Origin: an uncultured Aliiroseovarius sp.
GTDB lineage: Bacteria > Pseudomonadota > Alphaproteobacteria > Rhodobacterales > Rhodobacteraceae
Length of the DNA: 64,000 nucleotides
Direction: 5' to 3'
Assembly: GCF_947497285.1 (NCBI RefSeq)
Contig: NZ_CANMFT010000006.1
Location: forward strand, 62,001 to 126,000
Shown here: positions 1-64,000 of the stretch, piece after piece
Numbering within the stretch: position 1 is the stretch's first letter
How the letters are laid out: the number at the start of each line of letters is the position of its first letter
The notes under the pieces: generated by a model
The model's input: the letters and a program-made list of their open reading frames with translations, nothing else
Database searches by the model: none
Told to the model about the DNA's origin: nothing
Position numbers and translations under genes: made by a program

Positions 1-1109
1 GCGGGTAAATCCGGCAAATCTGGAAGGTCCGGCAGGTCGCCAAGCTCGGACAGATCTGACAGCTGCGCCATGTCAGAAAGGCCTGTCATTTCAGAAGGCT
101 CAGTCATGTCGACGTTGGGCGGTAAATCCGAACTGTTGTCCGGTCTTGGCAGCGGCGCCGGGTCGGCTTCGGTGCGCGGAGCAGCCCTATTGTCCAATGC
201 CCTTGGTCCCGCTCCTGCCACGCGATCCGCCGGGTCTGATTGCCCGATCCGCAAGGCGCGTTGCCCTTGCGCCTGACCAAGCCTGCAGAGCACCACGCAA
301 GCCCCATCCAGATCTTCAAGTGCCACAGCACCAAGGTTTTCGCGCGGCAGGGTCAGCATCATCCCAGGCTCAAGCCCGGACACATCGTCAAGCGTCATGT
401 GCACCCGGTGCAACACGGCTTTCAGATCTGCCTTGGTCTGCAGGATCGCTTCGGCCACATTCTCAGCCGCCTGCCCTTCTTGGTCCGAAGGCAGTGTTGG
501 CTTGGGTCGCGGTGGGTCATAGGGCAACAAAAGCGAAAGCGCGCCAGACTTTGCCCCGCGCCCCAAATCAAGCGACGCAGAGAACCGCCGATAGGGGATA
601 TCCTCCAACGCCAATTGGACGGCGCGATAGTCGACAAGTTGCAGCGCGAACCGAAACCCCGTCGCCGCAGTTGCGATTGGCAGCTGGGCTTGTGCGATCT
701 CGGTTTCAAACCGCTCAAGCACCCCGTCCAGGAAATCGGCACACATGATGGCATCTGTGCGCGTTGGTTCGCGCGGAATTGCGGGCGATGGCACCACGCG
801 GCCTGTGGTCAGCATTTCGATAAGCGCCGCCAACAAGCCCGGATCGACGACGAACAGCCCGAACTGGCTTTCTGGTCCTTCAACAAGAGCGAACAGCGCG
901 TGATCGGGCAAATCATCTGCAACCGAAGACAGGATCACCCGGTCTTCGACGATTTGGGTCGGCGTGATTTCAAGTGCGGCCACGTCTTCGGCAGCCCGCA
1001 CCAACGCCGCCCGCAACGCACCCGTTGTCGAGGCGGGCGCGATTTCTGGCGGGGGTCGCCCAGCGCCGGCTTTGCGGCGGATCGCACTGGTCTGGTCGTG
1101 GTCAGCCAT
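1..1109 (-). CDS. fliM: FliM-like flagellar motor switch protein (3' end outside window)
   Basis: The reading frame opens with MADHDQTSAIRRK at 1109 and stays open for 369 codons to the window edge, so the C-terminus is missing. The middle resembles the CheC-like domain of FliM. Around residues 225-300 a SpoA-type domain is visible (VHMTLDDVSGLEPGMMLTL, then CRLGQAQGQRALRI), as in the C-ring proteins FliM/FliN that bind the rotor and set rotation direction. After the SpoA domain comes a long tail rich in Pro, Ser, Asp and Leu, ending in DLP triplet repeats at the edge. FliM normally ends soon after SpoA, so this tail is unusual. It lies 72 bp downstream of the kinase gene on the same strand. 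The family is clear, but whether this is the only FliM of the genome or a paralogue cannot be seen. Confidence 0.8.
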   Translation of the reverse strand, partial: MADHDQTSAIRRKAGAGRPPPEIAPASTTGALRAALVRAAEDVAALEITPTQIVEDRVILSSVADDLPDHALFALVEGPESQFGLFVVDPGLLAALIEMLTTGRVVPSPAIPREPTRTDAIMCADFLDGVLERFETEIAQAQLPIATAATGFRFALQLVDYRAVQLALEDIPYRRFSASLDLGRGAKSGALSLLLPYDPPRPKPTLPSDQEGQAAENVAEAILQTKADLKAVLHRVHMTLDDVSGLEPGMMLTLPRENLGAVALEDLDGACVVLCRLGQAQGQRALRIGQSDPADRVAGAGPRALDNRAAPRTEADPAPLPRPDNSSDLPPNVDMTEPSEMTGLSDMAQLSDLSELGDLPDLPDLPDLP

Positions 1110-1181
1110 TGAGGGTCCGTTTTGATAGCGTCCCCCTAGGTCTGCCAACACAAGGTTTACAAATGATTGATTTCCGGTCTG

Positions 1182-3878
1182 TCAGGCCGGCTTTTCAAGC
1201 GGAAGCGTCACGCGAAAGGCCCCGCCGCTTTGCCCCGGCAGATAGGCGATGGTGCCCCCAAGCTTTCCCATGATCTCTTGACAGATGGCCAAACCCAGCC
1301 CTGCCCCGCCGGCTGCGGCCTGATCTGTCAGGCGCGAGAATTTCTCGAAGATCAGCGCTTCACTTTCGGGAGGGATTCCCGACCCGTTATCCACGAAATC
1401 GACCCGCAATTCCCCGTCGCGACGCCCGACCTTGATGCGCAGCTGTTTGTCAGACGCGTCACAATACTTGGCCGCATTCGCAATCAGGTTGATGAACACC
1501 TGAACCAGGCGGTCCGTATCGGTGACAAGTTCGACCTGCTCGTGCATCGGATAGCGCCGCACGCGCAGCCCTTCGGCGTCGATCACCGAGCTGGTCGCCG
1601 AAACAGACCGGTCCAACAGGTTGGACAGCACATCACGTTGCGGGTTGAGTTCAACCTGTCCGTTTTCAAGAACGCTGAGGTCCAGAAGGTCATCCAGCAG
1701 ACGGGTCAGCCGCACCGCTTCGTCATGGATGATCGAGGCATGGCGGCCAGCAGCATCCGGGTGCGCCGTGCCGCCGTCGCGCAAGATCTCGGAAAACGCC
1801 CGGATCGAGGTCATCGGCGTGCGCAGTTCATGGCTGATCTGGCTCAGAAACGCATCTTTCTGGATCGACAGCTGGGTCAGTTTTTCGTTGGCGGCAGACA
1901 ATTGACGTGCGGTCGTGGTTAGTTCGGATTGCTTGGCTTCAAGGCGTTGGGAATATTCCAGCATCTGTTGCGTTTCGTCGGCAACGGCCATCAGATCATC
2001 CACTGACACGGTCGCACCACCCATGATCTGGGCAATCATTGCATGTGCGGTGGCCGCGCCGACCGACCCCGCCAGCTCACGTTCGAGGCGGGCGATGAAA
2101 TCAGGGGTGGTGTCGGGCAGATACCCCCCCTTCCCCTGCGAGGCTGCTTGCGCCTGAAACAATGCCTGAGCTTCGTCCGCCCCCATGATCCGTTGCGCCA
2201 TGATCAACAGATCTTCAGCCGTCGCCATCGGCATGGTCCACCCTTTTGCCGGGCCGGACTGGTCCAGAACGTTGACAAACTGGGCGCCCTGAAGCCGCTC
2301 CAGCGGGCTGGGAAAGGACAGCAACGACACGGTCACAAACGTCGCCGTATTCAGGATCATGGACCACAGGATCGCGTGCACGACCGGGTCCAGCCCCGCC
2401 ACCCCGAACAACGCCTGAGGCTTTAGCCACCCAATCCCCAGAGGTCCATCGGCCAAAAGCGATGCGCTCATCACCCCGGCCTCGCCGAAGCTGGGCAGGA
2501 ACAAGGTATAGGCCCAGATCGCAAATCCGGTGAGCAACCCGGCAGCCGCCCCATTGCGCGACGCCCCCCGCCAGAACAACCCGCCCGCAAGGGCTGGCAG
2601 CACCTGCGCCACACCGGTAAATGAGATCAACCCGATCGCGGCAAGCGCAGCCCCGCCGCCCGATATTCTGAAATAAAGATAGCCAAGCGCCAGCACGGCG
2701 ATGATCGACAGGCGGCGCGCCGTCAAAAGGATCTGACGCACGTCGCCAGACACCGACGCCCCGCCGGGCCGGGTTGACAGCCAGATCGGCATGACGATGT
2801 GGTTTGATACCATTGTCGACAGCGCGATCGAGGCTACGATCACCATCGAGGTGGCCGAGCTAAAGCCCCCCAGAAACGACAGCATCGCCAGACCGTCGCG
2901 GTCATAGTGCAGCGGGATGGTCAGAACGAACAGATCAGGGTTTTCGCCCACCGGCAGGGTCGCCAACCCGACAACGGCGATTGGCAGGACGAAAAGGCTC
3001 ATCAGGAACAGGTAGGTCGGGAAGGCCCATGACGCCATGGACAGTTGCCGCTCGTCCAGGTTTTCGACCACCAACACCTGAAACATGCGCGGCAGGGTCA
3101 AGAAGGCCGCTGCTGACAGAAACGTCAGCCCAACCCAGCGCCCGCCCTTGATGGCCCACGCTTCGCCCGGCGCCGCGCGCATTGCTTCGTCGACCGCCGT
3201 TGCGATCCCCGATGGCCCACCGCCAACGCCCCAGACCACGAAAGCGCCGACCGCCAAAAGCGCGACCAGCTTGACCACGGCCTCGACCGCGATGGCGGTC
3301 ACGACGCCGTGGTGGCGCTCGTTCACATCCAGATTGCGGGTGCCGAACAAGATGGTAAACAAGGCAAGCCCACCCGCCACCCAAAGGGCCGTCGCATCCA
3401 GATCAGGCAACACCCAACCGGCTGAACGGTCCCGTGCAAAGACCGAGAATGAGAGTGTTACCGATTGAAGCTGAAGCGCGATATAGGGCGTTGTGCCGAC
3501 GACGGCGATCAACGTGACGATCACGCCCAGAAGGTTTGACTTGCCATAGCGCGACGACAGTAGGTCCGCGATCGAGGTCACACGCTGCGTCCGCCCAACG
3601 CGCACCAGTTTGCGCAAGAACCACCACCAGCCGATCATCACCAAGGTCGGGCCAAGATAGATCGTCACGAACTCCAGCCCGGACCGCGCGGCATAGCCCA
3701 CCGCACCGTAAAAGGTCCACGCCGTGCAATAGACGGACAGCGACAGCGTGTAGATCAAGGGTGAGTTAAGAAACCGGTTCTTGTTGCGCGCTGCACTTCT
3801 GTCTGCCCCAAAGGCCACCAGAAACAGCAACATCACATAGACAAGGCACACCGCGACAAGCGTGTTGAAGCTAAGCAT
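1182..3878 (-). CDS. Hybrid sodium:solute symporter-histidine kinase (CbrA-like)
   Basis: An 898-residue membrane sensor kinase. Residues 1 to about 530 are a multi-helix sodium:solute symporter-like domain. A linker and a full kinase core follow: H-box SHELRTP with phospho-acceptor His683, N-box FINLIANAAKYC, G1 box DNGSGIP, F-box FEKFSRL and G2 box GGAGLGLAI. This architecture matches CbrA-type kinases, whose symporter part may sense or carry a nutrient. The start ATG overlaps the TGA of the small membrane protein gene (TGATG), and a stand-alone receiver lies two genes upstream. The three therefore form one operon and probably one signalling unit. The ligand is unknown. Confidence 0.9.
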   Translation of the reverse strand: MLSFNTLVAVCLVYVMLLFLVAFGADRSAARNKNRFLNSPLIYTLSLSVYCTAWTFYGAVGYAARSGLEFVTIYLGPTLVMIGWWWFLRKLVRVGRTQRVTSIADLLSSRYGKSNLLGVIVTLIAVVGTTPYIALQLQSVTLSFSVFARDRSAGWVLPDLDATALWVAGGLALFTILFGTRNLDVNERHHGVVTAIAVEAVVKLVALLAVGAFVVWGVGGGPSGIATAVDEAMRAAPGEAWAIKGGRWVGLTFLSAAAFLTLPRMFQVLVVENLDERQLSMASWAFPTYLFLMSLFVLPIAVVGLATLPVGENPDLFVLTIPLHYDRDGLAMLSFLGGFSSATSMVIVASIALSTMVSNHIVMPIWLSTRPGGASVSGDVRQILLTARRLSIIAVLALGYLYFRISGGGAALAAIGLISFTGVAQVLPALAGGLFWRGASRNGAAAGLLTGFAIWAYTLFLPSFGEAGVMSASLLADGPLGIGWLKPQALFGVAGLDPVVHAILWSMILNTATFVTVSLLSFPSPLERLQGAQFVNVLDQSGPAKGWTMPMATAEDLLIMAQRIMGADEAQALFQAQAASQGKGGYLPDTTPDFIARLERELAGSVGAATAHAMIAQIMGGATVSVDDLMAVADETQQMLEYSQRLEAKQSELTTTARQLSAANEKLTQLSIQKDAFLSQISHELRTPMTSIRAFSEILRDGGTAHPDAAGRHASIIHDEAVRLTRLLDDLLDLSVLENGQVELNPQRDVLSNLLDRSVSATSSVIDAEGLRVRRYPMHEQVELVTDTDRLVQVFINLIANAAKYCDASDKQLRIKVGRRDGELRVDFVDNGSGIPPESEALIFEKFSRLTDQAAAGGAGLGLAICQEIMGKLGGTIAYLPGQSGGAFRVTLPLEKPA

Positions 3879-4222
3879 CAGTCGCGCCCTTCGAAGGAAG
3901 ATGTCGCGTGCGGCGGTCGGTCAGTGTCGGACTGCGGGTCTGCCCCTTCGGGGGTCAGGTCTGCGTCAGACCCGGATTGATCCCCACCTGTCGCATCCGG
4001 CCAGCGCCCAAGGCCACGCGATATCAGTGCCGTGGCAAGGATCAGGCAGAACCAAGCCGCAAAGACATAGGCTCCCAGCGCGGCCCCCGAAATGTCGCTT
4101 GCCAGAAGCGGTAACAGGAATAGAAAACTGCCCAACAGCGGCAACAACCGCGCGGCATCTTCCAACCTGCGCCGACGATAGCTTTGCCTGGCCAGAAACA
4201 GCGGTTCACGCGGGGTTCGCAT
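3878..4222 (-). CDS. Small two-helix membrane protein of the kinase operon
   Basis: A 114-residue protein with a basic N-terminus (MRTPREPLFLARQSYRRRR), two hydrophobic segments (about residues 25-45 and 48-70) and an acidic, Asp/Ser/Pro-rich C-terminal tail. I do not recognise a named family. A GTG start at 4246 is possible, but the ATG at 4222 has AGGGG upstream and is preferred. It sits between the receiver and the symporter-kinase and overlaps the kinase start by one base, so translation is coupled. By context it may assist or modulate the kinase. This is an inference, as no functional motif is seen. Confidence 0.65.
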   Translation of the reverse strand: MRTPREPLFLARQSYRRRRLEDAARLLPLLGSFLFLLPLLASDISGAALGAYVFAAWFCLILATALISRGLGRWPDATGGDQSGSDADLTPEGADPQSDTDRPPHATSSFEGRD

Positions 4223-4315
4223 CAAAACCGCGCCCCTACTGGCCACTGACGCGGACCGGTTACACGGCGGATCGGGTGTTTGGACCTCGTTCTGCGGCGA
4301 TCCGTCATGGCCGGA

Positions 4316-4684
4316 TCACCCGGAAACGAGGTCGTTCAGGGTCTCCAACACTTCGGCGTTGGAAAACGGTTTGGTCATAAATTTGCTGACACCAAGACGT
4401 TGCGCCAGTTCGCGGTCCGTGCGTTGACCGCGCGCCGTCAGCATCAGCACAGGAAGCGTGCGCGTGGCGTCATTTGCCCGCAAATCCTTCAGGATGTCAT
4501 AGCCCGACCGTCCGGGCAGCATCACGTCAAGGATCAGGACATCCGGGGAGGCATCATACACAGCCTGCACTGCTGTTTCCCCGTTGGCATGTGTCGAAAC
4601 CTTCCAGCCGTCGCGGCTGAGGATGAAACTGATCGCCTCAACGATATTGGGTTCATCCTCGATGACGAGCACCTGTTTTGTCAT
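4316..4684 (-). CDS. Single-domain response regulator (receiver only)
   Basis: A 122-residue stand-alone CheY-like receiver. The acidic pair Asp10/Glu11, phospho-acceptor Asp53 (LILDVMLPG), Thr83 (MLTARG) and Lys105 (MTKPF) are all present, so it should be phosphorylatable. It has no DNA-binding or enzymatic output domain. It is the first gene of the operon with the small membrane protein and the symporter-kinase, its likely phosphodonor. Output would have to come from protein-protein contact or phosphotransfer. The start codon is preceded by GGGGAGGAACGA. Confidence 0.9.
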   Translation of the reverse strand: MTKQVLVIEDEPNIVEAISFILSRDGWKVSTHANGETAVQAVYDASPDVLILDVMLPGRSGYDILKDLRANDATRTLPVLMLTARGQRTDRELAQRLGVSKFMTKPFSNAEVLETLNDLVSG

Positions 4685-4829
4685 TCGTTCCTCCCCTAAG
4701 CACCGGGCTGCGCCGATGCTGCTCGGCTGAATATCAACAAAGCGGGTTCACATGTCAAAGAAAACAGGGGATTGGGCGGGAAATCCGACGTCAAATACAA
4801 CGTATACGTGCGCCTGCGTCGCGCCCTAC
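4685..4829. promoter_or_regulatory. Leader region of the receiver/kinase operon with a 10-bp palindrome
   Basis: This 145-bp gap lies between the ScfR gene end and the receiver start. It contains the perfect palindrome ACGTATACGT at 4800-4809, about 115 bp upstream of the receiver start. The region is richer in A/T than its surroundings. A regulator site is plausible, but the binding protein is unknown and a 10-bp palindrome can occur by chance. Confidence 0.25.
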
Positions 4830-6161
4830 TCAGCGATCGGGCGACAGAATGGATGCCTCGCGCCGGGCCGCGCAGTCTGTGCGCGGGCAAACGCGGCAAG
4901 ATGATCCAACGGGAAGCGCCTTGGCCCCGGCCGCCTGTGCGTCATCGGCCGGCTGGATCAGCATGACAGCTTCCAGAACGGGCGGTCGGTCAAAAACCAG
5001 CGTGTCGCGCGCAAGACAGATGGCTTGGCACAAAAACCGCCGAGGCGTTGGGCCGGGCTGTTCGACCAGCGCGCGCTGGGGCTGGCCGGGGCGGCTTAGC
5101 GCCTGATACAGCGGCCAATAAGGGCACGCCGCCCCAAAGCGGGGCAAGGCAAACCCCGGCAATGGCTTGCGTAAATACAAAGATCCGGACCCATCGCAGG
5201 ACACCAACCCGACCATTGCGTCGCCATCAGGCGGCGGCACAAATGCCAACCGACGCATGACCACGGGAAGTGGTTGGCCGAACTGCTCGGCCAGCGCAGA
5301 GACGTCGTCTTGAGCGGTCACACGGGCAGCCTGCAACCTGTCCAAAGGGATGGCGGCAGCATCGGCCGCGTATTGCTGGAAATGCCGCCGCGCCACATCC
5401 TTGGCTTCTGCGGTTTCCAGCACACCGACCTTTTCAACCAACGCCTCAATCGCAGCCTCGCGCGTGTCGCCTTGCGCGTCCGACAGAGCCTCCAGCTCAG
5501 GCAAATGATGGTCGCGCTGGTCAAGAAACGCGGCAAGCTCCTCGCCCGGCACCACCGGGGCCATGTCCTGATCGGCGCCTGCATCCAGATATTCCACCAA
5601 GCCTTGCGCGGCCCCCGACAGGCGGCGACCTTCTTCGCGCATGTTGCGAAGAAAGCGGGACTGCCAGTCCGGGTCGATATCACCCCCGCCTGACAAGATT
5701 GCCACCGTTGACCGGATCGCGGTCACCGCCGAGATAACCTCGTGCAGCGATGCCGCCAGTTCAGGATCATGGGTCAACCTGTCGGACAAGGCCTCGACCA
5801 ACTGCTCCAGATCGCGGATGCGTTGGTGTTGAGCCGCCACAAGACCTGCCCAGCCGGGGAACCGCCCGGCAAGGTCTTCGGCGCGATGCAATTCCGGCTC
5901 GACCTCGGGGACGCGCTGCCCGGCGTCCCTGAGCGCACCCAGCAATGCCGCCTCGGCCCCTTCGGTCAGGGCCAGCGCATCGGTGCCCAGTTCGCGCGCG
6001 ATATCTTGCAGCAACTTTCCGCCGATTCTGCGGCGGTTATGCTCGATTAAGTTGAGGTAGGCCGCTGAAATTCCCACAGCTTTCGCGAGTCCAGACTGCT
6101 TTTGCCCAAGAAAGAGGCGGCGCTCGCGGATGCGGCTTCCGGTCAAGCGGGACTGGGGCAT
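4830..6161 (-). CDS. ScfR-family transcriptional regulator (XRE HTH plus short-chain fatty acyl domain)
   Basis: A 443-residue regulator. Residues 7-62 form an XRE-type helix-turn-helix (LAKAVGISAAYLNLIEHNRR). The central part is helical, and the C-terminal part matches the DUF2083/ScfR region, ending with a Cys-rich stretch (CRVCPRTDCAARRE). The family includes mycobacterial RamB and PrpR, which control acetate, glyoxylate or propionate metabolism and sense acyl-CoA type signals. In PrpR an iron-sulphur cluster has been described, and the Cys cluster here could play a similar role. It is divergent from the liv-type importer across 234 bp, so it may regulate itself and that operon. The start at 6161 follows AGGAAAA. 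Confidence 0.82.
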   Translation of the reverse strand: MPQSRLTGSRIRERRLFLGQKQSGLAKAVGISAAYLNLIEHNRRRIGGKLLQDIARELGTDALALTEGAEAALLGALRDAGQRVPEVEPELHRAEDLAGRFPGWAGLVAAQHQRIRDLEQLVEALSDRLTHDPELAASLHEVISAVTAIRSTVAILSGGGDIDPDWQSRFLRNMREEGRRLSGAAQGLVEYLDAGADQDMAPVVPGEELAAFLDQRDHHLPELEALSDAQGDTREAAIEALVEKVGVLETAEAKDVARRHFQQYAADAAAIPLDRLQAARVTAQDDVSALAEQFGQPLPVVMRRLAFVPPPDGDAMVGLVSCDGSGSLYLRKPLPGFALPRFGAACPYWPLYQALSRPGQPQRALVEQPGPTPRRFLCQAICLARDTLVFDRPPVLEAVMLIQPADDAQAAGAKALPVGSSCRVCPRTDCAARREASILSPDR

Positions 6162-6395
6162 TGGGTTTTCCTATTATTATCGGGCACTTTCTGCACCTGC
6201 GCGAAAATTACTTTACACTAATTAACACGCGTGTGTTCATTTGTTTACAAAAAAATCGTTTCATCAAAAGCATTTGTTGCGATATTTTCTTTCCGACACC
6301 TAAGATAGGCCAGGCTTGTAAAGGCCCCCCAGCAAAAATGGGGCGGGCGCGTGCAGAGGAGGCACAGCCCAGACTATCCAAACGGGAGGAACACT
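6162..6395. promoter_or_regulatory. Divergent promoter region between scfR-like gene and liv-type operon, with two palindromes
   Basis: A 234-bp A/T-rich gap in an otherwise G/C-rich window, holding the promoters of two divergent units. Two symmetric sites lie close together: the perfect palindrome ACACGCGTGT at 6225-6234, and the inverted repeat TTTGT-TT-ACAAA at 6240-6251. Either could be the operator of the adjacent ScfR-type regulator. I cannot place -35/-10 boxes with confidence. Confidence 0.4.
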
Positions 6396-7739
6396 ATGTC
6401 CAATTCGAACCTGACGCGTCGCGGTGTCTTGAAGACCGGTGCCATTGCCAGTGCTGGCTTTGCGCTTCCGACGATCTTCACCGCCTCGTCGGCTGCTGCT
6501 TACATGAACGAACCCACAGGCGGTTCGGTCACCCTGGGGTTCAACGTGCCCCAAACCGGTCCTTACGCTGACGAAGGTGCAGACGAACTGCGCGCCTACC
6601 AGCTGGCGGTTGAACACCTGAACGGCGAAGGCGACGGCGGTATGCTGAACACCTTCAGCTCGAAAGAACTGACCGGTGAAGGCATCCTTGGCAAGAAAGT
6701 CGAATTCGTCACCGGCGACACGCAAACCAAGTCGGACGCTGCGCGTGCTTCGGCCAAGTCGATGATCGAAAAAGACGGCGCGGTGATGATCACCGGCGGC
6801 TCGTCCTCGGGCGTCGCAATTGCTGTGCAAGGCTTGTGCCAAGAAGCAGGCGTCATCTTCATGGCGGGTCTGACCCACTCGAACGACACGACGGGGAAAG
6901 ACAAGAAAGCCAATGGCTTCCGCCACTTCTTCAACGCCTACATGTCGGGTGCCGCACTGGCACCGGTGCTGGCCGCGCGTTACGGCACGGACCGTAAGGC
7001 CTATCACCTGACCGCCGACTACACGTGGGGTTGGACGCAAGAAGAATCGATCAAAGCCGCGACCGAGGCTTTGGGCTGGGAAACCGTGAACGCTGTGAAA
7101 ACACCGCTGGCGGCCACCGACTTCTCGTCCTACATCACGCCGGTTCTGCAGACTGACGCAGACGTTCTGGTGCTGAACCACTACGGCGGCAACATGGTGA
7201 ACTCGCTGACCAACGCGGTTCAGTTCGGTCTGCGTGAAAAGCAGGTCAACGGTCGCAACTTCGAGATCGTCGTGCCGCTGTTCTCGCGTCTGATGGCGCG
7301 TGGTGCTGGTGAAAACATCAAGGGCATCCTTGGGTCGACCAACTGGCACTGGTCGCTGACCGACGAAGGCTCGCAGGCGTTTGTCAAATCGTTCGGCACC
7401 AAATACGGCTTCCCGCCGTCGCAGGCTGCACACACCGTTTACTGTCAGACCCTGCTTTACGCAGATGCCTGTCAGCGCGCGGGCACCTTCAACCCCTGCG
7501 GTGTCGTCGAAGCCCTGGAAGGGTTCGAGTTCGACGGCCTCGGCAACGGCAAGACCACATACCGTGCTGAAGACCACCAGTGCTTCAAAGACGTGCTGGT
7601 CGTGAAGGGGAAAGACAACCCGACGTCGGAGTTTGACCTTCTTGAAGTGGTCGAAGTAACACCCGTCGATCAGGTGACCTATGACCCGGAACACCCGATG
7701 TTTGCCGGTGGCAATCTGGGTCAGTGTAACGCCGGCTAA
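6396..7739 (+). CDS. Branched-chain amino acid-type ABC transporter substrate-binding protein (Tat-exported)
   Basis: A 447-residue periplasmic binding protein of the LivJ/LivK (type I fold) class. The N-terminus carries a twin-arginine signal (LTRRGVLKTG) followed by a hydrophobic stretch ending at AAA, so export in folded form is expected. The mature part begins with the typical GSVTLGFNVPQTGPYADEG. The start ATG at 6396 has GGGAGGA upstream. It is the first gene of a five-gene importer with two permeases and two ATPases. The ligand cannot be read from sequence; the class covers leucine-like amino acids, urea, amides and other small solutes. Confidence 0.85.
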   Translation: MSNSNLTRRGVLKTGAIASAGFALPTIFTASSAAAYMNEPTGGSVTLGFNVPQTGPYADEGADELRAYQLAVEHLNGEGDGGMLNTFSSKELTGEGILGKKVEFVTGDTQTKSDAARASAKSMIEKDGAVMITGGSSSGVAIAVQGLCQEAGVIFMAGLTHSNDTTGKDKKANGFRHFFNAYMSGAALAPVLAARYGTDRKAYHLTADYTWGWTQEESIKAATEALGWETVNAVKTPLAATDFSSYITPVLQTDADVLVLNHYGGNMVNSLTNAVQFGLREKQVNGRNFEIVVPLFSRLMARGAGENIKGILGSTNWHWSLTDEGSQAFVKSFGTKYGFPPSQAAHTVYCQTLLYADACQRAGTFNPCGVVEALEGFEFDGLGNGKTTYRAEDHQCFKDVLVVKGKDNPTSEFDLLEVVEVTPVDQVTYDPEHPMFAGGNLGQCNAG

Positions 7740-7850
7740 GGCGAACCGCTCACAACATGCAAAACGGGCTGTGCACACCACGTGCGCAGCCCACTCTGGC
7801 CAGTGCCGATCGGGCTCTGGGCAAGACACTCACATCTTTCGGTGGGGACA

Positions 7851-8882
7851 ATGGACGCCATTCTTCTTCAGATTCTGAACGGGCTCGATAAGGGCTCTGC
7901 CTATGCGATGATCGCATTGGGCCTGACACTCATCTTCGGCACACTCGGGGTTGTGAACTTCGCCCACGGGGCGTTGTTTATGATCGGCGCCTTCTGTGCC
8001 GTCACCATGCAACGCATTTTCGGCATGTCCTTCGAGACCGTCGACCCAAACCAGAAAGATTTTCTGGGCAACCCGTTGAAGGTCAAAACACCCTACCTTG
8101 AAAGCTGGTTCGGACCCGAAACAGGTGCTGCGATCATAGATTGGTCAGTGCCCCTGGCGATCCTGTTCTCGATCCCGATCATGCTGATCGTGGGCTACGT
8201 GATGGAACGCGGGCTGATCAAACACTTCTACAAGCGCCCCCACGCCGATCAGATCCTCGTGACCTTCGGCCTGGCCATCGTCTTGCAGGAGCTTGTGAAG
8301 CACTTCTTTGGCGCCAACCCGATCCCTACCGGGGCGCCCGAGGTGTTCAAGGGCTCGTTCGATTTCGGCGTCCTTATGGGCTTCGATCCCAATGTGATCA
8401 TCTATCCCTACTGGCGGATGGTCTATTTCTTCTTCGCCGCCATCGTCATCGGTGCCGTCTTCGCCTTCCTGCAGTTCACCACCTTCGGGATGGTTGTGCG
8501 GGCCGGGATGCAAGACCGCGAAACCGTAGGCCTTCTGGGCATCAATATCGACCGTCGTTTCACTATCATGTTCGGCATCGCGGCCGCGGTGGCGGGGCTT
8601 GCCGGTGTCATGTATGCCCCCATCAACTCGCCGAATTACCACATGGGCATGGACTTTCTGGTGCTTAGCTTCGTTGTGGTTGTTGTCGGCGGCATGGGCA
8701 GTTTGCCCGGCGCGGTATTGGCGGGCTTCATGCTCGGCATTCTGGAAAGCTTTGCCTCGATGAACTGGATCAAGTCGATGGTCCCGGGGATCGACCAAAT
8801 CATCATCTACCTTGTGGCCATTATCATTCTGCTGACCCGCCCACGGGGCTTGATGGGCCGCAAAGGCGTGATGGAGGAGTAA
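7851..8882 (+). CDS. livH: Branched-chain amino acid-type ABC permease (LivH family)
   Basis: A 343-residue inner-membrane permease with the LivH N-terminal pattern ([26 protein letters not shown]) and the C-terminal [13 protein letters not shown] loop. It is longer than the usual 290-310 residues because of a hydrophilic insertion at about residues 55-95, between the first helices ([19 protein letters not shown] onward). The ATG at 7851 is chosen because the family consensus starts there. It follows the binding protein by 111 bp and is followed within 4 bp by the LivM-type partner. Confidence 0.9.
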
Positions 8883-8886
8883 GACA

Positions 8887-10092
8887 ATGCTAGGACTCAA
8901 CAAAAAAGACACCCGTTTCTTGCTAATTGTCGTCGCTCTGACCATGGCAACACCGATCCTGCTTCAGCCCTTCCCCGAAGGATCGGGGCTGGCGCAGTTC
9001 AATGCGGGCTACCCGGATTTGATGCAACGGTTTGCCATATTCGGGATTTTCGCAATCGGCTTCAACATCCTGTTTGGGCTTACCGGCTACCTGTCCTTCG
9101 GCCACGCGGCCTTTCTGGGCATCGGGTCATATTCGGTCGTCTGGATGTATAAGCTCTTGGATTACAACGTGATCTACGGCTTGCCGCTGGCCATTGTGAT
9201 GTCGGGGATCTTCGCCCTGCTGATTGGCTATATCAGCCTGCGAAGGTCGGGCATCTACTTCTCGATCCTGACGCTCGCCTTCGCACAGATGAGCTTTAAC
9301 CTCGCCTATTCGGTGCTGACCCCGATCACCAATGGGGAAACCGGTCTTCAGGTCTATACCAACGACCCGCAGGTGCTTTTGGGCGCAACCGAGCCACGCA
9401 GCCCCCATTTCTTCGGCATTGTGATGAACAATTCGTCGAAGGTGAATGTGGGTGACTGGGTGTTCACGTTCAACAACGGCTATTACTTCTGTGCCGTGAT
9501 CGCGATCCTGGCCTTCTATTTAAGCCTGCGCATCTTTCGGTCACCCTTTGGTCTGATGCTGCGCGCAATCAAGTCAAACCAGCAACGGTTGAACTATACC
9601 GGCTTGAACGCACGGCCCTATACTTTGGCAGCGTTCGTGATTTCGGGCATGTATGCCGGTCTTGCGGGCGGTCTTATGGCCTCGATGGACCCGTTGGCTG
9701 GCGCAGAGCGGATGCAGTGGACGGCGTCGGGCGAGGTCGTTCTGATGACCATCCTTGGCGGCGTGGGCACCATGATGGGTCCCGTCCTTGGCGCGGGTGT
9801 GATCAAATACATGGAAAACATCTTTTCCAAGATAAACGATCAGGTTCTGCATGGCTGGTTCGGCTGGATGCCTGACGGGCTTGAGGATTTTGTGATCGGT
9901 ATCAGCCACTTCTTCGTCGGCAAAAGCTGGCACCTGACATCGGGTCTTTTGTTCATGATCGTCGTGATCTTCCTGCCAGGCGGCCTTGTCGAAGGTGGCC
10001 AACGGATCAGAGCGATGTTCGCCAAAAAACGCGGTGATGACGATGACGATCCCAAACACCAACCGAAACAAGCCCCTCACGTGGCCGAATAA
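8887..10092 (+). CDS. livM: Branched-chain amino acid-type ABC permease (LivM family)
   Basis: A 401-residue multi-helix permease. It has the LivM hallmarks [19 protein letters not shown] and [17 protein letters not shown], and pairs with the LivH-type protein. The cytoplasmic C-terminus is hydrophilic, with an acidic run ([10 protein letters not shown]). It starts 4 bp after the LivH gene and is followed by the two ATPase genes. Confidence 0.9.
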
Positions 10093-10107
10093 GAAGGAGA
10101 CGGAAAG

Positions 10108-10863
10108 ATGGGAATTCTTGAAGTCAAAGGCGTGGGCAAACGCTTCGGTGGTCTGCAGGCGCTCGGGGATGTAAACCTGAGCGTGCAACAAAACACCGTC
10201 CACGCGATCATCGGTCCAAACGGGGCTGGCAAATCGACGCTGCTGAATTGCTTCGTCGGCAAGCTGATCCCGGATACCGGCAGCGTCATGTTCGACGGCC
10301 AGTCGGTGCTGGGGCGCAGCCCGCACGAAATCAACCAGATGGGCATCAGCCGCGTGTTCCAGACGCCAGAGATCTTCAGCGATCTGAACGTCATGGAGAA
10401 CATGATGATCCCCTGCTTCGCCAAACGCGACGGCGCCTTCCGCTTGCATGCCTTTGAAGGCGTCGAGAACGAAAAGGAGCTGGTCGAAAAGGCAGAGCAG
10501 ATGTTGATCGACGTGAACATGATCGACAAGCGGTTCATGCATGCGGCCTCGATGTCGCGCGGTGACAAACGGCGGCTGGAGATGGCGATGTGCCTTGTGC
10601 AAGAACCCAAGCTTCTGCTGCTGGACGAACCCACCGCAGGCATGGCGCGCGCTGACACCAACAACACGATCGACTTGCTGAAAGAGATCAAGGAAAAGCG
10701 CGATATCACCATGGCGATCATCGAACACGACATGCACGTTGTGTTCAGCCTTGCCGAACGGATCACTGTTCTGGCGCAAGGCACGCCGTTGGTTGAAGAC
10801 ACGCCTGAAAACATCAAGGGCCACCCGAAGGTTCGGGAAGCCTATCTTGGCGAAGCGCATTAA
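10108..10863 (+). CDS. livG: Branched-chain amino acid-type ABC ATPase (LivG family)
   Basis: A 251-residue ABC ATPase with Walker A GPNGAGKST, Walker B LLLLDEPTAG and the switch His in IIEHDMHV. The signature region reads MSRGDKRRLEMAM instead of the usual LSGGQ-type sequence, a departure also seen in degree in other LivG/UrtD proteins. AGAAGGAGACGGAAAG precedes the ATG. It is coupled with the LivF-type ATPase 14 bp downstream. Confidence 0.9.
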   Translation: MGILEVKGVGKRFGGLQALGDVNLSVQQNTVHAIIGPNGAGKSTLLNCFVGKLIPDTGSVMFDGQSVLGRSPHEINQMGISRVFQTPEIFSDLNVMENMMIPCFAKRDGAFRLHAFEGVENEKELVEKAEQMLIDVNMIDKRFMHAASMSRGDKRRLEMAMCLVQEPKLLLLDEPTAGMARADTNNTIDLLKEIKEKRDITMAIIEHDMHVVFSLAERITVLAQGTPLVEDTPENIKGHPKVREAYLGEAH

Positions 10864-10877
10864 GGGAGGCCACAGAC

Positions 10878-11672
10878 ATGGCTGAAGACAAACTGCTTGA
10901 TGACGCCGCGCGTCCAGAGCGTGAGAAACGCGATTTCTCAAAGTTCCAGAACAAGGCGGCCACCGCGCCGGCCTATTTCTCGGTCTGGGATTTGCATGCC
11001 TATTATGGCGAAAGCTACATCGTGCAAGGGGTCAGTTTCACCGTCCATGAAGGTGAAATTCTTGCCCTGCTGGGGCGCAACGGGGCGGGTAAGACCTCGA
11101 CCTTGCGCGCGATTGCCCGGCTGGACGATCCGATGCTCACGCACGGTGAAATCTGGCTGGATCACCAGCATTTGCACGACCGCAAAAGCTATGAGGCGGC
11201 GCAGCTTGGAATGGCGCTGGTGCCAGAAGACCGGCGGATCATCCAAGGCCTGACGGTTGAAGAAAACTTGCAACTGGCCCAGATCATCGAACCGGTGGGT
11301 TGGTCATTAGACCGGATCTATGATCTGTTTCCGCGCCTTAAAGAGCGCCGCAAACAGGAAGGCACGACCTTGTCGGGTGGCGAACAGCAAATGCTGGCCA
11401 TCGCCCGCGCGCTGGCGCGTGACATCAAGGTGCTGCTGCTGGATGAACCCTATGAGGGGCTGGCCCCGGTGATCGTGGACGAGATCGAAAAGACGCTCAA
11501 CATCATCAAAGAGCAGGGCATCACAACGGTGATCGTCGAACAGAACGCGGTGCGTGCGCTGGAACTGGCAGACCGTGCGGTTATCTTGGACACCGGCAGC
11601 GTGGTGTTTGATGGCACGGCCCAGGAAGTGCTGGATAACGAAGCCTTGCGGATGGAATACCTCGCGATCTGA
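10878..11672 (+). CDS. livF: Branched-chain amino acid-type ABC ATPase (LivF family)
   Basis: A 264-residue ABC ATPase with Walker A GRNGAGKTS, signature LSGGEQQM, Walker B VLLLDEPYEG and switch region VEQNAVRA. An N-terminal extension of about 35 charged residues precedes the first beta strand (YFSVWDLHAYYGE). It is the last gene of the importer operon and is followed by a factor-independent terminator. Confidence 0.9.
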   Translation: MAEDKLLDDAARPEREKRDFSKFQNKAATAPAYFSVWDLHAYYGESYIVQGVSFTVHEGEILALLGRNGAGKTSTLRAIARLDDPMLTHGEIWLDHQHLHDRKSYEAAQLGMALVPEDRRIIQGLTVEENLQLAQIIEPVGWSLDRIYDLFPRLKERRKQEGTTLSGGEQQMLAIARALARDIKVLLLDEPYEGLAPVIVDEIEKTLNIIKEQGITTVIVEQNAVRALELADRAVILDTGSVVFDGTAQEVLDNEALRMEYLAI

Positions 11673-11735
11673 GCCTGCTGATCCGCCACGCCAAGCCTAA
11701 TTGCTTGAAACCCGCATACTGGCTGCAGGATCCTT

Positions 11736-11772
11736 AAAAAGAGCTGGTGCGAACGCATCGGCTCTTTTCTTT
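11736..11772 (+). terminator. Factor-independent terminator of the liv-type operon
   Basis: AAAAGAGC at 11737-11744 pairs with GCTCTTTT at 11761-11768. The inner arms GGTGCG and CGCATC extend the stem around an AA loop. The T-rich tail runs TTTTCTTTTC. It stands about 65 bp after the last ATPase gene and before the lipoprotein gene. Confidence 0.75.
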
Positions 11773-11888
11773 TCTGCCCCTGGTGGCAGGTTCCCGCTTG
11801 TCCCAAAGAAAAGCGTAAGTCCCCCATTCACTTAGCCAGCCGAACGCGCAACTATGTGTGCAATAAGAATTTCTTCTAGGAGGTAATC

Positions 11889-12173
11889 ATGAAGAAAACC
11901 GTTCTGACACTCGCTTGTGTCGCGTCGCTTGCTCTTTCGGCCTGTATGAGTCGTCCTTTGACGGATCAGGAAAAAACAGTCGCCGGGGGCGTTGCCGGTA
12001 TCGCGGCAGGTCTGATCACGGCCAATGCCATCGGGGCAAACAAGAACTGGACTGTGCTGACAACCTTGGCAGGTGCTGCCGCCGGGATCATGGTTGCCCG
12101 CAACAGCTATACCAACCAATGCGCCTATTCGAACGGCGACGGCACCTATCGCACCCGGCCCTGCCCGGTCTGA
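11889..12173 (+). CDS. Small lipoprotein with glycine-zipper segment
   Basis: A 94-residue protein with a lipoprotein signal (LALSAC lipobox, Cys19). A Gly/Ala-rich hydrophobic segment follows (VAGGVAGIAAGLITANAIGA), with a second one later, resembling glycine-zipper outer-membrane lipoproteins. Two further Cys lie near the C-terminus. A perfect AGGAGGT precedes the ATG. It is a single gene after the liv-type operon terminator. The function is not recognisable beyond an envelope role. Confidence 0.75.
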   Translation: MKKTVLTLACVASLALSACMSRPLTDQEKTVAGGVAGIAAGLITANAIGANKNWTVLTTLAGAAAGIMVARNSYTNQCAYSNGDGTYRTRPCPV

Positions 12174-12199
12174 TAGACGAGATCTCGGACCGCGCGGGC

Positions 12200-13003
12200 T
12201 TACTGCGCGGTCCACCCCCCATCTATCGGAATGGTCGTTCCGGTAATGTTGTGGGCCACCCTCTGACACAGAAACGCAGCCAACGCGCCGATTTCGGACG
12301 GGTCTGACGTCCGTTGGCTGGGTTGTTTTTCTGAAAGAAGATCGGCAATCCCCGCATCGCGATCCCCACCGTGCAATGCGGCGCGCGCCTGTATCTGTGG
12401 CTCGATGATGGCTGTTTCTGTCCATCCCGGCGCAATGCAGTTCACCGTTACCCCACCTTTGATGCGGTCGCCTTTGTTGGCATATTCCAGCGCCGCAACC
12501 CGGCTCAGACCAACCAACCCGAATTTCGCAGCCACATACGGCGCCTTGTCCTTCGATGCCACCAGCCCGTGAACCGATGCGATGTTGATCACCCGGCCAT
12601 AGCCGCGCGCCGCCATGGCGGGCATCAGGGCTTGCATGGTGTGAAATGCAGCCGACAAGTTTACATCCAGGATCGCGGACCATGTGTCGCGCGGCATGTC
12701 GGCCAAAGGCGCGGTGTGCTGAATGCCTGCGTTGTTGACCAGTATATCCACATCCCCCCATGCCGCTACGTCGGCCATCATGGCATCGATCGCGGACAGA
12801 TCCCGCAGATCGCCGGGAAAGAACCGCGCCGCACTGGCACCCAGAGCGACAAGTTCGTCACAAACCTGCGCCGCCTCATCCGGTGTCGCCAACCCATGCA
12901 CGCCCACCCGTGCGCCCGCCTGTGCCAGGCTTTTTGCGACAGCCAGTCCGATCCCTTGAACCGATCCCGTGACCAATGCGGTCTTGCCGTTCAAATCCTT
13001 CAT
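12200..13003 (-). CDS. bdhA: 3-hydroxybutyrate dehydrogenase (SDR)
   Basis: A 267-residue short-chain dehydrogenase. The cofactor motif is TGSVQGIG, and the NNAGIQH, Ser143, Tyr156 and Lys160 (YVAAK) catalytic set is present. The C-terminus DGGWTAQ is typical of D-3-hydroxybutyrate dehydrogenases, which oxidise 3-hydroxybutyrate to acetoacetate with NAD in polyhydroxybutyrate turnover. The start at 13003 follows GGAGG and overlaps the TGA of the acyl-CoA synthetase gene by four bases, so the two are co-translated. A generic SDR assignment would be the fallback, but the hallmark motifs argue for BDH. Confidence 0.85.
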   Translation of the reverse strand: MKDLNGKTALVTGSVQGIGLAVAKSLAQAGARVGVHGLATPDEAAQVCDELVALGASAARFFPGDLRDLSAIDAMMADVAAWGDVDILVNNAGIQHTAPLADMPRDTWSAILDVNLSAAFHTMQALMPAMAARGYGRVINIASVHGLVASKDKAPYVAAKFGLVGLSRVAALEYANKGDRIKGGVTVNCIAPGWTETAIIEPQIQARAALHGGDRDAGIADLLSEKQPSQRTSDPSEIGALAAFLCQRVAHNITGTTIPIDGGWTAQ

Positions 13004-14514
13004 GTGGCGTCCTCCATACGGCGTCTGAGTTCCGTCTTCAAAACCTTGCCATAGTTGTTTTTGGGCAATTCTTGCAGCTGAATATAGGATTTCGGGCGTT
13101 TGAAACGTGCGATTTGTGTAAGGCAGTGGGCATCCAGAACCGCCTGATCGAACGCAGTTCCGGGCGTCATGACCACGAATGCCACGACCTCTTCGCCCCA
13201 TTCGGCGTTGGGGCGGCCCACCACACTGACCTCATGCACCTCGGGATGGGACAGCAGCGCCTCTTCCACCTCGCGGGGGTAAATATTCGTGCCGCCCGAA
13301 ATGATGACGTCCTTCGACCGGTCGCGCAGGGTCAGATAGCCCTCTTCGTCCAGAAACCCCATATCCCCGGTTTTCAACCAACCGTTCACCAAGGTTTTCG
13401 CAGTCGCATCAGGGTTTTGCCAATATCCGGGCATGACCGGGGTGCCGCGCACCATGATCTCGCCCACTTCGCCATTGGGTAAGGGGGTGCCGTCTGTGCC
13501 TCCGATCTGCACTTCGACCACGCTTTGTGCCCGACCAACCGACCCCAACCGTTCACGCCAGCGAGGGTGATCACGATCTGCAACATCATCGCGCGACAAA
13601 GCCGTGATTGCCATCGGGCATTCGCCCTGACCATAGATTTGCACGAAACGCGGTCCGAACCAGTCCACCGCGTCGACGATATCGGCCAGATACATCGGGC
13701 CACCACCATAAATGACCGTCTTGATCCCTTCGCCCCGCAAGCCTTTGGCCTTGGCGACATCGGTCACGCGCCGCACCATTGTTGGGGCCATGAACATTGA
13801 CAACGGACCATGATCACGGGCCATGTCGAGCAACTCGACCTCGTCAAACCCACCCGAGACCGGTGTGATGTGACGTGCGCCCTTGGCCACATGGATGGGT
13901 GCATAGATCCCGGCGCCATGGCTCATCGGTGCGATATAAAAGGCCGCGTCCTGCGATGACACCTCGTCGCAATCCAATACAAAGCTGAGCGAGGTCGATC
14001 GCAGCATTCCATGGCTGATAAAGACACCCTTGGGCTTGCCGGTCGTGCCTGAGGTGTAAAACAACCATGCCAGATCACTGTCTTCACGCGCGACCAGAGG
14101 GACCGGCGCATGCGCACACATCTCGCCGAAGGCTTCGCTTTTCACATCAACCAGAGGCACAGTCGTCGCCAGAGCGAGCTCAGCACCCAGTTCCGGCGTG
14201 ACAAGGCACAGCTTTGCCCCGGCATTTTCAAGGATGAACGCCGCCTCGTTCGCGTGAAGCTTGGCATTGATGGGCACCACCGCGGCACCACGCGCCCAAA
14301 TGCCGAAAAACGCCACAAGGTATTCCGGGCAGTTCTTCATGAACATCGCCACACGATCACCTGGGCCGATGTCTCGGGCGCCAAGCGCTGCCGACAGCCC
14401 TTGGGCTGCGCGTAAAAATTGCGCGTAGTTATAGACTTGCGTCGCGCCAAGGAACAAAGCTGGACGATCACCATGCACCTTCGCCGTGCGCTCCAACCAC
14501 AAAGCGAGGTTCAT
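13000..14514 (-). CDS. Acyl-CoA synthetase / AMP-dependent ligase
   Basis: A 504-residue class I adenylate-forming enzyme. The ATP motif is YTSGTTGKPKG, the adenylate-binding A5-like motif is IYGQGECPM, and GWLKTGDMGFLDEEGYL and the C-terminal Lys in NNYGKVLKTEL are present. It should activate a carboxylic acid to its acyl-CoA; chain length cannot be read. The ATG at 14514 follows GGAG. It is the first gene of a two-gene operon with 3-hydroxybutyrate dehydrogenase and is divergent from a PAS-LuxR regulator across 183 bp. Confidence 0.88.
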   Translation of the reverse strand: MNLALWLERTAKVHGDRPALFLGATQVYNYAQFLRAAQGLSAALGARDIGPGDRVAMFMKNCPEYLVAFFGIWARGAAVVPINAKLHANEAAFILENAGAKLCLVTPELGAELALATTVPLVDVKSEAFGEMCAHAPVPLVAREDSDLAWLFYTSGTTGKPKGVFISHGMLRSTSLSFVLDCDEVSSQDAAFYIAPMSHGAGIYAPIHVAKGARHITPVSGGFDEVELLDMARDHGPLSMFMAPTMVRRVTDVAKAKGLRGEGIKTVIYGGGPMYLADIVDAVDWFGPRFVQIYGQGECPMAITALSRDDVADRDHPRWRERLGSVGRAQSVVEVQIGGTDGTPLPNGEVGEIMVRGTPVMPGYWQNPDATAKTLVNGWLKTGDMGFLDEEGYLTLRDRSKDVIISGGTNIYPREVEEALLSHPEVHEVSVVGRPNAEWGEEVVAFVVMTPGTAFDQAVLDAHCLTQIARFKRPKSYIQLQELPKNNYGKVLKTELRRRMEDAT

Positions 14515-14697
14515 TTGTGCACTCCATAAGCAAGCGACCAGCCAGTAGACGTGCCAAGTGTTGCGTTGCCCATTGCATTTCCCCCAAAAGAAAACCAAGC
14601 GTTCATGACAACTATCTGACGCGGCACACCCGCCACGCAAGCCCTGTAAAAATACCACCCGTTTGAAATGGCCCGCATTTCTTGGCAGGATACCCGT

Positions 14698-15240
14698 ATG
14701 ACCCTGATGGACATCGCTTTCATGCACGCCCCCACCGGCCTGGCGCTGACGGAAAACCGCATCGTGCGTCAATGCAACCTGCGCTTTGCCGAGGTTTTCG
14801 GGGCCGAGGTCGCCTCATTTGCAGACATGCCATTGGAGCGGCTGTATCCGTCCCTGCATGACTATGAAAAGGTGGAACGCGTGGGCGGGGATATTCTGCG
14901 TGAAACCGGGCGCTATGAAGACGAACGTGTCATGCGGCGCCTTGGCGGAGAGCTGTTCTGGTGTCGCGTGCGTGGCACCAGCCTGACGCCGGGCGATCCC
15001 TTCAAACAAGGCGTCTGGAGCTTTGCAGACCTGTCTGCCGAACGCCCGGTCGTCGCGCTGACACCGCGAGAACGCGAGGTGGCGATCCTGACTTGCCAAG
15101 GCAAGACCTCGAAGGAAATCGGGCTGTCGCTTGGGCTGAGTTATCGAACCGTCGAAGCGCACCGCGCCCGTTTGTTGCAGAAATTTGGTGCGCGCAAGCT
15201 GCCCGAACTTGTTGCCAAGTTCTCGGGCATGCCGCTCTAG
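14698..15240 (+). CDS. PAS domain LuxR-type transcriptional regulator
   Basis: A 180-residue regulator. Residues 5-115 form a PAS-like sensor domain (APTGLALTENRIVRQCNLRF). Residues 118-175 form a LuxR-type helix-turn-helix (LTPREREVAILTCQGKTSKE, then SYRTVEAHRARLLQKF). The start at 14698 has GGCAGGA upstream; an ATG nine bases later is an alternative. Being divergent from the acyl-CoA synthetase/BDH operon, it is the natural candidate for its control. The PAS ligand is unknown. Confidence 0.85.
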   Translation: MTLMDIAFMHAPTGLALTENRIVRQCNLRFAEVFGAEVASFADMPLERLYPSLHDYEKVERVGGDILRETGRYEDERVMRRLGGELFWCRVRGTSLTPGDPFKQGVWSFADLSAERPVVALTPREREVAILTCQGKTSKEIGLSLGLSYRTVEAHRARLLQKFGARKLPELVAKFSGMPL

Positions 15241-15346
15241 GTGTTAACCAAATGCTGATTATACCCACCGGCTTTAACGAACCGGTAACGCTTGGCGTCT
15301 AGCGTGATCCTTGGTGGGGGCTTCGATAGAAACCGGAGCCTGGGAC

Positions 15347-15742
15347 ATGGAATTCACGATACCTGCACCGCTTGGGGCACATGCCAACCTGTTGGCCCAA
15401 ACACCTGTGCGCAAACCGCCAGACATTTCAAAAGTGGAAACGGCGCCAGACGCAGGCAAAGCGCGCGCCGACATGCACAATTCGAAAGATCATGGGCAGA
15501 CTCCGCAAAAGACAGAGCCAAGGACGGGACTGTCAGACCGGTTGGACATCGACACCAACCAACCCGTGGGGCCACCACCAAGCTTTCAGGTGAATGTGTT
15601 GGAGATGGAGCACCGACTTCAGCAAAAACTCGCACGGCTCGAAGCTGTTCGGGCGCAAGACGCACCGCAAAACTTCGCCACGTCCCGTCCAGTTGAAACG
15701 ACCGACACAAGCACCAACGACTTAGGCGCGTCCGACGCCTAG
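15347..15742 (+). CDS. Hypothetical protein, hydrophilic
   Basis: A 131-residue, hydrophilic, low-complexity protein (MEFTIPAPLGAHANLLAQTP onward) rich in Thr, Pro, Asp and Gln. A short predicted helix (NVLEMEHRLQQKLARLEAVR) sits near the C-terminus. There is no signal peptide or membrane segment, and I do not recognise a family. A GTTAACC element occurs at about 15242-15250, upstream of the start, together with the inverted repeat ACCGG-N10-CCGGT. Coding is supported by position and third-base bias only. Confidence 0.5.
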   Translation: MEFTIPAPLGAHANLLAQTPVRKPPDISKVETAPDAGKARADMHNSKDHGQTPQKTEPRTGLSDRLDIDTNQPVGPPPSFQVNVLEMEHRLQQKLARLEAVRAQDAPQNFATSRPVETTDTSTNDLGASDA

Positions 15743-15913
15743 CACATCAGGGTCTGTCGGCGTGTTTTCATGCGCCAGCATGCGCGCGACAGCTGTCGAA
15801 TTTCCAATTTCGCCAACCTTCTCGCTTTTCTCCCCTTACGTAGCGTCCTATAAGCCTTGCAATCAAACATTGCCCGCGCGAACAATGGGCAGAGAAAAAA
15901 AGGGCGAGGACCC

Positions 15914-16414
15914 ATGACCAAAAAACATCATGAAAATGACGTTGCCTTCATCGAGTCACTGGCAAAAGTCTTGCAGGAAAACGACCTGACCGAATTGGAA
16001 GTCATGCGCGACTATGGCGAAAATGACAGCCTGAGCGTGCGGGTCAGCCGCGCAAAAGAAATCGTCACCCAAATGGCTGCGCCGATGGCTGCCGCACCTG
16101 CGGCTCCAGCGGCGGTTGCCCCTGTGGCCTCTGACGCGCCTACAGCTCCCGCTCCGGCAGCTTCGGACCCGGCAAACCACCCCGGTGTGGTGCCTTCGCC
16201 AATGGTCGGCACAGTGTATTTGCAGGCCGAACCCGGCACGCCCGCTTTTGTGAACGTGGGCGACAAGGTTGCCGAAGGTCAGACCGTTCTGATCGTGGAA
16301 GCCATGAAGACCATGAACCAGATCCCCGCCCCACGCGCGGGCACGGTCAAACGCATTCTGGTCGAAGATGGTGCCCCGGTCGAATTTGGCGCACCTCTGA
16401 TGATCATCGAATAA
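15914..16414 (+). CDS. accB: Biotin carboxyl carrier protein of acetyl-CoA carboxylase
   Basis: A 166-residue protein with a helical N-terminal region and an Ala/Pro-rich flexible linker (residues 54-85). The C-terminal biotinyl domain carries the EAMKTMN motif, with Lys132 as the biotin site. It carries the carboxyl group between biotin carboxylase and carboxyltransferase in the first step of fatty acid synthesis. The start at 15914 follows GGGCGAGGA. It is paired with accC 10 bp downstream. Confidence 0.97.
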
Positions 16415-16424
16415 GGGACAGAGC

Positions 16425-17777
16425 ATGGCCCATTTCGATAAAATCCTGATCGCCAACCGAGGAGAAATCGCCCTGCGTGTCATCCGCGCGGCCCGCGAGA
16501 TGGGGATCAAGACCGTAGCCGTTCATTCGACGGCCGACGTGGACGCCATGCATGTGCGCATGGCCGATGAAAGCGTCTGCATCGGCCCCCCCTCCAGCAC
16601 CGACAGCTATCTTTCCATCCCCGCGATCATCGCAGCCTGCGAGATTACCGGCGCACAAGCCGTACATCCCGGCTATGGTTTTCTGTCCGAGAACGAACAA
16701 TTCGTTCAGGTTCTGGAAGATCACGAAATAACGTTCATCGGTCCATCGGCAGAACATATCCGCATGATGGGGGATAAGATCACCGCCAAGGAAACCGCGA
16801 TCAACTTGGGCATTCCCGTTGTGCCGGGATCGGCAGGTGGTGTGCCTGACCTCAAGACGGCGCGCAAGGTTGCCGCTGAAATGGGCTATCCGGTGATCAT
16901 CAAAGCGACCGCCGGCGGTGGTGGGCGTGGGATGAAGGTTGCCGCGACCGAAGCCGATATCGACACCGCGTTTTCAACCGCAAGATCCGAGTCAAAAGCT
17001 GCCTTCGGCAATGACGAAGTCTATATGGAGAAATACCTTCAAAAGCCGCGTCACATCGAAGTGCAGGTCTTTGGCGACGGCCAAGGTGGCGGGGTGCATT
17101 TAGCCGAGCGTGACTGCTCGCTTCAGCGCCGTCACCAGAAGGTTTTTGAAGAGGCGCCCGGCCCCAGCATCTCGCCTGAAGAGCGCGCGCGCATTGGTGG
17201 GATTTGTGCCGACGCGATCGCTGAAATGGGCTATCGCGGCGCTGGCACAATCGAGTTCCTGTATGAAGACGGCGAGTTCTATTTCATCGAAATGAATACG
17301 CGCCTGCAGGTGGAACACCCTGTCACCGAAGCGATTTTCGGTGTCGATCTGGTGCGCGAACAAATTCGCGTCGCCGAAGGGTTGCCACTGTCTTTTGGAC
17401 AAGACGATCTTTTGCTGAACGGTCACGCGATCGAGATCAGGATCAACGCCGAACGACTTCCCAACTTTGCCCCCTGCCCCGGCAAGATCACCCAGTATCA
17501 TGCGCCGGGCGGCTTGGGGGTGCGGATGGACAGCGCGCTTTACGATGGCTATTCGATCCCGCCGTATTACGACAGTTTGATTGGCAAGCTGATCGTTCAC
17601 GGACGCGACCGGGCAGAAGCGCTGGCGCGCCTGAACCGCGCCCTAAGCGAACTTATCGTGGACGGGATCGAGACGACCGTGCCGCTGTTCCATCAGTTGC
17701 TGGCAGAGGAAGATATCCACTCTGGCAACTACAACATCCACTGGCTGGAACGCTGGCTTGCCGAAAATCTGGGCTAG
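16425..17777 (+). CDS. accC: Biotin carboxylase subunit of acetyl-CoA carboxylase
   Basis: A 450-residue ATP-grasp carboxylase of normal length. The N-terminus [17 protein letters not shown], the glycine-rich ATP loop [10 protein letters not shown], the [10 protein letters not shown] strand and the active-site [14 protein letters not shown] are all present. It carboxylates biotin on AccB with ATP and bicarbonate. It forms an operon with accB and runs into aat 5 bp downstream. Confidence 0.98.
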
Positions 17778-17782
17778 GGCGT

Positions 17783-18439
17783 TTGACCTCGCGCAAGGAT
17801 CTGCCGACCCTTGATGCCGATCTGTTGCTGCGCGCCTATGCCATGGGCGTTTTCCCAATGGCAGATAGCCGTGATGACCCGCGTGTTTTTTGGGTGGACC
17901 CCGAGGCGCGCGGGATCATACCGCTGGACCGGTTTCACATCTCGCGCAGCTTGGCACGCACGATCCGGCGCACGCCATATCAGGTGACGCTGAACCGCGA
18001 TTTCGAAGGCACCGTCACAGCCTGCGCAGACCGCGAAGAAAGCTGGATCAACGCCACAATCTTTGGGCTATACAAAGACTTGCACGCCATGGGCCACGCG
18101 CATTCGCTTGAATTGTGGGACGGGTCCGACTTGGTCGGCGGCGTCTACGGCGTGACCCTGGGTCGGGCGTTCTTTGGCGAAAGCATGTTCTCGCGCCGTC
18201 GTGACGCCTCGAAAATCGCGTTGGCCTATCTGGTCGCCCATCTGCGCAACACGGGTTTTACGCTGTTTGATACGCAGTTCCTAACGCCGCATCTGGCAAG
18301 TCTCGGCGCAGAGGAGATCACCCGCGCGGCGTATCACGACCTGTTGGAGACGGCCTTGTCAGAGGGGCGCGCAGACATTCTGGCCTACCCTCTTCCCGAC
18401 GCTTACTCGGTAACGCAGCGAAGCACCCAGACATCGTAG
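17783..18439 (+). CDS. aat: Leucyl/phenylalanyl-tRNA--protein transferase
   Basis: A 218-residue enzyme that adds Leu or Phe from tRNA to basic N-termini, marking proteins for ClpS/ClpAP. Recognisable blocks are LLLRAYAMGVFPMADS, WVDPEARGIIPLDRFHISRS, ESWIN and GRAFFGESMFSR. The best start is a TTG at 17783, just before the conserved N-terminus; no ATG fits. The last 37 bp overlap the 3' end of the convergent DUF2155 gene. Confidence 0.93.
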   Translation: MTSRKDLPTLDADLLLRAYAMGVFPMADSRDDPRVFWVDPEARGIIPLDRFHISRSLARTIRRTPYQVTLNRDFEGTVTACADREESWINATIFGLYKDLHAMGHAHSLELWDGSDLVGGVYGVTLGRAFFGESMFSRRRDASKIALAYLVAHLRNTGFTLFDTQFLTPHLASLGAEEITRAAYHDLLETALSEGRADILAYPLPDAYSVTQRSTQTS

Positions 18440-18765
18440 CGCTGATGATCCAGGGCATTCAATGCAGGCGACGAGGCGATCATCCAGCCTTCGAAGGTGA
18501 CGTCATCTGCCGTGCCATCGCGGATGACAAGCCACGCATAGGCGTCGCCTGACGGGTTGTCGGTCGGATAACGGCATTCGCCAAGCGTCACGCGCAAATT
18601 ACCAATTTCGACCGTATCGCCCACATTCATTGTGAAATCGGTCGGTTCGCCTGAAACCTTGTCCAGACCACGCAACATAGCCCCGGTCGCCTTGCCGGTT
18701 TGGGCCACGGCCGCCGCGCCGGCCCCGATGAGGCAAACTGTCAAAAACGCAGCGCGCAAGATCAA
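18403..18765 (-). CDS. DUF2155 domain periplasmic protein
   Basis: A 120-residue protein with a cleavable signal peptide (AAFLTVCLIGAGAAAVAQ) and the DUF2155 core (MLRGLDKVSGEPTDFTMNVG, then LRVTLGECRYP and WVLRCVTE). The pair of Cys may form a disulphide. The role is unknown; in alphaproteobacteria it lies beside accBC/aat and mla-type genes as here. It starts with TTG at 18765, and that TTG shares bases with the mlaD stop (TTGA). The 3' end is antisense to the end of aat. Confidence 0.85.
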   Translation of the reverse strand: MILRAAFLTVCLIGAGAAAVAQTGKATGAMLRGLDKVSGEPTDFTMNVGDTVEIGNLRVTLGECRYPTDNPSGDAYAWLVIRDGTADDVTFEGWMIASSPALNALDHQRYDVWVLRCVTE

Positions 18766-19217
18766 TTGCTGTCCTCGCTGCCAGCGACAAACTTCATCAA
18801 CAGCTGCACGAGGCTTACGGACCCCTGCGTGTCTTCAATCTCGGCCCCGGGCTCAAGGTTGAAGGGCGACCCACCGGGCAGAAGTTCCACATAGGACCCG
18901 CCCAATAACCCCTCGGACGAGATGATTGCAGCTGTGTCTTCCGGCAGGGCAACGTCGGATTGCACCGTGAAGCCCGTGATCGCGCGGTAGGTTTCAGGGT
19001 TCAGCGCGATGTTCGTCACCGCCCCTACCTTGACCCCACCAAGGCGCACATCAGTCCCGACCGAGATCCCGTCGGCCGTCCGGAAAGACGCGCTGTAAGC
19101 GTGACTGCTGCCTGCCCCGGACAAACCCACAATTTGGCCTGCATATAGGAAAAACCCGACAGCTGCGGCCAGAACGGCACTGCCTGTGATCACTTCAGTT
19201 GTATGGCTATCGCTCAT
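18762..19217 (-). CDS. mlaD: MCE-domain lipid transport protein (MlaD-like)
   Basis: A 151-residue single-span protein. An N-terminal transmembrane helix (about residues 9-30) is followed by an MCE domain (YSASFRTADGISVGTDVRLG, then GLLGGSYVELLPGG). MlaD hexamers form the periplasmic ring of the Mla system that moves phospholipids between the membranes. The other mla genes are not in this window. It is coupled to the DUF2155 gene. Confidence 0.88.
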   Translation of the reverse strand: MSDSHTTEVITGSAVLAAAVGFFLYAGQIVGLSGAGSSHAYSASFRTADGISVGTDVRLGGVKVGAVTNIALNPETYRAITGFTVQSDVALPEDTAAIISSEGLLGGSYVELLPGGSPFNLEPGAEIEDTQGSVSLVQLLMKFVAGSEDSN

Positions 19218-19262
19218 GCCAGCCTCTCTTGGTCCGGAAAGATAGACTTGGGCCGTGCCAGA

Positions 19263-19637
19263 TTATTCCGGCTGCCATGCCTCATAGTCACGACGTTTGG
19301 TAGGCTCGACCTGATGCAACGACCCTGCGGGCACATAGGCCAGTGCAGAACCTGTCTTGTTGACCTGATGCGGCTTTTCCCACGCTTTATGGGTCAGCGG
19401 CGCGTCTGCCGGGCTGTTGTCAAACGTGTGGTGCAGCCAGCCATGCCAGGCCGGGCTGACGCGGCTTGCCTCAGGCTCGCCGTTGAAAATCACCCAGCGT
19501 CGTTTGTCGTCCCGATCGCGATAGAAGACATTGCCTTGCTCATCTTCACCCACCTTCACACCTTTGCGCCAGGTGAACAGACGGGTGCCGATGGTTTCGC
19601 GGTGATACCAAGTCAGCAGGGACAAGATGAAACGCAT
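19263..19637 (-). CDS. NADH:ubiquinone oxidoreductase accessory subunit, NDUFA12 family
   Basis: A 124-residue homologue of the complex I accessory subunit NDUFA12/B17.2. Family blocks visible are [47 protein letters not shown] and [11 protein letters not shown]. The bacterial form is characteristic of alphaproteobacteria, which helps the taxonomic call. The start follows GGAG. It stands 45 bp upstream of mlaD on the same strand. Confidence 0.92.
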
Positions 19638-19762
19638 GTCAGTCTCCGGTTTAGCTTTGTCTTGATATGGCCCAACCAGCCGCGAAGGTCCAGTGCTTTG
19701 CGACGCAATGCGCCGCCTTTGCGCGATTTGCGGCTGCTTTTGGGACCGGACACCCAGCCTGC

Positions 19763-19790
19763 AAAAAAGCCATCGCGGCTGCGATGGCTT
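19763..19790 (-). terminator. Terminator downstream of clpX
   Basis: A perfect 10-bp stem: AAGCCATCGC at 19767-19776 and GCGATGGCTT at 19781-19790, with a GGCT loop. Six A residues at 19763-19768 give the U-tract in minus-strand orientation. It lies 40 bp after the clpX stop. Confidence 0.85.
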
Positions 19791-19829
19791 CTTTTTGTCA
19801 GGCGATGCCGTGTTTCAGAGCCAGGCGTG

Positions 19830-21101
19830 TCAGCTTGCGCTGACTTCTTCCTTTGGCCCTTCGGCATAAATGATCAGCGGTTTGGCGTCCGAGGTCACAG
19901 CCTCTTCGTTCACCACAACCTCGTCGACATTTTCAAGCCCCGGAAGGTCAAACATCGTATCCAAAAGGATATCTTCCATGATCGACCGCAGTCCGCGCGC
20001 ACCCGTCTTGCGTTCGATGGCGCGCTTCGAGATGGCCATCAAGGCATCATCGGTGAAGGTCAGTTGCGTATTTTCCAGATCAAACAGTCGCTGGTATTGC
20101 TTCACCAGCGCGTTCTTGGGTTGCGTCAGGATGGTGACAAGCGCGTCTGAATCCAGATCTTCCAGCGTCGCGATGACCGGCAAACGTCCAACGAATTCCG
20201 GGATCAAACCGAATTTCAACAGGTCTTCTGGCTCCAGTTCCTTGAACACTTCGCCAACGCCACGTTCATCACTGACACGCACATCCGCGCCGAAACCCAT
20301 CGCCGAGCCCTTGCCACGCTGTTCGATGATCTTGTCGAGCCCTGCAAAGGCACCGCCACAGATGAACAGGATGTTGGTCGTGTCCACTTGCAGGAATTCC
20401 TGTTGCGGGTGCTTGCGCCCGCCTTGCGGCGGAACCGAAGCGACCGTGCCCTCCATGATCTTCAACAGCGCCTGTTGCACGCCCTCGCCTGACACGTCGC
20501 GGGTGATCGAGGGGTTGTCGGACTTGCGGGTGATCTTGTCGACCTCGTCGATATAAACGATGCCGCGTTGGGCGCGTTCAACATTGTATTCCGAGGCCTG
20601 AAGCAGTTTCAGGATGATGTTTTCCACGTCCTCGCCCACATACCCCGCTTCCGTCAGCGTGGTGGCATCGGCCATGGTGAAAGGCACATCCAGAATGCGG
20701 GCCAGAGTTTGCGCCAGAAGCGTCTTGCCGCAGCCCGTCGGACCGATCAGCATGATGTTGGATTTGGCCAGTTCAATCTCATCCCCAGCGGAAGCCGCAT
20801 GGTTCAAACGTTTGTAGTGGTTGTGGACCGCGACTGACAAAACCCGCTTTGCGTGGCTTTGTCCGATGACATAGTCATCGAGCACTTCACAAATCTCCAT
20901 CGGTGTCGGCACACCATCAGCGGCCTTCAGGCCAGATGACTTCGTTTCCTCACGGATTATATCCATGCACAGTTCAACACATTCATCACAGATGAACACT
21001 GTCGGACCTGCAATTAGTTTCCGCACCTCGTGCTGGCTCTTGCCGCAGAACGAGCAATATAGGGTGTTCTTGCTGTCGCCAGAGGAGTTGTTCGCCATCA
21101 T
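19830..21101 (-). CDS. clpX: ATP-dependent Clp protease ATP-binding subunit
   Basis: A 423-residue AAA+ unfoldase of normal length. The N-terminal zinc-binding domain has Cys16, Cys19, Cys38 and Cys41. The AAA+ module shows Walker A GPTGCGKT, Walker [11 protein letters not shown] and the GYVGEDVE pore loop. It delivers substrates to ClpP. AGGACAAG precedes tandem ATG codons. It follows clpP on the same strand with 160 bp between them, a gap containing a G/C-rich hairpin at 21237-21254. Confidence 0.98.
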
Positions 21102-21261
21102 CTTGTCCTATTGGGTCCCGAAGGGATCCGGTTTGCGACCAAATCGGCCGCGTTCTTTATCCGTCGCGCCAAGCTTAGGGCAGTGACCGGACAGGCACAA
21201 TCCGGTTTTTCCCGCTTGCCCGCCCGGTGTGACATCGCCGGGGCATCGCCCGGCCGTGTCG

Positions 21262-21888
21262 TTATTCGTCGTCACCTTTGGCGCGGTTTTCCACGATCTC
21301 GTCGATCAGGCCCCAATCCTTCGCGTCTGTTGGATCCATGAAGTTGTCACGTTCCAACGCTTCGACCACCGCCTTCAGCTTCTGCCCGGTATGCTTCACG
21401 TAGATGTTGTTCAGCCGGTCTTTTAGCTTCTGAGTTTCTTGCGCATGGATCATGATATCAGTGGCTTGCCCCTGATACCCGCCCGAGGGCTGGTGCACCA
21501 TGATGCGGCTGTTGGGCAGCGAATAACGCATGCCAGTTTCGCCTGCCGCCAGCAAAAGCGACCCCATTGATGCGGCTTGCCCGATCACAAGGGTCGAAAC
21601 CTTCGGCTTGATGTATTGCATCGTGTCATAAATCGACAGGCCAGACGTCACCACGCCCCCCGGCGAATTGATATACATCGAGATTTCTTTTTTCGGGTTT
21701 TCGGCTTCAAGGTGCAGAAGCTGTGCCACGATCAAGCTGGACATGCCGTCATGCACCGGACCGGACAGGAAAATGATCCGTTCCTTCAAAAGTCGCGAGA
21801 AGATGTCATAGGCCCGTTCCCCGCGCGAGGTCTGTTCGACCACCATAGGGACAAGGGTATTCATATAGGTATCAAGTGGGTCGTGCAT
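21262..21888 (-). CDS. clpP: ATP-dependent Clp protease proteolytic subunit
   Basis: A 208-residue serine protease. The catalytic triad is Ser107 (GQAASMGS), His132 (MVHQPSGG) and Asp181 (ERDNFM), offset by ten from the E. coli numbering. The INSPGG substrate loop is present. It forms the degradation chamber used by ClpX, encoded downstream. The upstream region holds GTTAACCATTTT (minus strand, 22024-22035), which resembles a CtrA half-site. Confidence 0.97.
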
Positions 21889-22066
21889 TTCAGCCTGCTT
21901 TCATATTCACGCCAGAGCCGCTGCCGGCCCCTTCGGCAGATGTTAGTGCCGGGTCGAAGGGGCTGCAAGGGGGGCTGGCCCCCTTCACCTCGGGTCGGAT
22001 CACATTCGCTTCAGGCATGCCTCAAAATGGTTAACAAAAACTGCACGTCAAGGCGCGGTTGCTGAG

Positions 22067-22097
22067 AAAAAAAGGCGGCGCCCCTCAGGGCACCGCC
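22067..22097 (-). terminator. Strong terminator of the creatinase/ABC importer operon
   Basis: In minus-strand orientation GGCGGTGCCC (22097-22088) and GGGCGCCGCC (22083-22074) form a 10-bp stem with one G-U pair and a short loop, followed by seven T. It is 26 bp after the last permease stop. Confidence 0.85.
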
Positions 22098-22122
22098 ATG
22101 TCTCATACGATGTGTTGACCAC

Positions 22123-22977
22123 CTAGCCCGGGCTCATCCCGCGCAGGCGCTCTGAACGACGCCGAAGGATCTCCAGCGTGGTCAGCAACAGGATCGACAC
22201 GCCGACCAAAATGGTCGCCACCGCCAGAATCGTCGGGCTGATCTGTTCGCGCAGCCCAGTGAACATCTGCCACGGCAAGGTTTGCTGCTTGGCCGAGCCG
22301 ACGAAAATCACCACCACAACCTCGTCAAACGACGTGATAAAGGCGAACAATGCACCGGAAATCACGCCGGGCAGGATCAGCGGCATCTGCACGCGGAAAA
22401 AGGTTGTGACCGGATCAGCCCCCATATTGGCAGCCGCCCGCGTCAGCGACCGGTCAAACCCGACCAGCGTGGCTGTCACGGTGATGATCACAAAGGGAAT
22501 GCCCAGCGCCGCGTGCGCCAGAACAACGCCCCAATAGGTGCCCGCCAGGTTGATCTTGGAATAGAAGAAATACATCCCAGCCGCCGAAATGATCAGCGGC
22601 ACGATCATCGGAGAGATCAAAATCGCCATGATCGCACGGCGCGCGGGCACGTGTGGCTGGCTAAGCCCGATGGCGGCCAAGGTGCCAAGCGACACCGAGA
22701 TGACGGTGGCCACCGGCGCGATCTTGATCGAATTCCACATGGCGCTCTGCCAATCCGGGTTCGAGAAAAAGTCGCGATAGTGCTTCAGCGAATACCCCTC
22801 AGGGTCAAACCGAAGCATTTCCGGCGTGAAGGTGAAGAAGTTCTCAGCATTGAAGCTGAGCGGGATCACCACGGCAATCGGCGCAATCAGGAAGAAGAAG
22901 ATCACCCCACAGATCACCAGAAAGGTGTAGTGCCAAATCCGCTGGCCGGTCGTTGCATATGGAGGAAGTTTGCTCAT
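22123..22977 (-). CDS. ABC importer permease, PotC-type
   Basis: A 284-residue permease of the spermidine/putrescine class. Five to six helices are visible, and the EAA loop region reads ANMGADPVTTFFRVQMPLI. It pairs with the PotB-type permease encoded 5 bp upstream. As the last gene of the creatinase operon, it is inferred to help import creatine or a related guanidino or betaine-like compound. The substrate is not proven by sequence. Confidence 0.87.
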   Translation of the reverse strand: MSKLPPYATTGQRIWHYTFLVICGVIFFFLIAPIAVVIPLSFNAENFFTFTPEMLRFDPEGYSLKHYRDFFSNPDWQSAMWNSIKIAPVATVISVSLGTLAAIGLSQPHVPARRAIMAILISPMIVPLIISAAGMYFFYSKINLAGTYWGVVLAHAALGIPFVIITVTATLVGFDRSLTRAAANMGADPVTTFFRVQMPLILPGVISGALFAFITSFDEVVVVIFVGSAKQQTLPWQMFTGLREQISPTILAVATILVGVSILLLTTLEILRRRSERLRGMSPG

Positions 22978-22982
22978 GTCCG

Positions 22983-24257
22983 TTATCCCAGCTTCACGTT
23001 GTCAATGCCGACGATCTTGTCATAGGCCCAATAGAGCACCAGAACGACCGCCAGAAGGATGGCCCCCAGCGCCGAGGCAAGACCCCAGTTGAGGGATGTC
23101 GAAATGTGAAACGCAATCTGGTTCGAAATGAACGTTCCCTTCGTGCCGCCCACCAACGCAGGCGTGATGTAGTAGCCGATGGCCAGAATGAACACGAGGA
23201 TCGACCCCGCGCCAATGCCCGGAATGGTCTGCGGGAAATAGACCCGCCAGAAGGCCGTCCAATCCGTTGCGCCAAGGCTTTTGGCGGCGCGCAGATAGGT
23301 CGGCGGGATGGTCTGCATGACCGAATACATCGGCAAGATCATGAACGGCAGCAGGATGTGGGTCATTGCCACAATCGTGCCGAACTGGTTGTTGATGATC
23401 ACCAGCCGCGCGTCATCCGACACCAGCCCGATCCAAACGAGAATATCGTTGATTACCCCCTGTTGTTGCAGAAGGATTTTCCATGCCGACGTCCGCACTA
23501 GAAGCGATGTCCAGAACGGCAACAACACCAAGATCATCAAAAGGTTTGCCTGGCGTGTCGGAAGATTTGCCAGCAGCCACGCCACCGGATACGCCAACAC
23601 GATGCACGAGAAGGTAATCAACAATGACATCCACAACGTCCGCTTGAGCAGGTTCATGTAGATCTGTTCGCTTTCGGGACGCATCTCTGCCCCGTCTGAC
23701 CCAACTCGCATATCGACGGCATTCAGGAAATAGCCTGCGGTCACGGGTGGCGAATAGGTTTGAATGGTGCGCCAAACATCTGGGTCGGCCCAATCTTCAT
23801 TGATCTCGATCAGCGCCTCTTTCCAAGGGCCGCCGGTTTCCAGATCAAATTTCTTTGCCTTGCGTCCCGTCTTGCGGAAAACCGAGGACATGCCGGGGTT
23901 CTCATAGTTCAGACGCGTGCCGACTTTGGTGTGTGTTTTGGCCTCGGCTGCGTCTTTCAGATCGGCTGCCATCGCGGCATAAACCGCTTCTTGCGGCAAC
24001 TCACCGGATGCAGAATCCCAATCTGCCAGAGCCTTCACAGAGCGCGGCAATGTCTCGATGACGATCTTGTTTTCGACCGAGCGGTAAAGCATGTCCGCAA
24101 TCGGCAGGATAAAGCTGACCATGATAAACAACAACAACGGCGAGATGAGCAGCAGCGCGCGCATTTTCTGGCGTCTCAGCGCTTTGTTCAGACTGCGCTT
24201 TAGCGGCGTTCCATCTGCGGCCAGAACGGGGCCGCTCATTTCGGTCATATCGCTCAT
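22983..24257 (-). CDS. ABC importer permease, PotB-type with large periplasmic insertion
   Basis: A 424-residue permease, about 130 residues longer than usual PotB proteins. Helix 1 spans residues 35-57. It is followed by a hydrophilic segment of about 148 residues (58-205), predicted periplasmic, before helix 2. The remaining core is normal, with an EAA loop AKSLGATDWTAFWRVYFPQT. The insertion may contact the binding protein or substrate. It is preceded by a strong inter-gene hairpin at 24348-24369. Confidence 0.87.
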   Translation of the reverse strand: MSDMTEMSGPVLAADGTPLKRSLNKALRRQKMRALLLISPLLLFIMVSFILPIADMLYRSVENKIVIETLPRSVKALADWDSASGELPQEAVYAAMAADLKDAAEAKTHTKVGTRLNYENPGMSSVFRKTGRKAKKFDLETGGPWKEALIEINEDWADPDVWRTIQTYSPPVTAGYFLNAVDMRVGSDGAEMRPESEQIYMNLLKRTLWMSLLITFSCIVLAYPVAWLLANLPTRQANLLMILVLLPFWTSLLVRTSAWKILLQQQGVINDILVWIGLVSDDARLVIINNQFGTIVAMTHILLPFMILPMYSVMQTIPPTYLRAAKSLGATDWTAFWRVYFPQTIPGIGAGSILVFILAIGYYITPALVGGTKGTFISNQIAFHISTSLNWGLASALGAILLAVVLVLYWAYDKIVGIDNVKLG

Positions 24258-24347
24258 ATCATCCCTGTCAGCATAAGCTTGTTTTTGGTTTCGAAGCGGT
24301 CAAATTGACAAACAAATAGCGTAATATCTTCAAATGGTCGTGGGATA

Positions 24348-24369
24348 GGAGGGGCCAGACGGCCCCTCC
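24348..24369 (-). other. Intercistronic hairpin between binding-protein and permease genes
   Basis: GGAGGGGCC (24348-24356) and GGCCCCTCC (24361-24369) form a perfect 9-bp stem with a 4-base loop and no T-tract. Such hairpins after a binding-protein gene commonly protect its mRNA and lower permease expression. That role is inferred from position. Confidence 0.6.
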
Positions 24370-24381
24370 CGAAAGTCAGCC

Positions 24382-25488
24382 TTATTTGGCCAGCCAAGCT
24401 TCGAACTTAGCGTTCAGATCGTCGCGGTTATCAGCCCACCATTCATAGTCATAGACATGAACGTTGCCTGAGTTCGCAGGGTCGGTCGGCATGTGCGGCG
24501 CCATATCGATCCCCAGTTCGGCGTGTTTTCCGACCAAAGGTGCGGACGACATACGGGCCGGACCATACGAGATGTATTTCGCCTGATCAGCCAGACGCTG
24601 CGTGTCGGTTGCGAACTTCAGGAAGTCCATCACACGCGCCTTGCGGTCAGCGGGCAGGCCCGCGGGCACAACCCAACCGTCAAGGTCGAACGATTGCATA
24701 TCCCACAGCATTCCGATCGGCTGGTTTTGCTCGGCAATGGCCGAGAACAGACGACCGTTGAAGGTCGAGCCGAAGACAACTTCGCCATCTGCCAGCAGCT
24801 GAGGCGTTTCAGCACCAGCGGTCCACCAGACAACCTGATCTTTGATCGTGTCCAGTTTGGCAAGGGCTTGGTTCACGCCCTCGTCGGTGCCCAGAACGTC
24901 ATAGATCGCGTCTTTGGCAACGCCATCACAGTGCAGCGCCCATTCCACGTTGTCGATCGGACGTTTCTGCAACGCGCGTTTGCCCGGGTATTTTTCCAGA
25001 TCAAAGATGTCGCAAACCGAGGTCGGCGGAGTGTCACCCACCATATCGGTGCGATATCCGAACGTGGTCGAGTAAACGATCTGTGGGATAAAGCAATCCG
25101 ATACAAGAAGGTCACCGAAATCTTCCGAAGCCTTGGTGCCATCGGGCGCGTCAGCCAAGTCGGCGTCGTGATCGATTTCTTCGACAAGACCCTCGTCGCA
25201 CAGACGCATGGTGTCCGAAATGGTGGCGTCGACCAGATCCCAGGTTACGTTCCCGGCTTCGTTCATCGCGCGCAGTTTGGCCACGGCTTCTGCCGAGCTT
25301 TCATCCCACGTCACGCTGACCTCGGGGTGCATTTCCAGATAGGGTTCGACATAGGCCTTCAGCTGGCTGGCTTGGTAGGCCCCACCCCAGGAAACGAGGG
25401 TCATCTCGTTGGCCATATCCTCTGCCGACACCGCACCAGCGGTCGCGGTCAGGGCCGAACTGGCCAAAAGGATTTTTACAAGTTTCAT
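24382..25488 (-). CDS. ABC importer periplasmic substrate-binding protein (PotD/PotF class)
   Basis: A 368-residue binding protein with a Sec signal peptide (KILLASSALTATAGAVSA). Its type II periplasmic binding fold opens with MTLVSWGGAYQASQLKAYVE and contains DGEVVFGSTFNGRL. The class binds polyamines, but many marine homologues take other cationic or zwitterionic solutes. Its operon with creatinase makes creatine the best guess. AGGGAGAATAACGT precedes the ATG. Confidence 0.86.
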   Translation of the reverse strand: MKLVKILLASSALTATAGAVSAEDMANEMTLVSWGGAYQASQLKAYVEPYLEMHPEVSVTWDESSAEAVAKLRAMNEAGNVTWDLVDATISDTMRLCDEGLVEEIDHDADLADAPDGTKASEDFGDLLVSDCFIPQIVYSTTFGYRTDMVGDTPPTSVCDIFDLEKYPGKRALQKRPIDNVEWALHCDGVAKDAIYDVLGTDEGVNQALAKLDTIKDQVVWWTAGAETPQLLADGEVVFGSTFNGRLFSAIAEQNQPIGMLWDMQSFDLDGWVVPAGLPADRKARVMDFLKFATDTQRLADQAKYISYGPARMSSAPLVGKHAELGIDMAPHMPTDPANSGNVHVYDYEWWADNRDDLNAKFEAWLAK

Positions 25489-25599
25489 ACGTTATTCTCC
25501 CTAGTTGTCCCGTTTGGTTGATTGGGTTCGCATGAACGGGCACAAAGCGAACCTCTGGCTGTCATGTCCGGGGTCTTTTGAACCCCGGCGCATTCAGTA

Positions 25600-26700
25600 T
25601 CAGGCGTCAAGCGCGCGACAGTCGGTCGGCAGCCAGCCGATCTCGATCTGTTGACCAGGTTGCAAGCGGTCCTGGTCCGGCGCATTACGGGTCTTGATGA
25701 TGAAATCTTCATTTCCCGCCACACGCAGGCGCGTGCGGAAGATGTCGCCCATGTAAATGAACTCAAGCACTTCGGCTTTCAGGGTGTGAACACCCTTCTG
25801 CAAGCGCTCTTTGTTGTATTCAACGCGCTCTGGCCGGATCGAGACTTGCGTGCGCTCTCCGACTTTGCTGACGTTGATCGGCGTCGCGTCCAAAATCTCT
25901 CCGTCGTCAAGTTGCACGATGCAGGTTTCACCTTTGATCTCGGTCACAACACCCTCGAGCGTGTTGTTTTCACCGATAAACTGCGCAACAAAGCTGTTTT
26001 CCGGCCGCTCATAAAGTTGATCCGGTGGCGCAAGCTGCTGGATACGCCCATCGTCGAACACGGCGACATTGTCGGACATTGTCAGCGCTTCGGTCTGGTC
26101 ATGGGTCACATAAACGGTGGTGATCCCCAGCTCATGCGCCAAGTGGGTGATTTCGAACTGCATTTGCTCGCGCAGCTGCTTGTCCAGCGCGCCCAGTGGT
26201 TCGTCCATCAAGACAAGCTCGGGTTCAAACACCAGCGCGCGTGACAGTGCGATCCGCTGCTGCTGACCGCCAGACAATTGTGCCGGACGGCGACCGCCGA
26301 AATCGCCCATCTGGACCATGTCGAGCGCGCGTTTGACCTTGGCCTCGCGTTCGGATTTTCCGATCTTGCGCACTTCCAGCGGGAAGGACAGGTTTTCAGC
26401 AACCGTCATGTGAGGGAAAAGCGCGTAGTTTTGAAAAACCATCCCGATGCCGCGCTTGTGGGGTGGGATGTTGTTGATGGGCTGTCCGCCAAGGCGGATA
26501 TCGCCATGCGTCGCGGTTTCAAAACCAGCCAGCATCATCAAACACGTTGTCTTACCAGACCCTGACGGCCCAAGCATTGTGAGGAATTCGCCCTTGGCTA
26601 CTGAGAGGTTCAGGTCTTTAACGACCAGTGTTTCCCCATCATAGCTTTTCTGGACACGATCAAAAACGACGAAGCCGTCGTTGGAAGCTGTATCAGCCAA
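25600..26700 (-). CDS. ABC importer ATPase, PotA-type
   Basis: A 366-residue ABC ATPase with Walker A GPSGSGKTT, signature LSGGQQQR, Walker B LVLMDEPLGALD and a C-terminal TOBE region. The preferred start is a TTG at 26700, with GGGGGG eight bases upstream. An ATG at 26772 would add 24 residues (MKSFRGSCWLGVDKKQ onward) that do not look like the family. It energises the importer encoded downstream and follows creatinase by 180 bp. Confidence 0.87.
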   Translation of the reverse strand: MADTASNDGFVVFDRVQKSYDGETLVVKDLNLSVAKGEFLTMLGPSGSGKTTCLMMLAGFETATHGDIRLGGQPINNIPPHKRGIGMVFQNYALFPHMTVAENLSFPLEVRKIGKSEREAKVKRALDMVQMGDFGGRRPAQLSGGQQQRIALSRALVFEPELVLMDEPLGALDKQLREQMQFEITHLAHELGITTVYVTHDQTEALTMSDNVAVFDDGRIQQLAPPDQLYERPENSFVAQFIGENNTLEGVVTEIKGETCIVQLDDGEILDATPINVSKVGERTQVSIRPERVEYNKERLQKGVHTLKAEVLEFIYMGDIFRTRLRVAGNEDFIIKTRNAPDQDRLQPGQQIEIGWLPTDCRALDA

Positions 26701-26879
26701 GTGACCCCCCTGGTCTATGTTTTTTTGTTTTTTGTCGACGCCTAGCCAACACGAACCCCGAAAGGATTTCAACAGGGAATATTTAGAGCGCCGCGAAAGT
26801 TTACCTCGCAGCGCCCTCAGTCTTCACAACAATCCTACAAGAATTTTGCAAGTATGCGACTTATCGGCATATTTTTGCG

Positions 26880-28088
26880 TCATGCTTTCACGATATTGTG
26901 CTGGGGCCCGTAGGGGAAGCCAGTAATATTTTCGGCACCCGTTTCGCCAATAACAAGAATGTCGTGCTCTCGATAGCCACCCGCACCGGGGGTGCCTTCG
27001 GGCAGGAACAGCATCGGCTCCATCGACACGACCATTCCCGGCTCTAGCACAGTGTCGATATCTTCACGCAGTTCCAAACCGGCTTCGCGGCCATAGTAGT
27101 GCGACAGCACACCGAAAGAATGGCCGTAGCCGAAAGACCGATATTGCAGCAAGTTCTCGGATTCGAAAAACCTGTTGATCTCGGCGGTGATGCCCGAGCA
27201 GGTCGCACCGGGTTTAATCAGTGAAATCCCCAGCTCATGTGCGGCGACATTCGCTTCCCAGATGCGCAGGCTTTCCTTGTCTGGCTCGCCAATGAACAGC
27301 GTGCGCTCCAACGCGGTGTAGTAGCCCGAGATCATCGGGAAGGTGTTCAGCGACAGGATGTCACCGTTCTCCAGCTTGCGGGTCGTCACCGGGTTGTGTG
27401 CGCCGTCGGTGTTGATGCCCGACTGGAACCACACCCAGCTGTCACGAATTTCGCTGTTTGGATGGGCACGCGCGATTTCTTCTTCCATCGCGTCGCGACC
27501 GGCCATGGCGATATCAATCTCGCGCGCACCGACGCGGATCGCATCACGGATTGCGGCCCCGCCATGGTCCGCGATCCGTGCACCTTCGCGGATCAGGGCG
27601 ATTTCTTCTGCGGACTTCACCATGCGTGCCTGCATCGTGTCAGGGGCAATGTCTGCAAACGTGGCATTGGGCAGGAAATCTTCGGCCAGCGCGCGCTGTG
27701 CCAAGGTGAGGTGATCACCTTCGATGCCGATTGAACGGGCGTTGCCCACCAGTTCTTTCACGGCGCGCCAGTAGTTATTGCGCTCCCAATCGGTGTAGAT
27801 GACGTTGTCGCCGAAGCTGCGGCGCCAGGGCTGACCTGCGTCGATGTTGGCCGACACCGTGGTGCAGCGATCCGCCGTGACAACGCAGCCATACGTCCGG
27901 CCAAACGAACAATAGAGGAAGCCAGAGTAGTAAGCGATATTGTGCATCGACGTGAACAGGACCGCTTCGACTCCCCGATCGGCCATGATTTTGCGCAGGG
28001 TCGCCAAGCGGCGTTCGTATTCCGCGTTCGAAAATGGCAGCGGGGCTTTCTCGCCGTTTTCACAGACAAAGAATTGAGGGCGTGACAT
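26880..28088 (-). CDS. Creatinase (creatine amidinohydrolase)
   Basis: A 402-residue pita-bread (M24) fold enzyme without the metal ligands of the aminopeptidases. It matches Pseudomonas creatinase over its length, from memory of that protein: FTSMHNIAYYSGFLYCSFGR, SGINTDGAHNPVTTRK and YREHDIL. Residues equivalent to the known active site are present: Arg64, His231, Glu261, His323, Arg334, Glu357 and His375. The reaction is creatine plus water to sarcosine plus urea, in the cytoplasm. The start at 28088 follows GGAG. It is the first gene of an operon with a PotABCD-class importer. Sarcosine oxidase and urease genes are not in the window. Confidence 0.9.
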   Translation of the reverse strand: MSRPQFFVCENGEKAPLPFSNAEYERRLATLRKIMADRGVEAVLFTSMHNIAYYSGFLYCSFGRTYGCVVTADRCTTVSANIDAGQPWRRSFGDNVIYTDWERNNYWRAVKELVGNARSIGIEGDHLTLAQRALAEDFLPNATFADIAPDTMQARMVKSAEEIALIREGARIADHGGAAIRDAIRVGAREIDIAMAGRDAMEEEIARAHPNSEIRDSWVWFQSGINTDGAHNPVTTRKLENGDILSLNTFPMISGYYTALERTLFIGEPDKESLRIWEANVAAHELGISLIKPGATCSGITAEINRFFESENLLQYRSFGYGHSFGVLSHYYGREAGLELREDIDTVLEPGMVVSMEPMLFLPEGTPGAGGYREHDILVIGETGAENITGFPYGPQHNIVKA

Positions 28089-28231
28089 GTTTCGTGTCTC
28101 CACTTTCCGAGGCCGGAAAACATGCGTCCGGCCAACCAAACTCCCCGGCGTGCAGGGTGGTTGATCTCCGGACCTTGCGCGGGCACATGCCCCACGCAAT
28201 GGCAGCGACGCCATCGCTGCGGATGGACGAA

Positions 28232-28275
28232 AACATTTCTGATCAGAGCTGTTCTGTCAATAGTCTCGTGATCAG
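28232..28275 (-). promoter_or_regulatory. Candidate promoter and operator of the creatinase operon
   Basis: In minus orientation a perfect TTGACA at 28260-28255 is followed after 17 bp by AATGTT at 28237-28232. The heptamer TGATCAG occurs twice on the plus strand, at 28240-28246 (inside the spacer) and 28269-28275 (just upstream of the -35), 29 bp apart. This arrangement suits a dimeric regulator. The leader to the ATG at 28088 would be about 135 nt. Confidence 0.45.
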
Positions 28276-28301
28276 GCCATCAACAGGCTCTGCCCGGCTG
28301 G

Positions 28302-29519
28302 TCAAAGCTGTGTGCGGTCGACCACCAGCACACCGTCGCCGACCCGATCACCGGGGTGGGTGACGACCTGCTCACCTTCTGACAGCCCGGACGCCACTTC
28401 GGCGACATCGCTGTTGCGGTGACCAATCTCGACATTGCGCAAAACGGCGTGGTCGTCCTCAATCACGAAAACCGCCCAGCTTTCGCCATCCCGAAACAGC
28501 GCAGACAGCGGCACACGAACCCCCTCGCCTTGCCACTCAACGATGCGAAGGAAGGTGCGAAACCCATGTCCCAGCGATGGGCGCGCGGCCTGATCGGACA
28601 CCAGATCAAGGATGACACGCACGCGTTGTTCTTCAATGCCCAGAGCCGACAGCTTGGTGAACCCAGCGGGTTCAATGACGCGCACCTGGGCCTTTAGATC
28701 ACCCGCCCCGCCCCACCGTTCCACATAGGCAGCGGCACCGGGGACAAGCCGAACCGCGTCGGTCGACAGGATTTCAGCCACGATCTCCAAATCATCGGTT
28801 TCCCCAATGGACAGGATCGGCGCCCCGGGAAGCACGGGCCGCGCGCTGGTGCTTGCTACACTTAGAACCGTGCCGGACACGGGGGCCGCCAGTTCGACGC
28901 AACACGCCTCGCTGGCGGCGGCTGCGTCAGCCCGTGCGCTGGGTTCAATCAATGTCGCCTGCTGCGCTGCAAGCTCTGCCAGCCGCATTTCCAGCGCCGC
29001 ATGGGCGCTGTCCAGTTGCGCCACCGCCACATCGACACCCAGTTCCGCGTCGTCAAGTTGTGCCTTTGGGATCGTGCCACGCGCATGCAGGTCATGTAGC
29101 CGGTTCAGGATGGTTTGTGCATGGGCCAGATCCGCCTCCGAGATGGCGATCTGCGCCTGCGCGACAGCCACCGCCGCCTTGGCCTGTGCCACAGCCGCTT
29201 CGGCTTGCGCGCGCGTGCGGTCGTCAAGAAATGCCGGATCACCGGGGGCGATGCGCGCCACGATGGTTTCGCCAGCGATCACTGTGTCCCCAATGGTCAC
29301 CGGACTGCGTGCCAGCTGCCCAGAAACGGGTGCGGACATCTCGTAGACATCGCGCACGCGGGTCTGGCCTTCAGCGTTGACCGTGACCTCGATCGGGCCG
29401 GCGGTAATGGTGTGGATATCAACCGGCACGGGTTCGGGCTTGGCCGCCAGATAGGCAAACCCCGCAAGCACCACCACAGCAGCACCGGCCAGCATCGTTT
29501 TGCGCGTGTTCCAGCTCAT
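28302..29519 (-). CDS. HlyD-family periplasmic adaptor of an ABC exporter
   Basis: A 405-residue membrane fusion protein. It has an N-terminal anchor helix (residues 9-27), a lipoyl-like half (MSAPVSGQLARSPVTIGDTV), an Ala-rich coiled-coil hairpin (about residues 90-200) and a second lipoyl half (LAAPVSGTVLSVAS). It should link the inner-membrane FtsX-type permease to an outer-membrane channel. It is the last gene of a three-gene operon, 4 bp after the permease. Confidence 0.88.
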   Translation of the reverse strand: MSWNTRKTMLAGAAVVVLAGFAYLAAKPEPVPVDIHTITAGPIEVTVNAEGQTRVRDVYEMSAPVSGQLARSPVTIGDTVIAGETIVARIAPGDPAFLDDRTRAQAEAAVAQAKAAVAVAQAQIAISEADLAHAQTILNRLHDLHARGTIPKAQLDDAELGVDVAVAQLDSAHAALEMRLAELAAQQATLIEPSARADAAAASEACCVELAAPVSGTVLSVASTSARPVLPGAPILSIGETDDLEIVAEILSTDAVRLVPGAAAYVERWGGAGDLKAQVRVIEPAGFTKLSALGIEEQRVRVILDLVSDQAARPSLGHGFRTFLRIVEWQGEGVRVPLSALFRDGESWAVFVIEDDHAVLRNVEIGHRNSDVAEVASGLSEGEQVVTHPGDRVGDGVLVVDRTQL

Positions 29520-29523
29520 CGGG

Positions 29524-31887
29524 TTACTCCCTTGTCTTCATTACGGCGACCAGGTTCATCCGGTCGATCCGCCGACGCACAATCAGCGCCGAAACTACAG
29601 AGGCCCCGGCAACAACGCCAGCCGCCCAAAGATATGTCCCGCGCGATACCACCAACGGGATCGCATAAAGGTCGCTGTCGAAGCTGGCCACCATCGCGCC
29701 CGCAAGCAGCCGCCCGATGACCAGCCCAAGAGGAATGGCCGCAGCGGTCAGCAAGAAAAGCTCGCCCAGAAGAACATAGCTGACTTCGCCCCGCGTAAAG
29801 CCCAGAATGCGCAGGCTTGCCAGTTCGCGAGCGCGTTCTGACAATTGGATGCGCGCAGAGTTATACACCACCCCAATGGCAATCAATGCCGCCAGAAACG
29901 AGTTGATGGTCGTGGACATGCCCGCGTTCTGTGCAATCGTATCTACAAATGACTTACGCACCTGCTCCAGCAGGGTCAGCCCGGCAATGGCGGGGGCGCC
30001 CTTGATGGCGGCAAACAACGCCTCTTCTTGTGCGGCATCCACCAGCAGGTTGGCATGTGTCACCTGGACCGGTCGATCGATCAATCGGGCCATTGTCTCC
30101 ACGTTCATATAGGCGCCAAGCCCGAAATACTGGCCCGCAAAGCCCGTCACGACAAGGTCGTGTCGGCTGTCAGGCAGTGACAGGAACTCGACCTCCAACC
30201 GGTCACCGATGCCAACCTCCAGATGGTCGGCCAACCGGCGCGCCAGCACGATCCCATGAGCGGGGCGCACGACCGCTCCGGTTTCAAGGTCAAGCACCCG
30301 CGAAAGCGTGTGGTCCGGGCGGCGGCCTTCGACGGCGATGCGTCGGGTCAGATGGCCATTGGTCAGGCGGGCGGGCATGGTCCAGACCCCCTCTGCGGCA
30401 AGAACGCCCGGTAGGTTTCCAACATCCTGTAGAACCGTTTCAGGCCGTGTCAGCGCGAATTGCAGGATCGCATCTTGCCGGTTGATCTGCACAAAGCTGA
30501 CATCAAGCAATTCATCCATTGCATCGAACATGAACAGCGCTGCAATCATGACCGAAGCCGAGGTCGCGATGCCCAGCGTCGTCAGCGCCGCACGCACCGG
30601 CCAGCGGCCAATGGCGCGCAGGATCATCATCGTGGTCTGACGTGGCTCCAGCCAGGAAATCAGGCGGTCAAACACACCGCGCCGAAACCGCGTCGGTGCA
30701 GGCGGCGCCATCGCCACCGCGGGGCTTAGCCCGACCACGCGGCGCACGGCACCGAGCGCCCCAAGCCCCGCCGCCGCGAACCCCGCCACTGCGGATATCG
30801 CGTAGACCGAGGGGTATTGGACGAAGACCAGATAGGGAAAGTCAAAGAAAGTCGCATAGAGCACCGCCATGCCCCGACCGGCCCAAAGCCCAAACCCCCA
30901 TCCGATCACCACGCCGACAAACCCGATCAGCAGCGCCAGCTTGATGTAATGCCAACTGATTTCGGCTTTTTGGTAGCCAAGCGCCTTCAACAGCCCGATC
31001 TGTTCGCGCTCCAGCGTAATCAGGCGGCTCAGCACCATGTTCACAAGGAACGCTGAAATCACGAGAAAGATCGGCGGAATAACTTCGGCCATCATGCTGA
31101 GCTGCTTGAGCTCTCCGTCCAGAAACGCGTTGGAGGTCTGATCTTTGCGCAGGTAGGCACCGGTGCCGCCATAGGGTTTCAATACAGCGTCCAATGCGTC
31201 TGTCACCGCGTCCGGATCCGCCCCGCGCGAAAACCCGACCGACACGGAATTGAAGGCGCCCGTCAGGTTGAACGCCGCGCCCAGAACATCCTCGGCCATC
31301 CACAAAATGCCGAAGCGCCGGTCATCGGGCATGATCGAATTCGGACCGATCGTGTAGATGAATTCAGGACTGAGTGCGGTGCCAGTGATCGACAAACTGC
31401 GCTTTTGACCGTTTAACGTCACCTGAAACTGGTCACCCGGTTCGAACCCGTGCGCTTGCGCAAAGTTTTGGTTCACCAGAACCTCTCCGCGCGCGCCCGG
31501 CTCGGGCATGCGCCCCTTGGTGACCGAGGGAATATTCATACCGGGTCGACCACTGTCGGGGAGGGACAAAACCTGCCCCACCGCGGGTTCTGTCATGCCT
31601 TCAACATCAAGGATCGCGAAGTTCGAAATTCGCGTTTGCACCCGCGCCACGCCGGGAATGGCCGCAATATCTTCAGCAAGCGCGTCCGGCGCGCGCGAGG
31701 CGCTGGCGAAAAGATCACCAAACCGATTGCGTTCGTAATAGGTGTCACGGGTTTCGCGCAGGCTGCGTTCGACCCCGTTTGACATGACCATGATCATCAC
31801 GCCAACAGACAAAACCGCAGCAATGGCAAGGCTTTGCGCCCAGAGCCGCCGAATGTCGCGGAGAAGTTTTTTGTCCAGAACCCGCAT
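29524..31887 (-). CDS. FtsX-family ABC exporter permease with two FtsX domains
   Basis: A 787-residue permease. TM1 is near the N-terminus (AQSLAIAAVLSVGVMIMVMS), followed by a large periplasmic region, an FtsX block (about residues 265-390), a second periplasmic region and a C-terminal FtsX block. This is the DevC/YbjZ-like two-domain layout used for lipoproteins, glycolipids or peptides. The ATG at 31887 is preferred over a GTG nine bases upstream. The start lies just after the ATPase stop. The substrate is unknown. Confidence 0.88.
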   Translation of the reverse strand: MRVLDKKLLRDIRRLWAQSLAIAAVLSVGVMIMVMSNGVERSLRETRDTYYERNRFGDLFASASRAPDALAEDIAAIPGVARVQTRISNFAILDVEGMTEPAVGQVLSLPDSGRPGMNIPSVTKGRMPEPGARGEVLVNQNFAQAHGFEPGDQFQVTLNGQKRSLSITGTALSPEFIYTIGPNSIMPDDRRFGILWMAEDVLGAAFNLTGAFNSVSVGFSRGADPDAVTDALDAVLKPYGGTGAYLRKDQTSNAFLDGELKQLSMMAEVIPPIFLVISAFLVNMVLSRLITLEREQIGLLKALGYQKAEISWHYIKLALLIGFVGVVIGWGFGLWAGRGMAVLYATFFDFPYLVFVQYPSVYAISAVAGFAAAGLGALGAVRRVVGLSPAVAMAPPAPTRFRRGVFDRLISWLEPRQTTMMILRAIGRWPVRAALTTLGIATSASVMIAALFMFDAMDELLDVSFVQINRQDAILQFALTRPETVLQDVGNLPGVLAAEGVWTMPARLTNGHLTRRIAVEGRRPDHTLSRVLDLETGAVVRPAHGIVLARRLADHLEVGIGDRLEVEFLSLPDSRHDLVVTGFAGQYFGLGAYMNVETMARLIDRPVQVTHANLLVDAAQEEALFAAIKGAPAIAGLTLLEQVRKSFVDTIAQNAGMSTTINSFLAALIAIGVVYNSARIQLSERARELASLRILGFTRGEVSYVLLGELFLLTAAAIPLGLVIGRLLAGAMVASFDSDLYAIPLVVSRGTYLWAAGVVAGASVVSALIVRRRIDRMNLVAVMKTRE

Positions 31888-31889
31888 CG

Positions 31890-32624
31890 CTACCACTCGA
31901 TCTGCGACGGATCTATTCGATGATCGTTCACCCGTATTTCAGAGATATCGCCATCGGCAAAGAACACCACCCGATGCGCCATCGCCTGAATGCCGGCGTT
32001 GTGGGTGATCACCATCGTCGAGGTGCCAAGATCGATATTGATCTTTTCCAGCGCTTCAAGGACCTGAACCCCGGTTTTGCTATCCAAAGCACCGGTCGGT
32101 TCGTCGCACAGCAACACCTCGGGTCGTTTGGCGATGGCGCGTGCAATGGCGACACGTTGCTGTTCGCCGCCCGACATTTCGGCCGGAAAATGGTCCATCC
32201 GATGTGCCAGACCAACACGTTCCAATGCTTCTTCAGGGGTCATCGGGTGCGCGGCGACTTCGGTCACCAAGGCAACGTTTTCGCGCGCTGTCAGCGATGG
32301 AACGAGGTTATAGAACTGGAAGACGAAGCCGACGTGATCGCGGCGATAACGCGTCAGGTCGCGGTCCGACATCGACGTAAGCTCCTGCCCCTTGAACCAC
32401 GCGCGACCTGATGTCGCCGTATCAAGCCCACCAAGGATGTTGAGCAATGTGGATTTCCCGGACCCCGAAGCGCCCAAAAGCACGGTGAACTCGCCCGCCG
32501 GAATTTCAGCGGTCACGCCACGCAAGGCATGCACTTTGACCGCCTCGGTCTGGTAGGTCTTGGTCAATGCCTCCATCCGATAGATCGGAGCCGCAGCATC
32601 GGTGGTTTTCTCGGCGCTCTTCAT
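31890..32624 (-). CDS. ABC exporter ATPase (MacB/LolD type)
   Basis: A 244-residue ATPase with Walker [10 protein letters not shown], signature MSGGEQQR and Walker [13 protein letters not shown], typical of the MacB/LolD/FtsE group that partners FtsX permeases. The start at 32624 has GGAG nine bases upstream. An ATG at 32687 or 32708 would add a charged, unconserved N-terminus. It is the first gene of the operon with the FtsX permease and HlyD adaptor. Confidence 0.87.
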
Positions 32625-32782
32625 GGCTTGGCGCTCCGCTGACCCGCGGCGCATTGTGCACCGCGACGTCTTCTGTTCAGATGTCATCCTATCAGACCTG
32701 ATGTTCAACCCCCAACAGGCCCGATGGGCTGGAAAAAAGGTCGCATGATGGCAAACGACGAGGCGCAGCTATCGCTGTTGGA

Positions 32783-33550
32783 TCAGGCGAAAACCGCGGC
32801 TTCGTCGTGATCAATGCGCACAACAGCCAGATTGCCCGTCTTGTAGGCGCCCGTGTCAACAGCGATCCGTCCGTCGTTGACCGTGACTTCCGGCACGATG
32901 GTATGGCCGTGAACCACCCAACGCCCATCGCGCCGGACGCTGGACAGAAAATCGGCATGTCCCCAGACCAATGTGTTGCGGTCCTGTGCATCCATGCGCC
33001 GTGACGGGTCTGCACCTGCGTGCACCACGCTGACGTTTCCGCTGTACCATTGAACCGGCAGCGCGCGTATCCAGTCCACCAGATCATCGCCCATCGCCTT
33101 CAGCAACAGGTCGCGCGTTTGGGTCACTTGCGCGCCAACCAGATTGCCGCGCGCGGTGTCGACGCCAAAGCTCTTCAGCGTTTCAACACCCCCGTTGCCA
33201 AACCAGACCCGCCCAAAGGTGAGCGGATCATCCAGAAAGCTCAGCATCATGTCCTCGTGATTGCCACACAGGCAAATCACATCACGAAAGGATTGTTCCT
33301 GATAAGCACGCAACTGTTTGAGCACGCCCGCACTGTCCGGGCCACGATCCACATAGTCCCCGACGAAGACGATCGGGGTTCGGGCGTCATGGGCGCGGCC
33401 ATCGACCCACTGCAAGACATCCTTAAGCAAGGCAGCCTGTCCATGAAGATCGCCAACCACGAAGAACGGTCGGTCCGGCTGCAGCTCTGCATCGAACTGG
33501 GGTGGCTCTTCCTTGGCCCAGCGCTGTGTCAGTCGCTTCAAAAGGCTCAT
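32783..33550 (-). CDS. Serine/threonine-type protein phosphatase / bis-tetraphosphatase-like metallophosphatase
   Basis: A 255-residue metallophosphatase with every PPP-family motif in order: GDLHGQ, GDYVDRGP, GNHED, VVHAG and HGHT. It should use two metal ions to hydrolyse a phosphate ester. It begins 7 bp after the DegT aminotransferase gene on the same strand, so it may be the last gene of the amino-sugar operon. A link to tyrosine or serine phosphorylation of the polysaccharide machinery is only a guess. Confidence 0.85.
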   Translation of the reverse strand: MSLLKRLTQRWAKEEPPQFDAELQPDRPFFVVGDLHGQAALLKDVLQWVDGRAHDARTPIVFVGDYVDRGPDSAGVLKQLRAYQEQSFRDVICLCGNHEDMMLSFLDDPLTFGRVWFGNGGVETLKSFGVDTARGNLVGAQVTQTRDLLLKAMGDDLVDWIRALPVQWYSGNVSVVHAGADPSRRMDAQDRNTLVWGHADFLSSVRRDGRWVVHGHTIVPEVTVNDGRIAVDTGAYKTGNLAVVRIDHDEAAVFA

Positions 33551-33557
33551 GGTCTTA

Positions 33558-34721
33558 TCACCGGCTGGCCCGCGCAATCACGTCGCGCGCGCAGGCTGCA
33601 AGGTCTTCTGTTCGCGCGGCGGTCCAGGTCGGATCGACGAGGAAGCAAAGGCTGGTGTCGCCCAGCTCGCGGGCGACCGGAAGCGCGGCTGCGGGGCCCA
33701 GGCCGTATCGCGCAAACGTCCCTTCGCGATACATCTCGCTGCAACTGCCCGAAAACGCTGGAAAGCCAGCCGCGTTGATTTCAGCAATGATACGGTCGCG
33801 GTCCCAGTCGGGGGCAAAGACCTCGGGCCGGACAAACGCATAGTAACGATAATAGGCGTGTGTCATGCCCTGCGGCGGCCGTGGCGCGCGAATGGCATCA
33901 AGCGGGGCCAGTGACGCCTCAAGAATGGCGGCATTGGCGGCCCGATGGGCGCGCCATGCGTCCAGCTTGCGAAGTTGCACCCGCCCGATCGCGGCAGAGG
34001 GTCCCGTCATCCGGAGGTTGGTGCCCGGCCCGGCCGAATGCAGCCAACGAAAACCCGGAGGGTGGTCGGTATTGAACACTGTATCATAGTCCTTGCCATG
34101 GTCTTTGAAGCTCCAGGCCTTGGCCCATAACGCGTCCTCGTCCGTGATCAACATCCCGCCTTCACCGCCGGTGCTCATGATCTTGTCCTGACAGAAAGAA
34201 AACGACCCAAAGGTGCCCATCGTGCCGACCTTCCGGTCGCCAATCATCGCCCCATGCGCCTGTGCGCAATCTTCGATGACCCACAGGTCGTGGGCCTCTG
34301 CCAAGGACATGATCGCGCTCATGTCGCACGGCCAACCGCCAAGATGGACCGGGATGATCCCCTTGGTCCGGTCGGTGATCAAGGGGGCAATGGTGTCCGC
34401 AGTTATGTTCTGGCTGTCGCGGTCAACATCGGCAAAAACCGGCACCCCGCCCAGCAACATGACCGAACTGGCCGAGGCGATAAAGCTGCGCGGCGTCACG
34501 ATTACTTCGTCCCCCGGTTCAAGCCCAAGCACGCGCAACGCCGCATCCAGCGTCACCGTCCCGTTCGCCATCGCGATGGCATGGGCCGCACCGGTATAGG
34601 CGCGAAACTCGTCTTCAAAGGCATGCACATCCGGGCCAGTCCAGGCATTGACCTTGCCCGAGCGCAGCACCTCGGTCACCGCGGCAATCTGTTCGTCGTC
34701 AAAAACGGGCCAGCTGGCCAT
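33558..34721 (-). CDS. DegT/DnrJ/EryC1/StrS sugar aminotransferase
   Basis: A 387-residue PLP-dependent enzyme. Asp151 (EDCAQAHG) would hold the pyridine nitrogen. Lys180 in FCQDKIMSTGGEGG is the Schiff-base lysine, so it should be a true aminotransferase acting on a nucleotide keto-sugar. It lies in an operon with a formyltransferase, a PIG-L deacetylase and a phosphoglycosyl transferase. The likely role is a 4-amino-4,6-dideoxyhexose step fed by the CapD/PglF-like dehydratase at 48.3 kb (inference). Confidence 0.87.
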   Translation of the reverse strand: MASWPVFDDEQIAAVTEVLRSGKVNAWTGPDVHAFEDEFRAYTGAAHAIAMANGTVTLDAALRVLGLEPGDEVIVTPRSFIASASSVMLLGGVPVFADVDRDSQNITADTIAPLITDRTKGIIPVHLGGWPCDMSAIMSLAEAHDLWVIEDCAQAHGAMIGDRKVGTMGTFGSFSFCQDKIMSTGGEGGMLITDEDALWAKAWSFKDHGKDYDTVFNTDHPPGFRWLHSAGPGTNLRMTGPSAAIGRVQLRKLDAWRAHRAANAAILEASLAPLDAIRAPRPPQGMTHAYYRYYAFVRPEVFAPDWDRDRIIAEINAAGFPAFSGSCSEMYREGTFARYGLGPAAALPVARELGDTSLCFLVDPTWTAARTEDLAACARDVIARASR

Positions 34722-34741
34722 GATCGCGTTCCTTTCCCAGC

Positions 34742-35440
34742 TTAGATGACGTTGCGCACAAGGACGAAACCCTCGGCGGCAGCCCGGTGCACCGTTGCCC
34801 CGCGCAAGGTTGCAAGCGCACGAAGGGTTTCGACAGACCGTTCATGCGGCGGACCCTTGACCTGACTTTTGAACAAACAGAAAGCCGCAAGCTTGGTTTC
34901 AAGATGGTCGGTAATGTCGACAAAGACATTCGGCACGAAAGGGGGCGTCAGGTAAGGTGCGTTCCAGTTTGTTTCCGAAACGGTTTCATACGCCATGATC
35001 GTGGCGGGATAGTCATGCTGATGCGGACGACTGGCGACCAACGTGGACAAAAAGCTAAGCTGATGGTCCAAATGAATGTCACCCGGATGCGGGGCAAAGA
35101 TCAGGCTGGGCGCCAGATCGGCCACAAGCTTGCCCAGACCGGCATTCAATGCTCCGTGGGGGTGTTCGGCCAGTTCAGCGGCCGGAAAATCAAGCCAGTG
35201 CGTCTGGGTGATCCCCAAATGGCCATGGGCGGCTTCTGCCTCGGCCTGAACCGTCGCGATCTGGGCCGCGTCAAAGCGGGGCGGTTGCCCACGGGTCACG
35301 ATGGCCACATGCACCTCGCGCCCTTCATGCGCCAGCCGAGCAATGGTGCCGCCTACGCCCAGAACCTCGTCATCGGGGTGTGGCGCGACAATCAGCACCG
35401 GGGCGGTCGGGTCGCCCCCGAACGAAGAAACCTTGGTCAT
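34742..35440 (-). CDS. PIG-L family N-acetylglucosaminyl-type deacetylase
   Basis: A 232-residue zinc deacetylase of the PIG-L/LmbE family. Zinc and catalytic residues lie in APHPDDEVLG and HPGDIHLDHQ. Members remove an acetyl group from N-acetyl sugars on lipids, nucleotides or small thiols. The ATG at 35440 follows GGGAAGGG and overlaps the formyltransferase stop by four bases. Deacetylation and formylation of the same amino sugar is the simplest reading of the context. Confidence 0.85.
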   Translation of the reverse strand: MTKVSSFGGDPTAPVLIVAPHPDDEVLGVGGTIARLAHEGREVHVAIVTRGQPPRFDAAQIATVQAEAEAAHGHLGITQTHWLDFPAAELAEHPHGALNAGLGKLVADLAPSLIFAPHPGDIHLDHQLSFLSTLVASRPHQHDYPATIMAYETVSETNWNAPYLTPPFVPNVFVDITDHLETKLAAFCLFKSQVKGPPHERSVETLRALATLRGATVHRAAAEGFVLVRNVI

Positions 35441-36354
35441 GTCGTTACCCTTCCCAGACAAGTATGCAGTTTGGGCGGGGCCTCGGCGCCGCTCCAATCC
35501 AGAATATCAATGCAGACGCCATCACCGCAAGCGACCGTAAACTGCCGCCCCTCAATCGCCTGAACCTGCCCCGGCATGCCGATAAAGTAGCCCTCACGCG
35601 GCGTATAGCGAACACCGGTCAACACCAGCTTGGTTCCATCTGTCGTCGTAGTGAACGCGCCTGGATAGGGCGGCCCGACGGCGCGGATCAGCCGGTGAAT
35701 GTCACGCGCCGGGGCCGACCAGTCGATCCGCCCATCCTCTGGCCGGCGCAAGGCGCAGGTCGTGGCGCCTGTTTCGTCCTGCGGCACGCGCGGCACGTCG
35801 CCCGTCGCAATGCGGGTGAGAAGCTTGGGCAGCATGTCGACCAGCGCCTCAAGGTGTCGGTCGTAAAGCTCGCGCACAGTGATCGTGTCCGGGTCGATGG
35901 TAAACTGTGCCTTGGCCGCGATGGGACCGGTGTCAGCGCCTTCGCCCAACCAGAACAGCGACGCCCCCACATCGCGTTCGCCCAGCAAGATCGTCCACGG
36001 CACGACAGCGCGCCCACGCAGCTTGGGCAAATCCGAAGGGTGAAACCCGACGCATCCCAGCTTTGGCACCGCGCGGAAGGTTGCCCCGCAAAGCTGCGAC
36101 CATCCGATCACCAGCACCAGATCAGGATCTGTGGCGGCAATCGCTGCGATGGTCTCTGGCGCATCGCTTTTGCGCGTGTAGTGCACCGGGGTGCCATACC
36201 GCTCCGCAACCGGAGCGAGATCAGCGAAATCCGAATGGCGATGCGCCAATTCAGGCGGCAAAGTTACCACCAGCTTGGGCAGATGCCCTGCCTCACAGAT
36301 GGCTGACAGCGCGGCCAATGATCCTTCGACGGCTCCGACAAAAACGGTGTTCAT
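35437..36354 (-). CDS. Formyltransferase of the methionyl-tRNA/sugar N-formyltransferase fold
   Basis: A 305-residue protein with the formyltransferase core. His105 in GFHPSDLPKLRGR and Asp141 in EGADTGPI match the catalytic His and Asp, and the C-terminal OB-like domain is present. The usual Asn two residues before the His is Gly103. Gene context with aminotransferase, deacetylase and phosphoglycosyl transferase points to a sugar N-formyltransferase rather than the housekeeping Fmt, using 10-formyltetrahydrofolate. It overlaps both neighbours by ATGA. Confidence 0.8.
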   Translation of the reverse strand: MNTVFVGAVEGSLAALSAICEAGHLPKLVVTLPPELAHRHSDFADLAPVAERYGTPVHYTRKSDAPETIAAIAATDPDLVLVIGWSQLCGATFRAVPKLGCVGFHPSDLPKLRGRAVVPWTILLGERDVGASLFWLGEGADTGPIAAKAQFTIDPDTITVRELYDRHLEALVDMLPKLLTRIATGDVPRVPQDETGATTCALRRPEDGRIDWSAPARDIHRLIRAVGPPYPGAFTTTTDGTKLVLTGVRYTPREGYFIGMPGQVQAIEGRQFTVACGDGVCIDILDWSGAEAPPKLHTCLGRVTT

Positions 36355-36971
36355 GACTGTGCCTCGGTCTTGTTCTGCGTCGGTTGGGTCGCCAGCCACG
36401 CGGCGGCGCGTTCCAGCCGGTCCATGCGCCGGCGTTCTCCGAACACGGCGACACCGACGGTTTCAGCGAGGATGTTCAGGTCAAGCCGGGTCGAGCGGTG
36501 CGCCACATACCACAAGTCCAGTTGCAGCTTCTCGTTGTCGCTTAGGGCGGTGTTGCCGCTGACCTGCGACCAGCCGGTCAGACCGGGGCGCACCGATCCG
36601 CGCAGTTTGCCAGCCGGACCAAAGTCTTCGATTGTGCGGGGCAACAAGGGGCGCGGTCCGACCAGCGCCATTCGCCCACGCAGGATGATGAACAACTGCG
36701 GCAATTCGTCAAACCGCGTGCGCCGCAATAGCTTGGTCAGAGGTGTCAGCCGCTCGGCATCCGGCAACCAGACACCATCGGCATCACGGGCGTCGGTCAA
36801 TGTCCGAAATTTCACCACCTGAAATGGCACGCCGTTCCGACCCGAGCGTTCCTGGTGGAACATCACAGGTCGCCCAAGCGCCACAAACACCACCAGATAA
36901 GTCAGTAAAAACAGAGGCACAGCCACGACAAGCGCGACCAGGCAAATCAACAATTCCAATCTTCTGTCCAT
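36351..36971 (-). CDS. Monotopic phosphoglycosyl transferase (initiating sugar transferase, PglC-like)
   Basis: A 206-residue enzyme of the small PGT class. It has one N-terminal membrane segment (about residues 6-32), VKFRTLTDA, the Asp-Glu catalytic pair in RRTRFDELPQL, and the GPRPLLPRTI loop. It moves a sugar-1-phosphate from a nucleotide sugar to undecaprenyl phosphate, the first membrane step of a polysaccharide repeat. It is the first gene of the minus-strand amino-sugar operon and divergent from the glycosyltransferase at 37178. It is the only PGT in the window. Confidence 0.92.
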   Translation of the reverse strand: MDRRLELLICLVALVVAVPLFLLTYLVVFVALGRPVMFHQERSGRNGVPFQVVKFRTLTDARDADGVWLPDAERLTPLTKLLRRTRFDELPQLFIILRGRMALVGPRPLLPRTIEDFGPAGKLRGSVRPGLTGWSQVSGNTALSDNEKLQLDLWYVAHRSTRLDLNILAETVGVAVFGERRRMDRLERAAAWLATQPTQNKTEAQS

Positions 36972-37177
36972 GAAAACCCATCAAACAGTGAAGGCGCGTG
37001 TGGAATAGCGATACTCCACTTTTTCGCGACAATAATCCAACCAAGAATGCATTGTTTAGAACTTCGAAACCGAGCCGCGAAATAGCGGGCCAATACACCA
37101 GAAAACCACGCCCCTACATGCACATACATCAAGTTTCGACCTTGCCAGACATTCCCAATCCATGCAACCTTCCCGGC
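36972..37177. promoter_or_regulatory. Divergent promoter region of the polysaccharide locus
   Basis: A 206-bp A/T-richer gap between the initiating sugar transferase (minus) and a GT4 gene (plus). It contains GTGGA-N10-TCCAC at 37000-37019, a possible operator. No convincing -35/-10 pair stands out. The GT4 start lacks a good ribosome-binding site. Confidence 0.35.
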
Positions 37178-38422
37178 ATGAAGGTTATTCACGTCGTCAC
37201 CACTACAAATGTGGGTGGCGCCCAGATTATGTTGCAACGCTATTTATCGGCACTTGGTGAAAATGCGGCTTCGCATTCGGTGATTTCGCTGGTCCCCTCG
37301 GGCCCTATCGCGCCAGACATTGAGGCGCTTGGTGTTCAGGTTGCAGATCTCGGGCTCAGCCCCGGTCGGGTCACTCCGGCGGCGCTTTGGCGTTTGCGTC
37401 GCCTGTTGCGCGATGCAAAGCCCGACATCGTGCATGGATGGATGTATCACGGATGCCTCGCGGCGTGGGCAGGTCTGATCGGCAACCGCCGAAAGGATGG
37501 TCCGGCGCTGGTCTGGGGTGTGCACCACTCGCTTCAGGACATTGCCAACGAGAAACGTTCGACCCGATGGGTGGTGCGGCTGATGGCAGCGATGTCGAAG
37601 CGGGTCGATCTGATCACTTACTGCTCGGGTGTGTCGCAAGACCAGCACGAGGCGATCGGCTTTTGTAAAGACAATGTCGACCTGATCCCCAATGCGGTCG
37701 ACACCGAAGTCTTCAAACCCGACCCCGACGCCCGTGCCCGCCTTGGCGCGATCTGCAAAATCCCGGACGGGCGGCTGATTGTCGGTAATGTGGCACGTGG
37801 CCACCCGATGAAAGACCACGTTTCCATGGTGCGGGCCACAGCCATGCTGATCGAGATGGGGCACGACGTGCAGGCCGTTTTGGTCGGCGAAGGCCTAAGC
37901 GACAGCCCCGCCGTCCAAACCGCAAGCGAGCTTGGCATCCGCGACCGCGTCACCGCACTTGAGACCCGATCCGACGTGCATTCGATCGTGCCGGGCTTTG
38001 ACATCTTCCTACTCTCCTCGGCCTGGGGCGAGGCATTTCCACTTGCAGTTGCCGAAGCCATGGCCGCGGGTGTGCCGTGTGTGGTCACGGATGTCGGGGA
38101 TTGTGCGCTGTTGGTTGGCGACACGGGTCGGGTTGTCGCCCCTGCCGCACCGCAAGAGCAGGCGAAAGCCGTCGCGTCCCTGATAGATGCGGGGCAAGCG
38201 GCGCGCAATGAACTGGGCCAACGCGCCCGCGCCCGCGTCTCGGAACATTTTTCGGCCCCACGCTATGTCGACCGCCACGATGCAGCCTATGCCCGCGCGC
38301 TGAACCGGGCGACCGGGAAAGGCGCAGACGAAACCCAATTCGGACAAGCCTCGCAAGATAAATTGGCACATTCGCCATCCACGCAAAAAGTTTCCCCAAA
38401 TCGTGGGGATCGCCGCTATTAA
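37178..38422 (+). CDS. Glycosyltransferase family 4
   Basis: A 414-residue GT-B fold transferase. The acceptor-side N-terminus is MKVIHVVTTTNVGGAQIMLQ. The donor-side motifs are VGNVARGHPMKDH and the E-x7-E region (GEAFPLAVAEAMAAGVP). The ATG at 37178 is chosen because the family begins with this strand; the frame stays open 60 codons upstream. There is no clear ribosome-binding site, so expression may be low. Sugar specificity cannot be read. Confidence 0.85.
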   Translation: MKVIHVVTTTNVGGAQIMLQRYLSALGENAASHSVISLVPSGPIAPDIEALGVQVADLGLSPGRVTPAALWRLRRLLRDAKPDIVHGWMYHGCLAAWAGLIGNRRKDGPALVWGVHHSLQDIANEKRSTRWVVRLMAAMSKRVDLITYCSGVSQDQHEAIGFCKDNVDLIPNAVDTEVFKPDPDARARLGAICKIPDGRLIVGNVARGHPMKDHVSMVRATAMLIEMGHDVQAVLVGEGLSDSPAVQTASELGIRDRVTALETRSDVHSIVPGFDIFLLSSAWGEAFPLAVAEAMAAGVPCVVTDVGDCALLVGDTGRVVAPAAPQEQAKAVASLIDAGQAARNELGQRARARVSEHFSAPRYVDRHDAAYARALNRATGKGADETQFGQASQDKLAHSPSTQKVSPNRGDRRY

Positions 38423-38426
38423 TGCT

Positions 38427-38455
38427 TTGACCGGTGTGACAGCATCGGGAGTTAT
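38427..38455 (+). promoter_or_regulatory. Possible sigma-70-type promoter of the export operon
   Basis: TTGACC at 38427-38432, a 17-bp spacer and AGTTAT at 38450-38455, about 40 bp upstream of the BY-kinase ATG. It is a modest match to consensus in a short intergenic gap. Confidence 0.3.
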
Positions 38456-38496
38456 TAGTTTTTTTCAATCTGTCGGCTCACGGAGGAGCACGCCAC

Positions 38497-40368
38497 ATGA
38501 CGGCAGACACACAACACAGACACGACACCACACCCAGCGATTTTGACCGCATTGGTCTGGACGGCTTTTGGATCATCCTTCGGCGCCATTTGCGCATGAT
38601 GATGTTGATCGTAATCGGCGTGATCGGCGTTACGGCACTGGTCCTGACACGTCTGGACGAACGCTTCACCGCACGATCGACATTGGTCCTGACGGGGCTG
38701 GACACGCGTGTCAGCCGCACCGATACGCAGCTTGAAAGCTTCGAGCTGTCGCGCGCGGTGATCGAAACCGAAATGGATGTCTTGCGCTCGCGCGCCTTCG
38801 CCGCCCAAGTCGCCGACTCGCTGGCGCTGTTTGACGACCCCACCTTCGTTAAAATCGGGGCAAACCCTTCGGCTGACAACGTAGCGTTGCACCAAGAACG
38901 TGTGCTGGACAAGTTGCAGTCGGCTTACAAAGTGTTTCGATCCGGCGAAAGTCTGGCCATCGACATCATCGCAACCGCGGACAATGCCAAGCTTGCTGCG
39001 AAAATCGCCAATGGCATTGCTGATGTCTATATCCAGAGCGGCGTGTCCGAACAGAAGGCCAACGTCAGCAAGTCGATCGACTTCTTGCGCACGCGCGTTG
39101 CCACTTTGGGTGAAGAACTGACCCTGACCGAACTGGACCTGGCGGACTTCATCCGGGAAAACAAGTTGGACGATGATCAATTGCCTGAACGGTTAAGGTC
39201 ACAAGTCCAATACCTGACGACCATCCTGCGGGCTGGCGGACAAGAGGGGCAAGACGCGGCCAACACGGAACGCCTGACAAAAGAGCTCGCCAGTGTCGAA
39301 GCCGCCCTGCAAGACCGCACGCGCGCAGAGCTGACACAGATGCGCAAGGAACGACTGCTGGAACTTCAGCGGTCACGATATCAAACCGCAATCGAAAAGC
39401 TGAATGAGCTGGAAACCCAGATCCAGCTTGTCGGACAGGGCGCACGTCAGGTGTCGGTCGCCCGCGCACCGGCCTCGGCGTCTTGGCCCAACAAGACCGC
39501 AGCCCTGATCATCAGCGCGATTGGTGGGCTGGTGCTGGCGTTTGTGGTGGCTTTGGTGCTGGACCTGATGAACCGTCGTCTTTGGAACGAAGAACAAACA
39601 ATCCGCGTCTCAGGCATGCCGAATGCTGGCTTTTTGCCGCGCTTCAACCGCTCGATCGCGTTCCGTCCACAGGACTCTGTGGCACATTACCTGCTGTCCA
39701 ACCCCCGATCCATGTTTGCCCAAGCCGTGCGCAGTGCCACTGGCCTTTGGTTTGACGACGAAAGCGACGGATGGGTGGTTATGATCACTTCGGGCTTGCC
39801 CCATGAAGGCAAGTCCACCGTGACCGTCGCACTTGGCCTTGCCGCTGCTGTGGACGGGTTGAAGGTGCTTGTTATCGACATGGACAGCCACCGAGAAGAC
39901 GCCGCCCGCCTGCTGGAATCGTCAGAGCCGCCAAGCAAACTGGCTGATGCAGTGTCGGGGGCCGTGCGCCCCAGTCCGGTCGTCATCAAAGGCGAACGCA
40001 TTGAAGGGTTGGACTTGATCTCGCTTGACGCGCGCAGCTCAGCGAACCTCAAGGATCAACGCAAGCTGCTGTCCACGCTCAAGGAAAAGCTGCACCAGGA
40101 ATACGACCTGATCGTGATCGACACGCCGCCCGTTCTGGTGGTCGATGACACGCTGCGCATCGGCATTCTGGCCGACGAAATCTGGCAGGTTGTGCGCTGG
40201 GGGCGGACATCTGAAACCGTCCTGCGTGACACGGTCGAGCGTCTGAAACGCGACGGTTTGCCCATTTCGGCAACCATCATCAACGACGTGGACACACGCC
40301 GTCATCGGAGACTGGGATACGGTGGATATGCCCAGTATTACAATTATGGCGAAGGCTATTACAAATAG
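38497..40368 (+). CDS. Wzz/BY-kinase fusion: chain-length regulator and tyrosine autokinase (ExoP/Wzc-like)
   Basis: A 623-residue inner-membrane protein. TM1 is at about 36-52, followed by a periplasmic Wzz domain with a long coiled coil (190-315), TM2 at 335-357, and a cytoplasmic bacterial tyrosine kinase domain. The kinase has Walker A SGLPHEGKST (432-441), Walker A' VLVIDMDSH and Walker B LIVIDTPPVL. The C-terminus carries seven Tyr in 16 residues, the autophosphorylation cluster. It controls polymer length and export with the ExoF-like protein. GGAGGAG precedes the start. Its last codons overlap the next gene. Confidence 0.93.
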   Translation: MTADTQHRHDTTPSDFDRIGLDGFWIILRRHLRMMMLIVIGVIGVTALVLTRLDERFTARSTLVLTGLDTRVSRTDTQLESFELSRAVIETEMDVLRSRAFAAQVADSLALFDDPTFVKIGANPSADNVALHQERVLDKLQSAYKVFRSGESLAIDIIATADNAKLAAKIANGIADVYIQSGVSEQKANVSKSIDFLRTRVATLGEELTLTELDLADFIRENKLDDDQLPERLRSQVQYLTTILRAGGQEGQDAANTERLTKELASVEAALQDRTRAELTQMRKERLLELQRSRYQTAIEKLNELETQIQLVGQGARQVSVARAPASASWPNKTAALIISAIGGLVLAFVVALVLDLMNRRLWNEEQTIRVSGMPNAGFLPRFNRSIAFRPQDSVAHYLLSNPRSMFAQAVRSATGLWFDDESDGWVVMITSGLPHEGKSTVTVALGLAAAVDGLKVLVIDMDSHREDAARLLESSEPPSKLADAVSGAVRPSPVVIKGERIEGLDLISLDARSSANLKDQRKLLSTLKEKLHQEYDLIVIDTPPVLVVDDTLRIGILADEIWQVVRWGRTSETVLRDTVERLKRDGLPISATIINDVDTRRHRRLGYGGYAQYYNYGEGYYK

Positions 40369-41785
40369 TCGCCCGATACAGGCGCGTTGGTTCTGCGTGA
40401 GGATGGCCGCGTCTGTTGTTGCCATGTTTGCAGGATTGTCCGGCGCACTGGCAGACGGTTCGGCATTTTCGAGCCAGCTGGCGTTTCCCGGTGCGCAAGG
40501 CTTCGGCGCGGGTGCCATTGGGTGGCGTGGCGGCGATGTTGTGGCCGTGACCACGCTAGATGATCGCGGACCCGGATCGCTGCGCGCATGTGCTGAGAAC
40601 CGGGGAGAGGCGCGGGTTTGCATCTTCACGGTCAGCGGCACCATCTCGTTGGCGACACCCATCTATCTGGGCGCCAACCTTTATGTGGCTGGCCAAACGG
40701 CACCGGGCGACGGGGTGCAGATCAGAAACGCAGCGTCGACGCATACGCCGCTTATCCTAAAAAATGTGACAGACGTCGTGGTGCGCTTTCTAAAGATCCG
40801 TCCCGGCCCCAGCAAGACACCATCCCCCACCGTAGATGCCGTCACGGTCGAGAATGCGCGCCGCATCTACCTTGGCAACCTGTCCATGGGATTTGCCACG
40901 GACGAGACGTTCAACATCCATGTCTCGAACGCGACAGCAGCCGACATCACGCTGGCCGACAGCCTTCTTGCCCTTAGCCTAGATCGCAGCACTCATCCCA
41001 AGGGCAAGCATTCGAAAGGGGCGCTGATCTGTTCTGACGAGGGGTCGGACAATGCCTGTGGCCGGATCACGCTTTTGCGAAACCTGTTCGCCCACCACCG
41101 CGATCGCAACCCCGACATCAAAGCCACTTCAATCGGCCCGGTCGAGGTCATCAACAACGTTTTCTACAACCCGATCAGCCAGTTCGGCGAGTTTTATGAT
41201 CTGTTGGGAGAGACCCGCATCGCCTATGTCGGCAACGTTGCCTTGACCGGGCCAAGCACCATCTGGCGCACGCCTGAAGCCGTTCAGGTGTTCAACTGGA
41301 ACGATGCGACCGATGTGGCTTTGATGGTGCGCGACAATATCGCCAGCACCGCCAACGGGTGTCGAAAACGCAATACCCGCGTGTTGGACCGGGAAGCCAA
41401 ACGCAGCCAGATCCCGGACACGGACATCACATTGACCACCCCTGCCCTACCCTCGGATCAGGTGCTTGAAACAGTGCTGGCCCGCGCAGGTGATCAGATC
41501 CTGCCAAACCGTCAGCCCGACGCCCTTGATGCGCGCGTTCTGGACGACGTGCGCCACTGCACTGGCGCCGTTATCGACCGGGTCGATCAGGTTGGGGGCT
41601 GGCCGGACCTAAGAATAGCGCCCGCCATAACCGATAGTGACGGCGACGGGTTCCCGGATGACTGGGAAGCCCAGACCCCCGGCCTTGACCCCGCAGAGCC
41701 AGATGATCCATGGCAGCCCGCCCACAGCGGTGGCACCAGCAATCTGGAGCTTTGGTTGGCGCAGCTTGCAGGGGACGGCACATGA
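40346..41785 (+). CDS. Secreted pectate-lyase-like polysaccharide lyase
   Basis: About 479 residues. An N-terminal signal-like segment (MAASVVAMFAGLSGALA) is followed by a right-handed beta-helix fold of the pectate lyase superfamily. Visible blocks are FPGAQGFGAGAIGWRGG, VTTLDDRGPGSLRA and LYVAGQTAPGDGVQIRN. A calcium-binding-like loop DSDGDGFPDDWE lies near the C-terminus. The start is uncertain: ATG at 40322, 40346 or 40403. The middle one gives a basic n-region but lies inside the kinase Tyr-cluster codons and has no good ribosome site. Position in the export operon suggests it trims or releases the polymer made here. Confidence 0.8.
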   Translation: MAKAITNSRPIQARWFCVRMAASVVAMFAGLSGALADGSAFSSQLAFPGAQGFGAGAIGWRGGDVVAVTTLDDRGPGSLRACAENRGEARVCIFTVSGTISLATPIYLGANLYVAGQTAPGDGVQIRNAASTHTPLILKNVTDVVVRFLKIRPGPSKTPSPTVDAVTVENARRIYLGNLSMGFATDETFNIHVSNATAADITLADSLLALSLDRSTHPKGKHSKGALICSDEGSDNACGRITLLRNLFAHHRDRNPDIKATSIGPVEVINNVFYNPISQFGEFYDLLGETRIAYVGNVALTGPSTIWRTPEAVQVFNWNDATDVALMVRDNIASTANGCRKRNTRVLDREAKRSQIPDTDITLTTPALPSDQVLETVLARAGDQILPNRQPDALDARVLDDVRHCTGAVIDRVDQVGGWPDLRIAPAITDSDGDGFPDDWEAQTPGLDPAEPDDPWQPAHSGGTSNLELWLAQLAGDGT

Positions 41786-43143
41786 TCCGGACGAAGCTTG
41801 CGAAGTTGAAGGGCGATCAGGTCGCCGCGCGCCTTTTGCGCAATTTGAAGTGGATCGTCTCGTCACAGGTCGCAATGGCTATTCTGGGCATGGTATCGCT
41901 TGCCGTTGCGGCGCGTGCTTTGGGGGCTGCCGGGCTTGGCGCGCTTGCCTTGATCGAGGCCTTCGCCCGCATCATCGCGCGTCTTGTCCATCTGGAACCG
42001 TGGCAAGCGGTCATCCATCATGGCAGCGCCGCGCTTGAAAACAAGGATCAGGGTCGTTTTGCGCGACTGATCGGCTTGTCGGTCCTGCTGGACATCGCTG
42101 GCGGTGTTTTGGCGGCGGTCGTCGTGTTGGCGCTTGCGCCCATGCTTGCCCCCGTTATGGGGTTGGAGGGGCAGCCCGCCACCTATCTGACGCTGGGCGC
42201 TTTGGCTGTGCTTGTTTCCTTGCGCGCGACCGGCATCGCGCTGTTGCGCCTGTATGATCGGTTTGACGTGCTGGCCAAGATCGACACGGCCACCGCGGCA
42301 TTCCGTGCGATCTTGTCAGTCATCGCCTACCTGTTGGGGGGCGATCTTTTGCATTTCGTCGCCATTTTCATCGCCTTCAGCCTCGTTGAAGGGCTGGCCG
42401 CCTATCTCTTTGGTCGCCGCGAGATGAAACGTCATGGCCAGACGATGACCCTGTCTGGCATGCAAGCTATGCTGACCGCCAATCCGGGGTTTCTGCGCCT
42501 CATGTGGAACTCCAATCTGGCGGTGATCCTGCGCCAGACCACACAACGGCTGGATGTCGTGATCCTGGCGACGTTGGTGGCCCCTGTTTATGTCGGTCAC
42601 TACCACATTGCGCGCCGGTGCGGTGAAGCCGCGATCCGGCTGGGGCGCCCGATCAAGCAAGTGGTGTTTCCCGAATTCGCACGTTTTGCGGCGCGCGGCG
42701 AATACCAGAAAATCAGCAAGACAGCGACGTCGATCAGCCTTGGGTTCACCGCGGTTTTGGTGGCCGGATTGCTGCCGACCCTGTGGTTCATCGAGCCCCT
42801 CGTCACCAGCATTTTCGGACCCGATTTCGCGGCCGCAACAACGGTCGTGTCAGTCCAAGCCATTGCAGTTGCACTGTTTTTGGCCGGCGTCATTCTTGGG
42901 CCGGTGCTATTGAGCCTTGACGCAGACCGCGGGCTTATGTGGACGGGGGTGGTCACAGCGGCGCTATTTTTCGTGCTGCTTTATCCGTTGGTGTCCATGT
43001 TTGGCGTGACCGGTGCGGCGTTGACGCACCTTATTTGCAATAGCCTGTGGCTGATCGCCTGTATATGGTTGACCCACCGTGCCTTGCGCGCGAAAGCCAC
43101 GCGGCCCGCCGCCAACGCCTCCGAGCAGGAGGAGCCTGTATGA
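41782..43143 (+). CDS. Polysaccharide flippase (Wzx / MOP superfamily)
   Basis: A 453-residue membrane protein with about 12-14 helices and the oligosaccharide flippase pattern (IVSSQVAMAILGMVSLAVAA; RQTTQRLDVVILATL). It should flip undecaprenyl-diphosphate-linked repeat units to the periplasm. The ATG overlaps the lyase TGA by four bases, and the stop region carries the ribosome site of the polymerase gene. Confidence 0.88.
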   Translation: MIRTKLAKLKGDQVAARLLRNLKWIVSSQVAMAILGMVSLAVAARALGAAGLGALALIEAFARIIARLVHLEPWQAVIHHGSAALENKDQGRFARLIGLSVLLDIAGGVLAAVVVLALAPMLAPVMGLEGQPATYLTLGALAVLVSLRATGIALLRLYDRFDVLAKIDTATAAFRAILSVIAYLLGGDLLHFVAIFIAFSLVEGLAAYLFGRREMKRHGQTMTLSGMQAMLTANPGFLRLMWNSNLAVILRQTTQRLDVVILATLVAPVYVGHYHIARRCGEAAIRLGRPIKQVVFPEFARFAARGEYQKISKTATSISLGFTAVLVAGLLPTLWFIEPLVTSIFGPDFAAATTVVSVQAIAVALFLAGVILGPVLLSLDADRGLMWTGVVTAALFFVLLYPLVSMFGVTGAALTHLICNSLWLIACIWLTHRALRAKATRPAANASEQEEPV

Positions 43144-44492
43144 AACAGAACCCACATCGCCACCACCATCACCATCACCACCACCATCGCACGCCGGACC
43201 TGCGCCACAGGTCGGCACGGTTTGATCCCTTTGGATTGGCGGCCGCAGGATTGCGAACACCCGAGGGGCTGTTGGTCGCCGCAGCGGTCGTTCTGGCGCC
43301 AATGAACCACATACGTCTCAGCGGGGTTTACATCACCGCGTCCGACATCGTGGCGCTCGCCGCTTTTATTCTGATGTTGGCAAAAGGAAGCGTGCCGATC
43401 CGCTTTTTCGGCCCGGCAACGGCATTCTGGGGTCTGTCCTTCATTGCCTTTGCGGGCGGTATGACCATGAGCTCGGTCATAAACGGTGACCCGGCTGCTT
43501 TGCCCAACACGCTTGCGCAATACAGCTATTCCTTGCTCGTGCTGCCAATGATCCTTGGCGGTCGCTCCTATGCGCAGACCTTGGCGCTGATCAAGCTGCT
43601 GATCGCGGCCTATGTGTTCGTCATGTTATTTGGCGCTTATGTCGTCCATTTCGTGGACAATCCCAACCGGATGTTGGTGTCGGGCAACGGGCGGATGCGG
43701 TCGCTGATCCAGCGCGAAAACGAAACGGCGGTGCATGGCGCGATCGCGATTGTTCTGGTGCTTGGGCTTTATAAGCTGGGCGCGATGCGGGCACGTTCGG
43801 TTCTGCTCTGCATTCCCCCGCTGATCTATGGCATCATGCTGACCGGATCGGTGTCGGGGCTGTTGGCCACGTTCCTTGGTGTCACGCTGCTGGTCTTGAT
43901 CGTCGGGCCCATTCGGCACATCCCGATCTCGGCTGCGATCGTGGCAGTTGTCGTCGTCATCCTGCTGGCGTTCGGTGATATCTTCCTGCCCGAAATCTTC
44001 CGCAACCGGGTGCTGGACCCGCTGCTGAACCGTGGCCTGGTGGGTGCGGGAACGTTCTCGGATCGGGCGTTACTGATTCAAGAGGCCATGGCGATCATGA
44101 AGGATACGGTGTTTCTTGGCTTGGGCGTGGAACAGTTCCGCGAATACAGCGCCCACAACGCGGCTGTACACAACAATTATCTCGCGGCCTTTGTCGAAGG
44201 CGGTCTGATCTCGCTTCTGGGTTTGATCGGGTTCTTCCTGTCAGCCCTGACACTGGTGTGGGCGGCAATCGTTTCGCGGGTCAATCGACAGGTCTGGGCA
44301 ATGACCTTGGTTGTGCTGTTGATCTACGCGGTCGCCTTCAACATGTTCCCCACCTTCTATGCCCGTTTCTGGAACGTGCCGTGGATCTTGCTGCTATCCC
44401 TGACAGCATCGCTGCTGACGCCCTTGCGCCACAAAGACCAGCCAATACTGCCACACCCATCCCCAACCCTGAAAAGGAGAGCCCGCTCATGA
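43140..44492 (+). CDS. O-antigen ligase/polymerase-like protein (Wzy/ExoQ type) with N-terminal poly-His
   Basis: A 450-residue protein with about ten or more helices and the large periplasmic loop of the Wzy/WaaL family (QRENETAVHGAIAI; GLGVEQFREYSAHNAAVHNN). In an Exo-type locus it is more likely the repeat-unit polymerase than a ligase. The ATG at 43140 follows GGAGGAG and overlaps the flippase stop (ATGA). The N-terminal cytoplasmic tail contains nine consecutive His (positions 8-16, after MKQNPHR), coded by mixed CAC and CAT. This could bind Zn, Ni or Cu. Confidence 0.88.
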   Translation: MKQNPHRHHHHHHHHHRTPDLRHRSARFDPFGLAAAGLRTPEGLLVAAAVVLAPMNHIRLSGVYITASDIVALAAFILMLAKGSVPIRFFGPATAFWGLSFIAFAGGMTMSSVINGDPAALPNTLAQYSYSLLVLPMILGGRSYAQTLALIKLLIAAYVFVMLFGAYVVHFVDNPNRMLVSGNGRMRSLIQRENETAVHGAIAIVLVLGLYKLGAMRARSVLLCIPPLIYGIMLTGSVSGLLATFLGVTLLVLIVGPIRHIPISAAIVAVVVVILLAFGDIFLPEIFRNRVLDPLLNRGLVGAGTFSDRALLIQEAMAIMKDTVFLGLGVEQFREYSAHNAAVHNNYLAAFVEGGLISLLGLIGFFLSALTLVWAAIVSRVNRQVWAMTLVVLLIYAVAFNMFPTFYARFWNVPWILLLSLTASLLTPLRHKDQPILPHPSPTLKRRARS

Positions 44493-45718
44493 GCCCTTTG
44501 CGCAAGATCATCCTGACGGTCCTGGCCACCCTTCTGGCAGCCACCTTGCCTGCCTTGGGCGAGGATTATGTTCTAAACGAACAAGATGAATTGCTGGTGC
44601 GTGTTTTGCGTTGGGATTCGGAACAGGATGCCTATGCTGTTCTGGATGGGGTATCCGGTGAATACACCATCGGGTCCAACGGCACGCTTTCGCTGCCGTT
44701 AATCGGATCCTTGGCTGCGAAGGGCGAAACCGTGACAACGCTTTCGCGCCAACTCGCGATCGCGATAGAACGCAAGCTTGGCTTGTCTCCTCCGCCACGC
44801 ATTGGGGTCCAGGTTATCGGTCACCTGCCCGTCTATGTTCTGGGTGCGGTCAGTTCGCCGGGGGCCTACCCCTATCGTCCGGGCTTGACCGCTCAGCAAG
44901 CCATGGCGCTTTCAGGGGGGCTCTTGCGCACCAATCCGGGGGACCAGAACGGCTTTACGTTTGACACGATGCGCCTTGGCGGCGAGGTCCGCATGTTGGA
45001 AAACCAGATCGAGGCGCACACCGCCGAGCAGCAGCAGTTGCTGGCCGACCTTGAGGCCCTGAACGCACAAGAGGCATCTGGGGATGACGGCATGACCGAA
45101 CTTCCGCAGGGCCTTGAGGCCGACATTCTGGCCGCCAAACAAAACGCGCGCGCCGCCCAAGGCGAGCGGATCCGCGACTTGCAGGCGGTGTTGCGCGAAC
45201 AGATCGACCGGCTGACCGCCCAGATCGCGTTGCGCGCCGATCAGATTGTAACGACCGAAGCCGAGCTGAAAGATGTAAGTTCGCTAAAAGAGCGTGGACT
45301 GACAGTGAACACGCGGGTGAATGCGTTGACTTCGGCACTGAATGAGTTGGAGGCGAAACGCCTTCAGCTTGAAATCGCGCGCCTGACCGCACAGCAGCAG
45401 CTCAACCGCGCCCAGCGCGACGAGCTGGCTCTTGTGGATGACGCGCGCGCGGAAACGCTGGCGCGCCTGAATGCTGTTGAACGCGACATCTCGGGCCTGC
45501 AGATCAGGCTGGCCACGGCGCGTGCATTGCGCGCACAGGCCGTATCGGCAGGGATGGCAGTGCCAGATACGGTAGGAGAAATGGCGACGCGTTATCGTGT
45601 GACCCGGGTCGTGGACGGTGTGGCAACCACATCAGACATTCGTGCCACCGATCCGATGCGCCCCGGCGATACGATAGAGATCGACCGCGTCGACCAAGCC
45701 ATGCCTGACGCCAACTGA
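44489..45718 (+). CDS. Polysaccharide export protein, ExoF-like (Poly_export/SLBB plus coiled coil)
   Basis: A 409-residue protein with a Sec signal (IILTVLATLLAATLPALG) and no lipobox. Residues 25-110 form the polysaccharide export domain (YVLNEQDELLVRVLRWDSEQ; GTLSLPLIGSLAAKGETV), and 110-165 an SLBB-like domain. A long coiled-coil segment (about 175-360) follows. This layout resembles ExoF of succinoglycan synthesis, the partner of ExoP. It starts by ATGA overlap with the polymerase gene. Confidence 0.87.
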   Translation: MSPLRKIILTVLATLLAATLPALGEDYVLNEQDELLVRVLRWDSEQDAYAVLDGVSGEYTIGSNGTLSLPLIGSLAAKGETVTTLSRQLAIAIERKLGLSPPPRIGVQVIGHLPVYVLGAVSSPGAYPYRPGLTAQQAMALSGGLLRTNPGDQNGFTFDTMRLGGEVRMLENQIEAHTAEQQQLLADLEALNAQEASGDDGMTELPQGLEADILAAKQNARAAQGERIRDLQAVLREQIDRLTAQIALRADQIVTTEAELKDVSSLKERGLTVNTRVNALTSALNELEAKRLQLEIARLTAQQQLNRAQRDELALVDDARAETLARLNAVERDISGLQIRLATARALRAQAVSAGMAVPDTVGEMATRYRVTRVVDGVATTSDIRATDPMRPGDTIEIDRVDQAMPDAN

Positions 45719-45734
45719 TATACTGGATCCCGAC

Positions 45735-46907
45735 ATGGGTAAGACACGCATCCTCTACCCCTTCGTCGGGGGAGCAACGATTGGTGGCAGCCATGTCTCG
45801 GCGCTGAAGCTGATCTGCGCCCTTGACCTGACGCGATATGACCCAGTGATCGTGCTGCACCGTGAAGCTGGCGCTTTGGGCGATTTTATCGCCGACATGG
45901 GGCTGGACTATACGGTTGTGACCACACCGCCGATCATCGCTCCACGCCACAGCCGCAGCCCCTCGGATGCCTCGGTTCCGGGGTTTCTGCTTGGGTCGGT
46001 GCCGCGGATGGTCAAGTTGCTGAGGCAGTGGAAGATCGACATCGTGCACACCAATGACGGGCGCATGCATGGGTCGTGGGGGCTGCCCGCCAAACTGGCG
46101 GGGTGCAAGTTTGTCTGGCATCACCGGCAGGCCCCCGATGCCTTGGGCGTGAACAAGATCGCGCCGCTTCTGGCGGATCGCATCCTTTCAGTGTCCGAGT
46201 TTTCACGACCCGTTCGCCCGATACGGTCCGTGGATCGAAGCTTCTCAGTCGTGCGCAGCCCTTTCGATTTGTCCACCCCGACACCTGATCGCGCGGCCAG
46301 CCACAAGGCTTTGTGCGACGAATTGCGTGTGCCTGACGACACCCTGTTGCTGGCCTATTTCGGTGTGCTGAACGAACGCAAGCGACCTGTGCATTTTACC
46401 GAAGCTGTCGCGGCGGTGGCCGATGCGGTCACAGACCGTCCCGTGCATGGATTGATCTTCGGCAAGGTCGAAACCGAAGGCTCGGATCTGGACGCGGCCT
46501 GCGTGGCGCGCGCCAAGGCTCTGGGCATACAGGACAGGCTGCACCTGATGGGGTTTCGCGACCCGCCTGCCCCGGCAATGGCGGGCGTTGATGCCTTGCT
46601 GATCACCGCGCTTGATGAACCGTTTGGGCGCACCCTGATCGAAGCGATGCATCTGGGCACCCCGGTCATCGCAACGCATCACGGCGGCAACCCCGAAGCA
46701 ATCACGGATGGCACGACAGGCTTTCTGGTCGACCCCTGGAACCCTGCCGCCTTCGCGCGCCCCATCAGACAACTGGCCGACGATCCGGCCCTGCTGAACG
46801 CCATCACGCGCACCGCTCAGGACGAAGCCCGATCCGAATACGGGCTGGGGCGTCACGTCACCCAAGTCTGTGCGGTTTACGACGACCTTTGCCCGAACAA
46901 GGACTGA
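45735..46907 (+). CDS. Glycosyltransferase family 4
   Basis: A 390-residue GT-B transferase. The N-terminus KTRILYPFVGGATIGGSHVS and the donor-side block FGRTLIEAMHLGTPVIATHH (E-x7-E type) are clear. It sits 16 bp after the ExoF-like gene and 4 bp before the sulfotransferase gene. The transferred sugar is unknown. Confidence 0.86.
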   Translation: MGKTRILYPFVGGATIGGSHVSALKLICALDLTRYDPVIVLHREAGALGDFIADMGLDYTVVTTPPIIAPRHSRSPSDASVPGFLLGSVPRMVKLLRQWKIDIVHTNDGRMHGSWGLPAKLAGCKFVWHHRQAPDALGVNKIAPLLADRILSVSEFSRPVRPIRSVDRSFSVVRSPFDLSTPTPDRAASHKALCDELRVPDDTLLLAYFGVLNERKRPVHFTEAVAAVADAVTDRPVHGLIFGKVETEGSDLDAACVARAKALGIQDRLHLMGFRDPPAPAMAGVDALLITALDEPFGRTLIEAMHLGTPVIATHHGGNPEAITDGTTGFLVDPWNPAAFARPIRQLADDPALLNAITRTAQDEARSEYGLGRHVTQVCAVYDDLCPNKD

Positions 46908-46911
46908 TCCC

Positions 46912-47763
46912 ATGACCAAGCCGTCCGGCAGACCCATCGACTTTCTGATCATCGGCGCAGCCAAATGTGCAACAACCTGGGAGCAGCAATCACTGTCGGC
47001 AAGTCCCGGAATCTTTATGCCCGCGCCCGAGCTGCATTTCTTCTCGCGTGTTTATGATCGCGGGTTCGATTGGTATCGCGACCAGTTTGCCTCCGCCGCG
47101 TCAACTGATCTTATTGGCGAAAAGTCGAACTCCTATCTGACCGAACCCGCTGCGGCGCAACGGATCAAGGATGCCTACCCCGATGCCCGGTTGATCGTGC
47201 AAATGCGCAACCCTGTGCAGCGCGCCTATTCCGACTATTGCATGCTGTTTCGACGTGGTGAGGTGTCAGGTGACATCGACCGTCATCTAAACCCTGATCG
47301 CGCCGGGCAGGAGCGGTTCTTGCATGATGGACGCTATGCCCACCATCTGGACCGGTTCTATGCCTTGTTTCCGGCAGATCAGATCCTGTTGTTGGCGTTC
47401 GAGAACGTGGCGACCGACCCGACGCGTCAATTGGCACTGGTTGCCGACCATATCGGCTATGGCGGTGTGCTCAGCGCTCCCTTGCGCGAAAAGGTGAAAG
47501 ACAAAGAGGCCCCGGTCGTGCCGCGCGGCTTGCGAAAGGTTCTGGCCCCGCTGCGCCCGATCCTTGACCCGATCCGGGAATCAACACCGATGAAAGCCCT
47601 GCGAAACGCCGTGGCGCGGCCCGTCAGCTATCCCGCATTGACACCCGACCTTGAACGCAAAATGACGGACTATTTCCGCGACGATGTCGACAAATTGCGC
47701 GCGGTTGCACCGGATGTCGTCGCCCGCTGGGACCAGCAATTTGGAAGCGATTCTAAAGGTTAA
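46912..47763 (+). CDS. PAPS-dependent carbohydrate sulfotransferase
   Basis: A 283-residue cytoplasmic sulfotransferase. The 5'-phosphosulfate loop is GAAKCATTWEQQS, and the 3'-phosphate motif RNPVQRAYSDYCM contains the conserved Arg and Ser. It should transfer sulfate from PAPS to a hydroxyl of a sugar intermediate or glycolipid. As the last gene of the export operon, it suggests the polymer is sulfated, a common trait of marine exopolysaccharides. Confidence 0.87.
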   Translation: MTKPSGRPIDFLIIGAAKCATTWEQQSLSASPGIFMPAPELHFFSRVYDRGFDWYRDQFASAASTDLIGEKSNSYLTEPAAAQRIKDAYPDARLIVQMRNPVQRAYSDYCMLFRRGEVSGDIDRHLNPDRAGQERFLHDGRYAHHLDRFYALFPADQILLLAFENVATDPTRQLALVADHIGYGGVLSAPLREKVKDKEAPVVPRGLRKVLAPLRPILDPIRESTPMKALRNAVARPVSYPALTPDLERKMTDYFRDDVDKLRAVAPDVVARWDQQFGSDSKG

Positions 47764-48320
47764 CACCACCATAGATTGAGCTCCCGAAAGCAGGCCCCCG
47801 CATAGCTTGAAACGCTATGAACGGCGTGAATATGCCGAAATCAAGGATATGTCCTGATTTTCTTGACCATTGCCTTTATATGCAAAGGTATATCTGCTGG
47901 ATTGCACTGGGTGCGACACCTTGGAAACAAAGTGTTGAGACATTTCATTAGAAAACTTGCCGAATATGAGATACATTCTAACTGTGACTTGGTTCGGTGA
48001 GCGCTCGAACGGTGAAACGTTCGAGAAATCCAGGGGTGGATCCGACTCCGATTGTTAGTCAGTTCGGTGGTTTGACCATGTGGTGTAACTCGTCACCCCC
48101 ACCATTGTGATACTTGGCGTAGTTTTAACGCCGTTTGTTCGGGCTATTTTGAGCCTTTGTAAATATTGAAGCACAAGGAGCGTTATTTGACGCGCTGGAC
48201 TGTGGGCAAAGCTGGCAACAAGCTGTTCCACATATTTTTAATCCGAGGCACGTCGACCCTTGGCGCCGACAAGTATCGCGCAATTGAATTAGAAACGGAA
48301 CCGGGGAAGGTTCTTATATC
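47764..48320. promoter_or_regulatory. 557-bp A/T-rich intergenic region with four inverted repeats
   Basis: This is the longest gene-free stretch of the window and visibly richer in A/T than the flanks. I see CATAGC-N7-GCTATG at 47801-47819, CCTTT-N6-AAAGG at 47873-47888, CTCGAAC-N8-GTTCGAG at 48004-48025 and GGCGT-N7-ACGCC at 48116-48132. The last is followed by a T-rich run. TTGACC at 47863-47868 with AGGTAT 17 bp later may be a promoter. A short open frame at 48166-48351 is not convincing. The stretch probably holds the promoter and leader of the dehydratase operon, possibly a small RNA. Confidence 0.4.
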
Positions 48321-50441
48321 ATGCTTGATGGAATTGGATTCCAAGCCTTGACAGCTGCAGGTGCGCAAGCCCGCCAGCAGCTAAGGGAAAAATTGAAACT
48401 CTGGGCGATCCAGAAAAGCGCTGAGCTGCGTGCCAACCGACGTCTTGTGTTCGGTGACGCGCTTGCTTCGGCGTTTTCGGTCTTTGTTGCGATGGCTTTG
48501 GCCTATGGCGGCGCGGTCCCGAATGCGATGTGGGTTGCGATGCTGCCGTTGATGGCGTTGGCTAGCCTTACGGGATTTGTTGCCTTCACGCTGCTTGATT
48601 TCTACAGGCGCCACTCACGTTCCACCTCGGTTCGCGACATCACGATCATTTCGCGTGGTGCAGCGGTGGCGATCACGGCGCAAGGCCTGATCGCGTCTGT
48701 TTTGCCTTTGACCCAAGCCGTTCCCTTGTCCGTGTTCTTGATCCAGTTCCTTGCGACGGTCCCGTTTTTGGGGTCGTTGCGCATCGTGGCACGTAGCCGC
48801 GAGTTGATCCGCAGGGACAAACGTGAACAGAAAATGGCCGAAGAGCAAACGCCTGTATTGCTGGTCGGAACGGGCACCAATTGCGACCTTTTCCTACGCT
48901 CGCTGCGCAATACCCAAACGAAATATGTGCCCATTGGCATCATCGATGATGTGCGTGATACGACGGGGCTGTATTTTCACTATGTAAAGATCCTCGGATC
49001 GGTGCGTGACCCCAAGGCCGCCGTTGCGGCCCTGCAGGCCGCCGGCGAAAAACCCGCCCAGCTTCTACTGACAGAGCCTGTCTCGCATTTCGAGAGCAAG
49101 GGCATGTTTGAGCTGCTGTCCTGGGCGTCAACCAATGGGATCAAGGTATCACGCCTTCCCGGTCTGGGTGATCCCGAGGTCGAAGACGAGGCGAAAACAG
49201 GACCGACCCTGCGCACAGTCGATCCCGAAGAGATCCTGAACCGGCCGCAAATGGCTGTCGAAAACTCGCTGTTGCGCGAGCTGTTCCAAGGCCGTCGCGT
49301 ATTGATCACCGGAGCCGGTGGCTCGATCGGAAGCGAGCTTTCGCGCCAAATCGCATCCTTCGATCCGTCGATGCTGATCTTGGTCGATAACTGCGAATTC
49401 AATGCCTATTCGATCGATATGGATCTGGCGCGCCACTATCCGGATGTGAACAGACAGGTTCTGATCGCGTCGATCCGTGACGCAACGCGTGTGAAGTCGA
49501 TCTTCAAGCGCTTTCAGCCCGAGCTTGTGTTCAACGCCGCCGCGCTGAAGCATGTGCCGATGGTCGAACTGAACCCCTGTGAAGGCGTGCTGACCAATGT
49601 GATCGGCACCCGCAACATCGCCGATGCGGCCCGTTCAGTGGGCGCGATCGCGATGGTGCAGGTGTCGACTGACAAAGCGGTCAATACCACCAACGTCATG
49701 GGGGCTACCAAACGCGTGGCGGAATTCTATGTTCAGGCGCAGGATCGGATTACCAATCAGACCCAAGAGGGCACGCGTTTCTTCTCGGTCCGGTTTGGCA
49801 ATGTGTTGGGATCGTCGGGTTCGCTGATCCCACTGTTCCAGCGCCAGATTAGCGAAGGTGGTCCGCTTACCGTTACTGATGCGCGCATGGAGCGGTTCTT
49901 CATGACGATCCGCGAAGCGGTTCAGCTGACCACGATCGCCGCCGCCAAGGGGCTTGCCCAAAACACTGGTCTGGGCGAGATTTTCGTGCTGGACATGGGC
50001 GAACCGGTGAAGATCGTCGATCTGGCCGAGCGTATGATCCGTTTGGCCGGTCTTGAGCCTTACCGGGATATCGACATCGACTTCGTTGGCATCCGGCCGG
50101 GTGAAAAGCTGTTCGAAGAACTGTTCGACAAGGCCGAACAGCGCCATGAAAGCGGGATCGAGGGTGTCCAATCCGCCCTGCCCGACGGCATTCCCATGGC
50201 CCATTTGCGCGGCGCAATCGTGCAGTTGGAGCTGGCCGCGCGCGCTGGAGATGAGGGCGCCGTGCGGCGTCAGCTTCAGGACCTTGTGCCCGGCTATGGG
50301 CGCGCGACCCTGCGCGACGTCACATCTGACACGCAGCGTTTGCCGACGCAGAAACCAGTCCGCCGCGCCCCAATCGCTGGCCCAATGCGCCAACCGGATG
50401 CGCAAGCCACGACGGAGCAGAGACTATGGGCCGGGGAATAA
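48321..50441 (+). CDS. Membrane-bound nucleotide-sugar 4,6-dehydratase (CapD/PglF/WbpM-like)
   Basis: A 706-residue protein with N-terminal membrane helices (about residues 43-155), a CoA-binding-like Rossmann region (178-290) and a catalytic SDR domain with GAGGSIGSEL (331-340). The active-site segment STDKAVNTTNVMGATKR has Met460 where other SDRs have Tyr, as in PglF and WbpM, with Asp451, Lys452 and Lys464 kept. It should make UDP-4-keto-6-deoxy-GlcNAc from UDP-GlcNAc. It probably feeds the aminotransferase at 33.6 kb. About 60 extra residues follow the usual end. Confidence 0.9.
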   Translation: MLDGIGFQALTAAGAQARQQLREKLKLWAIQKSAELRANRRLVFGDALASAFSVFVAMALAYGGAVPNAMWVAMLPLMALASLTGFVAFTLLDFYRRHSRSTSVRDITIISRGAAVAITAQGLIASVLPLTQAVPLSVFLIQFLATVPFLGSLRIVARSRELIRRDKREQKMAEEQTPVLLVGTGTNCDLFLRSLRNTQTKYVPIGIIDDVRDTTGLYFHYVKILGSVRDPKAAVAALQAAGEKPAQLLLTEPVSHFESKGMFELLSWASTNGIKVSRLPGLGDPEVEDEAKTGPTLRTVDPEEILNRPQMAVENSLLRELFQGRRVLITGAGGSIGSELSRQIASFDPSMLILVDNCEFNAYSIDMDLARHYPDVNRQVLIASIRDATRVKSIFKRFQPELVFNAAALKHVPMVELNPCEGVLTNVIGTRNIADAARSVGAIAMVQVSTDKAVNTTNVMGATKRVAEFYVQAQDRITNQTQEGTRFFSVRFGNVLGSSGSLIPLFQRQISEGGPLTVTDARMERFFMTIREAVQLTTIAAAKGLAQNTGLGEIFVLDMGEPVKIVDLAERMIRLAGLEPYRDIDIDFVGIRPGEKLFEELFDKAEQRHESGIEGVQSALPDGIPMAHLRGAIVQLELAARAGDEGAVRRQLQDLVPGYGRATLRDVTSDTQRLPTQKPVRRAPIAGPMRQPDAQATTEQRLWAGE

Positions 50442-51682
50442 GGCAGACGGCCACGCCAATAGCCTCGCAACTGGACGTGACAAACGGCAATGTCAAAGGG
50501 TCGACCAAGCGCGCTGTGCTGATTGGCAGCCTTGGCTGGTCCTTGGTGAATTTCCGTCTGGACCTGATGCGCCGCCTGCAAGCCAACGGCTTTGAGGTGT
50601 TGGCTGTTGCCGCAGATATCGACGAGGACACAGCCGCCCAGCTTAACAGTCACGGCATTCGCCACCGCACCGTGCCGATGGATCGCACCGGCACCAATCC
50701 GCTGCGCGACCTGCAAACGTTGTGGGCGTTAACAGCGCTTCTGCGACGCGAAAAACCGGACCTCGTCATCTCGTATACGATGAAGCCGAATGTCTATGGC
50801 AGCCTTGCGGCCCAATTGGCGCGCGTTCCGGCGCGCTTTGCTCTGTTCACCGGGCTTGGCTATGCGTTTATGGAGGCCGCCCCGACCGGGCGTCGCAAGA
50901 AGGTGCGCGATCTGTCAATTCTGTTGCACCGCGTGGCGCTGCGCCGGCTGCACGGCGCGTTCTGTTACAATGCGGCAGACCGTGGCGACATCCGGCGTTT
51001 TCGCCTGATCCCCGACAGCGTGCCCCTGCATGACGTGCCCGGATCTGGCGTGGACACGACGCGCTTTGCAGCGACCCCTGTGCCCAAGGGCAAGATCAGG
51101 TTCCTCTTTGTGGGACGACTGTTGCGCAGCAAGGGGCTTCAAACACTCGGCGATGCCGCGGCGCTGTTGCGCGCGCAAGGTCGCGACTGTGACATTGAAA
51201 TTTTGGGACCGGCAGACAGCAACCCCGACGCGATCGACACCGCAACGCTTGACGACTGGCAAGCGCGTGGTCTGGTCACCTGGCTGGGAGAGACGCGCGA
51301 TGTGCGTCCTTTCCTGCAGCGGTGCAGCGTCTTTGTCTTGCCGACACAGCTGCGCGAGGGCATTCCGCGTTCGATCCTTGAAGCCATGGCCAGTGGGCGC
51401 GCTGTCATCACGACAGACGCCCCCGGCTGCGGCGAGGCCATCCAGAACGGCGTGACCGGGATGGTTGTGCCACAAGGTGACGCGAAAGCCCTTGCGCAGA
51501 CGATGGCACAGTTCATTGACGATCCGTCACTGGCTGACACCATGGGACAAGCCGCGCGGAAGCTGGCCTGCAGCACCTATGACGTGCACCGGGTAAACTC
51601 GATCCTGATGCAGCATATGGGCGTGGAGCACCAAAACGCGGACACCGAAACCCCGCCTGCCACAGCTGAGGTCGCTTTGTGA
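50426..51682 (+). CDS. Glycosyltransferase family 4, PglA-like
   Basis: A 418-residue GT-B transferase whose N-terminal half (VLIGSLGWSLVNFRLDLMRR; SYTMKPNVYGSLAAQL; FTGLGYAFM) resembles PglA/CapM-type enzymes. Those add the second sugar to an undecaprenyl-diphosphate amino sugar. The donor motif is GIPRSILEAMASGRAVITTD. The ATG follows GGAGCAG and overlaps the dehydratase gene by 16 bp. Confidence 0.87.
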   Translation: MGRGIRQTATPIASQLDVTNGNVKGSTKRAVLIGSLGWSLVNFRLDLMRRLQANGFEVLAVAADIDEDTAAQLNSHGIRHRTVPMDRTGTNPLRDLQTLWALTALLRREKPDLVISYTMKPNVYGSLAAQLARVPARFALFTGLGYAFMEAAPTGRRKKVRDLSILLHRVALRRLHGAFCYNAADRGDIRRFRLIPDSVPLHDVPGSGVDTTRFAATPVPKGKIRFLFVGRLLRSKGLQTLGDAAALLRAQGRDCDIEILGPADSNPDAIDTATLDDWQARGLVTWLGETRDVRPFLQRCSVFVLPTQLREGIPRSILEAMASGRAVITTDAPGCGEAIQNGVTGMVVPQGDAKALAQTMAQFIDDPSLADTMGQAARKLACSTYDVHRVNSILMQHMGVEHQNADTETPPATAEVAL

Positions 51683-52134
51683 TGACCGATGCCCCGCTTT
51701 CACCGGACACCGCGCGCCCCGGCCCAGCGACTGCGCCGGCCGGGTCAAAGCATTCAAGACGCATCCTGCGCTTCCTGTTGGCGGGTGTGGCGAACACCGC
51801 GTTTGGGTATGCCCTTTATGCCTTGTTGGTGGTGATCGGCTTGCACCCACAGGTCGCGCTGGCGCTGCAATTTGCCATTGGCGTCGTCTGGAACCACACC
51901 CTGCACGGTCGTTTCGTCTTCGGAACCAAGGGTTACGGGCGGTTTCCCCACTATGTCGCGGCTTACGTGGCAGTGTATCTGTTCAACGCAGCGCTGCTTT
52001 ATCTGCTGATCGGCACCGGGATCGGGCCGTATCTGGCGCAGGGGCTTGCGCTTGCTCCGACGGTCGTCCTGTCTTACTTGCTTGTGTCGCTGGCCCTGAA
52101 CGTGCCCCTGCGCGCGAAAGGCGGCACGGTATGA
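51682..52134 (+). CDS. gtrA: GtrA-family membrane protein
   Basis: A 150-residue protein with four helices, and the GtrA pattern FLLAGVANTAFGYALYALLV and WNHTLHGRFVF. GtrA proteins are thought to flip undecaprenyl-phosphate-linked monosaccharides made by a GtrB enzyme. It is coupled to the preceding GT4 gene (TGATG) and overlaps the GT-C gene. A GtrB-like GT2 lies at 60.4 kb. Confidence 0.87.
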   Translation: MTDAPLSPDTARPGPATAPAGSKHSRRILRFLLAGVANTAFGYALYALLVVIGLHPQVALALQFAIGVVWNHTLHGRFVFGTKGYGRFPHYVAAYVAVYLFNAALLYLLIGTGIGPYLAQGLALAPTVVLSYLLVSLALNVPLRAKGGTV

Positions 52135-53789
52135 GCCTTCTGGAAGTTCACGCCATCAACGAGGCCAAGGCCAAGCCGCCCGCCAACGCCAGCCGCCCCG
52201 CCACCTCGCGCGTCACAAAGTGGCTTGCAGCACTTGGCTTCGCGCTTTTGTTCGCCGCCATCTATGGGCGCCTGATGGGCTATGGCCTGCGCCGTGACGA
52301 AATGCTGTTCGTGCCACCGGCCGTCTTGCTGCCAGACCTTCAGCTTTATGGCGACTATTTCTACAACCACGTGCCGTATTCAGCTTGGTATTTCAAAGCC
52401 ATGGCCTTGATTTTCGGCAGTGGCGGCTTGCTGTTTTCCACCCGACTGGGCATCTTCTTTGCTTGGGTCGGGCTGGCTGCGGCTATGGGCTGGACCATGT
52501 TGCGGCTGTCGGGGTCTATCCGCATGGCAGCGTTTGGTGTCATCTCTGTTTTGACCAGCCACGCCTTGATGGACGGGCCCGGCATGGCGGCAACCAACAA
52601 CCTGCTGCAACTTCCTTTCGCACTTTTTGGCATGGGGCTGTTCCTTGTCGAGGTCAAAGGCGCCACACTGAGACCCGCAACACTTGTGTTGTCCGGTGTT
52701 ATGCTGTCGGTCGCGACAGGTATGAAGGTCAGCTCTGTCGCTTTCATCCCGCCCATTGCCATTGCCGCTTTCTTGCTGCCCGCAGCCCTGCCCTTTTCGG
52801 CACGCCTGACCCGTGTTGTCTTGCCCGTGCTGGCCGGTGGGTTGATCGGGGCATTGCCGCTTTTCTGGCTTCTGCTGTCTGACCCCGACTTGTTTTTGGC
52901 CCATATCATGAAGTTCCACGTCGGGCCTCACGTCACATATTGGGAGGCAAACAAGCTGTCAGAGCCCGATCTTGCGATGGGATTGGGCCAGAAGCTTCAA
53001 CTCGCCTATGGCGTCTGGCTGCAAGGGGCTGCGTTGATTGTCGCTCTGGTCATCTTGGCATTGGCATGGATGGGGCGCACTGCGGCAGTGGCCCGGACAA
53101 AGGGCAGATGGTCGGATCGGTCAGCCCTTGGCTTGATCCTCGTTGTTCTTGCCACCTTGGTGACCACTGCGGGGATGAGCCTGACCCCGACCCCCGGCTT
53201 TTCGCAATACTACATCGCACCCTTGGTGTGCCTGCCCGTGCTGGCCGCGTTGATCTATGACGCCTTGCCACCTGCGACACGCGCGCAAAGCTGGCCGCTT
53301 TTGTCGGCGGCGACGGCCATGTTGGTGCTGATTGCCGTGCCATGGCTGGCCCCGGACATGCGCAAGACCCTGCGCCCTGGCATGACGACGCCTGCGAAAA
53401 TCGAACGGGGCGCCGCAGCCCTGCAAGACAGTATCGCGCAACTTCGCCCGGCCGGATCGAAGGTCGCCACCTTCCTGCCGATCTATCCGCTGGAAGCCGG
53501 TCTGTCCGTCTATCCCGAGTTCGCGACCGGCCAGTTTGCCTATCGCATAGCACCCTATACCGACCCGGACCTTGCCCGTTTTTACGTGATGGCCGGTCCC
53601 GATGACATCGGTGCCCTTTTCGATCGCGACCCACCGCAAGCGATCCTGATCGGCTATGAACCGGCGCTGGAAGCACCTTTGCGTGACTACGCGCTGACAC
53701 ACGGCTATCGTAAGGTGTCAGTCCCGCATCTGGACAACCGATACGGGCAGGGCGAAGTGTATTTTAACATCGGAGGGCAAGAGAAATGA
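52131..53789 (+). CDS. GT-C membrane glycosyltransferase (GT39/ArnT-like)
   Basis: A 552-residue protein with about ten helices. The first periplasmic loop has the acidic pair of GT-C enzymes in GYGLRRDEMLF, and a soluble C-terminal domain begins at about residue 415. GT-C enzymes use polyprenyl-phosphate sugars as donors in the periplasm. With GtrA before it and a GtrB-like enzyme downstream, it is the likely third component (GtrC role). It starts by ATGA overlap. Confidence 0.85.
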   Translation: MSLLEVHAINEAKAKPPANASRPATSRVTKWLAALGFALLFAAIYGRLMGYGLRRDEMLFVPPAVLLPDLQLYGDYFYNHVPYSAWYFKAMALIFGSGGLLFSTRLGIFFAWVGLAAAMGWTMLRLSGSIRMAAFGVISVLTSHALMDGPGMAATNNLLQLPFALFGMGLFLVEVKGATLRPATLVLSGVMLSVATGMKVSSVAFIPPIAIAAFLLPAALPFSARLTRVVLPVLAGGLIGALPLFWLLLSDPDLFLAHIMKFHVGPHVTYWEANKLSEPDLAMGLGQKLQLAYGVWLQGAALIVALVILALAWMGRTAAVARTKGRWSDRSALGLILVVLATLVTTAGMSLTPTPGFSQYYIAPLVCLPVLAALIYDALPPATRAQSWPLLSAATAMLVLIAVPWLAPDMRKTLRPGMTTPAKIERGAAALQDSIAQLRPAGSKVATFLPIYPLEAGLSVYPEFATGQFAYRIAPYTDPDLARFYVMAGPDDIGALFDRDPPQAILIGYEPALEAPLRDYALTHGYRKVSVPHLDNRYGQGEVYFNIGGQEK

Positions 53790-53902
53790 CAAACGCCCTT
53801 TTGACGAAATTTGAACTGCAATTTCGGACCTGCGTGGTTGGGCCAAGACGCCTTGCCAACTTGCGCCGCAATTGCCCAAATCATTCTCAGAAAGGGGAGT
53901 AA
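53786..53902 (+). CDS. Candidate 38-codon microprotein or coupling ORF
   Basis: An ATG at 53786 overlaps the GT-C stop (AATGA) and has GGAGGG eight bases upstream. The frame runs 38 codons (MTNALLTKFELQFRTCVVGP onward) to a TAA two bases before the rfbF ATG. The product is basic, with two Cys. It also contains the inverted repeat CGAAATT-N8-AATTTCG at 53805-53826. It may be a real microprotein or only serve to couple translation. No homologue is known to me. Confidence 0.35.
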   Translation: MTNALLTKFELQFRTCVVGPRRLANLRRNCPNHSQKGE

Positions 53903-53904
53903 CT

Positions 53905-54714
53905 ATGCAGACATTGCTGTTGGCGGGTGGACTTGGTTCACGGCTTGCCGAGGAAACTGTCACGATTCCCAAACCGATGGTCGAAGTCGGCGGCCGCCCG
54001 ATCATCACCCGCGTGATGGATATCTACAGCCATTTTGGACACAAGGATTTCATTGTGGCTGCGGGCTACAAAGCGGTTATTTTGAAACAGTTTTTTGCCA
54101 ACTACCACCTGATTGCCAACAACATCACGGTGTCGCTTGATACTGGCAAGATGGAACTGGTGCCGTCAGCACCGGGGGGGTGGAATGTCTCGGTGGTGGA
54201 CACCGGGCCGCACACGATGACCAGCGGTCGCATTCGGCGCCTGAAGGAATGGCTGAACCCCAATGAACCGTTCATGGTGACCTATTCCGATGGTCTGGGA
54301 AATATCGACATCAACGCGCTGCTCGACTTTCACAAATCGCACGGCAAGCTGGCGACAGTCACTGCGGTGCAGCCGCCTGCGCGCTTTGGCAACATCGAAC
54401 TGAACGGCGACCGGGTCGAGGCATTCACCGAAAAGGTGCGCCGGCGCGACACCTGGATCAACGGTGGCTATTTCGTCTTTGAACCCGAAGTCATGGACTA
54501 TTTCGTCGATGACATGGAGCCGCTGGAACAGTCGCCCCTGACGCAGATGGCGCAGGATTGCGAACTGATGGCCTATCGCCACGAAGGGTTCTGGCATCCG
54601 ATGGATACAGTGCGCGACCGCAACACGCTGGACGCGTTGTGCGAAGACGAAACACCCCCTTGGATGCGTTTCAACGAAGACCTGCCGAACGATGTAACGG
54701 CACTGGCGATCTGA
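53905..54714 (+). CDS. rfbF: Glucose-1-phosphate cytidylyltransferase
   Basis: A 269-residue nucleotidyltransferase with LLAGGLGSRLAEET and IPKPMVEVGGRPI at the N-terminus. The RfbF-specific blocks DFIVAAGYKAVILKQFFANY and WINGGYFVFEP follow. It makes CDP-glucose from CTP and glucose-1-phosphate. GGGGAGTAACT precedes the ATG at 53905. It opens the CDP-sugar pathway that continues with rfbG. Confidence 0.93.
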   Translation: MQTLLLAGGLGSRLAEETVTIPKPMVEVGGRPIITRVMDIYSHFGHKDFIVAAGYKAVILKQFFANYHLIANNITVSLDTGKMELVPSAPGGWNVSVVDTGPHTMTSGRIRRLKEWLNPNEPFMVTYSDGLGNIDINALLDFHKSHGKLATVTAVQPPARFGNIELNGDRVEAFTEKVRRRDTWINGGYFVFEPEVMDYFVDDMEPLEQSPLTQMAQDCELMAYRHEGFWHPMDTVRDRNTLDALCEDETPPWMRFNEDLPNDVTALAI

Positions 54715-54722
54715 GGCAGACC

Positions 54723-55856
54723 ATGGCTGGAACAGTTGCTTCGAACTTTGACGGCGCCTTTGCCGGTTGCCGCGTCCTTGTCACCGGGCATACCGGTTTC
54801 AAGGGCGGCTGGCTGACGACGTGGTTGCGCCAGCTCGGGGCCGAGGTCGTCGGTATCGCCCTCCCGCCCGAGCCCGGTCCCTCGTTTTGCGAGGTCACGG
54901 CGCTGACACAGGGTATGGACAGCCGAATGATCGACATTCGCGATGCCCAGCGCCTTGCATCCGAGGCCGCCGATATTGACGCGGATCTGGTCATTCACAT
55001 GGCCGCACAGCCCTTTGTGCGCCGATCCTATCGCGACCCCGCGGAAACTTTCGCCACGAACGTGTCGGGCACGGCGCATGTGCTGGACCTGGCGCGGTCG
55101 ATGACATCGCTGCGCGGTGTCATCGTGGTGACCAGCGACAAATGCTATGAAAACAACGAATGGACCTGGGGATATCGTGAAAACGATCCGATGGGGGGAT
55201 CAGACCCCTACAGCGCCTCGAAAGGGTGCACAGAACTGGTGACGCAGGCCTATCAACGATCGTTCTTTGCGGACCCGAAAGGGCCACAACTGGCTTCGGT
55301 GCGCGCGGGCAACGTTTTTGGCGGCGGCGACTGGGGCGAGGATCGGCTGATCCCGGACATGGTGCGCGCTGTGCAGGCTGGCACCATCGTCGACATCCGC
55401 AGTCCCGACAGCATCCGTCCGTGGCAACACGTGCTGGAGCCTTTGTCGGGCTATCTGGCGCTGGCGGCAAAGCTTCTAACGGAGGGCGCACCTTTTGCGG
55501 GGCCGTGGAATTTCGGGCCGGACGTGTCTGGAACAGTCACAGTGCGCGACCTTGCCGGTTTGGTGCAGACGGCATGGGGGCTGGGGGGGCCGCAGTTTCA
55601 GTTTGCAGATGTGCAATCCGCAAAAGGCGGTCTGCACGAGGCTGGCATCCTGCGCCTTGACAGCACCAAAGCTCAAACTGGCCTTGGCTGGCGCCCACAG
55701 CTTAGCTTACCACAAGCCGTTGATTTAACATCGAAATGGTACAAATCTCACTTGGACGGTCAGGACATGACCGCGCTTACCAAATCACAGATCAATCACT
55801 ATAGCGACCTGATGTCAGGCGCGAAAACACAAGGGTCGGACGTCGCAGCGCAATAG
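54723..55856 (+). CDS. rfbG: CDP-glucose 4,6-dehydratase
   Basis: A 377-residue extended SDR with NAD motif VTGHTGFKGGW and TSDKCYENNEWTWGYRE. Tyr163 and Lys167 in DPYSASKGCTE are typical of RfbG. It converts CDP-glucose to CDP-4-keto-6-deoxyglucose. The start at 54723 is 8 bp after rfbF and is where the family begins. Confidence 0.93.
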   Translation: MAGTVASNFDGAFAGCRVLVTGHTGFKGGWLTTWLRQLGAEVVGIALPPEPGPSFCEVTALTQGMDSRMIDIRDAQRLASEAADIDADLVIHMAAQPFVRRSYRDPAETFATNVSGTAHVLDLARSMTSLRGVIVVTSDKCYENNEWTWGYRENDPMGGSDPYSASKGCTELVTQAYQRSFFADPKGPQLASVRAGNVFGGGDWGEDRLIPDMVRAVQAGTIVDIRSPDSIRPWQHVLEPLSGYLALAAKLLTEGAPFAGPWNFGPDVSGTVTVRDLAGLVQTAWGLGGPQFQFADVQSAKGGLHEAGILRLDSTKAQTGLGWRPQLSLPQAVDLTSKWYKSHLDGQDMTALTKSQINHYSDLMSGAKTQGSDVAAQ

Positions 55857-55881
55857 CGCGGACGTTCCAAAGGAGACAGAT

Positions 55882-57084
55882 ATGAGAGTGAATTACGGCC
55901 AAACCGTTCACGGGCAAGAAGAAATCGATGCCGTGGTCGAAGTTCTGAAGACCTCGACGCAGATGGGCCCGCGCGTGCGCAAGATGCAAGAACGCGTGGC
56001 TGCGCTGTTTGCCAAGCAACACGGGGTGATGGTGAACTCCGGGTCATCTGCCAACTATCTGGCGGTCGAGATCCTTGACCTGCCCAAAGGCAGCGAAGTG
56101 ATCACCCCGGCCCTGACCTTTGCCACAACCGTGGCACCTTTGGTTCGTCAGGGGCTGATCCCGGCTTTCGTTGACGTGGCCGAGGGCACTTACAACATCG
56201 ACGTGGACGCGATCGAACGGATGATCACGCCCAACACCAGCGCGGTCATGATCCCATCCCTGATCGGCAACCTGCCGGATTGGCGGCGCATTCGCGAGAT
56301 CGCCGACGCCCATGGGCTGAAGGTCATCGAAGACAGCGCAGATACGCTTGGCGCGACAATCGAAGGCAAAAGCACGGGGCTTTATTCCGATGTCTCGACC
56401 ACCAGCTTTTATGGCTCGCACGTGATCAACGGGGCCGGCAATGGCGGCATGCTTTGCGTCAATGACGAAGAACTTGGCCGCAAGGCGCTGTTGCTCCGGT
56501 CCTGGGGGCGCAGTTCTTCGCTGTTTGTCGAAAGCGAAAGCATCGAAAACCGGTTCGGCGTGAAGGTCGATGGCATCGACTATGACGCCAAGTTCCTGTT
56601 CGAGGATCTGGGCTATAACCTTGAACCTTCGGAAATCAGCGCGGCGTTTGGTTTGGTGCAACTGGACAAGCTGGAGCACAATATCCGCGAACGCGAAAAG
56701 AATTTCGCAGCCCACAACGCGTTCTTCAAGGATTACGCAGATTGGTTCATCCTGCCCAACCAGCTTGAAGGCGGGCGCACGGGGTGGTTGGCCTATCCGC
56801 TGACCCTGCGCGAAGGTGCACCCTTCACGCGGCGCGACATGCAGATCCACCTGGAAACCGCCGGCATCCAGACCCGCCCGGTATTTACCGGCAATATTCT
56901 GCGCCAGCCCGCAATGAAGAACGTCACAAGCAAGACAGATCCCGCCGGCTATGCGCAGTCGGATGCCGTCATGCGCGGCGGTGTGCTTTTGGCGCTGCAT
57001 CATGGATTGACGGATGATCACATGACTTACATGCACGAAACCTTCGCAGGTTTTGCCAAGACCAAACGCAAAGCTGCCGAATGA
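55882..57084 (+). CDS. RfbH-like PLP/PMP-dependent dehydratase lacking Lys and lacking the Fe-S cysteines
   Basis: A 400-residue DegT-fold protein in the position of rfbH. The usual Schiff-base Lys is His180 (TTSFYGSHVINGAGNGG), the hallmark of 3-dehydratases such as RfbH/E1 and ColD. Asp151 (EDSAD) is kept. RfbH normally binds a [2Fe-2S] cluster through a Cys-rich stretch after the WGR motif. Here that stretch is WGRSSSLFVESESIENRF with no Cys, and the whole protein has only Cys192. No E3-type ferredoxin reductase gene is present nearby. It may work like ColD, without Fe-S, or catalyse something else on CDP-4-keto-6-deoxyglucose. AAAGGAGACAG precedes the start. Confidence 0.82.
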   Translation: MRVNYGQTVHGQEEIDAVVEVLKTSTQMGPRVRKMQERVAALFAKQHGVMVNSGSSANYLAVEILDLPKGSEVITPALTFATTVAPLVRQGLIPAFVDVAEGTYNIDVDAIERMITPNTSAVMIPSLIGNLPDWRRIREIADAHGLKVIEDSADTLGATIEGKSTGLYSDVSTTSFYGSHVINGAGNGGMLCVNDEELGRKALLLRSWGRSSSLFVESESIENRFGVKVDGIDYDAKFLFEDLGYNLEPSEISAAFGLVQLDKLEHNIREREKNFAAHNAFFKDYADWFILPNQLEGGRTGWLAYPLTLREGAPFTRRDMQIHLETAGIQTRPVFTGNILRQPAMKNVTSKTDPAGYAQSDAVMRGGVLLALHHGLTDDHMTYMHETFAGFAKTKRKAAE

Positions 57085-58187
57085 GCGTGCACGCGCCCCT
57101 GTCCCCCATAACGCCCGCGTGGCTACCGCAAGGCGGTGGTCACAATGCGGGTATTCATGGGCTAAGGGGCGTGGCTGCCGCCATGGTGCTGTTCGCGCAC
57201 ATCATCGGCGGGACGGCCGAACATGTGTATTCCGCCAGCCCGGGCTATCTGGCAGTTGCTGAACCGCTTTGGAATTTCGGCACGTTTTTCGTCTACCTGT
57301 TTTTCGCGATAAGCGGCTACGTGATCTTGCCCAGCGCGTTCCGCTATAGCCCCGGCGATTTCGCCTTTCGCCGTATGGTCCGCATCTATCCGCTGTTTCT
57401 GGCCTGCAGCCTCGTGTTTATTGTCGGAAACCTCATCTGGAACCTCGAACCCGAGGTCAACAATCCAACGGCCATTTTCTATGCCTTGACGTTCACAAAC
57501 CTGCTTGTCGGCGCAAAGCAACTGACGCCAAATGCGTGGAGCCTGTCCTACGAGATGATGTTCTACGCGCTGGCGGCGGCCGGCGCTTATGCGGTGCTGC
57601 AACGGCGGTTCGGTCTGGGTCTGGTCGTTGCGGTGGCATCTGCTGCCTTCGTTGCGCTCTATCCCAAGGCGATCTATTTCACTGTCGGAATTATGGTTTT
57701 TGCGATGAACAGCGAAGGGATGACGCGCAAAATACCGCTGCGCCCGTTGGCTGAGCTGGCGGCGGCTATTGGCCTTGCGGTCGCGGCATCTCAGTCGCAT
57801 TTCGACTTCCACCCCGGAGAGCTGAGCCAGCCTATCACCCTGACCTGCCTTACTTTGACAGGTATCTATTTCTTGCTCGCGGTTGAACCCGATAGCCTGA
57901 CCGCCCGCGCCCTATCTGCCCGTTGGGCACAGTATCTGGGCACCATCAGCTATAGCCTCTATCTTGTGCATCCCTACGTCTACATGCCTATGCGCGTGCT
58001 GTTTCAGCGGTTTGACCTGTTTGGCGACAATGTCGTCCTCAGCGTCGCAATCTTTGGAACCGTGACGGCGCTGGCCTCGGTCGCCCTTGCGCAATTCTCG
58101 TTCGTTATCTTTGAAAAGTTCCCGCAAAATCTGGCCAAAAGCTGGGCTAAGCGACCCAAGTTCATTCAAAAGGAAACCCGCCCATGA
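57081..58187 (+). CDS. Acyltransferase family 3 (OafA-like O-acyltransferase)
   Basis: A 368-residue integral membrane acyltransferase with about ten helices. The family His is in IHGLRGVAAAMVLFAHIIGG, and the conserved arginine block is FAFRRMVRIYPLFLACS. It probably O-acetylates a sugar of the repeat. It overlaps its neighbours by ATGA on both sides. Confidence 0.88.
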   Translation: MSVHAPLSPITPAWLPQGGGHNAGIHGLRGVAAAMVLFAHIIGGTAEHVYSASPGYLAVAEPLWNFGTFFVYLFFAISGYVILPSAFRYSPGDFAFRRMVRIYPLFLACSLVFIVGNLIWNLEPEVNNPTAIFYALTFTNLLVGAKQLTPNAWSLSYEMMFYALAAAGAYAVLQRRFGLGLVVAVASAAFVALYPKAIYFTVGIMVFAMNSEGMTRKIPLRPLAELAAAIGLAVAASQSHFDFHPGELSQPITLTCLTLTGIYFLLAVEPDSLTARALSARWAQYLGTISYSLYLVHPYVYMPMRVLFQRFDLFGDNVVLSVAIFGTVTALASVALAQFSFVIFEKFPQNLAKSWAKRPKFIQKETRP

Positions 58188-59428
58188 CAGTGCATTCCAA
58201 GCCATCCTCGACCCTGTCGAAATGCCGGACCTGCGGGTCCGAGAACCTGTTTTTGTTCCTTCCGATGGGGGCTCATCCGCCTGCCAACATGTTTGCCAAA
58301 ACGGCAGATCCCGCGCAGAAACAACCCGCTTTTGATCTGAACACGCAGGCCTGTCTTGAGTGTGGCTTGATCCAGGTCGCCGATCAGGTTCCGGACGCCT
58401 TTTTTGAGGACTACCTCTATGTCCCATCTGGTGCGGCAACGATGCACGAACACTTTGCCGGGCTCGCCGCCGTCGCGTGTGAAAAAGCAGGTGGCGGGCT
58501 GATCGTGGATGTCGGGTGCAATGACGGCTTGATGCTGGGCCATGCGGTCAAGGCCGGGGCGCGCGTGTTGGGGATCGACCCCGCCGCAAACATCGCCCCC
58601 CTTGCGCGCGAACGCGGGGTCGAAGTGTTGACCGGGTATTTCAACCCCGAAACGGCGCAAACCGTGCGTGACGAGAAGGGACCCGCACAGGTCATCACCA
58701 CGACCAACACCTTCAACCATATCGACGACCTGCACGGGTTTCTTGATGCGGTTCTGATCCTTCTGGACGACGATGGCACCTTCGTGATCGAAGTGCCATG
58801 GGGCAAGAAAATCGTCGAAACCAACCAGTTCGACAATGTCTATCACGAGCACATGTCCGAGCTGAGCCTTCTGTCCATCGTGCGGTTGGGGCAGTCACGG
58901 GGCATGGATGTTGTGGATGTGACCAAACTGCCGGTGCATGGCGGGTCGATGCGGGTGTTCATGCAACGTGCCTCACTTGGCAAAACGCCTGCGCCCATCG
59001 TCGCTGAGATGTTGGAGGAAGAGCGCGCAGCCGGTCTGACTGAACGCGCGACCTACGAAGAATTCGCGCGTCGCGTGGACGAATTGGGGGCCAAGCTGAA
59101 AACCATGCTGGCCGAGATCAAGGCAGACGGCAAAACCGTTGCCGGCTATGGCGCCCCTGCCAAGGGCAACACGCTTCTGAACTATTTCGGCATCGGGGCC
59201 GAAACGCTGGACTTTGTCGTCGACAAGAACCCGCTGAAGCAGGGTCTGTTCACGCCGGGAACCCGATTGCCGATCCTGTCACCCGAGGCGGTGGCCGAAC
59301 GCGCGCCCGATTATCTGCTGGTCCTTGCGTGGAACTTCTTTGACGAAATCCGCGAACAGATGTCCGATTTCGAAGCCCGCGGCGGCAAGTTCATCGTGCC
59401 GTTGCCGATGCCACGCATCGTGCCATAG
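58184..59428 (+). CDS. Sugar C-methyltransferase (TylC3/TcaB9-like)
   Basis: A 414-residue enzyme with the three-part layout of deoxysugar C-methyltransferases. First is a zinc-binding N-terminal domain (Cys14, Cys17, Cys57, Cys60), then a SAM domain with VDVGCNDGLML (108-118) and NVYHEHMSELSLLS. The C-terminal domain contains GYGAPAKGNTLLNYF. Such enzymes methylate carbon 3 or 5 of nucleotide 4-keto sugars, giving branched sugars. Here the substrate should be the CDP-4-keto sugar made by rfbG and the RfbH-like protein. Confidence 0.9.
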   Translation: MTVHSKPSSTLSKCRTCGSENLFLFLPMGAHPPANMFAKTADPAQKQPAFDLNTQACLECGLIQVADQVPDAFFEDYLYVPSGAATMHEHFAGLAAVACEKAGGGLIVDVGCNDGLMLGHAVKAGARVLGIDPAANIAPLARERGVEVLTGYFNPETAQTVRDEKGPAQVITTTNTFNHIDDLHGFLDAVLILLDDDGTFVIEVPWGKKIVETNQFDNVYHEHMSELSLLSIVRLGQSRGMDVVDVTKLPVHGGSMRVFMQRASLGKTPAPIVAEMLEEERAAGLTERATYEEFARRVDELGAKLKTMLAEIKADGKTVAGYGAPAKGNTLLNYFGIGAETLDFVVDKNPLKQGLFTPGTRLPILSPEAVAERAPDYLLVLAWNFFDEIREQMSDFEARGGKFIVPLPMPRIVP

Positions 59429-59436
59429 GAGATCAC

Positions 59437-60399
59437 ATGGCGCGTGTCCTGATCACTGGTGCAACGGGGTTCATTGGCTCTCACCTCGCGCGGGCGTGCG
59501 TGGTGCGGGGCGATGACGTTACGCTTGTGGTCCGGCCAAGCTCGGATCTGGCGCGGGTGTCTGACCTTAGCGCGCAATTGCAAATCCACCGGGTTCTTCT
59601 GACCGATCAACCTGCGATGCACGCCTGTATGAAGGATGCGCAACCCGAGGTGATTTTTCATCTTGGTGCGCGCACCCGGTTTACCAAGTCTCAGGACCTT
59701 TCGGATTTCGCAACCAGCATTGACGACAACCTGAAGACGCTGCTTGGCATCGTTTCGGCGGCAGCGACGTTGCCAGCCCCCCCAAGTGCGTTCGTCCGCG
59801 CAGGCACCATTGCGGAATACGGTTCAGTCGCGCCACCCTATCGCGAGGACATGCGCGAAGCCCCCAACAGTGCCTATGGTGCGTCGCTTTTGGCAGGCAC
59901 CCAGTTTCTGGAGGCTTTGCGGCCGCGACTCCCCTTCGCGACGTCGACAGCACGGCTTGCCCTGACCTATGGGCCGGGGCAATCGCGCGACTTTCTGTTG
60001 CCGTCGCTGATCCATACATGTTTGAATAATGAGCCTTTCATCGTGGCGCGCCCTGAAGACCGGCGCGACCTGATCCACGTGTCTGACGTCGTCAGCGCGC
60101 TCTTACGACTGGCTGATCTGGAGCATGCGGCGCCCGGCCTTGTGAATATTGGCACCGGTCGCGCACCAACGATGCGTGCCTTGGCCAAGCTTGTAATCAA
60201 CGCCACTGGCGCGTCACCTGATGTGATACGGTTCGGCGACCAGGAAGAAGATGATGTGGTGGAATTGCGCATCGACCCCACGCGCCAGCGACAGCAGTTG
60301 CAGTGGTCGCCGCGCATTGATCTTGAAGAAGGCGTGGCCATGACCGTTGACGACGCCCGCGCCACACGACCAAACGGCACGAACAGGAGGTCAGCATGA
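59437..60399 (+). CDS. NAD-dependent epimerase/dehydratase-like SDR with catalytic Lys replaced
   Basis: A 320-residue extended SDR. The cofactor motif is VLITGATGFIGSHLARA, and Thr124 is in RAGTIAEYGS. The active-site block is NSAYGASLLAGTQ: Tyr147 is kept, but the Lys four residues on is Leu151. It lies after the C-methyltransferase, where a 4-ketoreductase or epimerase is expected. Without the Lys the activity is uncertain: the protein may be inactive, structural, or use a different residue. It overlaps the GT2 start by ATGA. Confidence 0.82.
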   Translation: MARVLITGATGFIGSHLARACVVRGDDVTLVVRPSSDLARVSDLSAQLQIHRVLLTDQPAMHACMKDAQPEVIFHLGARTRFTKSQDLSDFATSIDDNLKTLLGIVSAAATLPAPPSAFVRAGTIAEYGSVAPPYREDMREAPNSAYGASLLAGTQFLEALRPRLPFATSTARLALTYGPGQSRDFLLPSLIHTCLNNEPFIVARPEDRRDLIHVSDVVSALLRLADLEHAAPGLVNIGTGRAPTMRALAKLVINATGASPDVIRFGDQEEDDVVELRIDPTRQRQQLQWSPRIDLEEGVAMTVDDARATRPNGTNRRSA

Positions 60400-61433
60400 C
60401 CACGCTTGTATCCATCCTCATCCCCGCTCTGAACGAAGAGATGAACGTGCGGCGTGCCTATGATCGCGTCGTTGCCGTGTTTGATGCGCTGCCGGACTAC
60501 ACGCCAGAGATCATCTTCACCGACAATCATTCCGACGACAAAACATTCGATATCCTGTCCGAAATCGCGCAAGCCGATGACCGGGTGCGGGTCATTCGCT
60601 TTTCCCGCAATGTCGGGTATCAGGCGTCGGTCTTGACCGCCTATCGCTCGGCGCAGGGGGCATGTTCGATCCAGATCGACTGTGATCTGCAAGACCCGCC
60701 AGAGCTGATCCCCGAGATGTTGGACAAATGGCGTCAAGGCTATCACGTGGTATATGGCATCCGGCGCAGCCTGCCGGATGGGCCATTGGTCGCGGCTGCG
60801 CGACGGGCGTTTTACACGCTGATCGACTGGATCAGCACCGACGATCTGCCGCGCAATGCAGGCGAATTTCGTCTGACCGACCGACGTATTCTGGACGAAC
60901 TGCGCAGGGTCGATGACCGCTCGCCTTATGTGCGCGGGTTGATCAGCGGGATGGGGTTCAACCAGATCGGATTTGAATACGACCGCGAAGCGCGGCTTGA
61001 AGGGACCTCGAAGTTTCCGTTTCGCGCGATGTTGGCATTGGCAGTCGATGGGTTGATCAACCATTCTCTGGTGCCTTTGCGGCTGGCCTCGTTGATCAGC
61101 TTGACGGTCGGGCTTCTGACCTTCCTTTTGATGATCGCCTATGTCATTGCGCGCGTCGTCTTTGGTCAGGACTGGCCAGCCGGTTTCGCCACGACCACTG
61201 TATTGCTTCTGTTGTCGATGACCCTGAACGCGATGTTTCTGGGCATCATGGGTGAATATGTCGGGCGAATATTCATTCAATCAAAAGATCTGCACCGCCC
61301 CCTGATCGAAGCCGAGCTAAACCAACCTGAACCCCGCGAGGATACGACCAAACCCCTGACACGCGAGGTCGATGTGCCTGCGCCTAATGCGGAGCTGACG
61401 GCGCAAAAAGACGCCGGTCACGCAGCGGAGTAA
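60396..61433 (+). CDS. gtrB: GT2 polyprenyl-phosphate glycosyltransferase (GtrB/DPM1-like)
   Basis: A 345-residue enzyme. The GT-A domain has SILIPALNEE, DNHSDD and DCDLQDPPELIPEM. Two C-terminal helices (about 225-250 and 265-290) follow, then a charged tail. This is the GtrB/DPM1 layout that makes undecaprenyl-phosphate-linked sugars. GGAGG precedes the ATG. Its position after the CDP-sugar genes suggests that the donor is the new CDP-deoxysugar, unlike the UDP-glucose of classical GtrB (inference). Confidence 0.86.
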   Translation: MTTLVSILIPALNEEMNVRRAYDRVVAVFDALPDYTPEIIFTDNHSDDKTFDILSEIAQADDRVRVIRFSRNVGYQASVLTAYRSAQGACSIQIDCDLQDPPELIPEMLDKWRQGYHVVYGIRRSLPDGPLVAAARRAFYTLIDWISTDDLPRNAGEFRLTDRRILDELRRVDDRSPYVRGLISGMGFNQIGFEYDREARLEGTSKFPFRAMLALAVDGLINHSLVPLRLASLISLTVGLLTFLLMIAYVIARVVFGQDWPAGFATTTVLLLLSMTLNAMFLGIMGEYVGRIFIQSKDLHRPLIEAELNQPEPREDTTKPLTREVDVPAPNAELTAQKDAGHAAE

Positions 61434-61437
61434 CACA

Positions 61438-62520
61438 TTGCGCGTATTGTTCATTCAGGGTGGTTTCGGGACGGGTGGGGCCGAAAAAATCGTCGCCATG
61501 ATCGCCAATCACCGGGCCGCGCATGGTGACCAGGTCGAGGTCGCCGGGATGCGTGCACCGCGGGACGGCTCGTATTATCGCTATTCGCCAGACGTGACGC
61601 TTCATGTGCTGGAACCGAACGTGCCGGCCAGCGAACCGGTCAGCCAGATAAAGCGGCTGAAAATGCTGCGGAAGTTGATCCGGGACAGAAAGCCGGATGT
61701 GGTCGTGTCATTTCTGACGAAGATCAATGTGCTGACACTTACGGCCGGGCTGGGAACCGGTATTCCGATTGTCATCTCTGAACGTAACAATCCGCGTGCG
61801 CAAAATAACCACCCATTGTGGCACACCGCGTCGATGACGCTCAGTCGCCGGGCGACGTCTGTTGTCACACTGACGGAACGGGGCCGCGACCAATTGCCTG
61901 CGAAAGTCCGCCACCGAACACGGGTCATACCCAACCCTTGCGTGCCCATCGAAGGCGCGCGCGCGCAAATCAACGGCGCAGCATCGCAGCTGGTCGCGGT
62001 GGGGCGGCTGGATTGGCAGAAGGGCTTTGATCTATTGCTGCATGCCGTCGCCCGGTTGCGCGACAGTCACCCGACCCTGTCCCTGACAATTTTCGGTGAA
62101 GGGCCAGAACGCAAGGCGTTGGAAGGCTTGCGGGCAGATCTGGGTCTGGAAGCCACGGTTGCGATGCCCGGCACCACCCAACGCCACGGCGCCTGGGTCA
62201 GCGAAGCAGACATCCTCGTCGTCACCTCACGCTACGAAGGGTTTTGCAATGTCGTCGCCGAGGCCACCCTGTCCGGCGTCCCGATCATATCTTTCGATTG
62301 CGAGTTTGGGCCGCGCGAAATGATCCGCCACGAGGTCAATGGCCTGTTGGTTCAGACTGGTGATATCGACGGCATGGCCGACAACCTGTCGCGCTTGATC
62401 AACGATACGCAGTTGCGCGCCCGCATGTCGGCCGCGTCATATCTGAATGTCGAATACCTTGACCCTGATCGCATACTGAAATCCTGGGATGCAGTGATCA
62501 ACGACGCGGTGGAGGTGTAG
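61438..62520 (+). CDS. Glycosyltransferase family 4 (first of a tandem pair)
   Basis: A 360-residue GT-B transferase starting at TTG 61438, with GGAG eight bases upstream. Motifs: FIQGGFGTGGAEKIVAMI, VSFLTKINVLTL, VISERNNPRAQ, VAVGRLDWQKGFDLLL and GFCNVVAEATLSGVP. It is clearly paralogous to the next gene. The sugar is unknown; an N-acetylgalactosamine-type transferase is a common annotation for this group. Confidence 0.86.
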   Translation: MRVLFIQGGFGTGGAEKIVAMIANHRAAHGDQVEVAGMRAPRDGSYYRYSPDVTLHVLEPNVPASEPVSQIKRLKMLRKLIRDRKPDVVVSFLTKINVLTLTAGLGTGIPIVISERNNPRAQNNHPLWHTASMTLSRRATSVVTLTERGRDQLPAKVRHRTRVIPNPCVPIEGARAQINGAASQLVAVGRLDWQKGFDLLLHAVARLRDSHPTLSLTIFGEGPERKALEGLRADLGLEATVAMPGTTQRHGAWVSEADILVVTSRYEGFCNVVAEATLSGVPIISFDCEFGPREMIRHEVNGLLVQTGDIDGMADNLSRLINDTQLRARMSAASYLNVEYLDPDRILKSWDAVINDAVEV

Positions 62521-62523
62521 ACG

Positions 62524-63615
62524 ATGCGCTTGCTGTTGATACATGGAGGGTTCGGGGCCGGAGGCGCTGAAAAGATCGTTAGCATGATTGCGACGCACCG
62601 TTTGGAGATGGGCGACGAGGTTTCTGTGCTCGGGTTCGATATGCCCGATGGCGGCTCTTATTTTCCTTACCCCGAGACGGCGAAACTGATCGTTGCGAAA
62701 CAGGGTTCAGGTCTGGCGCCGCTGTCCAAACTGCAAAGCATTCAACACGCCATCAGGCAGTCGAAACCGGATCTGGTGCTGTCGTTTCTGACCAAGATCA
62801 ATGTGCTGTCCTTGTTGGCCGCCATGCGGGGGGGACCACCGGTTGTCATCTCGGAACGCAACAACCCGCGGGCGCAGAAAGCGAACCCTGTCTGGCGACA
62901 TGCGCAGAATGTTCTGGCCCGACGCGCTGCGGCCGTGGTGATGCAAACCGAACGGGCGAGGTGCGACCTACCGCGCGCGATCGCCAATCGGGCGACGGTG
63001 ATCCCCAACCCCTGCGCGCCCTACACCAACCTGACCGTGGCACCTGACGCCAACGGGCTTCGGCTTGCAGCTGTCGGAAGGCTGGACCAGCAAAAAGGCT
63101 TTGATCTTTTGCTGAAAGCAATGCCAGCGGTGCGCGACACCTATCCCAAAGTCCGGTTGACGATCCAGGGTGAAGGGCCAGAACGTCCGCGCCTCGAGGC
63201 ATTGCGAGACAAGCTCGGGCTGGCTGAAATCGTGTCACTGCCCGGTGCAAGCCCCGCCCCCGGCGCATGGTTGCAAACGGCAGATATACTTGTTGTCCCG
63301 TCCCGGTTCGAGGGGTTCCCCAACGTTATCGCCGAGGCTGCCGTATCAGGCCTGCCCGTCATCGCATTCGATTGCGACTATGGACCACGCGAGATCATCA
63401 CAGACGGGAAAAACGGGCTGTTGGTGGCACCGAACGACATTCCTGCCCTGTCACGCAGCATTCTGCGCTTGATTGGAGATCCAGCGTTGCGCGCGCAGAT
63501 GGCGAAAGCCAGTGGACCGACGCGCGCGGCATTGGCCCCCGATCAGGTTCTGGGCACGTGGGATCAGGTGATTGGGAGCGTCATGAAAGAAGAAACCCAG
63601 TTGCTAGATGCTTGA
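62524..63615 (+). CDS. Glycosyltransferase family 4 (second of a tandem pair)
   Basis: A 363-residue GT-B transferase sharing blocks with its neighbour: LIHGGFGAGGAEKIVSMI, LSFLTKINVLSL, VISERNNPRAQ, AVGRLDQQKGFDLLL and GFPNVIAEAAVSGLP. The pair arose by tandem duplication and has diverged. It starts 3 bp after the first copy. The last 12 bp overlap the convergent HAD gene. Confidence 0.86.
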   Translation: MRLLLIHGGFGAGGAEKIVSMIATHRLEMGDEVSVLGFDMPDGGSYFPYPETAKLIVAKQGSGLAPLSKLQSIQHAIRQSKPDLVLSFLTKINVLSLLAAMRGGPPVVISERNNPRAQKANPVWRHAQNVLARRAAAVVMQTERARCDLPRAIANRATVIPNPCAPYTNLTVAPDANGLRLAAVGRLDQQKGFDLLLKAMPAVRDTYPKVRLTIQGEGPERPRLEALRDKLGLAEIVSLPGASPAPGAWLQTADILVVPSRFEGFPNVIAEAAVSGLPVIAFDCDYGPREIITDGKNGLLVAPNDIPALSRSILRLIGDPALRAQMAKASGPTRAALAPDQVLGTWDQVIGSVMKEETQLLDA

Positions 63616-64000
63616 AATCAGCGCGTCCAGCTCATCAAGACTGGTGATCCTGACGGCGGCTGCGTGTTCCTCATCAGGCGCGTTGGGGGCGTGGACACCG
63701 CCGGGGCGCTCGATCTGCACCGTCAACCAGCCGCGCGCCTTGGGGGTCACGAAATCCTTGGCGGGGTTATCGGCCACATAGACCATCTGTTGGTGGTCCG
63801 CCGCCAGACGTTCCATCAGTTCATAAGCGCGAGGGTGAGGTTTGCCATAGCCCTCTGGCCAGGCGCCGGTCGGGCAAAGGTGTTCGATCAGGCGGTCCAC
63901 CCCCAACGCGGCGATCTTGGCACGTTGCATCGGCTCTGGCCCATCCGTGATCAGGCCAAACGGCCCTTGATGGGTCTGCAAAAACCGCTGCGCATCAGGG
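63604..64000 (-). CDS. HAD-family hydrolase (N-terminus outside window)
   Basis: The frame is open from the window edge to the TAG at 63604, giving 132 visible codons. Motif II (LITDG), motif III Lys (YGKPHPRAYELM) and motif IV (YVADNPAKDF) of haloacid dehalogenase phosphatases are present. Motif I lies beyond the edge. The substrate is unknown; nucleotide-sugar or sugar-phosphate hydrolases of this type are frequent beside polysaccharide genes. Confidence 0.8.
   Translation of the reverse strand, partial: PDAQRFLQTHQGPFGLITDGPEPMQRAKIAALGVDRLIEHLCPTGAWPEGYGKPHPRAYELMERLAADHQQMVYVADNPAKDFVTPKARGWLTVQIERPGGVHAPNAPDEEHAAAVRITSLDELDALISSI

Follow-up and report, generated by a model that had tools for sequence, protein, structure and literature searches.

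A predicted iron-sulfur-free, histidine-type sugar 3-dehydratase encoded in CDP-glucose gene clusters

The gene cluster and its histidine-type enzyme

The window, which is the whole 64,000-nucleotide stretch of Aliiroseovarius DNA that was analyzed, contains a run of forward-strand genes in the order rfbF, rfbG, predicted dehydratase, acyltransferase, C-methyltransferase, short-chain dehydrogenase/reductase (SDR), and family 2 glycosyltransferase (GT2). These genes are closely spaced, with several 4-base overlaps. The features of the cluster, and the residues of the central enzyme that bear on its function, are as follows.

51679–52134, + strand: GtrA-type membrane protein (PF04138)
52131–53789, + strand: large protein, probably membrane-bound and possibly a GT-C type transferase, here given the working label ArnT-like; HMM searches gave no family above cut-off
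53905–54714, + strand: rfbF, glucose-1-phosphate cytidylyltransferase (TIGR02623, 320.5 bits, cut-off 300.25); the listed ORF opens upstream at 53872
54720–55856, + strand: rfbG, CDP-glucose 4,6-dehydratase (TIGR02622, 446.5 bits, cut-off 278.45); the listed ORF opens upstream at 54558
55882–57084, + strand: predicted Fe-S-free His-type sugar 3-dehydratase of the DegT fold (from the ORF, a PDB sequence search, HMM scores, trees, and alignments)
56338–56340, + strand: codon of Ala153, in the column of the conserved second Cys of E1 in IEDCCD (alignments)
56416–56421, + strand: Ser179-His180, the same pair as in ColD; Ala-His in 33 of 34 E1 rows (alignments)
56419–56421, + strand: codon of His180, which replaces the PLP lysine (translation and alignments)
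56455–56457, + strand: codon of Cys192, the sole Cys of the 400-aa protein (translation)
56500–56556, + strand: residues 207–225 (SWGRSSSLFVESESIENRF), a loop with three Cys in E1 and with Ser212, Leu214, and Ile221 here (alignments)
57081–58187, + strand: acyltransferase (PF01757), with a 4-base overlap with the stop of the predicted dehydratase
58184–59428, + strand: SAM-dependent C-methyltransferase (Methyltransf_13/23/14 domains); best PDB match D-mycarose 3-C-methyltransferase, 4rv9
59437–60399, + strand: SDR (PF01370), candidate 4-ketoreductase
60396–61433, + strand: GT2 glycosyltransferase, resembling polyprenyl-phosphate sugar transferases; the PgfS and PRK10714 HMMs both score far below cut-off

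Elsewhere in the window, an ORF at 43047–44492 encodes about ten consecutive histidines close to its start. Adjacent and similar glycosyltransferases are encoded at 61438–62517 and 62524–63612, apparently from a tandem duplication.

The ORF at 55882–57084 (+) is single and uninterrupted and codes for 400 aa. The protein belongs to the DegT fold family (PF01041, 272.4 bits, cut-off 19.8) and scores below the cut-off of the RfbH model (NF011936, 303.3 bits versus 423). Its best match by sequence among solved structures is E1 (3bcx, 1.2e-62), followed by ColD (1.3e-47). An AlphaFold2 model built from a 52-row alignment (A2) has a mean pLDDT of 84.1 and a pTM of 0.84. Foldseek ranked E1 first for this model, followed with close scores by an archaeal sugar transaminase, ColD, and GDP-perosamine synthase; lysine-type sugar transaminases thus rank beside ColD in the fold search. 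Values of pLDDT fall below 50 at residues 209–215, 217–219, and 230–244, exactly the region of the E1 cysteine loop, so no geometry was taken from the model.

The standard example of C3 deoxygenation with an iron-sulfur cluster and a reductase that feeds it is E1; ColD provides a hydrolytic counterpart that acts on a GDP sugar. In alignments with the PDB sequences and with genomic homologs, His180 (TTSFYGSHVINGAGNGG) falls on the first His of PAHHIT in E1 and of SHHI in ColD. The four columns that hold the cluster cysteines of E1 are occupied by Ala153, Ser212, Leu214, and Ile221, and the motif WGRSSSLFVES spans residues 208–218.

Conservation and phylogenetic placement

Conservation was assessed in an 81-row alignment of this protein with the best 80 loci (L035–L114) of 369 relatives found. 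Ser179, His180, Val181, Ala153, and Ser212 are invariant in all 81 rows, and the four E1 cluster columns, each of which is Cys in 34/34 sampled E1-type proteins, are free of Cys throughout. His180 is also invariant in the 14 same-order orthologs of a second alignment (A1) and in the 52 rows of A2. Because it is constant across A1, A2, and the 81 rows, it is attributable neither to chance nor to sequence error. A lysine concealed by a sequencing error, one outcome that a sequence-only reading of this DNA had named as contrary to its account, was considered and ruled out by the 81/81 invariance. Lys occupies this column in all 18 sampled aminotransferase-type proteins, which are genomic and do not include perosamine synthases. 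That reading had also claimed that His180 replaces the PLP lysine and that a Ser-rich loop, with Cys192 as the only Cys, leaves the protein without Fe-S cysteines (0/4 cluster Cys); both claims hold. Its label "RfbH-type" is not retained, given the score of 303 bits against 423 and trees that place the family in a lineage of its own apart from E1.

Comparison of conserved columns gave a mixed pattern. Fifty-nine conserved family columns are common to E1, ColD, and a small set of ColD-related, Fe-S-free His-type proteins (HX), including N52–N58, D151, H180, N246, R332, and N338. Thirty match E1 but not ColD, including W208 and R210; 14 match ColD and HX but not E1, including S179, H373, and H374; and four more match ColD alone. 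The residue before the catalytic His is Ser in 11/11 ColD/HX rows and Ala in nearly all E1 rows. Peculiar to the family are Gly178, Val181 in place of a second His, a loop after the His that is one residue longer, and Asn187 in place of Glu. Changing S187 and H188 of ColD together reportedly gave an aminotransferase. The title of PDB entry 3gr9 reads ColD H188K S187N, with both residues of the Ser-His pair changed at once.

A quick tree of 100 rows, with 37 from this family, 34 from E1, nine from ColD, and two from HX, resolved the four as separate groups and joined the family with E1 at a support of 81. A careful tree of 50 rows, to which distant members were added, supports the family with its distant members (99/98), E1 (15 rows, 100/100), and ColD/HX (100/99). 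It places the family outside E1 plus ColD at 92/83, relative to a distant aminotransferase outgroup that lacks GDP-perosamine synthase (lysine-type and the best outgroup) and with SpnQ absent from the rows. The approximately unbiased (AU) test rejected neither a sister position to ColD (P = 0.127) nor one to E1 (P = 0.156). These alignments and trees divide the His-type proteins into three lineages, with this family standing beside E1 and ColD as the third. The phylogeny that the sequence-only reading had proposed thus puts the enzyme inside neither the E1 nor the ColD clade and upholds it as a His-type protein, in a lineage of its own. Gain of the cluster in E1 and its loss in this family would both be compatible with the trees, and because the AU test rejects neither sister order, an RfbH that lost its cluster is one possible account.

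The HX set comprises proteins of L129 (G491), L131 (G499), and L226 (7887–9149). They have the motif SFYYSHH or SFFFSHH together with EDCCE, lack the cluster loop, and branch with ColD in the tree. The archaeal HX-type protein adjoins gmd.

Gene context and predicted reaction

RfbF was matched in all 80 family loci, in 79 of them in the same orientation and no more than 4.5 kb away, and RfbG was matched in 78; in the other two (L112 and L113), RfbF is present and RfbG was not matched nearby. Matches were also obtained for the SDR (72 loci, at least one of which, L086, is a misplaced hit on rfbG), GT2 (75), the C-methyltransferase (55), the GtrA-type protein (27), and the acyltransferase (eight, of which five are co-oriented and no farther than 4.5 kb); a few of the 80 loci lie on short contigs. 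As controls, we used the stretches of 16 of the 34 E1-type proteins plus that of L222, which was met by chance. RfbF and RfbG were both present in 16 of these 17 stretches, with RfbF about 9 kb away in L165; L222 is a true four-Cys E1 with neither gene matched in 20 kb. RfbF was matched in none of nine ColD loci, where RfbG was matched once, weakly, at 26%, and the count for HX loci was 0 of 2. These RfbF and RfbG counts, set against the ColD and HX controls, indicate that the close clade, like E1, is associated with the CDP-glucose pathway.

A further neighbor is shared with E1 loci. Four gammaproteobacterial loci (L106, L108, L110, and L111) contain, in this order, rfbF, rfbG, the family enzyme, an SDR, and a ThDP enzyme, the last preceded in L106 by a Rieske-type gene. 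The best solved relative of the L106 ThDP enzyme is 8rph (1.9e-122), far ahead of acetolactate synthases, and the other three are 63%–65% identical to it. The 8rph protein is JanthE, a YerE-like enzyme (PMC12188165), and YerE catalyzes transfer of activated acetaldehyde to CDP-3,6-dideoxy-4-keto-D-glucose (PMC12247030). Homologs of the ThDP enzyme occur in six of the 18 E1/HX stretches, each time in one of the E1 type, and in four of 16 E1 loci (L164, L167, L168, and L174) one with 38%–40% identity lies together with a homolog of the same SDR 1–8 kb from E1. The fetched stretches of L106, L108, and L110–L113 yielded no further E1-type protein. The simplest account is that the family enzyme would do the job of E1 in L106, L108, L110, and L111. 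The YerE-like link is limited to four family loci and, for the E1 loci, to 38%–40% identity. A dehydroquinate (DHQ)-synthase-like gene follows the YerE-like enzyme in all four loci (L106, 13198–16859; L108, L110, and L111), so these loci may lead to a product other than yersiniose, perhaps a more elaborate sugar that is branched and carbocyclic.

An E3-type reductase was searched for by tblastn with the E3-like protein of E1 locus L169, called E3 by its place and its ferredoxin-type motif. It matched none of the 80 family loci and two of 16 E1 stretches, its own included. In whole genomes at E ≤ 1e-50, matches occurred in 4/16 E1 genomes (source included) versus 0/14 family genomes (Fisher P = 0.10). 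Two family genomes have matches near 1e-30 that are probably general reductases, and the best match in the genome of the window is a 367-aa frame whose domains stand in the reverse order (1.4e-8). A scan for the ferredoxin-type reductase motif hit 10/80 family and 4/16 E1 loci, mostly by apparent chance, and missed the E3 of L164; tblastn was used instead. The argument from E3 absence made by the sequence-only reading is thereby extended to 80 family loci and 14 genomes, and it is weakened by the 12 of 16 E1 genomes that likewise have no match at E ≤ 1e-50. Because a good match is missing from the majority of sampled E1 loci and genomes as well, the absence is weak evidence that fits an Fe-S-free enzyme and proves little.

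Together, these features suggest, with a probability of roughly 0.68, that the protein at 55882–57084 is a PMP-dependent CDP-4-keto-6-deoxyglucose 3-dehydratase that would act through ColD-like glutamate chemistry and would do without a [2Fe-2S] cluster or an E3-type reductase. C3 deoxygenation is favored over a different reaction by the context common to E1, including the YerE-like enzyme. A hydrolytic, ColD-like route is likeliest given the lack of cluster ligands and the Ser-His pair of ColD. The two options first put forward, a CDP-sugar enzyme with ColD-like chemistry or a different reaction, have thus moved apart: the His-type, Fe-S-free character, the CDP-sugar pathway, and the Ser-His pair speak for the former, and the latter is less favored.

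In ColD, as a review describes, the PMP adduct loses the 3-OH and is hydrolyzed to PLP and an enamine, and glutamate renews PMP; in E1 and SpnQ, the cluster and a reductase reduce the PMP adduct (PMC8987622). Campylobacter jejuni C3-dehydratases of the ColD family, 62%–67% identical to two characterized ones, turn over with PLP and glutamate; 2-oxoglutarate is released, and one oxygen is incorporated from water (PMC10440746). By analogy with ColD, L-glutamate would turn PLP into PMP, which would condense with the C4 ketone made by RfbG. The conserved His180 would then remove the C4' proton as the 3-OH departs. Hydrolysis of the 3,4-unsaturated adduct would give PLP and an enamine sugar, which would tautomerize and lose ammonia to yield CDP-4-keto-3,6-dideoxyhexose. 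Both electrons would come from PMP, so a cluster would not be needed. Downstream genes would provide C-methylation where the methyltransferase is present, C4 reduction (SDR), and GT2 loading onto polyprenyl phosphate for a surface glycan. The chemistry could also differ from that of both ColD and E1, given the separate lineage and the distinct His loop (the extra residue, Val181, and Asn187).

The enzyme combines traits of several known systems. With E1 (RfbH, AscC; CDP-6-deoxy-L-threo-D-glycero-4-hexulose-3-dehydrase, 3bcx), it shares the catalytic His, the WGR motif, and nearby rfbF and rfbG; unlike E1, it lacks the four Cys and the N-terminal extension, has Ser-His rather than Ala-His, and has one more residue in the His loop. 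With ColD (GDP-4-keto-6-deoxymannose 3-dehydratase, 2gms/3gr9), it shares the catalytic His, the lack of a cluster, the Ser before the His, and an HH pair near the C terminus, but the family sits in CDP-glucose gene sets, whereas RfbF is found in 0/9 ColD loci, and it forms a separate lineage. SpnQ (TDP-4-keto-2,6-dideoxyglucose 3-dehydratase), compared by its description in the review (PMC8987622), resembles it in the aminotransferase fold and in His-type C3 deoxygenation, predicted here, and differs in having a [2Fe-2S] cluster and a TDP sugar. The DegT/DnrJ/EryC1/StrS aminotransferases (GDP-perosamine synthase, 3bn1/3dr4) share its fold and PF01041; 18/18 sampled genomic aminotransferases, a sample outside the perosamine synthases, have Lys where all 81 family rows have His.

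A literature search found no Fe-S-free CDP-4-keto-6-deoxyhexose 3-dehydratase; most subscription journals lay outside this search, which is hence no proof of absence. The review calls E1, ColD, and SpnQ well characterized and the enzymes of the urdamycin and ossamycin pathways identified only (PMC8987622). If the proposed activity is correct, making 3,6-dideoxyhexoses from CDP-4-keto-6-deoxyglucose would not require the cluster, and the question of why E1 has one would become testable. CDP-4-keto-3,6-dideoxyhexose and its branched derivatives would also become accessible by a simple route that uses no reductase and probably tolerates oxygen. More tentatively, and with odds clearly against the whole chain, a third lineage of B6-dependent deoxygenases may make CDP-4-keto-3,6-dideoxyhexose without a cluster in marine and soil alphaproteobacteria. 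Its ketone or enamine would pass to a TylCIII-like methyltransferase acting at C3, giving CDP-3-C-methyl-3,6-dideoxyhexose for transfer to polyprenyl phosphate and a surface glycan.

3-C-methyltransferases of known type act on a C3 that bears oxygen. The 3-C-methyltransferase-like neighbor could hint at retention of the 3-OH in some pathways, and a different PMP/PLP reaction on a CDP-4-keto sugar that retains O3, such as a C3 epimerization or isomerization preparing the substrate of the C-methyltransferase, is unlikely. The distinct His loop is in its favor, as is the affinity of the C-methyltransferase in 55/80 loci with sugar 3-C-methyltransferases, but the other 25 loci, a few of which are short contigs, lack that methyltransferase. 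The YerE-like neighbor of four loci also argues against it, as the best-known acceptor of that class is a 3,6-dideoxy-4-keto sugar, and E1, ColD, and SpnQ, the His-type relatives that the review calls well characterized, all remove O3 (PMC8987622).

Reductive 3-deoxygenation of the E1/SpnQ kind by an enzyme without its own cluster, with an external ferredoxin, flavodoxin, or flavin feeding the PMP adduct, appears quite improbable. It would accord with the E1-like gene context, with the 30 columns shared with E1 but not ColD (versus 14 with ColD and HX but not E1 and four with ColD alone), and with the use of generic ferredoxin or flavodoxin reductases by SpnQ (PMC8987622). The ligands through which electrons would enter are absent in 81/81 rows, however, the Ser-His pair is that of ColD, and an E3-like gene was found in 0/80 family loci, a count from tblastn with one E3 as the query that covers the E3 type only.

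An aminotransferase, as RefSeq labels the protein, with another residue as the base, is very unlikely. Membership in PF01041, the product names in plasmid records, and the transamination by SpnQ without a reductase (PMC8987622) are consistent with it, but His in 81/81 rows stands against Lys in 18/18 sampled aminotransferases, and ColD and E1 gave no transamination where SpnQ did in the same account (PMC8987622). A Rieske-like cluster of two Cys and two His (C192, C372, H373, and H374) would draw on their high conservation (C192 in 80/81 rows, C372 in 78/81, and H373 and H374 in 81/81) but can be dismissed, as C372 is missing from the 55882–57084 protein itself and from L035 and L036, C192 is missing from L114, and cluster-free ColD also has H373 and H374.

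Distribution and database labels

In a sample of the order, 14 of 390 genomes (own included) encode an ortholog with at least 73% identity, and the next matches are at most 38% identical; 16 of these 24 weaker matches were examined and are E1-type or ColD-type. In the class sample, 11 of 385 genomes (own included) have a match at E ≤ 1e-130. Among 398 genomes of the phylum sample, a close member was found in the own genome only, and the other matches examined (n = 29) are E1-type (27) or HX-type (two). A profile search of genome contigs with alignment A1 recovered 369 stretches that encode a relative. The best 80, which were kept, come from roseobacters, sphingomonads, rhizobia, Parvularculaceae, a few Gammaproteobacteria including Legionella relatives, and one Flavobacteriales MAG, and the closest named relative among these best 80 of 369 is Aliiroseovarius (89%). 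The marine strain Roseibium aggregatum IAM 12614 (L045) is another carrier among them. A plasmid collection gave 26 records that match at 1e-60, including Roseibium, Leisingera, Ensifer, and Sinorhizobium. All 13 plasmid records with an annotated product say aminotransferase; if the dehydratase prediction is correct, this label would be corrected on a family with 369 relatives found, the best 80 of them examined here.

Distant members (43%–61% identity) have RfbF/RfbG nearby in three of 11 fetched loci, some of which are short contigs. Because they are mostly found apart from RfbF/RfbG and some have other His motifs, the CDP-sugar assignment is confined to the close clade, and the wider lineage beyond it may have other jobs. 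Altered His motifs (SFSIFHIITC, SFAMAHIITC, and SFSLSHIITA) occur in L220, L221, L223, and L224, which possibly act on another substrate. L220 and L221 are from the same class as the window; in both, an apparent GMC-type oxidoreductase gene adjoins and RfbF/RfbG were not matched nearby. L223 and L224 are Actinobacterial, on Rhodococcus and Embleya plasmids. The distant members of G980 and of one locus of G1053 adjoin a GMC-type oxidoreductase, as read from translation. One genome (G930) encodes both a distant family member (L213) and the four-Cys E1-type protein of L222. The weakly matching additional DegT proteins of L055, L084, and L102 are of other types.
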